Assembly (NCBI GenBank): GCA_022797935.1
Contig: JAAWLO010000018.1
Coordinates: forward strand, 1-33,265
Direction of reading: 5' to 3'
Source of the DNA: Oscillibacter sp.
Lineage (GTDB): Bacteria; Bacillota; Clostridia; Oscillospirales; Oscillospiraceae
Length of the DNA stretch: 33,265 bases
Shown here: positions 1 through 33,265 of the stretch, piece by piece
Layout: the number at the start of each line of letters is the position of its first letter
How positions within the stretch are numbered: the stretch's first letter is position 1
The notes under the pieces: model-generated
Databases searched by the model: none
What the model was told of the DNA's origin: nothing
The model's input: only the letters and a program-made list of their open reading frames with translations
Position numbers and translations under genes: made by a program

Positions 1-774
1 ATCCACAGCCGGGGCTTTGGCCACGTGGGCGGGTCCATGGACCTGGCGGACCTGATGGCGGTGCTGTACGGGGAGGTCATGAAGTTCGACCCGAAGAACC
101 CCCGCTGGGAGGACCGGGACTGGCTGGTGCTGAGCAAGGGCCACGCGGGCCCGGTGGCCTACGCCACCTTCGGCCTCATGGGCTTCTACCCTCTGGAGGA
201 GGCCTACACCCTGAACCAGCCCAACACGAAGTTCCCCAGCCACACGGACCGCAAGCTCACCCCCGGCGTGGACCTGACCACCGGCTCCCTGGGCCAGGGG
301 GTCTCCACCGCCACCGGCGCGGCTCTGGGCAACCGGATTGACGGCCGGGACAATTATGTGTACTGCGTCATCGGCGACGGCGAGGCCGACGAGGGCCAGG
401 TGTGGGAGGGCTTCCACTTCGCCTACGCCCACAAGCTGGACAACATCATCTACATCATTGACAACAACGGCTATCAGCTGGACGGCGCCACGGCGGACAT
501 CCTGGACCACGGCGATATCGCGAAAAAGGCGGCGGGCTTCGGGCTCCATGTTCAGGAGATCGACGGCCACGACGTGAAGGCCATTTACGACGCCATCCAG
601 AAGGCCAAGGAGACCAAGGGCGTGCCCAGCTGCATTGTGCTGGATACCTGCAAGGGCAAGGGGGCTACGTTTGCCGAGCCCAAGCACGACCACTCCTCTC
701 AGCCCGGGGAAGAGCAGTGGCAGGAGGCCATTGCGGCGGCGGAGGCAGCTTTGGCCGCCGTCAGAAACGCTTAA
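1..774 (+). CDS. Transketolase, N-terminal (TPP-binding) subunit, 5' partial
   Basis: Codons run in frame from base 1, so the true start lies upstream of the window. The protein carries the thiamine-diphosphate fold of transketolase: a GDGEADEGQVWEG stretch followed by DNNGYQLDG, matching the GDG...N Mg/TPP motif, and the STGSLGQGxS-type segment (TTGSLGQGVS). It lacks the pyrimidine-binding and C-terminal domains, which lie in the next gene. Split two-subunit transketolases are common in Firmicutes and archaea and often serve a dedicated sugar pathway rather than the housekeeping pentose phosphate pathway. The stop overlaps the AAAGGAGG ribosome binding site of the next gene, so the two are co-translated. 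Assignment to the family is firm; the substrate is not visible from sequence. Confidence 0.93.
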   Translation: MHSRGFGHVGGSMDLADLMAVLYGEVMKFDPKNPRWEDRDWLVLSKGHAGPVAYATFGLMGFYPLEEAYTLNQPNTKFPSHTDRKLTPGVDLTTGSLGQGVSTATGAALGNRIDGRDNYVYCVIGDGEADEGQVWEGFHFAYAHKLDNIIYIIDNNGYQLDGATADILDHGDIAKKAAGFGLHVQEIDGHDVKAIYDAIQKAKETKGVPSCIVLDTCKGKGATFAEPKHDHSSQPGEEQWQEAIAAAEAALAAVRNA

Positions 775-789
775 AGGAGGGTGCGAGCA

Positions 790-1761
790 ATGAATGTGAA
801 ATTGATTGGAAAGCACGAAAAGGACGCCCGCGCCTGCCGGGACGCCGTGGCGCTGACGCTCAATGAGCTGATGGGCCAGGACAAGAGCATCTGCTACGTG
901 GACTGCGACCTGATGGGCTGCATCAACACGAAACAGTTGGTGCAGCATTACCCGGAACGGTCCTTCGAGGCGGGCATTGCCGAGGGGAACGCGGCGGGCG
1001 TGTCGGCGGGTCTGGCGGCCACGGGGAAGAAGGTGTTCCTGCACTCCTTCGGCACCTTCACCTCCCGGCGGATCTACGACCAGATTTACATGAGCGCGGC
1101 CTACGCGGGCCTGAGCGTGCGGGTGCTGGGCTCGGACGCGGGCGTAACGGCGGCCTTCAACGGCGGCACCCACATGCCCCTGGAGGACGCGGCCATGTAC
1201 CTGAGCATCCCGGAGTCCACGGTGCTGGACCCCTGCGACTATGACCAGCTGGCCAGCATCACGAAGAATCTGGTGCATGTGGAGGGCGTGAGCTTCACCC
1301 GGTTTGTCCGGAAGGACGTCATCCAGGTCTACGGCGAGGGCAGCGAGTTCGAAATCGGCAAGGGCGTGGTGCTCCGCGAGAGCGCCCAGGATCAGGCCGC
1401 GGTCATCAGCTCCGGCATCCTGCTGGATGAGGCGCTGAAGGCCTATGAAGCCCTTGCGGCGGAAGGCATCCAAGTTCGCGTTATCGATATGTTCACCTGG
1501 AAGCCGCTGGACGAGGAGCTGGTGGTCAAGGCCGCTAAGGAGACCGGCGCCATTGTGACGGCGGAGAACCACAATGTCACCTGCGGTCTGGGCAGCGTGG
1601 TGGCCAACTGCCTGGCGAAGCACTGCCCGACGGTGCAGGAGTTCGTAGGCGTACAGGACCTGTTCGGCCAGGTGGGTCCCCAGGACTTCCTGATGGATAC
1701 CTATGGCCTGCGGGCGGCCAATATTGTGGAGGCCGTGAAAAAGGCGATTTCCCGGAAGTAA
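790..1761 (+). CDS. Transketolase, C-terminal subunit
   Basis: This 323-residue protein has the pyrimidine-binding domain and the C-terminal domain of transketolase/DXS-type enzymes. The segment FEAGIAEGNAAGVSAGLA near residues 59-76 contains the conserved Glu (about residue 65) that activates the TPP aminopyrimidine ring. The C-terminal part (IRVIDMFTWKPLD-like, then ENH) is typical of the family. The ATG at 790 is chosen over an in-frame GTG at 781 because AAAGGAGG at 773-780 abuts the GTG but is 9 nt from the ATG. It forms one functional enzyme with the preceding gene and sits 31 nt before an iron alcohol dehydrogenase. That pairing suggests cleavage of a ketose (or modified ketose) to an aldehyde that is then reduced; this is inference. 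Confidence 0.93.
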   Translation: MNVKLIGKHEKDARACRDAVALTLNELMGQDKSICYVDCDLMGCINTKQLVQHYPERSFEAGIAEGNAAGVSAGLAATGKKVFLHSFGTFTSRRIYDQIYMSAAYAGLSVRVLGSDAGVTAAFNGGTHMPLEDAAMYLSIPESTVLDPCDYDQLASITKNLVHVEGVSFTRFVRKDVIQVYGEGSEFEIGKGVVLRESAQDQAAVISSGILLDEALKAYEALAAEGIQVRVIDMFTWKPLDEELVVKAAKETGAIVTAENHNVTCGLGSVVANCLAKHCPTVQEFVGVQDLFGQVGPQDFLMDTYGLRAANIVEAVKKAISRK

Positions 1762-1792
1762 CCCACAGACATGAAAGAGGAGCGTGATTGAG

Positions 1793-2980
1793 ATGGCGAA
1801 AGCAATGGACGCGTTTTCCGCGTCTCTGATGGCCGACAAGCGGGAGATTATCTTCGCGCCGGCGGTGTACAAGTTCGAGACCTTTGCCCAAATGGCGGAG
1901 CAGTTCCAGCTGAACGAGCGGGACGTGGTGCTGACCAACGAGCGGCTGTACACGCCCTATATGAAGGAACTGAATCTGAAGTGCCAGTTCGTCTTCCGGG
2001 GCCAGTTCGGCCAGGGAGAGCCGGACGAGGCCATGATCCAGAAGATGTACGACGCGATTCCCTACGACAGCTATGACCGGGTAATCGCGGTAGGCGGCGG
2101 CGCGATTCTGGATATGAGCAAGCTGCTGGGCTTCAAGCGTCCGGACACGGTGCACAACCTGTTCTTCAAGCGCTTCCCGGTGGAGGCGGAGAAGGACGTA
2201 ATTGCGGTGCCCACCACCTGCGGCACGGGCAGCGAGTGCACGAACATCTCCGTGGCGATTGTGAAGGAGGAGAAGGACGGGGAACTGACGGGCCGGGAGA
2301 CGAAGCTGGGCCTGGTGTCGGACAGCATCATTCCCACGAAGGTATGTCTGATTCCGGATCTGGTAAAGCCGCTGCCCTACAAGCCCTTCGCCTGCTCGGC
2401 CATTGACGCGCTGGTGCACGCCACGGAATCCTTCCTGAGCCCGCAGCGGAAGACGCAGACGTCGGAGCTGTTCAGCGAGAAGGCCATGGAGATGATTCTG
2501 AAGGGCTTCAAGCTGATGGACGAGAAGGGGCAGGAGGCCCGGTTCGAGTATCTGGACGAGTTCCTGACGGCCAGCTTCTACGCGGGAATCGCCTTCCTGA
2601 AGGCGGGCTGCGGCCCGGTTCACGGCATGAGCTTCCCCCTGGGCGGCACGTACCACGTGTCCCACGGCGAGAGCAACTACATGCTGTTTGGCGCGATTCT
2701 GGACTACTATGACGCGAAGAATCCCGAGGGGGAGATCATGCGGTTCAAGGAGCTGGTGGCCCGGATTCTGGGCTGCGCGGCCAAGGACGCTATTCCGGAG
2801 CTGAATGCGCTGCTCCAGCGGATTCTGCCCCTGCGGCCTTTGCGGGACTGCGGCTTCACGGAGGAGGATTTCCAAAAGTTCCCCCAGTCCGTGGAGGTCA
2901 ACCAGCAGCGCCTCATGACCAACGCCTACTTCCCCCTGGACCTCGCCGCTATGGAGGCTGTTTACAGAAAGTGCTATTGA
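1793..2980 (+). CDS. Iron-containing alcohol dehydrogenase, 4-hydroxybutyrate dehydrogenase-like
   Basis: This is a 395-residue group III (Fe-dependent) alcohol dehydrogenase. Visible motifs are the NAD-binding GGGAILDMSK (101-110) and PTTCGTGSE (140-148), and metal ligands D205 and H209 (in SAIDALVHATES), H277 and H291 (in GPVHGMSFPLGGTYHVSHGE). From memory the sequence resembles clostridial 4-hydroxybutyrate dehydrogenase along most of its length (FETFAQ, RDVVLTNE, TNISVA, HGESNY), so the substrate is probably a small, possibly anionic aldehyde such as succinic semialdehyde or sulfoacetaldehyde. ATG 1793 is preferred over GTG 1784 because AAAGAGGAG at 1774-1782 is 10 nt from the ATG. Its place after a split transketolase suggests that it disposes of an aldehyde produced by that enzyme while reoxidising NADH. 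The exact substrate is unknown. Confidence 0.9.
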   Translation: MAKAMDAFSASLMADKREIIFAPAVYKFETFAQMAEQFQLNERDVVLTNERLYTPYMKELNLKCQFVFRGQFGQGEPDEAMIQKMYDAIPYDSYDRVIAVGGGAILDMSKLLGFKRPDTVHNLFFKRFPVEAEKDVIAVPTTCGTGSECTNISVAIVKEEKDGELTGRETKLGLVSDSIIPTKVCLIPDLVKPLPYKPFACSAIDALVHATESFLSPQRKTQTSELFSEKAMEMILKGFKLMDEKGQEARFEYLDEFLTASFYAGIAFLKAGCGPVHGMSFPLGGTYHVSHGESNYMLFGAILDYYDAKNPEGEIMRFKELVARILGCAAKDAIPELNALLQRILPLRPLRDCGFTEEDFQKFPQSVEVNQQRLMTNAYFPLDLAAMEAVYRKCY

Positions 2981-3020
2981 CCAGCGGATAAAAAACGAAA
3001 CAATCACCCTCTTACCTACA

Positions 3021-3058
3021 AAAAGACCGCCGGAATCCGAAGATTCCGGCGGTCTTTT
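3021..3058. terminator. Bidirectional intrinsic terminator
   Basis: A perfect 17-bp stem (3021-3037 with 3042-3058) closes a CGAA tetraloop. It has an A-tract on one side and a T-tract on the other, so it can terminate both the alcohol dehydrogenase transcript and the convergent ychF transcript. Confidence 0.93.
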
Positions 3059-3089
3059 CGTTGATTTTCAGACAGCTTTTTCAGGAAAT

Positions 3090-4181
3090 TTATACATTGA
3101 AGCGGAAGTAAATCATATCGCCGTCCTGTACGACATAGTCCTTGCCCTCGCTGCGCAGCAGGCCCTTCTCCCGGGCGGCGGCAACACTGCCGCAGGACGC
3201 CATATCGCTGTAGGCAATGACTTCCGCCCGGATGAAACCCCGTTCAATGTCGGAGTGGATTTTCCCGGCGGCCTGCGGGGCCTTGGTGCCCTTTTTGATG
3301 GTCCAGGCCCGGCATTCGTCTTTGCCGTAGGTCAGGAAGGAAATGAGGCCCAGAAGCGTATAGGAGCATTTAATCAGCCGGTCCAGGCCGGACTCCTCCA
3401 CGCCGATCTCCGCCAAGAACATCTGCTTTTCCTCACCCTCCAGTTCCGCCACATCCTGTTCCAGCTTGGCGCAGATGGGGAGCACCTGGCTTCCCTCCGC
3501 CGCGGCAATTTCGCACACCTGCTGGTAATAGGCATTGTGTTCCAGGTCTGCAAAGCCGTCCTCATCGGTATTGGCGGCATAAATTACGGGCTTGAGAGTC
3601 AGCAGGTCACTGGTGCGCAGCAAAGCCGCGTCCTCCGCCTCACAGGGAAAGGTCCGGGCCAGATTACCGCCGTCCAGATGCCTTTGCAGGGCGGTGAACA
3701 GTTCCACCTCGTGGGCAAATTTCTTGTCGCCCTTCAGCGCCTTGGCCGCCTTCTCCACCCGGCGCTGAACCATTTCCAGGTCTGCCATGACCAGCTCCAT
3801 GTTGATGATGTCAATATCCCGCCGGGGATCTGTGGAGCCCTCCACATGGATGACATTTTCATCGTCGAAGCAGCGGACCACATGAACCACCGCATCGGTT
3901 TCCCGGATGTTGGCCAGGAATTTATTTCCCAGGCCCTCCCCCTTGCTGGCGCCCTTCACCAGGCCGGCAATATCCACAAACTCAATCACCGCCGGGGTCT
4001 TCTTGTCCGGCTCATACAGTTCCGCCAGCCGGTCCAGCCGCTCGTCGGGAACTGCCACCATACCCACATTGGGATCAATGGTACAGAAGGGATAGTTGGC
4101 ACTCTCCGCACCGGCGTTCGTAATGGCGTTGAACAAGGTGGATTTGCCCACGTTGGGCAGGCCTACGATTCCTAATTTCAT
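3090..4181 (-). CDS. ychF: Redox-responsive ATPase YchF (OBG family)
   Basis: This 363-residue protein starts with MKLGIVGLPNVGKSTLFN, the P-loop of the OBG/HflX group. The usual guanine-specifying NKxD is replaced by an NTDED-type segment near residue 200, as in YchF, which prefers ATP to GTP. The C-terminal third (DECRAWTIKKGTKAPQAAGKIHSDIERGF) is the TGS domain, which contacts the ribosome in this family. Start: the ATG at 4181 follows AAAGGAG on the minus strand; an upstream in-frame Met would add 20 non-conserved residues. Family proteins associate with ribosomes and affect oxidative stress responses. It is transcribed alone from a strong promoter about 190 bp upstream. Confidence 0.96.
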   Translation of the reverse strand: MKLGIVGLPNVGKSTLFNAITNAGAESANYPFCTIDPNVGMVAVPDERLDRLAELYEPDKKTPAVIEFVDIAGLVKGASKGEGLGNKFLANIRETDAVVHVVRCFDDENVIHVEGSTDPRRDIDIINMELVMADLEMVQRRVEKAAKALKGDKKFAHEVELFTALQRHLDGGNLARTFPCEAEDAALLRTSDLLTLKPVIYAANTDEDGFADLEHNAYYQQVCEIAAAEGSQVLPICAKLEQDVAELEGEEKQMFLAEIGVEESGLDRLIKCSYTLLGLISFLTYGKDECRAWTIKKGTKAPQAAGKIHSDIERGFIRAEVIAYSDMASCGSVAAAREKGLLRSEGKDYVVQDGDMIYFRFNV

Positions 4182-4372
4182 AGTCTTCTCCTTTGTTTTC
4201 AAGGGTTTCCATGGCCTGCCCCGCCTCTGTGTGCCGGGCACGGGCAGCGTATGTGTGCCGGAAAGAGCACAAGACAGGCCGCCTGCCGTCTGCTCTGCCG
4301 CTGAACGGTTTCCCCATGACTGGGACCGCTATCCTCCGGCTATCCGGCGGAATGGAATTCGGTCCAACCCGT

Positions 4373-4401
4373 ATTATAGCATAGGGCGTCCGCATTCTCA
4401 A
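4373..4401 (-). promoter_or_regulatory. Sigma-A promoter of ychF
   Basis: On the minus strand TTGAGA is followed after exactly 17 nt by TATAAT, with an extended TGC just before the -10 box. The predicted transcript start near 4366 leaves a long leader of about 185 nt before ychF. I recognise no riboswitch in that leader. Confidence 0.75.
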
Positions 4402-4449
4402 GAGCCATTCCGGTGTTCGCCCGTCAATTTTCCGGAATATTCCGGCGTT

Positions 4450-5025
4450 TTACCACAGGCTCAATTGGGCGTCCATAGGGGTTTTTACGAAACGGGGCGG
4501 GGTTCTCCGCAGGATTGCTCCGGCCTCCCCGGGCTGCTCCAGCCAGGAACGTACCGCTTCCCGTTTCAGCACCAGCGGCATCCGATCATGCACCGCCTTC
4601 AAAGAATCGTTGGCTGCGGTTGTCAGGATACAAAAGCAGGGGCGGCCCTGCTCTATGCGGTAAAGCCCTGCCATATATAAAACGGGCTCTCCGGGCAGAT
4701 TAAACCGGTATTTCCGTCTCTCCGCGTCCCACTCATAAAAACCGGTGGAGGGAACCGCGCAGCGCATGGAGGCCAAGCTCTCCCGAAAAAGATTTTTTTC
4801 TCCAGCCGTCTCCGCTCTGGCGTTGATGACCAGTGTCTTGGACAAGGAATAGCCCCAGGTCTGCAATTCTGCCCGGATGCCCTGCCGTCCAGAGAGCAGT
4901 ACCGGAGCCTGTGCCTTTGGGCATATCTCTCCGGAAATCCAGATACCACTCTGCCGCTCAACAGCTTCCGCAATCTTCAAAATCTCCGGGCATTCCTCCG
5001 GCGTGAACGGATAGCGGCTGCACAT
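4450..5025 (-). CDS. SOS response-associated peptidase (SRAP/YedK/HMCES family)
   Basis: This 191-residue protein starts MCSRYPF. Cys2, exposed after Met removal, is the catalytic nucleophile that forms a thiazolidine crosslink with abasic sites in single-stranded DNA in this family. The other signature residues are present: Asn in NARAE (68-72), Glu in GFYEW (95-99) and His in HDRMP (about 146). Length is slightly short compared with the usual 210-230. ATG 5025 follows GGAGGG with 8-nt spacing and is fixed by the need for Cys at position 2. It is transcribed divergently from the radical SAM gene. The role, protecting abasic sites during replication, is family knowledge. Confidence 0.92.
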   Translation of the reverse strand: MCSRYPFTPEECPEILKIAEAVERQSGIWISGEICPKAQAPVLLSGRQGIRAELQTWGYSLSKTLVINARAETAGEKNLFRESLASMRCAVPSTGFYEWDAERRKYRFNLPGEPVLYMAGLYRIEQGRPCFCILTTAANDSLKAVHDRMPLVLKREAVRSWLEQPGEAGAILRRTPPRFVKTPMDAQLSLW

Positions 5026-5097
5026 CGTTTGTCCCTCCCATTTCATCCCTTTGGAACCGCTCAGCCGGCGGAAAAAGCACGGCGAAAAATCATTCCT

Positions 5098-5126
5098 TTG
5101 GAACACAGTTCCCCCAAAAGTATCCT
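5098..5126 (+). promoter_or_regulatory. Possible promoter of the radical SAM gene
   Basis: TTGGAA and TATCCT are separated by 17 nt in the divergent intergenic region. The -10 box is poor, so this is tentative. Confidence 0.35.
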
Positions 5127-5232
5127 TTTTGCGACAGAGAACCAAAAAAGTGCCTACTTGTTTTTCCCCTTTTCCGGAGGTACCATGACGCCAGCCAAAG
5201 CTTTTGAACCACACCAAGAAAGGAGAACAACT

Positions 5233-6168
5233 ATGCACTTTAATGGAACCATCTGGCGGCCCCCCTACGAGGCAGGCTCCCTGCTGCTCCAAGCCACGGC
5301 GGGCTGCACCCACCACGCCTGCAAATTCTGCACGCTTTACCAGGACCTACCTTTCCGCTTCCGCATGTCCCCCCTGGAGGAAATCGAGGCAGACCTACAA
5401 GAGGCGCAGCTTTGGAGTACCGACCCCCTCTGCCTGCTGTCTGCCCGTTTGCAGGGGCTCCCTTCTGCCGGGCGGGTCCGGCGCGTGTTTCTCACGGGTG
5501 CAAATCCCTTTGTCCTGCAGGCAGAACGGCTGGAGGCCATTGCGGAACGAATCCGGACCTATTTTCCCAGCGTGGAAAGCATAGGCTGCTTCGCGCGGGT
5601 AACGGACGTGGCCCTGAAGCGTGATGAAGACCTGCTGGCTCTTCACCGCCTGGGCTACGACGGCATCACCATCGGCGCAGAGACCGGGGACCGGGAGGCC
5701 CTGACCTTCATGAACAAGGGCTATTCTCCCCATGCCATTGTGGAGCAGGCTTCCCGGCTGGACCAAGCGGGGATTGGCTACAGTTTTTTCTATTTGACGG
5801 GAATTGCCGGGGCAGACCGCGGCAGAGAAGCGGCAGAGCACAGCGCGGCCGTCTTCAACCAGACCCACCCACAGCGGATTGGCGCCTCCATGCTGACGGT
5901 TTTCCCGGAGTCCCCGCTGTATCAGGACATCCAGCAAGGCCGCTGGAAGGAGGCCGGTGAATTGGAAAAGCTGGCGGAACTGAAAACCTTGCTGGAATGC
6001 CTGACCATCGAAACTCGATTTGAGACTGACGGCGCGTCCAACCAGATTCAAATCCGGGGAAACCTGCCCAGAGACCGGGAGCGGCTTATCGCCTCCCTGG
6101 ACAGGTGGACTGCAGAGGCCGATGAAAAGTCTCTGCGGAGATACCGGGAGAATCTGCGGCATCTATGA
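5233..6168 (+). CDS. Radical SAM protein of unknown function
   Basis: This 311-residue protein has an N-terminal iron-sulfur motif GCTHHACKFC, giving Cys25, Cys30 and Cys33 with CX4CX2C spacing instead of the canonical CX3CX2C. I know this spacing from a family with GCSHNKCTFC-like motifs that has no assigned reaction. A SAM-binding GAETG-type segment (TIGAETGDREAL) and FFYLTGIAG support a radical SAM barrel. ATG 5233 follows AAAGGAG and begins MHFNGTIWRPPYEAGS, the usual start of the family; an in-frame ATG at 5185, with a GGAGG only 4 nt away, would add 16 residues and is less likely. It stands alone and is divergent from the SRAP gene. Confidence 0.85.
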   Translation: MHFNGTIWRPPYEAGSLLLQATAGCTHHACKFCTLYQDLPFRFRMSPLEEIEADLQEAQLWSTDPLCLLSARLQGLPSAGRVRRVFLTGANPFVLQAERLEAIAERIRTYFPSVESIGCFARVTDVALKRDEDLLALHRLGYDGITIGAETGDREALTFMNKGYSPHAIVEQASRLDQAGIGYSFFYLTGIAGADRGREAAEHSAAVFNQTHPQRIGASMLTVFPESPLYQDIQQGRWKEAGELEKLAELKTLLECLTIETRFETDGASNQIQIRGNLPRDRERLIASLDRWTAEADEKSLRRYRENLRHL

Positions 6169-6221
6169 GAAAGCCTGCGGAGGTTCGCCTGGCATCACGA
6201 AAAGGCATTTCCTAAAAATGC

Positions 6222-6259
6222 AAGATGGGACGCTATCTTTCCAAACAGCGCCCCATCTT
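6222..6259. terminator. Probable intrinsic terminator between convergent genes
   Basis: AAGATGGG-A-CGCT pairs with AGCG-C-CCCATCTT (one mismatch), giving a stem of about 12 bp around a 12-nt loop. It lies between the ends of the radical SAM and ECF genes. The T-tract is short on both sides. Confidence 0.5.
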
Positions 6260-6312
6260 TCCGCCCAAAAAATTTAGAAATTGCCGTCAGGCCTTGACCC
6301 ATAAGCCGCTTT

Positions 6313-6876
6313 TCAGGCTATCTGCCGCTCTGTTTTTCGAAACCGGTAAAAGCCCGTTCGATCCAGGGCCACCATAACCGCGGGAATAAAAATCAGCTGC
6401 AGGAGGATTCCCGGCACAGCGGTGAGAAACGCGCCGGAAAGAAACATTTGCCAAGTAAACGCCTGTCCGGATACGCCGGAAAGCACAATCCGGACAACCG
6501 ACCAAACCAAGCGGCCTCCCAGCATGGCGGCAATCAGACACCGATACAGAGCTCTCACGCACTGCCAGCGGGACCGCGCATAGAGAAAGCCTGCCAAAAA
6601 ACCGTAAGCCGCCAATTCGAAGGCCATTGCCACGCCAGTTGGAAACAGCGAAGGCGCACCGAACAGGGCAAACCGCAGCGGAGGCAGCAGAAAGCCCACC
6701 AATATGCCGTACTTCCAGCCGCACAGAAAACCGCAGAGCAGCACCGGCAGGTGCATAGGACAGAGCATTTGGCCGATTTGGGGAATCTGCCCGGTAAAGA
6801 AGGGCAAAACCAAGCCAACCGCCAGCAGCAAAGCAGCCGCACACAATGTCCGTACCGTTTTTTGATTTTGCTTCAT
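6313..6876 (-). CDS. ECF transporter S component (substrate unknown)
   Basis: This 187-residue, very hydrophobic protein has five to six membrane helices. It carries sequence typical of ECF-type vitamin transporter S components: AAALLLAVGLVLPFFTGQIPQIGQMLCPMHLPVLLCGFLCGWKYG near the N terminus and a GFLAGFLYARSR loop. S components bind a vitamin or metal and dock on a shared EcfAA'T module, which is not in this window. Which vitamin is bound cannot be read from the sequence. ATG 6876 follows GGGAG with 8-nt spacing. The ribosome binding site sits inside a hairpin loop and the gene has its own promoter, so expression is likely controlled by its leader. Confidence 0.82.
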   Translation of the reverse strand: MKQNQKTVRTLCAAALLLAVGLVLPFFTGQIPQIGQMLCPMHLPVLLCGFLCGWKYGILVGFLLPPLRFALFGAPSLFPTGVAMAFELAAYGFLAGFLYARSRWQCVRALYRCLIAAMLGGRLVWSVVRIVLSGVSGQAFTWQMFLSGAFLTAVPGILLQLIFIPAVMVALDRTGFYRFRKTERQIA

Positions 6877-6877
6877 A

Positions 6878-6939
6878 GGAAAAACTCCCTTTCAAAGTTT
6901 TCCCGTCTTCTGACAAGTCCACCGCCTTCCTGACGGTGG
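6878..6939 (-). promoter_or_regulatory. Structured leader of the ECF S-component mRNA (possible cis-regulator)
   Basis: Two hairpins can form in the roughly 70-nt leader. CCACCG/CGGTGG at 6919-6924 and 6934-6939 gives a 6-bp stem. Bases 6878-6886 and 6896-6904 pair over 9 bp (one G-U) and put the ribosome binding site AAAGGG in the loop, right against the start codon. CCGTC in the first hairpin can alternatively pair with GACGG in the linker. I do not recognise a known riboswitch class. Confidence 0.45.
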
Positions 6940-6951
6940 GTTTTCCAGTAA

Positions 6952-6980
6952 AGTGTAGCATAGAAAACCAATTCTGGCAA
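6952..6980 (-). promoter_or_regulatory. Sigma-A promoter of the ECF S-component gene
   Basis: Minus strand TTGCCA, 17-nt spacer, TACACT, with an extended TGC before the -10 box. It gives a transcript start near 6945. Confidence 0.7.
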
Positions 6981-7045
6981 GTCCCCTTCCTACACCGGGG
7001 ACGTTTACAAAACCTCCGGCGCGTCTCCAGCGGCTTTCCTGCCTA

Positions 7046-7654
7046 TTAACGCCGCTGTTCCCGGAACGGCAGTTCACTCATAATTGGCGGTTTGTCCTTG
7101 TATATCGCAGCCATATCCTGTATTTTCCGCTTCATCTCTGCACGAACATGCAGGGGCTCCAGGCACTCACATTTATCCCCAAAGCCAAGCAGAATATCAT
7201 AGTGATAGTCGTTTTCGATAAATGGGAAATTCACCATGTAATATTCTCCGCCATCCGGTACGACATGGTCATAGGAACAATATTCCAGTACCCTGTCCAG
7301 CACAGCTTTGTGAATACGAATTTTGATTTCTGTCCGCATCGTTTCCGCTCTTTCCTCAACATCCAGAACCGGTTTTTGATAATTCCGCGGAATAAACATT
7401 TCCTGCTTCATCTGCAGCTCTGTCATACGGGACAGTCTGAACAGGCGATAATCATTTCTGATGAGGCAATAACCTTGAAAATACCAGTGACCGCCTTTCC
7501 ACACCAACTGATACGGCTCAACCGTCCGCACCGTTCTCTTTCCATGGTGCGCCGTATATGCAAAGCACAGCAGCTTATGCTCCTGTAAAGCTGTTTTGAT
7601 CCTTTCGAAATATGGCTGTATATTCCGATTGCCTATCCACGGACTGAAATCCAT
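7046..7654 (-). pseudogene. WYL-domain (YafY-type) regulator, 5'-truncated
   Basis: The 202 readable residues match the C-terminal two thirds of YafY-type regulators. DFSPWIGN is followed by a WYL domain (LLCFAYTAHHGKRTVRTVEPYQLVWKGGHWYFQGYCLIRNDYRLFRLSRM) and the C-terminal extension. Family members are usually about 300 residues with an N-terminal helix-turn-helix. Here the frame hits a TGA nine codons upstream of the ATG at 7654, and no helix-turn-helix is readable in any frame between 7655 and 7906. The ATG has no Shine-Dalgarno sequence. The simplest reading is a 5'-truncated remnant, but a WYL-only protein cannot be excluded because the rest of the frame is intact. It lies upstream of and on the same strand as the ECF gene, which has its own promoter. 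Confidence 0.65.
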
Positions 7655-7845
7655 GCAGACACAGCAGAAATCCGGCGTTCAGACCTTGTTAAAAATATGC
7701 CGGACGCCGGAAAGCTTCCCGCTCCGCTGGAAGCTCCCTCCGCCCTGTGCTTTCCGGTCTTATCGACCGCAGTCCTGTCCCCACCGCCGGACTGCGGATT
7801 CCCCCAGCAGAAACTGTCCATGCGTACGCTCCTTCTCTCCGGCAA

Positions 7846-7874
7846 TTGCATTCTGCCTCCGGTTCTGCTATACT
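7846..7874 (+). promoter_or_regulatory. Sigma-A promoter of the kdpD/kdpE-like pair
   Basis: TTGCAT, 17-nt spacer, TATACT, placed 33 bp before the start codon of the sensor kinase. Confidence 0.75.
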
Positions 7875-7906
7875 GACAAAAACCGGCAAACGAAAGGAGG
7901 CCTCGC

Positions 7907-8983
7907 ATGACCTTCCGCAAACCTTGGACTTCCCCGCTCTTCCCCGTCTCCCGGCGGGACTTTCTGGTTACTGCCACCATCCTCTTCTGTGCCATTCTGC
8001 TCTGTTCCTTTCTCCGTTCCGCCGGAAGCATTGACGGCTTTGCCGCCCCAGTCTTTGTTCTGGCGGTACTGCTGATCTCCCGGCTCACCAGCGGTTATCT
8101 CTACGGCCTTGTGGCGGTGGTACTGGGTGTGGTCTGTGTCAACTTCATCTTTACCTACCCTTACTGGGCCTTCGATTTCCAGAACCCCGGCTATCCCCTC
8201 ACCTTTTTCACCCTGCTGATGATTTCCCTCATCACCTGCACCCTCACCGCCCAAGCCAAACGCCAGGCCAATCTTCTGGCGGAAAACGAACGGGAAAAAA
8301 TGCGGGCCAATCTCCTGCGCTCTGTCTCCCACGATATCCGCACCCCTCTGACCTCCATTGTGGGCTCCACTTCCGCTGTGCTGGAAAACCCCAGCCTCTC
8401 CAGCCAGGAGCAGCGGGAGCTCCTCCAAAACGCCCGGGAGGAAGCCCAATGGCTGATTCAAGTGGTGGAAAACCTTCTTTCCATCACCCGCATGGGGGAT
8501 GACCGAGTCCCCATTGCCAAAGAGCCTGAACCCGCAGAGGAAATTCTTGGTGCTGCCGCCCAGAAGTTCCGCCGCCGCTTTCCGGATACCGGCGTGTCTG
8601 TCTCCGTGCCGAAGGAACTGCTTATGGTCCCCATGGATCCGATTTTAATCGAACAGGTCTTGGCAAATCTGCTGGAAAACGCCGTCTTTCACGGGCACGC
8701 CACACACATCCGCCTGGCTCTGGAGCAGGAGGTTTCCTTTGCCCGCTTCTCCGTTCAAGACAACGGCAGCGGCATTCCCAAGAAAAAACTGGACGGCCTC
8801 TTTGATGGGCGGCCCAAGCCTCATCACCTCCCGGATGGCGATGGAAAGCGGAACCTGGGTCTGGGCCTTTCCGTCTGCCGGGCCATTGTCCTGGCCCATG
8901 GAGGAACCATTCAGGCCAACAATCGAAACCAGGGTGCGGAGGTCTTTTTCCGCCTGCCCCTGTTCCAGGAGGACATCCTATGA
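7907..8983 (+). CDS. KdpD-like sensor histidine kinase (C-terminal half type)
   Basis: This 358-residue membrane sensor begins with a DUF4118 region of three to four membrane helices (about residues 18-113), as in the middle of KdpD. The kinase core follows: H-box SHDIRTPLTS with His142, N-box NLLENAVFH (254-262), DNGSGI (285-290) and GLGLSVCRA (318-326). Full-length KdpD is about 900 residues; the cytoplasmic KdpD and USP domains that sense K+ and c-di-AMP are absent. ATG 7907 follows AAAGGAGG. The stop overlaps the start of the response regulator (ATGA), so the two are translationally coupled. No kdpFABC genes are nearby, so the target is open; another potassium transporter is a reasonable guess. 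Confidence 0.88.
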   Translation: MTFRKPWTSPLFPVSRRDFLVTATILFCAILLCSFLRSAGSIDGFAAPVFVLAVLLISRLTSGYLYGLVAVVLGVVCVNFIFTYPYWAFDFQNPGYPLTFFTLLMISLITCTLTAQAKRQANLLAENEREKMRANLLRSVSHDIRTPLTSIVGSTSAVLENPSLSSQEQRELLQNAREEAQWLIQVVENLLSITRMGDDRVPIAKEPEPAEEILGAAAQKFRRRFPDTGVSVSVPKELLMVPMDPILIEQVLANLLENAVFHGHATHIRLALEQEVSFARFSVQDNGSGIPKKKLDGLFDGRPKPHHLPDGDGKRNLGLGLSVCRAIVLAHGGTIQANNRNQGAEVFFRLPLFQEDIL

Positions 8984-9690
8984 ACATCCGAGAGAAAATT
9001 TTGATAATTGAAGATGAGAAGAGCATTGCCCAATTCATCTCCGCCGTGCTCAGCGGGCAGGGCTATGAGACCATTCAGGCCCGCACGGCCAAGGAAGGTT
9101 TGTCCATGCTTGCCTCCCACTGCCCGGATCTGGTCATTCTGGACCTGGGCCTGCCGGATATGGACGGGATGGACATCCTCCGCCAGCTGCGCAGCTGGTC
9201 CAGCCTGCCGGTGGTGGTGGTCTCCGCCCGGTCTCACGAGCGAGACAAGGTGGCCGCCCTGGACCAGGGGGCGGACGACTATCTCACCAAGCCCTTCGGC
9301 ACCGGGGAACTGCTGGCCCGGGTCCGCACCGCCATCCGCCACACCCGCACCGCCAGCAGCAACGACGGCGTTGCCCGCCAGGGCATCTATACCGTGGGAG
9401 AGCTGTCCATCGATTTCAACAAGCACCAGGCCCTGGTCCGGGGGGAAAACGTCAAGCTGACCCTTAGTGAATTCCGCATTGTGGCCCTGCTTGCCAGACA
9501 CGCCGGAAAGGTACTGACCTACGATTTCATCATCAAGGAGCTCTGGGGGCCCCGGGCGGGAAGCGGCAACCAGATTCTCCGGGTGAACATGGCCAACATC
9601 CGGCGCAAGATCGAGAAGAACCCCGCTGAGCCAGAGTATTTTTTCACCGAAGTCGGCGTAGGCTACCGTCTGGCGGAGGGAGACTCCTAA
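8980..9690 (+). CDS. KdpE-like response regulator (OmpR/PhoB type)
   Basis: This 236-residue protein has an N-terminal receiver domain with acidic residues Glu11/Asp12, phospho-acceptor Asp55 (LVILDLGLPDMDG) and the conserved Lys in LTKPFG near 105. A C-terminal winged-helix DNA-binding domain follows (LTLSEFRIVALLARHAGKVLTYDFIIKELWG ... RVNMANIRRKIE ... GVGYRL). It overlaps the kinase gene by 4 nt and is its cognate partner. The domain arrangement and the kinase type point to the KdpE branch. A terminator follows, so the operon contains only these two genes and the regulon must lie elsewhere. Confidence 0.92.
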   Translation: MNIREKILIIEDEKSIAQFISAVLSGQGYETIQARTAKEGLSMLASHCPDLVILDLGLPDMDGMDILRQLRSWSSLPVVVVSARSHERDKVAALDQGADDYLTKPFGTGELLARVRTAIRHTRTASSNDGVARQGIYTVGELSIDFNKHQALVRGENVKLTLSEFRIVALLARHAGKVLTYDFIIKELWGPRAGSGNQILRVNMANIRRKIEKNPAEPEYFFTEVGVGYRLAEGDS

Positions 9691-9712
9691 AAAGACATGG
9701 TCCGGCATGAGG

Positions 9713-9762
9713 CGCCAGAAATGGCGGAGGAACGGGAACGTTCCTTCGTTTTGGCGTCTTTT
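9713..9762 (+). terminator. Intrinsic terminator after the two-component pair
   Basis: CGCCA (9713-9717) pairs with TGGCG (9752-9756) outside, and AGGAACG (9728-9734) with CGTTCCT (9739-9745) around a GGAA tetraloop inside. TCTTTT and further T-rich sequence follow. Confidence 0.65.
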
Positions 9763-9821
9763 CCCTTGTTTTTCCCATTTTTTGGACTTCTAATTTTTTT
9801 GGAGATAGTCGCAAATACGAC

Positions 9822-9850
9822 TTGCTTTCCTATATCTTGTGTGCTATGGT
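9822..9850 (+). promoter_or_regulatory. Probable nrdD promoter
   Basis: TTGCTT, 17-nt spacer, TATGGT. The spacer contains the first NrdR-like box, so repressor binding would block RNA polymerase. Confidence 0.5.
9827..9842 (+). promoter_or_regulatory. NrdR-box-like site 1
   Basis: TTCCTATATCTTGTGT fits the remembered NrdR consensus acaCwAtATaTwGtgt at 12 of 16 positions, including most of the core. It overlaps the predicted nrdD promoter. Confidence 0.55.
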
Positions 9851-9859
9851 AGGGGTACT

Positions 9860-9875
9860 GTTACATATCTTGTGG
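9860..9875 (+). promoter_or_regulatory. NrdR-box-like site 2
   Basis: GTTACATATCTTGTGG shares the core ATATCTTGTG with site 1 and starts 33 bp after it, about three helical turns, close to the spacing typical of paired NrdR boxes. Confidence 0.5.
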
Positions 9876-9905
9876 TATACACCGAATGAATCAGGGGGAA
9901 CACGA

Positions 9906-12083
9906 ATGAAAGTCATCAAGCGGAACGGAACCGAAGTCATCTTTGACATCACCAAAATTCTCGCGGCCATCACCAAGGCCAACGACAGCATTGAGGAGGC
10001 CAAACGCATGACCTCCACCCAAATCCAACGCATTGCCGAATCCGTGGAACTGGCGTGCCGGGAGATGGGCCGCTCCCCCTCCGTGGAAGAAATTCAAGAT
10101 TTGGTGGAATATCAGATCATGGCCCACGGCGCTTTCGAGGTGGCCAAGAATTACGTCACCTACCGCTACACCCGCTCCCTGGTCCGCCGGAGCAACACCA
10201 CGGATGAACGCATTCTCAGCCTCATTGAGTGCTGCAATGAGGAGGCCAAGCAGGAAAACTCCAACAAAAATCCCGTGGTAAACTCTACCCAGCGGGACTA
10301 TATGGCCGGCGAGGTCTCCCGGGATCTCAGCGAACGCCTGCTGCTGCCCAAGGAGATTGTGGAAGCCCACCAGGAGGGCATCATTCACTTCCACGACTCC
10401 GATTACTTTGCCCAGCACATGCACAACTGCGATCTGGTAAACCTGGAGGATATGCTGCAAAACGGCACCGTCATCACCGGCACCCTCATCGAACGGCCCC
10501 ACAGTTTCGCCACCGCCTGCAATATCGCTACGCAGATTGTGGCTCAGGTCGCCTCCAACCAGTACGGCGGCCAGTCCATCTCCCTGGCCCATCTGGCCCC
10601 CTTTGTGGACGTGAGCCGGAAGAAGCTCCGGGTAGTGGTGGAACAGGAAATGCGGGACATTGGCCTGGAGCTGGACGAAGAGAGCCTCTCCAAGCTGGTG
10701 GAAACCCGCCTGCGGGAGGAAGTCCGGGGCGGCGTTCAAACCATTCAGTATCAGGTGCTGACTCTGCTGACCACCAATGGACAGGCCCCCTTTGTCACCG
10801 TCTTCATGTACCTGGGCGAGGCCCAGAATGAGCAGGAGCGCCAGGATCTGGCTCTGATTATCGAGGAGACCCTGAAGCAGCGCTTCGAGGGCGTGAAAAA
10901 CGAGGACGGCGTGTGGATCACCCCCGCCTTCCCCAAGCTCATCTACGTGCTGGAGGAAGACAACATCCGGGAGGACACCCCCTACTGGTACCTCACCGAG
11001 CTGGCGGCCAAATGCACCGCCCGGCGGATGGTACCGGACTATATTTCTGAGAAGAAGATGCTGGAGCTGAAGGTGGACAAGAACGGCGAGGGCCACTGCT
11101 ACACCTGCATGGGCTGCCGCAGCTTCCTCACGCCCTATGTGGACCCGGAGACCGGGAAACCCAAGTACTACGGCCGGTTCAACCAGGGTGTGGTCACCAT
11201 CAACCTCCCGGACGTGGCCCTGAGCTCCGGCGGAAACATCGAAAAATTCTGGGAAATTTTTGAGGAGCGGCTGGAGCTGTGCCACCGGGCTCTGCTGTGC
11301 CGCCACGAGCGGCTGAAGGGAACTCCCTCCGACGTGGCCCCCATCCTCTGGCAGTACGGCGCCTGCGCCCGGCTGAAGAAGGGGGAGCCCATCGACAAGC
11401 TTCTCTACGGCGGCTACTCCACCATCTCTCTGGGCTACGCCGGACTTTACGAGTGCGTGAAGTACATGACCGGCAAGAGCCACACAGACCCCTCCGCCAC
11501 CCCCTTTGCCCTTCAGATCATGGAGGCCATGAACGCCGCCTGCCGGAAGTGGAAGGCGGAGCACAACATTGATTTCAGCCTCTACGGTACACCTCTGGAG
11601 TCCACCACCTACAAGTTCGCCAAGTGCCTCCAGCGCCGCTTCGGCATTGTGGAGGGCATCAACGACAAGGGCTATATCACCAACAGCTACCATGTCCACG
11701 TGACGGAGGAGATCAACGCCTTCGACAAGCTGAAGTTCGAGGCCCAGTTCCAGCACCTCTCCCCCGGCGGCGCCATCAGCTACGTGGAGGTGCCGGACAT
11801 GCAGAATAATCTGAAGGCCGTGCTGCAGGTGATGAAGTTCATCTATGACAACATCATCTACGCGGAGCTGAACACCAAGAGCGACTACTGCCAGATCTGC
11901 GGCTGGGACGGGGAAATTTCCATTTCGGAGGAAAACGGAAAGCTCATCTGGAAGTGTCCCAAGTGCGGCAACACCGATCAGGACAAGATGAACGTGGCCC
12001 GGCGGACCTGCGGCTATATCGGGACCCAGTACTGGAACCAGGGCCGAACTCAGGAAATCCGGGACCGGGTGCTGCATCTGTAA
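9906..12083 (+). CDS. nrdD: Anaerobic ribonucleoside-triphosphate reductase
   Basis: This 725-residue class III ribonucleotide reductase makes dNTPs without oxygen. The N terminus is an ATP-cone allosteric domain (MKVIKRNGTEVIFDITKILAAITKAN). The C terminus has a zinc site with two CxxC pairs (CQIC and CPKC) followed by RRTCGYIG, where Gly703 is the expected glycyl radical site. ATG 9906 follows GGGGGA; an upstream in-frame Met at 9822 falls inside the promoter region and is rejected. The activase gene nrdG begins 19 nt downstream. Two NrdR-like boxes upstream suggest repression by NrdR when dATP is plentiful. Together with NrdG, this makes the cell able to replicate anaerobically. Confidence 0.97.
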   Translation: MKVIKRNGTEVIFDITKILAAITKANDSIEEAKRMTSTQIQRIAESVELACREMGRSPSVEEIQDLVEYQIMAHGAFEVAKNYVTYRYTRSLVRRSNTTDERILSLIECCNEEAKQENSNKNPVVNSTQRDYMAGEVSRDLSERLLLPKEIVEAHQEGIIHFHDSDYFAQHMHNCDLVNLEDMLQNGTVITGTLIERPHSFATACNIATQIVAQVASNQYGGQSISLAHLAPFVDVSRKKLRVVVEQEMRDIGLELDEESLSKLVETRLREEVRGGVQTIQYQVLTLLTTNGQAPFVTVFMYLGEAQNEQERQDLALIIEETLKQRFEGVKNEDGVWITPAFPKLIYVLEEDNIREDTPYWYLTELAAKCTARRMVPDYISEKKMLELKVDKNGEGHCYTCMGCRSFLTPYVDPETGKPKYYGRFNQGVVTINLPDVALSSGGNIEKFWEIFEERLELCHRALLCRHERLKGTPSDVAPILWQYGACARLKKGEPIDKLLYGGYSTISLGYAGLYECVKYMTGKSHTDPSATPFALQIMEAMNAACRKWKAEHNIDFSLYGTPLESTTYKFAKCLQRRFGIVEGINDKGYITNSYHVHVTEEINAFDKLKFEAQFQHLSPGGAISYVEVPDMQNNLKAVLQVMKFIYDNIIYAELNTKSDYCQICGWDGEISISEENGKLIWKCPKCGNTDQDKMNVARRTCGYIGTQYWNQGRTQEIRDRVLHL

Positions 12084-12102
12084 ACTGCGGAAAGGAGCCG
12101 CC

Positions 12103-12630
12103 ATGCACTACGGTGAAATCAGGGACTGCGACATCGCCAACGGCGAGGGGGTCCGCGTCACGCTTTTCGTCTCCGGCTGCACCAACCGCTGTCCCCACTG
12201 CTTCCAGCCCCAGACCTGGGATTTTGACTACGGCCAGCCCTTTACGGAGGAGACGGAGGACCATCTCCTCTCTCTGCTGGCCCCGGTATATATCGACGGA
12301 TTGACGCTGCTGGGCGGCGAGCCCTTTGAACCCGAGAACCAGCGGGCATTGCTGCCCTTTGTCCGGCGCATGAAGGGCCGGTATCCGGAAAAAACCGTCT
12401 GGGCCTTCAGCGGCTTCCCCTACGAAGAGCTGCTGCGGGAGGGAAGCCATCCCCGCTGCGAGGTCACGGACTCCCTGCTGGCCCTGATCGATGTGCTGGT
12501 GGACGGCCCGTTCCTGGAAGCGGAGAAGGACCTCTCTCTGCGCTTCCGGGGCAGCGCCAATCAGCGGCTGATTGATCTGAACGCCAGCCGGGAAACCGGC
12601 ATTCTCCGCTTCCTGCCGGACCGGCATTGA
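12103..12630 (+). CDS. nrdG: Anaerobic ribonucleotide reductase activating protein
   Basis: This 175-residue radical SAM activase places the glycyl radical on NrdD. The CX3CX2C motif is at Cys26, Cys30 and Cys33 (SGCTNRCPHCFQP), and the family GGEP segment is seen in LLGGEPFEPENQ. Length is normal. ATG 12103 follows AAAGGAG and lies 19 nt after nrdD, in the same operon. The downstream regulator gene follows after 37 nt and may be co-transcribed. Confidence 0.96.
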   Translation: MHYGEIRDCDIANGEGVRVTLFVSGCTNRCPHCFQPQTWDFDYGQPFTEETEDHLLSLLAPVYIDGLTLLGGEPFEPENQRALLPFVRRMKGRYPEKTVWAFSGFPYEELLREGSHPRCEVTDSLLALIDVLVDGPFLEAEKDLSLRFRGSANQRLIDLNASRETGILRFLPDRH

Positions 12631-12667
12631 GGTCTTTCCAACGCATATCCAAGGAGGTTTTCATCAT

Positions 12668-13120
12668 ATGGTATCTCTGGCACAGCGCCTGGAGGCGCTT
12701 CGCACGGAACGGGGCATCAGCCGTCCCGCTCTGTCCGCCGCCCTGGGCTTTCCCAAGACGGCTATGGAAAAATTCGAAACCGGACGCCAGACGCCCACCC
12801 AGGAGCAGCAGGGAAAGCTGGCCGCTTATTTCGGCGTGTCCCTGGCCTATCTCCGGGGCGAGAGCGACGATCCGGTTCAAGGGGATTCCTGGCTCAGCGG
12901 GAACGTGCCGGACGACACGCCCGCACCGGTCTCCCGTCCTCCGGTCCGGAAATCCGCGAAGCCGGAACCCGTGCGGGAGGACGGCGCTGTCTTCGGGGCC
13001 CTTCTCAAAAGTCCCTCTTTTCAGGCTATGATGCGCACAGCCGTCCTGGACGTCCTTTGCTCCCCTGAAGGGCAGGAGCTTTTAGCCAAGGCCATCCGCC
13101 GGGAACTGGGCCGCAGCTGA
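12668..13120 (+). CDS. XRE-family helix-turn-helix protein
   Basis: This 150-residue protein has an N-terminal Cro/CI-type helix-turn-helix (about residues 5-65: RLEALRTERGISRPALSAALGFPKTAMEKFETGRQTPT, then LAAYFGVSLAYLRGES). A proline-rich linker (about 75-105) follows, then a helical C-terminal part of unknown fold. It starts 10 nt after AAGGAGG. It is 37 nt downstream of nrdG with no terminator between and may be read through from the nrd promoter, but nothing ties it functionally to ribonucleotide reduction. A strong terminator closes it. Its target is unknown. Confidence 0.85.
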   Translation: MVSLAQRLEALRTERGISRPALSAALGFPKTAMEKFETGRQTPTQEQQGKLAAYFGVSLAYLRGESDDPVQGDSWLSGNVPDDTPAPVSRPPVRKSAKPEPVREDGAVFGALLKSPSFQAMMRTAVLDVLCSPEGQELLAKAIRRELGRS

Positions 13121-13153
13121 ACCCCGGCGAAACCCGGTATACCACCCAATAAG

Positions 13154-13189
13154 CAAGCGCCCTGGATATACTCCCGGGCGCTTGTTTTT
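13154..13189 (+). terminator. Intrinsic terminator after the XRE gene
   Basis: A perfect 9-bp GC-rich stem (13154-13162 with 13176-13184) is followed by five to six T residues. The T-run touches the stop codon of the convergent MATE gene. Confidence 0.85.
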
Positions 13190-14547
13190 CAGTCCATTTG
13201 CTCTTCCAGCGCCATGGTCTCCCACCGATGGCCGCGAAACCGGGGAACAAAGAGGGCAATGCGCAAAAGCCAGTCTGTAAACATAGCCATCCAGATGCCC
13301 ACTACGCCGAAGCCCCAGAACCGCCCCAGCAGAATGCCGAAGCCCACCCGCATGGTCCACATGGAGACCGAGGATACCAGCAGGGTAAACCGCGTATCCC
13401 CGGCGGCCCGGAGGGCCTGGGGCAGCGAGAAGGACAGGGGCCAGATCAGGATTCCCATGAAGCCGTGGAGCCAGATGACCTGCCGGGCATAAAGCTCCGC
13501 CTCGGCGGAAACATTGTACAGCCGCAGGAAGAACGGCAGGGAAAGATAGACCAGAATGATGCTGAGGGTCATGTAGAAGTAGGTCATTTTCACCAGCTTC
13601 ACCGTGTAAAACCGGGCCCGCTCGTAGTTGCCCGCTCCCACACACTGCGAGACCACCGTCACAATCGCCAGCCCAAGGGCCGAGCCCGCCACGCACTGAT
13701 AGGTGGCAAAGGTATTGCCAATGGCATTGGCCGCCACGGAGGCCGTGCCCAGCACAGACACCGTAGACAGCAGCAGAATCTTTCCCAGGTTGAACATGCT
13801 GCTCTCCAGGCCGTTGGTCACGCCAAAGCGCAGAATATTCCGCACTACATAGCGGTCATGCCGCAGGCTCAGCTTCTCCACCCGCAGGGGCAGGTCTTTC
13901 CGCCGCAGCAGCACCAGCATGGCCGCCGCCGCAAAGGCCCGGGACACCAGAGTGGGGATCGCAACGCCCTCCACTCCCATGTGCGCCCCGAAAATCAGAA
14001 CCGCGTTGCCTGCGCCGTTGATGATGTTCATCACCAAGGATACCCACATGGAAATCTGCGAGTTTCCCATCACCCGGAACAAGGCTGCTCCGGCGCTGTA
14101 GATGGCCAGGAACGGCGTGGATGCTTCCACAATCAAATAATACGTGTTGGCGTAGGCCGCCACATCCGCCTCTACCTGACCAAATACCACGTTGAGCACA
14201 AAGCCCTTCCCCAGGTAAAACAGCAGCATAATCAACAGCGAGGCCTCCGCCATAAACAGCAGCAGCTGCTCTCCAGCATGGCCCGCTTTTTCCGCCTCCC
14301 GCCGGCCCAGGTACTGCCCCGCTATGGCCGCGCCGCCGGTAGCCAAGGCCGCAAAGGCGTTCACCAGCAGCACATTTACCGTATCCACCAGGGATACGGC
14401 GGAGATGGCCGCCTCCCCTACCTGGGACACCATGACGGAGTCCAGCATACCGACGGTAATGGCCAGCAGCTGTTCAATGACCAAGGGGACAATCAGCCGC
14501 CGCAGGTCCTGCCGGCTGAATTCAATCTGGATTGGTTTTGTTTCCAT
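13189..14547 (-). CDS. MATE-family multidrug/Na+ efflux transporter
   Basis: This 452-residue integral membrane protein has about 12 predicted helices in two similar halves. Family features include the N-terminal LVIEQLLAITVGMLDSVMVSQVG, the VNVLLVNAFAALATGGAAIAGQYLGR segment and the second-half GLESSMFNLGKILLLSTVSVLGTASVAANAIG. MATE proteins export drugs or metabolites in exchange for Na+ or H+. The gene follows an AraC-family regulator on the same strand after 43 nt with no terminator, so the regulator probably controls it in an operon. The ribosome binding site is weak (AGAGAG). Confidence 0.93.
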   Translation of the reverse strand: METKPIQIEFSRQDLRRLIVPLVIEQLLAITVGMLDSVMVSQVGEAAISAVSLVDTVNVLLVNAFAALATGGAAIAGQYLGRREAEKAGHAGEQLLLFMAEASLLIMLLFYLGKGFVLNVVFGQVEADVAAYANTYYLIVEASTPFLAIYSAGAALFRVMGNSQISMWVSLVMNIINGAGNAVLIFGAHMGVEGVAIPTLVSRAFAAAAMLVLLRRKDLPLRVEKLSLRHDRYVVRNILRFGVTNGLESSMFNLGKILLLSTVSVLGTASVAANAIGNTFATYQCVAGSALGLAIVTVVSQCVGAGNYERARFYTVKLVKMTYFYMTLSIILVYLSLPFFLRLYNVSAEAELYARQVIWLHGFMGILIWPLSFSLPQALRAAGDTRFTLLVSSVSMWTMRVGFGILLGRFWGFGVVGIWMAMFTDWLLRIALFVPRFRGHRWETMALEEQMD

Positions 14548-14590
14548 GTTCGCTCTCTTTTCTATCCCAAAAATGCGCCGAATCCGCCTC

Positions 14591-15433
14591 TCACCGAAAT
14601 TCCCGGGGATTCATGTGAAAGGTGTTTCGAAACGCCCGGAGAAAGGTGGAATACTCAGAAAACCCCACCTGTTCCGCCGCCTTCATCACCGGCGTGCCCC
14701 CCCGGATCAGCTCCCCCGCCCGGAGAAGCCGCTTCTGGCTGACATACTGGTGAATCGTATAGCCGGTGACGGCCTTGAAGCGGTGCATCAGATAATAACG
14801 GCTGAGGTAAAAGCGGTTCGCCAGACACTCCACCGTCAGGTCTCCTTCCAGGTTGGCGGCAATATAGCGGAGAATCTCCTCAATCTTCGGGTCCACCCGG
14901 TAGCTGTCGGTCTCCTCCCGGGCTGTGCGGCTGCGGAGAATATCCCGATTCACGTCAATCAGCAGCTGCTGGCAGAGGGTGTCTGCCAGACGGGCCGCGC
15001 CGAACTCTGTGGAATGGAGAGCCTCCTCCAGGCGCTGGATGGTCCCCATGTACTGGAGCCGCCGCTCCGCCCCGTTGCGCAGAAGATGAAACCCCCTGCG
15101 GCGGGCCGTCTCAAAACAGGCGTCCAGCGCTTCGTCTCCGCCGCTGCGGGCCCAGTCCCGTCCCAGCCAGATAACCACCCGCTCATAGGGCTCCGACGGG
15201 TCTATGATGGGCTTGTGTATCATATTATGCTGTACCAACAGGATATCCCAGGGTTGGAGAAAGTATGTCACCCCCTCCACCAGATAAGCCACTTTCCCTC
15301 CCAGCAGCAGAATCAGTTTGTCAAACTCGTGGTAATGGTAATCCAGCTTTTGGGCGCGGCTGTCCTTGAGGTGGAAAAGACGGAAATCCTCCTTCAAATA
15401 CCCCCGTTTATCCGCCGTTCCGTACTCTGCCAT
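14591..15433 (-). CDS. AraC-family transcriptional regulator
   Basis: This 280-residue protein has an N-terminal cupin-like ligand domain (YHYHEFDKLILLLGGKVAYLVEG at about 32-54). A C-terminal pair of helix-turn-helix motifs (about 185-280) follows: LTVECLANRFYLSRYYLMHRFKAVTGYTIHQYVSQKRL, then AAEQVGFSEYSTFLRAFRNTFHMNPREFR. Length is typical of the family. ATG 15433 follows AGGAGG. It is the first gene of a two-gene operon with the MATE transporter and probably senses a small ligand, perhaps the exported compound; the ligand cannot be read from the sequence. Confidence 0.94.
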   Translation of the reverse strand: MAEYGTADKRGYLKEDFRLFHLKDSRAQKLDYHYHEFDKLILLLGGKVAYLVEGVTYFLQPWDILLVQHNMIHKPIIDPSEPYERVVIWLGRDWARSGGDEALDACFETARRRGFHLLRNGAERRLQYMGTIQRLEEALHSTEFGAARLADTLCQQLLIDVNRDILRSRTAREETDSYRVDPKIEEILRYIAANLEGDLTVECLANRFYLSRYYLMHRFKAVTGYTIHQYVSQKRLLRAGELIRGGTPVMKAAEQVGFSEYSTFLRAFRNTFHMNPREFR

Positions 15434-15495
15434 ACCTCGCCTCCTGTTCTTCCGCCCCCGGTTTTCTCTGCGGCCAGACGCCCTTCGCTCCTCTG

Positions 15496-15524
15496 ACTAT
15501 AGCGCACTTTTTGCCGTTTCACAA
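15496..15524 (-). promoter_or_regulatory. Sigma-A promoter of the araC-MATE operon
   Basis: Minus strand TTGTGA, 17-nt spacer, TATAGT, about 63 bp before the AraC start codon. Confidence 0.65.
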
Positions 15525-15643
15525 CCGATATTTCTCACAAACCTGGAAAAAGAAATCCCCCATCTTTGGAGGAAGCGGCAAAAACCCAGGCCCCTCCTCC
15601 GAAAAATTTGGGCACACCAGTTCTCTGGAATTTGGTATGATGA

Positions 15644-15836
15644 TATAGTCAACGCAGTTGAAAAGGAGTAACCACTCCTTTTCAACCGGCGGACCCTTGG
15701 TCCGCCGGTGCGCAGAGCGCATTTGCGTTTCCTATGAAGTCATGCGCAAACAGCCTCTTTGCGGCTCGGACCGCCGCCAAGGCGGCAGTTCGTTGAAAAG
15801 AATCCCATGGGATTCTTTTCAACTGCGCTGGCTATA
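15644..15836. mobile_element. 193-bp hairpin-rich MITE-like element with 21-bp terminal inverted repeats
   Basis: The outer 21 bp (15644-15664 and 15816-15836) are inverted repeats with two mismatches, beginning TATAG and containing CGCAGTTGAAAA. Inside are further hairpins: a 13-bp perfect stem at 15657-15686 (4-nt loop), an 11-bp stem at 15685-15709 (3-nt loop), a 6-bp stem near 15773-15786, and a perfect 32-bp palindrome at 15792-15823. No reading frame is present. TA at both borders would fit insertion at TA by an IS630/mariner-type transposase, but no transposase gene is present here. The right end lies 43 bp before thyA. The rest of the 15434-15879 intergenic region holds only the araC promoter and no gene. 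Confidence 0.6.
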
Positions 15837-15879
15837 AAAGAGAATGTCCCGCAAATGAGTTTGACAGGAGGACACGCCT

Positions 15880-16710
15880 ATGAGCCGCGCTGACCAGATA
15901 TTTATGGAAAACTGCCGGAAAATTCTGTCCTGTGGCGTCTGGGACACAGACCTGGAGGTCCGTCCCCGCTGGGAGGACGGCACACCCGCCCACACGGTCA
16001 AGGTCTTCGGTCTGGTAAACCGCTACGACCTGCGGGAGGAATTTCCCATCCTCACCCTGCGCCGCACCTACTGGAAGACCGCCGTCAAAGAGCTGCTTTG
16101 GATCTGGCAGAAGAAATCCAACAACATCCGGGACCTGGACGCTCATATCTGGGACCAGTGGGCAGACGATGAGGGCTCCATCGGAAAGGCCTACGGCTAT
16201 CAGCTGGGCGTAAAGCACCACTACCCCGAGGGAGACATGGACCAGGTGGACCGGGTGCTCTACGATCTCCGGCACCATCCCGCCTCCCGCCGCATCCTCA
16301 CCAATATTTACAATTTCCAGGACCTCCATGAGATGAATCTCTATCCCTGCGCCTATTCTATGACCTTCAACGTCTCCGGAACCGTACTCAACGCCATTCT
16401 GAACCAGCGGAGTCAGGACATGCTCACCGCCAACAACTGGAATGTAGTTCAGTACGCCGTCCTGCTCCAGATGTTCGCGCAGGCCAGCGGCCTGGTTGCC
16501 GGCGAGCTGGTCCATGTCATTGCCGACGCCCATATTTATGACCGTCATGTTCCCCTGGTGGAACGCCTTCTGGAACAGACTCCCGCCCCCGCGCCCCAAT
16601 TCTCTGCCGACCCCGCCATAACCGATTTCTATGCCTTCACCCCCGACAGCTTCCATCTGGAACACTACACCCCCGCACCCTTTGCGGATACCATTCCCGT
16701 TGCTATATGA
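15880..16710 (+). CDS. thyA: Thymidylate synthase
   Basis: This 276-residue ThyA converts dUMP to dTMP using methylene-tetrahydrofolate, leaving dihydrofolate. The nucleophile is Cys157 in NLYPCAYSMTFNV. The dUMP-binding segment QRSQDM, the Asn of NNWNVVQYA and HIYDRH are all present. ATG 15880 follows CAGGAGG. The next gene, folA, begins 9 nt downstream, which fits because dihydrofolate reductase regenerates the cofactor. The promoter is not obvious; a MITE-like element occupies the upstream region. Confidence 0.96.
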   Translation: MSRADQIFMENCRKILSCGVWDTDLEVRPRWEDGTPAHTVKVFGLVNRYDLREEFPILTLRRTYWKTAVKELLWIWQKKSNNIRDLDAHIWDQWADDEGSIGKAYGYQLGVKHHYPEGDMDQVDRVLYDLRHHPASRRILTNIYNFQDLHEMNLYPCAYSMTFNVSGTVLNAILNQRSQDMLTANNWNVVQYAVLLQMFAQASGLVAGELVHVIADAHIYDRHVPLVERLLEQTPAPAPQFSADPAITDFYAFTPDSFHLEHYTPAPFADTIPVAI

Positions 16711-16719
16711 GGTGAACGT

Positions 16720-17223
16720 ATGAATGCTATTGTCATCGCGGACCAGCGCTGGGCGATCGGCCTCAACGGCGGACTGCTCTTCTCCCTCCCCACGGACATG
16801 CGCCGCTTTCGCTCCCTGACCCTGGACGGCACCGTCATTGTGGGCCGTTTGACCCTGGATTCCTTCCCCGACGGAAAGCCCCTGCCCCGGCGGCGGAACA
16901 TTGTCATCAGCCGGGACGCCGCGGCGCTGCCCTCCGGCGTAGAGAACGCGCCCACGCCAGAGGCGGCCCTGACCCTGGCCGGCGGGCCGGAGGCAGAAAA
17001 CCTGTGGATTATCGGCGGCGGAAGTGTCTATGCCGCTTTGCTCTCCCGCTGCCAGAAGGTGTATCTTACCCGGGTGGAAACGCGGGTAAAGGAATCGGAC
17101 ACCTATTTCCCCAATCTGGACAAGCTCCCCAGCTGGGAAATGGCCTCCTCCGGAGAACTCATGGAGGAAAACGGACTGAAGTTCCGGTTTATCGAGTACG
17201 TCAACAAAAATCCCAAGCGCTGA
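16720..17223 (+). CDS. folA: Dihydrofolate reductase
   Basis: This 167-residue enzyme reduces dihydrofolate produced by ThyA. Family signatures are AIGLNGGLLFSLPTDMRRF, with catalytic Asp26 and Phe where many homologues have Trp before xLP, GRLTLDSF as the NADPH contact loop, and IIGGGSVY. ATG 16720 follows GAGGTG that overlaps the thyA stop. It is followed after 37 nt by recG, probably in the same transcript. Confidence 0.95.
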   Translation: MNAIVIADQRWAIGLNGGLLFSLPTDMRRFRSLTLDGTVIVGRLTLDSFPDGKPLPRRRNIVISRDAAALPSGVENAPTPEAALTLAGGPEAENLWIIGGGSVYAALLSRCQKVYLTRVETRVKESDTYFPNLDKLPSWEMASSGELMEENGLKFRFIEYVNKNPKR

Positions 17224-17260
17224 CGGGGTTCCAATTCCTTTGCAGAAGGAAGGTGTGACG

Positions 17261-19309
17261 ATGGCGAACCTTACCACCAATGTGCGCTTCATCAAGGGCA
17301 TCGGGGAACAGCGGGCAAAGTCCCTGGAAAAACTGGGCATCTGCACCCTGCGGGACCTGCTGGCCTGGTTCCCCCGGCGGTATGAAGACCGTACCGAACT
17401 GCGCCGCATCGACCGCCTGGTCCCTGGAGAGACCGCCTGCTGCGCCGCCATGGTCAAGGCCCCGCCTACCCTGGACCATATCCGCCGGGGCATGGATTTG
17501 GTGCGGCTGACGGCGGTGGACGCTTCCGGCCAGCTGGGCGTCACCTTCTTCAACCAGTCCTGGCTGAAAAACAGCCTGCGTCCCGGGGAAACCTACCTCT
17601 TCTATGGCCGGGTGGAGGGCACCCCTTCCCGGCCCCGGATGACCGCCCCCATTGTGGAACCCGAGGGCCTGCGGGAGGCTGTGGGGCGCATTGTCCCCAT
17701 CTATCCCCTCACCGCCGGAATCTCGCAGAAGCTTCTGTCCCGTTCCATCCGCCAGGGGCTGGATGCCTGCGGAGGCATTCTGCCCGACGTGCTGCCCGAC
17801 GATGTGCGGCAGTCCTGCCAGCTTTGCCGGACCGGTTTCGCTTACGAAAACATTCACTTCCCGGAATCTGCCGAGGCCCTGGAGCTGGCCCGGCGGCGGC
17901 TGGCCTTTGAGGAGCTGTTTTTCTTTGCCATCGGCCTCCGGCGGCTTCGCCAGAGCCGGGAGGAAGCGGCCGTTCTTCCCTTTCAGCCGGTGGATATGGA
18001 GGCTTTTTACCGCGCCCTGCCCTTCACCCTCACGGAAGCCCAGCGGCGCTGTGTGGAGGAGGCTCTGGCGGACATGACCTCCGGCCGGTCCATGAACCGC
18101 CTCTGTCAGGGTGACGTCGGCTCTGGCAAAACCATGGTGGCCGCCGCCTGCGCCTATTTCTGCGGAAAAAACAGCCGTCAGGCGGCGCTGATGGCCCCCA
18201 CGGAAATCCTCGCCCGGCAGCATTACCAGGGACTGGCCCCACTGCTGGAGGCCCTGGGCCTGCGCTGCGCCCTGCTCACCGGTTCCACGCCCGCCAAGGA
18301 AAAACGGGCCCTCAGCGCCCGGCTGGCGGAGGGCAGCGTGGACTTCGTTGTAGGCACCCACGCCCTGCTGACCGGCAGCGTAACCTTTGCCCAATTGGGG
18401 CTGGTGGTGACCGATGAGCAGCACCGGTTCGGCGTGGGGCAGCGGGCCGCCTTGGCCGGAAAGGGCTCGCATCCTCACACTCTGGTCATGTCCGCCACGC
18501 CCATCCCAAGGACCCTGGCCCTGATTCTTTACGGAGACCTGGACGTGTCCGTCATTGACCAGCTTCCTCCAGGACGGCAGCCTGTTCAGACCTTTCTTGT
18601 GGACGGTAGCTTTCATCCCCGGGTCTACAACTTTCTGCGAAAACTGGTACAGGAGGGCCGGCAGGCCTACATGGTCTGTCCCCAGGTTACCGAGAACGAT
18701 GAGGCGGGAGACGACCGGAAAGCCGTGACGGAATACGCCGCCATGCTTCAGCGGGAAGTTTTTCCGGACCTTCGGGTATCCTTTGTCCACGGCAAGATGA
18801 AGGCCAAAGAAAAGGACGCTGTCATGACCGCCTTCGCCGCCGGGGAGACCGATATTCTGGTGTCCACCACGGTTATCGAGGTTGGGGTAGACATCCCCAA
18901 CGCCGCCGTCATGGTGGTGGAAAACGCGGAACGTTTTGGCCTCAGCCAGCTCCACCAGCTTCGGGGCCGGGTGGGACGGGGAACACACCAATCCTACTGT
19001 ATCCTGATTTCCGACAATCACCATGATGAAACCCGCCAGCGGCTGAAGGTCCTGGCAAAAACCACGGACGGCTTCGAAATCGCCTCCGAGGACCTGCGCC
19101 TGCGGGGACCCGGCGACTTCTTCGGGGTGCGGCAGCACGGTCTGCCGGGCCTGCGGGTGGCGGACCTGGGCTGTGACGCCCGTCTGCTGCGGGAGGCCCA
19201 GGAAGCGGCGGACGCCCTTCTGAAGCGGGACCCGGAGCTGAAGACCTGCCCCGCCACGGCGGAGCGGGTCCGGGAGCTCTTCGCCCAAGCGGCAGACAGT
19301 CTCAACTGA
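17261..19309 (+). CDS. recG: ATP-dependent DNA helicase RecG
   Basis: This 682-residue helicase regresses stalled replication forks and branch-migrates Holliday junctions. An N-terminal OB/wedge domain comes first (FIKGIGEQRAKSLEKLGICTLRDLLAWFPRRYEDR). The superfamily 2 helicase motifs follow: Walker A GDVGSGKT (about 284-291), DEQHRFGV (about 385), SATPIPRTLAL and QLRGRVGRG (motif VI). Length is normal. ATG 17261 follows GAAGGAAGG; an in-frame ATG at 17240 is upstream of this site and less likely. It is the third gene of the thyA-folA-recG run and is closed by a strong terminator. Confidence 0.97.
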   Translation: MANLTTNVRFIKGIGEQRAKSLEKLGICTLRDLLAWFPRRYEDRTELRRIDRLVPGETACCAAMVKAPPTLDHIRRGMDLVRLTAVDASGQLGVTFFNQSWLKNSLRPGETYLFYGRVEGTPSRPRMTAPIVEPEGLREAVGRIVPIYPLTAGISQKLLSRSIRQGLDACGGILPDVLPDDVRQSCQLCRTGFAYENIHFPESAEALELARRRLAFEELFFFAIGLRRLRQSREEAAVLPFQPVDMEAFYRALPFTLTEAQRRCVEEALADMTSGRSMNRLCQGDVGSGKTMVAAACAYFCGKNSRQAALMAPTEILARQHYQGLAPLLEALGLRCALLTGSTPAKEKRALSARLAEGSVDFVVGTHALLTGSVTFAQLGLVVTDEQHRFGVGQRAALAGKGSHPHTLVMSATPIPRTLALILYGDLDVSVIDQLPPGRQPVQTFLVDGSFHPRVYNFLRKLVQEGRQAYMVCPQVTENDEAGDDRKAVTEYAAMLQREVFPDLRVSFVHGKMKAKEKDAVMTAFAAGETDILVSTTVIEVGVDIPNAAVMVVENAERFGLSQLHQLRGRVGRGTHQSYCILISDNHHDETRQRLKVLAKTTDGFEIASEDLRLRGPGDFFGVRQHGLPGLRVADLGCDARLLREAQEAADALLKRDPELKTCPATAERVRELFAQAADSLN

Positions 19310-19349
19310 CGGATTCTCTGGGTCTTCCGCAGTTTTCCAGACAGCATCA

Positions 19350-19383
19350 GAGCCGGACGCCTTTCGCGTCCGGCTCTTGTTTT
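19350..19383 (+). terminator. Intrinsic terminator of recG
   Basis: A perfect 11-bp stem (19350-19360 with 19366-19376), a 5-nt loop, then TTGTTTT. The reverse strand has no T-run, so it serves the plus strand only. Confidence 0.85.
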
Positions 19384-19393
19384 GTCATACCGC

Positions 19394-20689
19394 TCACTGC
19401 GGTTTTTCCTCCTGCCGGGCTTCACCGCCCAGATCAAAGTCCAGGTTGAAGTCTTGAGCGGCCCCGCCGGCGTCCCGGCGGAGCATGTGCTCCATGACCC
19501 GGATGTCCGTGTCCACGTCCAGGGCGTCGGCCTTGTAGAGCTCGTCCAGCTGATGCTCAAAGCCCCGGACGATGGAGTCCATGGTGGTCTCAATCCGCTG
19601 CTTGGCCTGGCGGAGGTTTTCCCCCTCCACACCGGCAGCTTCAAATTCCGCATAGGAGTCCAGCAGCTTCTGGGTGGTGGGCAGATAGTAGTTCAGGAAG
19701 GTACCGATGCGCTCCGCCTTCTTGGGGTCCTCCTCCACTGCCCGAAAAATCCTGGCCGTGATGTCCTCCAAGCGGGAGATTTTGGCGGAAAGCGCCGGGT
19801 CCGCTATGCGGGCGTTGGCACGGCGGATATTTCGGAGGATGCGGGCGTAGCCCTCCTCCTCCTGAGAAGGCGCGGAGGAGGAGGATTTCGTCTCCTGTTT
19901 TTCTGCCGCCGTCTCTTTTGCCGCCTGCTTGGCCGCCTCCTGGCGTTTGAGATAAAGCCGGAAGGCCGCGTCCGCATTGCTGCTGCGGAAGAGGTAGCCC
20001 AGTTCCCGGTTCAGGTAGGCCGCGCCGCCGAAATAGCCCTTGTCCAGCATTTTCTCCAGGTCCTTGATCACGCGCCGCTTGGAATACCCCAAGGTCCGGG
20101 CCAGCTCCTCAATGGGAATGACTTCCCGCTGGCCGATCACCAGCAGATACCGGCTGTAGCGCTTCAGCGCCCGGCTCATGCTCAGGCCGCTGGAGAGCAT
20201 GGCGCCGCCGCCCACCGTCACCGCCAACCAGCGGAACAGGTCCGGAAGCCACCAGCTCAGTTCCTCGAACTCCCAGAAGAGCGCTTCGCTGAAGGCATGC
20301 GTCACACCAAAGAGACCCAGAAGCATCAGCGCGCCGCCGAAGATTTTCAGCAGCCAGGCGTTGGACTTTTTCACCACGGGAGACTTGGTAACCTTCTTCA
20401 TGGTCTCTCTGGCCTGACTCCTTTCCTTGGGCTTCTCCCGGCTGTTGGAGGTCTGGTTTGGACGGAAAAGCTTCCCAAGCTGCGCAGCCGCCTGCTGCCA
20501 GGACTGGCCGCTTTTCCCCGCACTCCGCTGGCCCTCCGCCCCCAGGGGCGGCGCTTCCTCCCGCTGGGTTCCGTCGCTGCCGAAGAGCTTGTTGAACAGC
20601 AGCAGCAATCCCACCGGCCAAACCGTCGCGAACAGGATGATAATAAGGGGCCAGCTCCAATCGCCGCCGGGTTCGTTGTGATTTGCCAT
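19394..20689 (-). CDS. XpaC-family membrane protein
   Basis: This 431-residue protein has a membrane helix at about 11-35, a Lys/Arg/Ser-rich linker, and two more helices at about 112-130 and 151-172. A helix-turn-helix-like segment follows (EELARTLGYSKRRVIKDLEKMLDKGYFG, 194-221), then an Ala/Lys/Glu-rich coiled stretch and a C-terminal XpaC-type helical domain (about 280-415). XpaC proteins are annotated as 5-bromo-4-chloroindolyl phosphate hydrolysis proteins, but their role is unclear; in Bacillus a relative sits beside the tellurite-resistance gene telA. ATG 20689 follows GGGAGGA. It is last in a minus-strand cluster, 2 nt after the DUF896 gene. Confidence 0.8.
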   Translation of the reverse strand: MANHNEPGGDWSWPLIIILFATVWPVGLLLLFNKLFGSDGTQREEAPPLGAEGQRSAGKSGQSWQQAAAQLGKLFRPNQTSNSREKPKERSQARETMKKVTKSPVVKKSNAWLLKIFGGALMLLGLFGVTHAFSEALFWEFEELSWWLPDLFRWLAVTVGGGAMLSSGLSMSRALKRYSRYLLVIGQREVIPIEELARTLGYSKRRVIKDLEKMLDKGYFGGAAYLNRELGYLFRSSNADAAFRLYLKRQEAAKQAAKETAAEKQETKSSSSAPSQEEEGYARILRNIRRANARIADPALSAKISRLEDITARIFRAVEEDPKKAERIGTFLNYYLPTTQKLLDSYAEFEAAGVEGENLRQAKQRIETTMDSIVRGFEHQLDELYKADALDVDTDIRVMEHMLRRDAGGAAQDFNLDFDLGGEARQEEKPQ

Positions 20690-20691
20690 AC

Positions 20692-20898
20692 TCAGTCCTC
20701 CCGCTTTTTCAGCTTCCGCTTGTTCCCCTGCTGGTCCACAAGGTAAGTATGATCCAGCTGACCCTTCAGATTTCCCAGAACCGAATCAATGTAGGCCCGG
20801 CGGAGAAGGGCCTGTTCCTCTTTCTCCTCCTGGGTAAGGCCCTCCGCCTTGGCCTTCCGGGCCAGCGTGTTGATGCGCTCAATCTGCTGCTCTGTCAT
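20692..20898 (-). CDS. DUF896 (UPF0291/YnzC) family protein
   Basis: This 68-residue soluble protein matches the DUF896 pattern: ERINTLARKAKAEGLTQEEKEEQALLRRAYIDSVLGNLKGQLDHTYLVDQQGN. Family members are small helical-hairpin proteins of unknown function in Firmicutes. Its ATG overlaps the stop of the preceding gene (ATGA), and the next gene starts 2 nt after its own stop, so the three are tightly coupled. Confidence 0.9.
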   Translation of the reverse strand: MTEQQIERINTLARKAKAEGLTQEEKEEQALLRRAYIDSVLGNLKGQLDHTYLVDQQGNKRKLKKRED

Positions 20899-21086
20899 GC
20901 CGCTTCCTCCGTTTCCCGTTCAAACACCAAATCCATCCGGGTCACGCTGCCATTCATCTGCTCCAAGGGAATCCAGCCCACATACCGCCAGCCCTCTGCC
21001 GCCCGGCCGGCCTCCTGATGGCCCGTGGTTTTGCCAACAACAAATCCCCTGCCTGATGGAACGGTCTCAAACGCATAGTCCAGCAT
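20895..21086 (-). CDS. Small DUF4177-like protein
   Basis: This 63-residue protein has the pattern MLDYAFETVPSGRGF...AAEGWRYVGWIPLE...DLVFERE. It resembles DUF4177, in which two beta strands flank a helix containing a GW[RK] motif. No function is known. It lies 12 nt after ylmH and overlaps the DUF896 gene by 4 nt, so it is a real coupled gene despite its size. Confidence 0.75.
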   Translation of the reverse strand: MLDYAFETVPSGRGFVVGKTTGHQEAGRAAEGWRYVGWIPLEQMNGSVTRMDLVFERETEEAA

Positions 21087-21098
21087 AGCCCCTCCTCC

Positions 21099-21884
21099 TC
21101 AAATGTAAACCTGCAGGACAATGGAGAGCCTGCCCTTCCGGGTCAGACCTCCCACCTCGCTGAGTTCAAATTTTCCAAAGCCCCGGGCGGACACCACGTC
21201 CCCCGCTTCCAGCAGCTTATCCGGCTTCACACATTCCCGCCAGTTCAGCTGCACTTTCCCGCTTTCAATCAAGGCGGCGGCCTTTCCCCGGGCCAGCCGG
21301 AAGCCCGACGCCGCCACGGCGTCCAGCCGCAGGGAGGACACGGTGTCCCGGACCTCCTTTCGCTGGACCGCCGGAAGGTGGAGGCAGTCCAAATCAATCT
21401 CTGTGACCCGCAGCTTCGTCCGTCCGGCGGAGGTCCAGCTCTGGACCAGGAAATCCGCCACGCTCTCCAGTACCAACAGGTCTGTGCTGCCGGAAGCTAC
21501 GAGGATGTCTCCGATTTTCTCCCGGACCACCCCCATGCCCATGAGGCTGCCCAGAAAATCCCGGTGGCTTGGCTTCTCCTCCTCCCGGTAGGCGGCCCGG
21601 AGGCCGCGGATAGGGCTTCCCGCAGTTTCCGCCTCCATCCACTCCGGCAAAAACAGGAAGATCTGCCGCTCCGCTCCCGCATAACCCCCTTGAAGAACAT
21701 AGGAGGTCTCCGATATCCCCGCCAGCCGCAGCAGCTCCTGGGCCTGCGCCTGCTGCTGGGGAGTGAGGAAGTCTGTTGCAGCGGGGATGTTCCGGCTCTC
21801 CGCCTGCTCCGCCCGGTCCAATACCTTCGCCAGAACCAGCCGGTCCTCCCGGCCCAGACGGTCCAGCAGTGCGCTCTTATTCAT
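21099..21884 (-). CDS. ylmH: YlmH-family S4-domain RNA-binding protein
   Basis: This 261-residue protein has the YlmH layout: an N-terminal helical region (LLDRLGREDRLVLAKVLDRAEQAESRNIPAATDFLTPQQQ), a middle domain (HRDFLGSLMGMGVVREKIGDILV), and a C-terminal S4 RNA-binding domain (about 190-245, ASGFRLARGKAAALIESGKVQLNW). Relatives act with the ribosome, and YlmH has been linked to rescue of stalled 50S-peptidyl-tRNA complexes. In many Firmicutes it lies in the cell-division ylm cluster; here it follows an ABC exporter instead. ATG 21884 overlaps the ABC stop by 8 nt. Confidence 0.9.
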   Translation of the reverse strand: MNKSALLDRLGREDRLVLAKVLDRAEQAESRNIPAATDFLTPQQQAQAQELLRLAGISETSYVLQGGYAGAERQIFLFLPEWMEAETAGSPIRGLRAAYREEEKPSHRDFLGSLMGMGVVREKIGDILVASGSTDLLVLESVADFLVQSWTSAGRTKLRVTEIDLDCLHLPAVQRKEVRDTVSSLRLDAVAASGFRLARGKAAALIESGKVQLNWRECVKPDKLLEAGDVVSARGFGKFELSEVGGLTRKGRLSIVLQVYI

Positions 21885-23628
21885 GGCGCAGCTCCTGCGT
21901 CCGGACCAGCGCGGCATACGAGCCATCCTTGGCCATCAGTTCCTCATGATTTCCCAGCTCCACTATGCGCCCGTCCTCAATGACCGCAATGCGGCCGGCG
22001 CTGCGAACCGTGGAGAGACGGTGGGCAATGATGATCGTGGTCCGTCCCCGGGACAGTTTTTCAAAGGCCTCCTGGAGCTTGGCCTCCGTCACACTGTCCA
22101 AAGCCGATGTCGCCTCGTCCAGAATCAGCACCGGCGGGTCCTTGAGAAAAATCCGGGCGATGGAAATCCGCTGCTTCTGCCCGCCGGACAGGAGGGCTCC
22201 CCGCTCTCCCACATAGGTATTGAATCCGTCCGGCATGGCGGCAATGTCGTCGTAAATCTCCGCCAGCCGGGCCGCCCGGGCCACCTCCTCTTCCGTCGCG
22301 TTCGGGCGGCCATAGCGGATATTTTCCAGAATACTGGCCGCAAAGAGAAATACATCCTGCTGCACTACGCCCACATTCCGCCGCAGGGATTCCTGCGTCA
22401 CCTGCCGCACATCCAGGCCGTCCAGACGCACAGCGCCCTCGGTGACGTCGTAAAACCGGGGAATCAGCTGGCAGAGGGTGGACTTGCCCCCGCCGGAGGG
22501 TCCTACCACTGCCAGGGTCTCCCCAGGACGGATGTGGAGGTCCACGTTCTGAAGCACCGCCAAACCGTCCTGATAAGCGAAGCTGACGCCGTCCACATCA
22601 ATACGGCCCTCCACCCGGTCCAGCACCTTCGCGTCCGGGGCATCCTGCAGGGCCGGTTCCTCCCGCATCAGTTCAATGAAACGGCCCAGGCCCGCCGTGC
22701 CGTTGGCGAAGAGCTCCGCAAAGTTGGAGAGCTTGCGCACAGGACTGACAAAGGTGGTGATATACAGGCTGAAGGCGGTCAGGTCAATGATGTTCAGCTG
22801 TCCCCGCATAATCAGCAGTCCTCCAGCGGCGATCACGGCCACGGAGAGGATGCAGAGGAAGAACTCCATGGTGGCGTTGAAGCGGCCCATCGCCTTGTGG
22901 AAAGCCCGTTTGGAGGTCTTGAAGGTATCGTTGGAGCTGTCAAATTTGCGGAGTTCCGCGCGCTCATTGGCAAAGGCCTTCGCGGTGCGTATGCCGGAGA
23001 GACCAGACTCGATATCGGCATTGATCAGGGCGGTTTTCTGCTTCACGGCGGCGGACGCGGCGCTCATGGACCGCCGGCAGCTCCACACCACCGCGAAAAA
23101 CACCGGCAGAATGGCGGCGATCACCAGGGCCAGCCGCCACTGGATGCGGAACATAACCGCCAGCGCCCCCACAATCGTGACGCCGGAGATGAAAATATCC
23201 TCCGGTCCATGATGGGCCAGTTCCGTGATGTCGAACAGGTCCGCCGTCAGGCGGCTCATCAGCTGTCCGGTGCGGTTTTGATCGTAATAGTTGAAACTCA
23301 GCTCCTGCATATGGCGAAAAAGGTCCCGGCGGATATCGGCTTCCACCAAAATGCCAAAGGTGTGCCCCCAATAGCAGATGACATAGGTCAGCAGGGCCCG
23401 GAGGGCAAAGGCCGCCAGCACCACCGCCATAACGGCGAAAAAGGTCCGGTAGGCGCTCTCCGGCAGCAATTCATACATGCACCAGCGGGATACGGCGGGA
23501 AACGCCAGGTCGATAAGCGAAATCATCAATGCACAGGTCATATCCAGCAAAAAGAGCCGGCGGTGGGGCTTGAAGTAAGAAAGGAAAATCCGCAGGGGGG
23601 ATTTTTGCTGGAAATCTTGCGTTGTCAT
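21877..23628 (-). CDS. ABC exporter, fused membrane and ATPase domains
   Basis: This 583-residue half-transporter of the MsbA/MdlB type has six N-terminal membrane helices (about 18-300) and a C-terminal nucleotide-binding domain. That domain shows Walker A GPSGGGKST (about 375-383), Q-loop VVQQD, signature LLSGGQKQR (about 478), Walker B VLILDEATSALD and the H-loop IIAHRLSTV. It probably works as a homodimer exporting a lipid, peptide or drug; the substrate is not predictable. ATG 23628 follows AGGAG. Its 3' end overlaps ylmH, so it heads the ylmH-DUF4177-DUF896-xpaC run. A terminator separates it from the BIG2 gene upstream. Confidence 0.94.
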   Translation of the reverse strand: MTTQDFQQKSPLRIFLSYFKPHRRLFLLDMTCALMISLIDLAFPAVSRWCMYELLPESAYRTFFAVMAVVLAAFALRALLTYVICYWGHTFGILVEADIRRDLFRHMQELSFNYYDQNRTGQLMSRLTADLFDITELAHHGPEDIFISGVTIVGALAVMFRIQWRLALVIAAILPVFFAVVWSCRRSMSAASAAVKQKTALINADIESGLSGIRTAKAFANERAELRKFDSSNDTFKTSKRAFHKAMGRFNATMEFFLCILSVAVIAAGGLLIMRGQLNIIDLTAFSLYITTFVSPVRKLSNFAELFANGTAGLGRFIELMREEPALQDAPDAKVLDRVEGRIDVDGVSFAYQDGLAVLQNVDLHIRPGETLAVVGPSGGGKSTLCQLIPRFYDVTEGAVRLDGLDVRQVTQESLRRNVGVVQQDVFLFAASILENIRYGRPNATEEEVARAARLAEIYDDIAAMPDGFNTYVGERGALLSGGQKQRISIARIFLKDPPVLILDEATSALDSVTEAKLQEAFEKLSRGRTTIIIAHRLSTVRSAGRIAVIEDGRIVELGNHEELMAKDGSYAALVRTQELRHE

Positions 23629-23705
23629 GGCTGAACTCCTTGTTTTCCTTCATTCCGATTGTACTTATTCTATCATACCACGCTTTTTCCTGCCGCGCAA
23701 TATGA

Positions 23706-23745
23706 ATCAAAAACATCCCCGGGCAGATCGTCCTGCCCGGGGATG
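23706..23745 (-). terminator. Intrinsic terminator of the BIG2 gene
   Basis: On the minus strand a perfect 13-bp stem (23714-23726 with 23733-23745) closes a 6-nt loop and is followed by TTTTTGATT. Confidence 0.85.
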
Positions 23746-23755
23746 GGAACATCGG

Positions 23756-24793
23756 TCAGCGGGGGACCCGGATAATGCAGCTCAGGGACCGCCCGTCCCA
23801 GGAGGCCGTAATCGTGGCCTGCCCCACGCCTACGGGGGTCACGTTGCCGCTGCCGTCCACCGTGGCCACGGCGGTATTGGAACTGCTCCAGGTAATCGCC
23901 GTGGTTACGCCGGAGACCTTCAGCTGATAGGCTCCCTCACTGGTTGCCCGGGTAAAGTCCGTTTTGTTCAGCTGGCCGGAACCGCCGGAACCGCCGCCGG
24001 AATTTCCGGAGCTGCCGGAGCTGCTGGAACCGCCCCGGACGCGGACAATACAGACGCCCTTCTTGGACCCGTCGGTTACCAGAATGTGGGTCATACCGGA
24101 GCCTACCGGCGTGACGGTGCCGTCACTGGCCACTGTGGCAATGCCGGGGTCTTCGCTGATCCAGGTATACGTTCCTGTGCCGCCGGAGACCCGCAGGCGA
24201 TGGCTGCCCTCGGAGACGCTCCGGCTGAAATCGGTGCTGCTCAGTGTCAGGCCGCTGGGCAGGGCCGCGGCAGACGCATAGCTCATACCGCCGGAAGCGC
24301 CATCCGAACTGCTGGTACCGCCGCCGGAGGTTCCGCCGCCTTGATTGCCGCCCGGTCCCTCCGGCATAGTGCCGTCAGGCGTTGTATCCGAAGGTTCCAG
24401 CGTGCTGTCTGTGCCGGAGCCGGCGGGTTCCTGACCTGTGCCGCTGCTGCCCTCGGGAGTCGTTGTACCGCTATCCGGGACAGAGGGGCCCGTGACGCCG
24501 GGAGTGGGCTCTACCGGCGTCGTGATGTCGTTTTTGCCCTCATCCGGGTCCTTGGCGAACCGCTGGGCAATGCGCTCGCCGTACAAAAGGTAAATCAACA
24601 GCGCCGCCATCAGGATAATCAGCACAATCAATGTCGGCGTAATCAGATTATACTGCCTCCCATGTCCCCGGCCTCCGCGGCCGGAGCGGCGGGGCTCCTC
24701 TTCTTCCCAGTACTCCTCCTCCTCACAAAAGGGGCAGTTCCGATATGTATCCGAATATCTTTCCCCGCAGACGGGGCAGCGTTTCATTGCCAT
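23756..24793 (-). CDS. Zinc-ribbon, membrane-anchored protein with two BIG2 domains
   Basis: This 345-residue protein starts with a zinc ribbon (Cys6, Cys9, Cys20, Cys23) and an acidic/basic stretch, then one membrane helix (about 51-71). A low-complexity Thr/Pro/Ser/Gly linker (about 84-180) leads to two immunoglobulin-like BIG2 domains (about 183-255 and 275-345), each with SEG..L.VSG, TW.S...IATV and G.VTPVG. The ribbon should face the cytoplasm and the BIG2 domains the outside. BIG2 domains often bind cell-wall or surface carbohydrate. ATG 24793 follows GGAGG with 7-nt spacing. It is monocistronic with its own promoter and terminator. Function is unknown. Confidence 0.85.
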   Translation of the reverse strand: MAMKRCPVCGERYSDTYRNCPFCEEEEYWEEEEPRRSGRGGRGHGRQYNLITPTLIVLIILMAALLIYLLYGERIAQRFAKDPDEGKNDITTPVEPTPGVTGPSVPDSGTTTPEGSSGTGQEPAGSGTDSTLEPSDTTPDGTMPEGPGGNQGGGTSGGGTSSSDGASGGMSYASAAALPSGLTLSSTDFSRSVSEGSHRLRVSGGTGTYTWISEDPGIATVASDGTVTPVGSGMTHILVTDGSKKGVCIVRVRGGSSSSGSSGNSGGGSGGSGQLNKTDFTRATSEGAYQLKVSGVTTAITWSSSNTAVATVDGSGNVTPVGVGQATITASWDGRSLSCIIRVPR

Positions 24794-24915
24794 GTCCGGT
24801 CCTCCGAAAAATCGATAACAATCTGTATTTTTGTTTCTTTTTATTACATCTTATCTGCTGTAAAAGGCGGCGCGCCTGCAAAAAGACGCCCCGTTTCCTC
24901 CCAGTTCAGTATTGT

Positions 24916-24944
24916 ATCATATCGGTTTTTTCTGCCGCAGTCAA
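24916..24944 (-). promoter_or_regulatory. Sigma-A promoter of the BIG2 gene
   Basis: Minus strand TTGACT, 17-nt spacer, TATGAT. The predicted leader is about 115 nt. The 24794-25116 gap between the divergent genes holds this promoter and the ylxM promoter, and no gene. Confidence 0.7.
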
Positions 24945-25038
24945 GGGCCGGAGGACGAAATTTCTGTAAATTTGTTGAATTCCCCCCGCACGTCCCCTTC
25001 CATTCCCGAGGACCGTGAAAATTCCTCTAAAATACCTA

Positions 25039-25067
25039 TTGACTTTTTCGAAAAAATCCTGTAAACT
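25039..25067 (+). promoter_or_regulatory. Sigma-A promoter of ylxM-ffh-rpsP-khpA
   Basis: TTGACT, 17-nt spacer, TAAACT, 50 bp before the ylxM start. This is one of the best promoter matches in the window. Confidence 0.8.
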
Positions 25068-25116
25068 GATTTTTGTTGTAAAGGCACGCAGCTTTACAGA
25101 AAAGGGAGGTTCTCGT

Positions 25117-25482
25117 GTGAAGAATCAGACCTATCGTATGGCCATGCTCTTCGATTTTTACGGGGAGCTGCTGACCGAGCGGCAGCGGGAATTCTTCGAC
25201 CTCTATTACAACGAGGACCTTTCCCTGGCCGAAATTGCTGAAAATGCCGGAATCTCCCGTCAGGGCGTCCGGGACGTTATCGTACGGGCTGAGGCCGCCA
25301 TGCAGGAAGTGGAGGACAAAACCGGCATCATCAAGCGCTTCCTCAGCCGGAACGCCCATCTGGAAGCAATTTTGAAGGCCGCCGGGGAAATCCGCACCAT
25401 CAATTACCGATATTACGAAGACCGCCATCTGGCGGAGCTGGCGGAGCGCATCCAGCGGGAGGCCTCCGCTTTGAAGGAATGA
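25117..25482 (+). CDS. ylxM: YlxM-family putative DNA-binding protein (UPF0122)
   Basis: This 121-residue protein has a sigma-region-4-like helix-turn-helix (LTERQREFFDLYYNEDLSLAEIAENAGISRQGVRDVIVRAE), the hallmark of the YlxM/p13 family. Members almost always precede ffh and are thought to modulate the signal recognition particle pathway. The GTG at 25117 is the start: AAGGGAGG lies 7 nt upstream and the in-frame codons before it are not conserved. Its stop is 4 nt before the ffh start, so both are coupled. Confidence 0.92.
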   Translation: MKNQTYRMAMLFDFYGELLTERQREFFDLYYNEDLSLAEIAENAGISRQGVRDVIVRAEAAMQEVEDKTGIIKRFLSRNAHLEAILKAAGEIRTINYRYYEDRHLAELAERIQREASALKE

Positions 25483-25486
25483 GCTT

Positions 25487-26857
25487 ATGGCATTTGAAGG
25501 ATTGACCGAAAAACTGAACGCCGCTTTTAAACGCCTCCGGGGCAAAGGCCGCCTGACGGAAAACGACGTCCGGGAGGCCATGCGGGAGGTTCGCCTGGCC
25601 CTGCTAGAGGCTGATGTCAGCTACAAAGTGGTTAAGGAATTTGTGGCGAAGGTCACAGAGCGGGCTGTGGGCAGCGACGTGCTGGACAGTCTCACCCCTG
25701 CCCAGCAGGTAGTCAAGCTGGTCAACGAAGAGCTGACGGCCCTCATGGGCGGAGCCAGCGCCCGGATCACCATGGCCAACTCCGGTCCCACGGTGGTGAT
25801 GATGGTGGGCCTCCAAGGCGCCGGCAAGACCACCACCACCGCCAAGCTGGGCGGATTGATGCGGAAGCAGTATCAAAAGCGTCCCCTGCTGGCCGCCTGT
25901 GACGTGTACCGTCCCGCCGCCATTGAACAGCTGAAGGTGGTGGGCGGCCAACTGAATCTTCCGGTTTTTGAAGAGGGCCAGGGCGACCCGGTGCGCATCG
26001 CCGGGAACGCCATCCGTCACGCCCGGGACCATGGCAGCGACATGGTTTTCCTGGACACCGCCGGACGGCTCCACGTGGACGAAAAGCTGATGGACGAACT
26101 GAAGCGGATGAAGGCCGCCGTCCATCCCCATGAGATTTTGCTGGTGGTGGACGCCATGACCGGCCAGGACGCGGTAAACGCCGCCTCCGCCTTCGACGAG
26201 GCCCTGGGCATTGACGGCGTCATCCTCACCAAGCTGGACGGCGACGCCCGGGGCGGCGCGGCTCTGTCCATCCGGGCGGCCACTGGCAAGCCCATCAAGT
26301 TTGCCGGCACCGGCGAGAAGCTGGACATGATTGAGCCCTTCCATCCGGACCGTATGGCCTCCCGGATTCTGGGCATGGGCGATATGCTGTCCTTTATCGA
26401 GAAAGCCGAACAGGCCTATGATGAAAAGCAGGCCGCCAAGCTGGAAGAAAAGCTGCGGAAAAACCGCTTCACCCTTCAGGATTATTACGATCAGCTTCAG
26501 CAGCTGAAAAACATGGGAGACCTGAGCCAGCTCTTGGGCATGATGCCCGGCGGCCTGGGCAAGCAGATGCAGAACGCCTCCATTGACGAAAAGGCCATGT
26601 CCCATACAGAGGCAATCATCCTCTCCATGACTCCCCAGGAACGGGAGAATCCCCAGATTCTCAACGCCAGCCGGAAAAAGCGCATTGCCGCCGGCTGCGG
26701 GCTGGAGGTTGTGGACGTAAACCGTCTTTTGAAGCAGTTCGACGTCATGCAGCAGCTGACCAAGCAGATGACCCGGGGCCGGGTTCCTCAGCTGGGCGGC
26801 GGCGGGCGGGCCCCCTCCCGGCTCCACGGCTTCGGCCGGAAAAAACGTTTCAAATAA
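25487..26857 (+). CDS. ffh: Signal recognition particle protein Ffh
   Basis: This 456-residue SRP54 GTPase directs nascent membrane and secreted proteins to the translocon together with 4.5S/6S RNA and FtsY. The N domain is followed by G-domain motifs GLQGAGKTTTTAKLG (P-loop, about 108), DTAGRLH (about 190) and TKLDGDARGG (about 248). A Met-rich M domain follows (MGDLSQLLGMMPGGLGKQM ... MTPQERENPQILNASRKKRIAAGCG). The end RKKRFK is basic, as usual. The SRP RNA gene is not in this window. Confidence 0.98.
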   Translation: MAFEGLTEKLNAAFKRLRGKGRLTENDVREAMREVRLALLEADVSYKVVKEFVAKVTERAVGSDVLDSLTPAQQVVKLVNEELTALMGGASARITMANSGPTVVMMVGLQGAGKTTTTAKLGGLMRKQYQKRPLLAACDVYRPAAIEQLKVVGGQLNLPVFEEGQGDPVRIAGNAIRHARDHGSDMVFLDTAGRLHVDEKLMDELKRMKAAVHPHEILLVVDAMTGQDAVNAASAFDEALGIDGVILTKLDGDARGGAALSIRAATGKPIKFAGTGEKLDMIEPFHPDRMASRILGMGDMLSFIEKAEQAYDEKQAAKLEEKLRKNRFTLQDYYDQLQQLKNMGDLSQLLGMMPGGLGKQMQNASIDEKAMSHTEAIILSMTPQERENPQILNASRKKRIAAGCGLEVVDVNRLLKQFDVMQQLTKQMTRGRVPQLGGGGRAPSRLHGFGRKKRFK

Positions 26858-26864
26858 CGCACGA

Positions 26865-26893
26865 TATAAATGCTGAATTCTTGAGCATTTATA
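26865..26893 (+). other. Hairpin between ffh and rpsP
   Basis: A perfect 10-bp AT-rich stem (26865-26874 with 26884-26893) with a 9-nt loop is followed by A-rich rather than T-rich sequence. It is more likely an mRNA processing or stability element than a terminator. TATAAT at 26890-26895 could be a -10 box, but I see no matching -35 box. Confidence 0.45.
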
Positions 26894-26934
26894 ATAAAAT
26901 GAATGACAAATGATTTTTTTGGAGGTACAGCACA

Positions 26935-27174
26935 ATGGTCAAGATCAGATTGCGCCGCATGGGCGCCAAGAAAGCGCCTTTCTACCGCGTCGTGGTGGCG
27001 GACTCCCGCTTCCCTCGGGACGGACGCTTCATTGAGGAGATTGGTACGTACAATCCCTGCGTTTCTCCTGCGGAAATCAAAATCGACGTGGAGCGCGCAC
27101 AGAATTGGATCAAGTCCGGCGCACAGCCCACGGACACCGTCAGAGCTCTGCTGAAAAAAGTGGACGTCCTCTGA
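26935..27174 (+). CDS. rpsP: 30S ribosomal protein S16
   Basis: This 79-residue protein starts [41 protein letters not shown], a textbook bS16 sequence of normal length. It binds 16S rRNA during small-subunit assembly. The ribosome binding site is GGAGG with 8-9 nt spacing. It sits between ffh and khpA as in most Firmicutes. Confidence 0.98.
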
Positions 27175-27189
27175 TTTGGAGGACGCCGC

Positions 27190-27420
27190 ATGAAGGACTT
27201 GCTGCTCTACATCGCCAGAAACCTGGTGGACAATCCCGACGCGGTCACTGTGACCGAGTCCCCCGGAAGTCAGGAGCTGACTTTGGAACTGCACGTCGCC
27301 CCCGAGGACATGGGAAAGGTCATCGGGCGGCAGGGCCGCATTGCCAAGGAAATCCGCACCGTCATCCGCTCCTGCGCTCAGCGTGAGGGCATGAAGGTTT
27401 CGGTAGACATCATGGATTGA
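27190..27420 (+). CDS. khpA: KhpA, KH-domain RNA-binding protein
   Basis: This 76-residue single KH domain carries the GxxG loop as GRQG (46-49) within MGKVIGRQGRIAKEIRTVI. KhpA partners with KhpB/Jag to bind RNA and influences cell division in Firmicutes. ATG 27190 follows GGAGG; the gene starts 15 nt after rpsP. A strong terminator follows directly, so rimM, trmD and rplS, which usually come next in this operon, are not here. Confidence 0.95.
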   Translation: MKDLLLYIARNLVDNPDAVTVTESPGSQELTLELHVAPEDMGKVIGRQGRIAKEIRTVIRSCAQREGMKVSVDIMD

Positions 27421-27450
27421 GTCCGTTTCGGACACAATGGAAGAGCTCCA

Positions 27451-27481
27451 AAAAAGCACGATGGAATCCATCGTGCTTTTT
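27451..27481 (+). terminator. Intrinsic terminator of the ffh operon
   Basis: A perfect 14-bp stem (27451-27464 with 27468-27481) has a 3-nt loop and ends in five T residues; the 5' arm begins with five A residues. Confidence 0.9.
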
Positions 27482-27569
27482 CATGTCTTTTCAGGAAGAT
27501 TTCAGATTTGTTGGTTATCATACGTGTATTCCCATCCCGCCATCGCTACACGGATAAAAAGGAGCATTT

Positions 27570-27752
27570 ATGAAACCAATTGCAGACACGCGGGCGGAAA
27601 CGCTCAACAACCTTCTGGACGAACAGCACGCGCTCAACAGACGGATGCTGCTGGCTATCCAAACCGGCGACCGGCCGGCACAGGCCGAACTGACAAAGCT
27701 CCTGGAGGACATCGCCGTCCGCATTCAGCAGATGAAGGCAGGCCGGGGCTAG
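27570..27752 (+). CDS. Small helical hypothetical protein
   Basis: This 60-residue product is nearly all helix-forming (TLNNLLDEQHALNRRMLLAIQTGDRPAQAELTKLLEDIAVRIQQMKAG), probably a helical hairpin around GDRP. AAAAAGGAG lies 6 nt before ATG 27570, supporting translation. I do not recognise a family. It is flanked by the ffh-operon terminator and a convergent hypothetical gene. No membrane segment or cysteine is present. Confidence 0.6.
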   Translation: MKPIADTRAETLNNLLDEQHALNRRMLLAIQTGDRPAQAELTKLLEDIAVRIQQMKAGRG

Positions 27753-27775
27753 GCGTTCAAAACCGCTCAGCCCCG
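27744..27775. terminator. Possible hairpin between convergent genes
   Basis: CGGGGCT pairs with AGCCCCG, and GCG with CGC inside, across the two adjoining stop codons. No T-run follows on either strand, so its role as a terminator is uncertain. Confidence 0.35.
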
Positions 27776-28432
27776 CGCGCAGTAGCGCCGCAGGCCACAA
27801 TTATAGAGCGCCGCCATCCGGGGCTCCTGGACGGTCTCGCTGTCCTCGCCATCCTCCACCTGAAGATACCACTTCTCCCCGTCCGTGCTGAGCACCGGCT
27901 CCAAATCCTTCAGGGAGTACGCGTTCAGGCAGATGCTGCCCCGGCTCCACACCCGCAGGACATTGGGGATATCTACATCTGACGGAGAATCAATGATCGC
28001 CAGACGCAGTTCCTCTATGTAGGCCCCCCGGAAAGGCTCCGCGATATCCTGGTCCACAAAGCCGCCATCGTAGAAGGACTCCAGCGCCGTGTCCAGGTCG
28101 CTGTTGTTCCACACAGGGGCAATCAAGCTGCACTCGTTCAGGCGCACCCGTTTTTCCCCCAAGGGACGGAATCCGGAAAGGGGAATCAGGCTGTCCAGGG
28201 AGAAGGGCGCCGTTTTTGTCTTGGGCAGAAAGATGCGGGACGCACTGTCCGCCGACAGGCTGACGGTCAGCGCGTGGATGACCCAGTCCAGAAACAGGTC
28301 GAAGTTCCGGCCAGACGCCTTGCAGCGCTGAGCGCCCTGGTTGAGGAATTTGCTCATGGACTCATAGTCCGTCAAAGCCATAGGCGGAAGCGGACCTTCG
28401 TATAGGTTTTTCAAGCGGGTTGTCGGCAGCAT
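27767..28432 (-). CDS. Hypothetical protein, unknown family
   Basis: This 221-residue soluble protein has no membrane segment or signal peptide. The N-terminal half is helical (MALTDYESMSKFLNQGAQRCKASGRNFDLFLDWVIHALTVSLSADSASRIFLP). The C-terminal half looks beta-rich with a hydrophobic pattern and many acidic residues. ATG 28432 follows GGAGG with 8-nt spacing, and base composition matches the neighbouring core genes, so it is a genuine gene. I recognise no motif and no functional link to the convergent small gene or to udk. Confidence 0.72.
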   Translation of the reverse strand: MLPTTRLKNLYEGPLPPMALTDYESMSKFLNQGAQRCKASGRNFDLFLDWVIHALTVSLSADSASRIFLPKTKTAPFSLDSLIPLSGFRPLGEKRVRLNECSLIAPVWNNSDLDTALESFYDGGFVDQDIAEPFRGAYIEELRLAIIDSPSDVDIPNVLRVWSRGSICLNAYSLKDLEPVLSTDGEKWYLQVEDGEDSETVQEPRMAALYNCGLRRYCARG

Positions 28433-28864
28433 TCAGGAGACCTCCGGTCTGTAAAATCTGTGAGATTATCCCCCTTCCCAGGGGGGCTTTTTCCGAACAA
28501 GGGGAAGAAGGCAGAACCAACGAAATCCCGCATGCATGTGAGACGCTCTTTCTGCCGTACAGTACGGTCCTGCTTTTAATTTTTTTAATTATAGCACGCG
28601 TTTTCCCGGAAGGCAAGAAAAATCCGAACGCACGTTTCTTCATGCCGGTTTAGGATTCCCGTATAGTTTGCCTGCCTGTCCCGGGCGTCTCTGCTTTTTT
28701 GTATTTCCCGTAAATTGATTTCTGTCTGCAGAACCGGTTTTTCTTTTCGCTTTGTTTCGGTTTTTACCGGTTCCTTTGCTGTGGGCTTCTTCGCGGTTTT
28801 TCTTGCTTTTTTGCCAAATTGCTTTATAATGGAAAGCAGAACGATTTGGCGGGAGGTGCCCAGT
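28433..28864. other. Intergenic region between the hypothetical gene and udk
   Basis: No gene is supported. It contains a C5/G6 hairpin followed by CTTTTT at 28470-28492, terminator-like on the plus strand but attached to no visible transcript. An 8-bp inverted repeat GAACCGGT/ACCGGTTC at 28731-28738 and 28766-28773 flanks a T-rich loop with a repeated CGGTTTTT. The udk promoter follows. Confidence 0.5.
28803..28830 (+). promoter_or_regulatory. Sigma-A promoter of udk
   Basis: TTGCTT, 16-nt spacer, perfect TATAAT, 34 bp before the start codon. Confidence 0.65.
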
Positions 28865-29482
28865 ATGAGCGCAATCATTATCGGTATCGCCGGCGGCAGC
28901 GGTTCCGGCAAAACCACCCTGGCGAAGCACCTGAAAGACCACTTCGGCGGCAATGTCACCGTCATTGGCCACGACAGCTACTACAGACGGCAGGAGGGCA
29001 AAACTTACCAGGAGCGGGCCCTCCAGAACTACGACCACCCCGACGCCTTTGAGACGGACCTGCTGATCCGGCATTTGCAGGAGCTGCGGGAGGGGCGTTC
29101 CATCCAGTGTCCGGTATACTCATACGTGGACCACAACCGCACGGACCAGACAACGGAAATCTTTCCCACCAAGGTCCTGATTGTGGAAGGCTTTTTGATT
29201 CTCCATGAGCCCAGCCTCCGGGAACTGTTTGACATCAAGATTTTCGTGGAGACTGACGCCGACGAGCGGATTCTCCGCCGTGCCCTGCGGGATGTGGAGG
29301 AGCGCGGGAGAACGCTGCGCTCTGTAGTAACCCAATACCTGACCACCGTGAAGCCCATGCACGAGCAGTATGTGGAGCCCTCCCGGAAATACGCGGACAT
29401 CATTGTTCTGGAAGGCGGTCACAATCTGGTCGCCCTGGAGATGATTATGCAGCGGATTCAAAACCACATTGACCGGGACTGA
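28865..29482 (+). CDS. udk: Uridine kinase
   Basis: This 205-residue enzyme phosphorylates uridine and cytidine in pyrimidine salvage. It has P-loop GGSGSGKTT (10-18), the family segment VIGHDSYYR, the nucleoside-site DHPDAFETDLL and IVEGFLILHE. ATG 28865 follows GGGAGG; earlier in-frame codons, which run through the promoter, are rejected. It is monocistronic. It is the last core-type gene before the AT-rich accessory region that begins just after its stop. Confidence 0.95.
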   Translation: MSAIIIGIAGGSGSGKTTLAKHLKDHFGGNVTVIGHDSYYRRQEGKTYQERALQNYDHPDAFETDLLIRHLQELREGRSIQCPVYSYVDHNRTDQTTEIFPTKVLIVEGFLILHEPSLRELFDIKIFVETDADERILRRALRDVEERGRTLRSVVTQYLTTVKPMHEQYVEPSRKYADIIVLEGGHNLVALEMIMQRIQNHIDRD

Positions 29483-29562
29483 AAAACCGCCAGCAGAACC
29501 TGTCTCCGAACCCGCGCATGTGTCTGTTTTCATGCCCTGTAAAAAGAACCGAAAAAGTGAGA

Positions 29563-29630
29563 CCCGTATGGTAGCTACTCATAAAACAGTATCAATCAAC
29601 AAACTGAAACAGGGTAGCTGCCATACAGGG
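29563..29630. other. Large imperfect stem-loop at the island edge
   Basis: GTATGGTAGCTAC (29566-29578) faces GTAGCTGCCATAC (29614-29626) with one mismatch, and CCC/GGG extends the stem outside. The loop is 35 nt. It lies within 80 nt of the end of udk, where the composition changes. Such structures occur at transfer origins and recombination sites of integrative elements, but I cannot identify it. The whole 29483-30497 stretch (about 1 kb) has no supported gene. Confidence 0.45.
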
Positions 29631-29685
29631 CTCAGAAAAAGGCGGGTAGGAAACAAAGCGTTTCTTATCCGCTTTCTTCATGCTC

Positions 29686-29804
29686 TTTGTTACGCAGTAG
29701 GGGCTGAAAAAGCATTGATACAAGTGGCCTTGCGGGTGCGCTTTCCGCGTGGCAAGGGTTTTATACCCTTTTCCCTCAAAAATGCCTTTCTACTGCGTAA
29801 CAAA
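29686..29804 (-). repeat. Small inverted-repeat element, copy 1
   Basis: Its ends are perfect 15-bp inverted repeats, TTTGTTACGCAGTAG (29686-29700) and its complement (29790-29804). Read on the minus strand, about 50 bp (29751-29801) match copy 2 at about 40 positions. No reading frame is credible; it looks like a MITE or a conserved structured repeat. Confidence 0.6.
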
Positions 29805-29841
29805 CCTGTAGTAATTATCCGAGGGAGCATAGAGCACCTAT

Positions 29842-29916
29842 CTTGCATTTTCCAATATTGGAAAAACCCACATTGGATTATCCGACATTGTAAAAACTTA
29901 CGTTGGAAAATCCAAC
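29842..29916 (+). repeat. Iteron-like array of five 15-bp units
   Basis: Units begin at 29842, 29857, 29872, 29887 and 29902 with exact 15-bp spacing. The core is ATTGG or ATTGT, then A/T-rich, then often TCC or CCC, ending in AC; for example ATTGGATTATCCGAC and GTTGGAAAATCCAAC. The first unit is the most divergent. A palindrome TTTTCCAATATTGGAAAA lies across the first junction. An AT-rich tract follows, as at iteron-type replication origins. Confidence 0.6.
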
Positions 29917-30060
29917 GCAATTAAATAAAGATATAAATAACTAAAGAAATACCAAATACGAATTTAATCAAATACCCATTCCCTTCCTATCCTCTCCCTA
30001 ATCCCTCTCCTTTGAGGCAGGGCAAAGCGGCGGAACCGCCGGAATGGAAAAGAATGGAAC
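29917..30060. other. AT-rich tract followed by a pyrimidine-rich tract
   Basis: Bases 29917-29975 are strongly A/T-rich. Bases 29978-30013 are almost pure pyrimidine on the plus strand. No gene is seen. The layout after the 15-bp units suggests a DNA unwinding region, by analogy only. Confidence 0.35.
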
Positions 30061-30091
30061 GGGAACGGCAATGCGAAAATATCGTTTGTTA

Positions 30092-30198
30092 TGTTACGCA
30101 GTAGAACCTCATTTTTAAGGGCGGGAGTATAAACCTTGCCCTTATCTCCGCTGTAATGCCGCTTAAATCAAGCGAGAAGCACACTCTATCGCGTAACA
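30092..30198 (+). repeat. Small inverted-repeat element, copy 2
   Basis: It begins TGTTACGCAGTAG and ends with the near-complement CTATCGCGTAACA (ten of twelve core positions). The first 48 bp match copy 1 in reverse orientation, sharing GTTACGCAGTAGAA, CATTTTT, AGGG, GTATAAA and CCTTGCC. The conserved ends of both copies face each other across the iteron region. Confidence 0.55.
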
Positions 30199-30227
30199 TT
30201 GGAGATGTTATTCATGAGCATCTCCAA
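30199..30227. other. Perfect 9-bp hairpin beside repeat copy 2
   Basis: TTGGAGATG pairs with CATCTCCAA around an 11-nt loop. It begins immediately after the repeat element. No function is assigned. Confidence 0.45.
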
Positions 30228-30432
30228 AATGTTCCTTGGATTGTGACATATGACAGTTGCGATTTAATGTGGACAGCGCCAACGGAGAGAATGATTTTAC
30301 CCCATTCTTGAAGGGTGGACAAAGCCTGCTTTTAACGCTACTTATACGCATGTTTAGCTAATATTTGGTTGATTTGCCGCAAAACCGCTTTTCAAATTGG
30401 ATATAATCACATATTGTAAGATATTACTGTAC

Positions 30433-30469
30433 AGGATTGAGCAAGAATCTTTTTGCTCAATCCTACTTT
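30433..30469 (+). terminator. Hairpin upstream of the recombinase remnant
   Basis: A perfect 12-bp stem (30433-30444 with 30453-30464) with an 8-nt loop is followed by ACTTTTATT. It ends 29 bp before the recombinase remnant. It could terminate read-through from the left or act as an attenuator. Confidence 0.55.
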
Positions 30470-30497
30470 TATTCATGTTTAAGAAAGTGAGGCCATC

Positions 30498-30848
30498 ATG
30501 AAACTTCTATACGGGTATGTTTTAGTTAACGGGGAAATCGTTGCGCATGAGGAGAAGGCAGATGTTGTCCGCAGTATATTTGCATCCTAACTCGCTGGAG
30601 CCAGTTTGGGAAAAATTGTGGATATGCTTCATGCGAAAGACATCCCTTCCCCATCTGGTAATCCAAAATGGGGCAGAGCGGCGGTGGACAAACTTTTATC
30701 TAATGCGAAATATATTCCCATTATCGGCATGGAGACCTATATGGATGCTCAATTTGCACGTGAACGCCGATGCAATGTGGATTATGACAAGGCTGGATAC
30801 CCCAGAAAGACGACCAGATACCAATCTCCACCTCTCGAACTAAATTGA
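30498..30848 (+). pseudogene. Serine-recombinase-like fragment with in-frame TAA
   Basis: The frame reads MKLLYGYVLVNGEIVAHEEKADVVRSIFAS, then TAA at 30588-30590. It continues LAGASLGKIVDMLHAKDIPSPSGNPKWGRAAVDKLLSNAKYIPIIGMETYMDAQFARERRCNVDYDKAGYPRKT to TGA at 30846-30848. This is the recombinase (pfam07508-like) part of large serine recombinases; the catalytic resolvase domain is missing. Short proteins of this kind occur beside integrases in Firmicutes mobile elements. The TAA most likely replaced a Tyr codon (TAT or TAC), a single-base change. A ribosome binding site (AAAGTGAGG) precedes the ATG. It marks the region as mobile and decaying. Confidence 0.8.
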
Positions 30849-30906
30849 GACTATTCAAATCTCACTTTTTCTGTTATGCTGAAAGAAAAAGGGGAGAAAT
30901 GGTACT

Positions 30907-31502
30907 ATGACAGAGGAAGAAATCAGCAACCTATACATACGCATTGCATTCCAATATGAATCTGCAATTGGTCAGCTTCTCGACAAAAGATAATAGACCA
31001 GGATTTGGTAGACAGGCACAGGAAGGCTTTTTACGACTCGTTAGATGAAGAAAAACTGCGGATATCTCAAAAGATTAGAAACTATAAGGAAATTATACGC
31101 CGCTATATGCAAGGTATGATTTGTGAGAATATGGTGTCATTGACAGAATTGGCGATGCAATACTCAGAGGACTCCCCTGGATATGCCATTCAAAGCTGGA
31201 TGCAGAGCCGCAATACCTTGGAGTTCCTCCGTCAATGGGAAAATGACATGAATGGAGAATTTGATGATAGTGCCTGTGAAGAGCGGATTCACCAGGCGCA
31301 TACAACATCCCTGACAGTTACGCCATCTTTATGGATCAGAAGAACTCGTGCCATTGGGATGCGCGTGAAACAGGGTAAAGGCGGAGGCGTGAGTGCTTAT
31401 CCTGAGATTGCGGCAGACTTCCATTTATGGCTTGATCCGGCAGAAAGGTTAGCTTTAATTAGGATGATACGGGAGAAGCAAATTTACAAGAGCACAATAT
31501 AA
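30907..31502 (+). pseudogene. KilA-N domain protein, frameshifted
   Basis: From ATG 30907, preceded by GGGGAG, the frame reads MTEEEISNLYIRIAFQYESAIGQLLDK and stops at TAA 30991. A shift by one base in the AAAA run at 30985-30988 continues smoothly as KIIDQDLVDRHRKAFYDSLDEEK and on to 31502, so one A appears to have been lost. The C-terminal part (YMQGMICENMVSLTELAMQYSEDSPGYAIQSWMQSRNTLEFLRQWE ... RAIGMRVKQGKGGGVSAYPEIAADFHLWL) matches the KilA-N DNA-binding domain found in phage and mobile-element proteins. Intact length would be about 198 residues. A start at TTG 31005 could still give a KilA-N-only product. Confidence 0.7.
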
Positions 31503-31504
31503 TA

Positions 31505-31533
31505 TTGCACGCAGAAATACATACATGTATGTT
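31505..31533 (+). promoter_or_regulatory. Promoter with overlapping palindromic operator for the AbiTii pair
   Basis: TTGCAC, 17-nt spacer, TATGTT, with transcription predicted from about 31541. A perfect 14-bp palindrome, ACATACATGTATGT at 31519-31532, covers the spacer end and the -10 box. A dimeric DNA-binding protein there would block transcription; the predicted winged-helix protein encoded next is the natural candidate. Confidence 0.5.
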
Positions 31534-31586
31534 CGATAGAAAACAAGGTTAAAAAAGGCCTATTAAAAATATGGGGTGAAACGCAA

Positions 31587-32093
31587 GTGGAGTTTGTTAA
31601 GCTTCCTACTAATTCGAAAAAACTTCTTGATGAAATCGTGTGTGCAGAAAATCCAACTCAACTTTTGAGCAATCGCTTTGATGGGGCATCAGGCAGAGAA
31701 GATGAAGAACTACGTAGCCTTATTAAGGAATTGTGCCAAGAGGGATATATTAGCATCCCGATGTGGGCTAATAATAGGCCCTATCATGTTATTGTAAATA
31801 ATTCTGCGCGAACATACGACGAAAGGCTTAAAGAGTATGAACGATCCATAGGGCAGCAACCTTATGCTGTACTTAATCAAAGTGTGAGCATTGGAAACGG
31901 GAATAAGATCATCCACTCTTCTATTTCTGGAAATATTGAACAAATTCCCGAAAAAACACATAGTGACGCAAAAGGATCTTTCTATACAAAGCATCCTATT
32001 ATCTGCGCCTTTCTGATTTCTTTTGTAGCAGGACTTATACTTCTCTTTTCGTTTTGGGAAAAAATTATTACATATGTAGAGGGCATGGTTTGA
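31587..32093 (+). CDS. Predicted winged-helix/single-membrane-helix partner of the AbiTii protein
   Basis: This 168-residue protein has three parts. Residues about 8-80 look like a winged helix (KKLLDEIVCAENPTQLLSNRFDG, then EELRSLIKELCQEGYISIPMWANNRPYHVIVNNSARTYDER), a domain I have seen in front of varied uncharacterised bacterial proteins. Residues 99-115 are a short motif, QSVSIGNGNKIIHSSISG in context. Residues about 136-156 are one membrane helix close to the C terminus. GTG 31587 is the start, with GGGGTG upstream; ATG 31571 is out of frame. Its TGA shares a base with the next ATG (TGATG), so both proteins are translationally coupled. I infer a sensor, tether or regulator role; function is unproven. 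Confidence 0.75.
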   Translation: MEFVKLPTNSKKLLDEIVCAENPTQLLSNRFDGASGREDEELRSLIKELCQEGYISIPMWANNRPYHVIVNNSARTYDERLKEYERSIGQQPYAVLNQSVSIGNGNKIIHSSISGNIEQIPEKTHSDAKGSFYTKHPIICAFLISFVAGLILLFSFWEKIITYVEGMV

Positions 32094-32797
32094 TGGCAAA
32101 GAGCAAAATTATTAAAGATTTGGCAAATGGTGAAGTTGATACTACGACCGCTTTGAAACGCGCTAAAGTTTTAATTTCAGAGCTACAAGATAATGAACTG
32201 CTAAATTGGATTAACCAAGAAATCTCAGGATATCCAATGGAAGCTACTCTTCCTGGTTACAGAATTGTTGAAGGAAATCTATTAGGTTCATATTTAAAGG
32301 GCTCAATGGCTGCGCATATGAAATATTCCAATGTTTCCTTGCCATTGGGTAAGATGCCAGATGATCTTAGAAGCAAATTGTTGACGTTGCAATTTCGAGA
32401 AGGTATAGAGGCGTTAAAGTCGTTATTGGAAAGCGCAAAAACGGATAAGGACGGACAAATTGGCAAAATAATTCCGGCAGATTTTTTTGGTGTCATCTCT
32501 ACATATAATAAAGATCCATATATGATAATTACCTCGGCAAAAGTTGTAATTGGGCCTCAACATATTCAGAACATTTTTTCTGTTATCGAAAACAAATTGC
32601 TGGATATCTTACTTCTACTGGAAAAAGAATTTGGAAGCCTTGATGAACTGGACATAGATGTTTCATGTAAGACAACGGAAGAGTTACAAAATATATCTAA
32701 AGAAATGCATGTCCTCGTCTATAATGATTTTAGCGTAAAAGTAGGCGATAACAACAAGATAAAAGAGTCTAGTATTACTTCATCTAAAAAGACATGA
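32093..32797 (+). CDS. AbiTii-domain protein, predicted abortive-infection component
   Basis: This 234-residue soluble protein begins with the AbiTii signature, IIKDLANGEVDTTTALKRAKVLISELQDNELLNWINQEISGYP (about 6-48). The domain is named after the second protein of the two-gene phage-resistance system AbiT of Lactococcus lactis. A mostly helical middle follows, and a C-terminal tail SVKVGDNNKIKESSITS (about 214-230) echoes a motif in the preceding protein. ATG 32093 shares one base with the upstream stop; an in-frame GTG further upstream lies inside the membrane-protein gene and is rejected. AT-rich codon use differs from the GC-rich core genes, consistent with transfer. The mode of action of AbiTii is not known to me. 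Confidence 0.85.
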   Translation: MAKSKIIKDLANGEVDTTTALKRAKVLISELQDNELLNWINQEISGYPMEATLPGYRIVEGNLLGSYLKGSMAAHMKYSNVSLPLGKMPDDLRSKLLTLQFREGIEALKSLLESAKTDKDGQIGKIIPADFFGVISTYNKDPYMIITSAKVVIGPQHIQNIFSVIENKLLDILLLLEKEFGSLDELDIDVSCKTTEELQNISKEMHVLVYNDFSVKVGDNNKIKESSITSSKKT

Positions 32798-32842
32798 GCT
32801 TTTGAGCACCTAATGAAAAAATAATTTTTGTTAATTCCAAAA

Positions 32843-32890
32843 ACGGCCAAATCCATTGCAGCACAATGGATTTGGCCGTGCATCTTTTTC
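32843..32890 (+). terminator. Intrinsic terminator of the AbiTii operon
   Basis: A perfect 16-bp stem (32843-32858 with 32864-32879), a 5-nt loop, then GCATCTTTTTC. It is the last unit before recombinase homology resumes. Confidence 0.85.
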
Positions 32891-32899
32891 CCCCACACA

Positions 32900-33265
32900 A
32901 GGAACATCATGTATGAATTTTACGCTAGAGATACCAGCCGCAAGATTAAGTCCGTATCCAAAGCAAAAGGCATGAGCGGCAAGCACCTGACCGGCACGGT
33001 CATTTACGGTTACTTGTGAGACGAAAAGCGGGAACATTGGATTGTGGACGAAGAAGCCGCTGACGTAGTGCGCCGGATATTCGCTATGACTATGGACGGA
33101 TATGGCCCCTACCAGATTGCGAACCGGCTGTCACAGGAAAAGATTGAGATACCGTCCCTGCACCTGTCCCATTACGGGGAGGGCGTGAATCAATCCAAGA
33201 CGTTTAAAGACCCTTATGGCTGGGGTTCTTCCACTATCGTCAATATCCTGAAAAAGCGTGAGTAT
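32900..33265 (+). pseudogene. Large serine recombinase fragment, 5'-truncated, in-frame TGA, runs off the window
   Basis: Homology starts abruptly at 32900 (RNIMYEFYARDTSRKIKSVSKAKGMSGKHLTGTVIYGYL). It meets TGA at 33017-33019 and continues in the same frame (DEKREHWIVDEEAADVVRRIFAMTMDGYGPYQIANRLSQEKIEIPS ... GWGSSTIVNILKKREY) to the window end. This is the middle of a TnpX/TndX-type large serine recombinase. The catalytic N-terminal resolvase domain is absent upstream; the AbiTii terminator lies where it should be. The remnant therefore suggests that the cassette replaced or interrupted the gene's 5' part. The 3' end is not visible. Confidence 0.82.

Follow-up and report, generated by a model that had tools for sequence, protein, structure and literature searches.

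The AbiTii gene near the end of this contig overlaps a gene of another kind, which raises the question of what this neighbor is and how the two proteins might act together. The window, that is, the whole stretch of DNA analyzed here, is the entire contig C81 of 33,265 nucleotides, ending at position 33265, and the draft genome that it belongs to contains one AbiTii according to a search with PF18864. Computational analysis established both genes of the unit and a short tag that the two proteins share, which is conserved and is linked to the presence of a membrane partner; it also showed that pairs of AbiTi-like and AbiTii proteins have a parallel tag.

The two-gene unit and its surroundings

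The two-gene unit put forward in the original prediction is real, both of its open reading frames being intact, and its genes are as tightly coupled as had been described, sharing one base in TGATG (Table 1). A promoter, a palindrome and a terminator had been claimed as further parts of the unit. The palindrome is present, as is a hairpin with a T-rich tail, but the promoter did not hold up: a consensus scan of positions 30800-33265 gave no plus-strand site from 31272 up to gene 1, and its total of six promoter-like sites is the same as the mean of 6.2 after shuffling. The terminator count of 1 is not above chance, given 2.1 in shuffled sequences; the stem is nonetheless long and perfect.

The low GC content noted in the original prediction was recovered (0.37-0.42 over the final three 1-kb steps, versus 0.49-0.64 earlier). 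Recombinase (PF07508) remnants were likewise found on both sides of the unit, the left one with the reservation that it scores slightly under the curated cut-off (20.4 versus 21.1 bits). The KilA-N match of the flanking gene (E 1.6e-5) reached 25.1 bits against a cut-off of 23.8, and the gene had no PHROGs family at 1e-5. No defence island is visible in the window, where only this gene and the recombinase remnants accompany the unit. By eye, several near-repeats of TTGGAAAA/ATCC-type words were seen ahead of the island, at 29840-29920 of the window.

Table 1. Features of the two-gene unit and its flanks (positions in the window).
Feature	Position	Strand	Basis or remark
Left recombinase remnant, PF07508, slightly under cut-off	30606..30848	+	Pfam
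Flanking KilA-N domain gene, outside the proposed system	31005..31502	+	Pfam
Perfect 14-bp palindrome ACATACATGTATGT, possible operator, upstream of gene 1	31519..31532	.	Sequence
GGGGTGA, likely ribosome-binding site, 7 bases ahead of the gene 1 GTG start	31573..31579	+	By eye
Gene 1, effector candidate	31587..32093	+	168 aa, stop codon included
Winged-helix-like domain, residues 1-90 of gene 1	31587..31856	+	AlphaFold, Foldseek
Shared motif in gene 1 (SVSIGNGNKIIHSSISGNIE)	31881..31940	+	Sequence; low-confidence model region
Predicted membrane helix core (IICAFLISFVAGLILLFSF)	31998..32054	+	Kyte-Doolittle; model helix 137-167
TGATG stop/start overlap, translational coupling	32091..32095	+	Sequence
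Gene 2, AbiTii protein, proposed sensor/nucleator	32093..32797	+	234 aa, stop codon included
AbiTii domain PF18864, residues 5-188 of gene 2	32105..32656	+	Pfam
Shared motif, gene 2 C-terminus (SVKVGDNNKIKESSITSSKK)	32732..32791	+	Sequence; pLDDT <50 region
Perfect 16-pair hairpin, then T-rich tail GCATCTTTTT, likely terminator, 3' of gene 2	32843..32879	+	
Right recombinase piece, PF07508; stop in frame directly ahead; reaches contig end	33020..33265	+	

The AbiTii domain named for gene 2 is well supported, with a PF18864 match at E 3.6e-26 (93 bits, curated cut-off 27.6) and a PADLOC AbiTii match at 7.5e-27. The structural model of this protein is confident through residue 213, and its last 21 residues (214-234) have a pLDDT below 50; compared with solved structures, no similar fold stands out.

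For gene 1, searches returned no significant Pfam, NCBIfam or PADLOC family, the PADLOC search being empty at E 1. Its proposed architecture, in which a winged helix is combined with a short motif and a single membrane helix, was nevertheless reproduced as a prediction by AlphaFold and Kyte-Doolittle analysis. Residues 1-90 were modeled at pLDDT 83-96 by blocks of ten, and winged-helix regulators predominated among the best 50 of 582 Foldseek matches (maximum probability 0.95, best E 0.053). The pLDDT drops below 50 for residues 93-102 and 105-130, so the motif falls in a low-confidence stretch. What follows is modeled as a single long C-terminal helix (137-167), with a Kyte-Doolittle 19-mer maximum of 2.77 at 138-156, and Pfam gave no Bell/HeLo-type match. 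Basic residues lie directly ahead of this helix, suggesting that the tag and the winged helix face the cytosol.

A tag common to AbiTii and its partner

The original prediction had overlooked that the gene 1 motif SVSIGNGNKIIHSSI recurs as the C-terminus of gene 2, SVKVGDNNKIKESSI. In an alignment of gene 1 with 19 of its 57 homologs, I102, G103 and N106 are invariant in 20/20 proteins. In gene 2, aligned with 23 of the best 120 of 475 homologs, G218 and N221 are invariant in all 24 proteins, and each is kept in at least 90% of a wider set of 60. A profile made from the effector tag only was searched against 1835 six-frame ORFs from 73 loci, a redundant collection, and at E <0.1 it retrieved membrane effectors (41 rows), AbiTii C-termini (36 rows) and nothing else. 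The best unrelated ORF had an E of 0.91, and six tagged AbiTii rows reached only 0.23 to 2.0, about the level of that ORF. The AbiTii tail matched its partner better than all 1000 of its own shuffles did in 27 of 31 pairs, and was equalled one to four times in the other four; these 31 comprise 25 with the same tag type as the window, the L052 pair, and five others selected because they matched. The hydrophobic residues of the tags recur with a period near 6 (I-G-D-x-N-K-I...), most plainly in L052 (IGDKNAIGDNA).

The phi-x-phi-G-x-x-N pattern of the tag bears what we take to be a resemblance to RHIM and BASS3. Identity with the RHIM/PP/BASS3 motif was considered and rejected: the core of that motif, G-(I,V)-Q-(I,V)-G according to the available text of PMC7885112, occurs in full in one of 52 tags, and its Q in four of the 52. 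A search of the PDB with the motif profile gave no RHIM or HET-s structure at E 10. Its six matches, which include beta-helix hexapeptide proteins (GlmU, eIF2B-gamma), have E-values of 1.5 to 2 and are at chance level.

The tags of a pair also resemble one another more than they resemble those of other pairs (scores of 51.65 within versus 37.70 between pairs, 26 pairs; 0 of 20000 permutations). Inside clades, the same permutation test gave 27 of 20000 for the 10 Clostridia pairs and 1 of 20000 for the 14 Bacilli-type pairs. With AbiTii-body distance held constant, a partial Mantel test on 25 pairs related the tag distances to each other (r 0.29, p 0.0013); the membrane tail, used as a control, gave r -0.04 and p 0.67. 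The relation was weaker when permuted only within clades (p 0.053), and the effector tag still tracked the AbiTii body given the receptor tag (r 0.30, p 0.0012), which indicates that shared ancestry is part of the tag signal. At the level of single positions, the tag Asn is kept on both sides in 24/25 pairs, with Ala in both partners of L006; in L013, Val and Ala take the place of that Asn. A Gly after the last hydrophobic residue is found on both sides in 14/14 Bacilli-type pairs (seven of them GH/GH, one GK/GK) and on neither side in 10/10 Clostridia pairs. The cognate partner ranked first, alone or in a tie, in only 9 of 26 pairs, and for the AbiTii tail of the window, 23 of 47 non-cognate neighbors equal or exceed the score of the cognate partner.

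At L052:5775-6528, a tag-helix protein is accompanied by a 160-aa protein that is not an AbiTii, both carrying a tag variant of the form IG(D/N)xNAIGDNAxV. The 160-aa protein is possibly a second receptor family.

Partners of AbiTii in other genomes

The pairing of the two families was expected to recur elsewhere, and it does. A profile scan of genome contigs with the gene 1 alignment yielded 22 loci, and AbiTii is adjacent in 18/18 of those with a tag-helix protein, a count in which L009 and L010 hold the same pair, the AbiTii of L009 is cut by the contig end, and the gene 1 reading of L013 is interrupted. Three of the remaining four loci encode a winged helix with a TIR-type domain, and L022 did not confirm. 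All five viral contigs with the partner likewise have AbiTii next to it (L034 carrying the same pair as L017), and additional loci beyond these sets show further pairs. At L013 (4974-5457), the AbiTii beside the interrupted gene 1 reading is open.

In 11 of the 18 loci, the partner is minimal, consisting of the tag and the helix only (ORFs of 63-93 aa, ten of which were aligned); the winged helix is absent from these proteins. Such reduction of gene 1 to the motif and membrane helix is seen in Bacilli and some Clostridia, where the gene still adjoins or overlaps AbiTii. The effector comes first in Clostridia and Eggerthellaceae, and AbiTii comes first in Bacilli.

Three PF18864 surveys (9 of 341, 6 of 299 and 9 of 299 genomes; 25 rows, or 24 places after one duplicate was dropped) linked the tag to the membrane partner. 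Tagged AbiTii had such a partner in 7/8 places and untagged AbiTii in 0/16, the partner of the latter being sought usually within about 1.5 kb on each side, and in four cases also in a 12-kb view. Leaving out the window, two search centers and a near-duplicate, the counts are 3/4 versus 0/16 (Fisher p 0.0035); three of the 16 are under the curated cut-off, and dropping these as well gives 0/13 (p 0.0059). The one tagged place that lacks a partner is L030/L053, whose AbiTii is broken into two ORFs.

Several neighboring arrangements were noted in these collections. In two of the three viral contigs examined, which are prophage-like, the pair directly follows an endolysin gene (L033:4140-6204, L036:4361-6204). 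The position after the endolysin is a usual site of prophage cargo. A degenerate tag-helix protein lies beside an IS240-type transposase at L046/L051:5923-6123, with no AbiTii in 12 kb. Short untagged AbiTii are followed in three loci by related-looking proteins of 192-197 aa (L026:2099-2680, L028:2081-2674, L061:3120-3698) with a hydrophobic stretch at the start and only sub-cut-off Pfam matches; those of L026 and L061 had no PADLOC family. A TIR protein overlaps an AbiTii-like ORF on a Lysinibacillus plasmid (L062:1019-2379), and on two Lactococcus plasmids (L059, L060) a TIR gene is divergent from AbiTii.

The suggestion that gene 1 stands in for AbiTi with a different design holds: it fails to match the AbiTi model, yet one relative, P0055, swaps in an AbiTi module. 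This protein has a winged helix like that of gene 1 (56% identical across half of gene 1), followed by an AbiTi module (E 7.6e-26) where gene 1 has the motif and membrane helix. Five relatives of gene 1 that keep the winged helix but end differently were scanned: AbiTi is clear in P0055 and P0054 (7.9e-9), marginal in P0044 (0.0075) and absent from P0048 and P0053. Because AbiTi thus occurs behind a gene 1-type winged helix, it seems that the AbiTi module and the tag-helix half of gene 1 can replace one another. The same type of winged helix is found ahead of TIR-type domains in L007:5001-6455, L008:5001-6455 (almost identical to L007) and L012:3065-3823, with an SpbK-like match in L007 and a CAP12/PDC-S35-like match in L012; no AbiTii was recognized in these three loci.

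Other tags occur in pairs of types 2 and 3, which were selected because they matched. In L074, L075 and L076, the AbiTii neighbor ends in a PADLOC AbiTi module (E 1.3e-43, 9.2e-36 and 5.2e-42), and in L074 and L075 this neighbor and AbiTii have a QQ-type tag in common; in L075 it reads SQIQQGTVNSCQ in the neighbor and SQVQQGTTDSVQ in AbiTii, the tail of which is hit by the AbiTi model over model positions 2-27 (E 7.9e-4). The AbiTii tail of L057/L076 is a shorter, degenerate version of the QQ type. The near-identical pairs of viral contigs L097 and L098 have a 114-aa neighbor whose best PADLOC match is PDC-M14B (1.8e-10 and 9.2e-12), AbiTi being weaker (6.2e-4 and 0.0029) though covering nearly the whole length; these pairs, too, share a QQ-type tag, and in L097 the neighbor carries NSQVQQDAQHSSQ and AbiTii ends in NSQLQQSTEGSGQ. 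An AbiTi-like C-terminus is also found on long AbiTii proteins themselves (L080, E 3.6e-11; L090, 3.2e-13; weaker in L081, L091 and L095), and was undetected in the long AbiTii of L024, L059, L060 and L092. A Synechococcus plasmid (L094:1852-3193) encodes an AbiTii and a neighbor with a third, unlike tag, VGAVQxGxxNxAxVxQ. None of 47 other neighbors reaches the score of 68 that this pair has; no membrane helix is clear in the partner (maximum 0.91).

Proposed mechanism and relation to known systems

The presence of one tag in both AbiTii and a small membrane protein suggests that AbiTii may switch on the latter by tag-to-tag assembly. We therefore propose, as a reading that we hold to be moderately likely, that the unit is a variant of AbiT in which AbiTii nucleates a homotypic, probably amyloid-like assembly, activating a membrane effector that stands in for AbiTi. 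AbiTii would act in the cytosol as a sensor or adaptor, its disordered tag at the C-terminus becoming exposed or concentrated once infection is sensed. This tag would nucleate cross-beta assembly with the like tag of gene 1, clustering the single membrane helix of the latter, so that the membrane would be breached or depolarized and the cell stopped before phage release. The motif and helix half of gene 1 would occupy the place of AbiTi, with the winged helix as an optional extra domain. The direction of signaling, the amyloid nature of the assembly, the membrane damage and the phage trigger are inferred. According to the parts of these sources that were available, short tags common to neighboring genes and disordered before assembly are a mark of amyloid signaling, as in RHIM, HET-s and BASS (PMC7889193, PMC8086366, PMC12133306).

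Published observations bear on the division of labor within the pair. In the available text of PMC3985639, AbiTi of C. catus GD7 halted the growth of E. coli and the cognate AbiTii showed no antitoxicity, and in the same host neither protein of the lactococcal pair had a toxic effect. AbiTii has been found fused ahead of HEPN domains (PMC3710099, in part). The consulted portion of PMC10286901 traces phage escape from AbiT to the major capsid protein or to two early genes and calls the mechanism of AbiT unknown. The C. catus toxicity, the HEPN fusions and the escape data lead us to favor AbiTii as a sensor or platform and the partner as a putative executioner, with the tags joining both. Points against the proposed reading are the nontoxic lactococcal AbiTi, the missing RHIM core, the poor discrimination of cognate partners by the tail of the window, the tagged AbiTii of L030/L053 without a partner, the tag-helix protein of L046/L051 without AbiTii, and the L094 partner in which a membrane helix is not clear.

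A more static role for the tags, which we regard as unlikely, is that they make up a single rung, or a few, in an ordinary beta-solenoid or beta-zipper and stably tether AbiTii to the membrane protein, with neither amyloid nor propagation. The near-6-residue hydrophobic period, the beta-helices among the weak PDB matches and the overlap of gene 1 with gene 2, frequent among complex subunits, would all suit such docking. It fits less well with at least three unlike tag types on one AbiTii scaffold, as in amyloid-signaling families, with the location of the tags in low-confidence model regions, and with a minimal effector that is hardly more than a tag and a helix. The roles could also be reversed, AbiTii being the effector and gene 1 a membrane-bound sensor or brake, for example one whose winged helix senses phage DNA and whose tag releases AbiTii. 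The modeled winged helix could bind nucleic acid, and AbiTii has a highly conserved glutamate of unknown chemistry (PMC3710099, in part); however, the position of AbiTii ahead of HEPN domains (in the same source) and of AbiTi is that of a sensor, minimal effectors lack the winged helix, and AbiTi is toxic in the one relative reported in the accessible part of PMC3985639, so that we judge this reversal improbable.

Least likely, and in our view very improbable, is a toxin-antitoxin pair in which AbiTii neutralizes a toxic membrane protein through the tags. Two overlapping genes, one of them for a small membrane protein, and the toxic C. catus AbiTi might be read in this way, but the corresponding AbiTii had no antitoxicity (both from the available text of PMC3985639) and AbiTii-AbiTi fusions in a single chain occur (L080, L090). 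A broader form of the preferred reading, AbiTii-nucleated assembly, is that AbiT systems at large are NLR-free amyloid signalosomes, in which AbiTii serves as a receptor platform and seeds, through the tag at its C-terminus, the cognate effectors, among them AbiTi and membrane-helix proteins, unlike tag types having evolved for insulation and the window representing a new type of tag and effector. We advance this generalization tentatively, our judgment being nearly balanced and inclining a little towards doubt.

In a limited literature search, mostly without subscription papers, no report of a tag common to AbiTii and its partner was found. A review asks, in the text available, whether bacteria have signaling amyloids in NLR-independent pathways (PMC7889193). 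A tag that AbiTii and its partner share, and that differs by subfamily, makes both this question and the mechanism of AbiT directly testable, and the minimal effector, a tag and one helix in about 65 residues, would let a membrane executioner be studied in a very simple form.

Among known systems, the PADLOC candidate PDC-M14B matches, with its C-terminal ~100 positions, the QQ-tag modules of L080, L090, L097 and L098, and is the best match for the latter two, ahead of AbiTi; it matches neither gene of the window. With BASS, the NLR-associated motifs with Bell-domain effectors, the unit has in common a short motif in neighboring genes, one of which encodes a membrane-helix effector (available text of PMC7889193 and PMC8086366). 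Unlike BASS, it has no NLR; its receptor is AbiTii, with the motif at the C-terminus, and its effector carries the motif N-terminally or centrally. The arrangement in BASS is the opposite, with the motif N-terminal in the NLR and C-terminal in the effector. The tags described here occur in Clostridia, Bacilli and Eggerthellaceae, and BASS mainly in filamentous bacteria.

The closest relation is to AbiT of Lactococcus lactis and its relatives, a comparison made via family models and other loci. The AbiTii domain and two adjacent genes are common to both, and the TGATG overlap provides the adjacent, coupled partner of abiTii that an AbiT pair has. An AbiTii tail and a partner with the same kind of tag are found here and in AbiTi-like pairs, and P0055 has an AbiTi module behind the same kind of winged helix. 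The unit differs in that its partner has one strong membrane helix, not the helical module of AbiTi, that its tag is GDxNKIxxS instead of the QQ type, and that a winged helix is added. Since gene 1 has no AbiTi-model match, we class the unit as a variant and not as AbiTi/AbiTii sensu stricto; judged by its sequence, it is a variant of AbiT.
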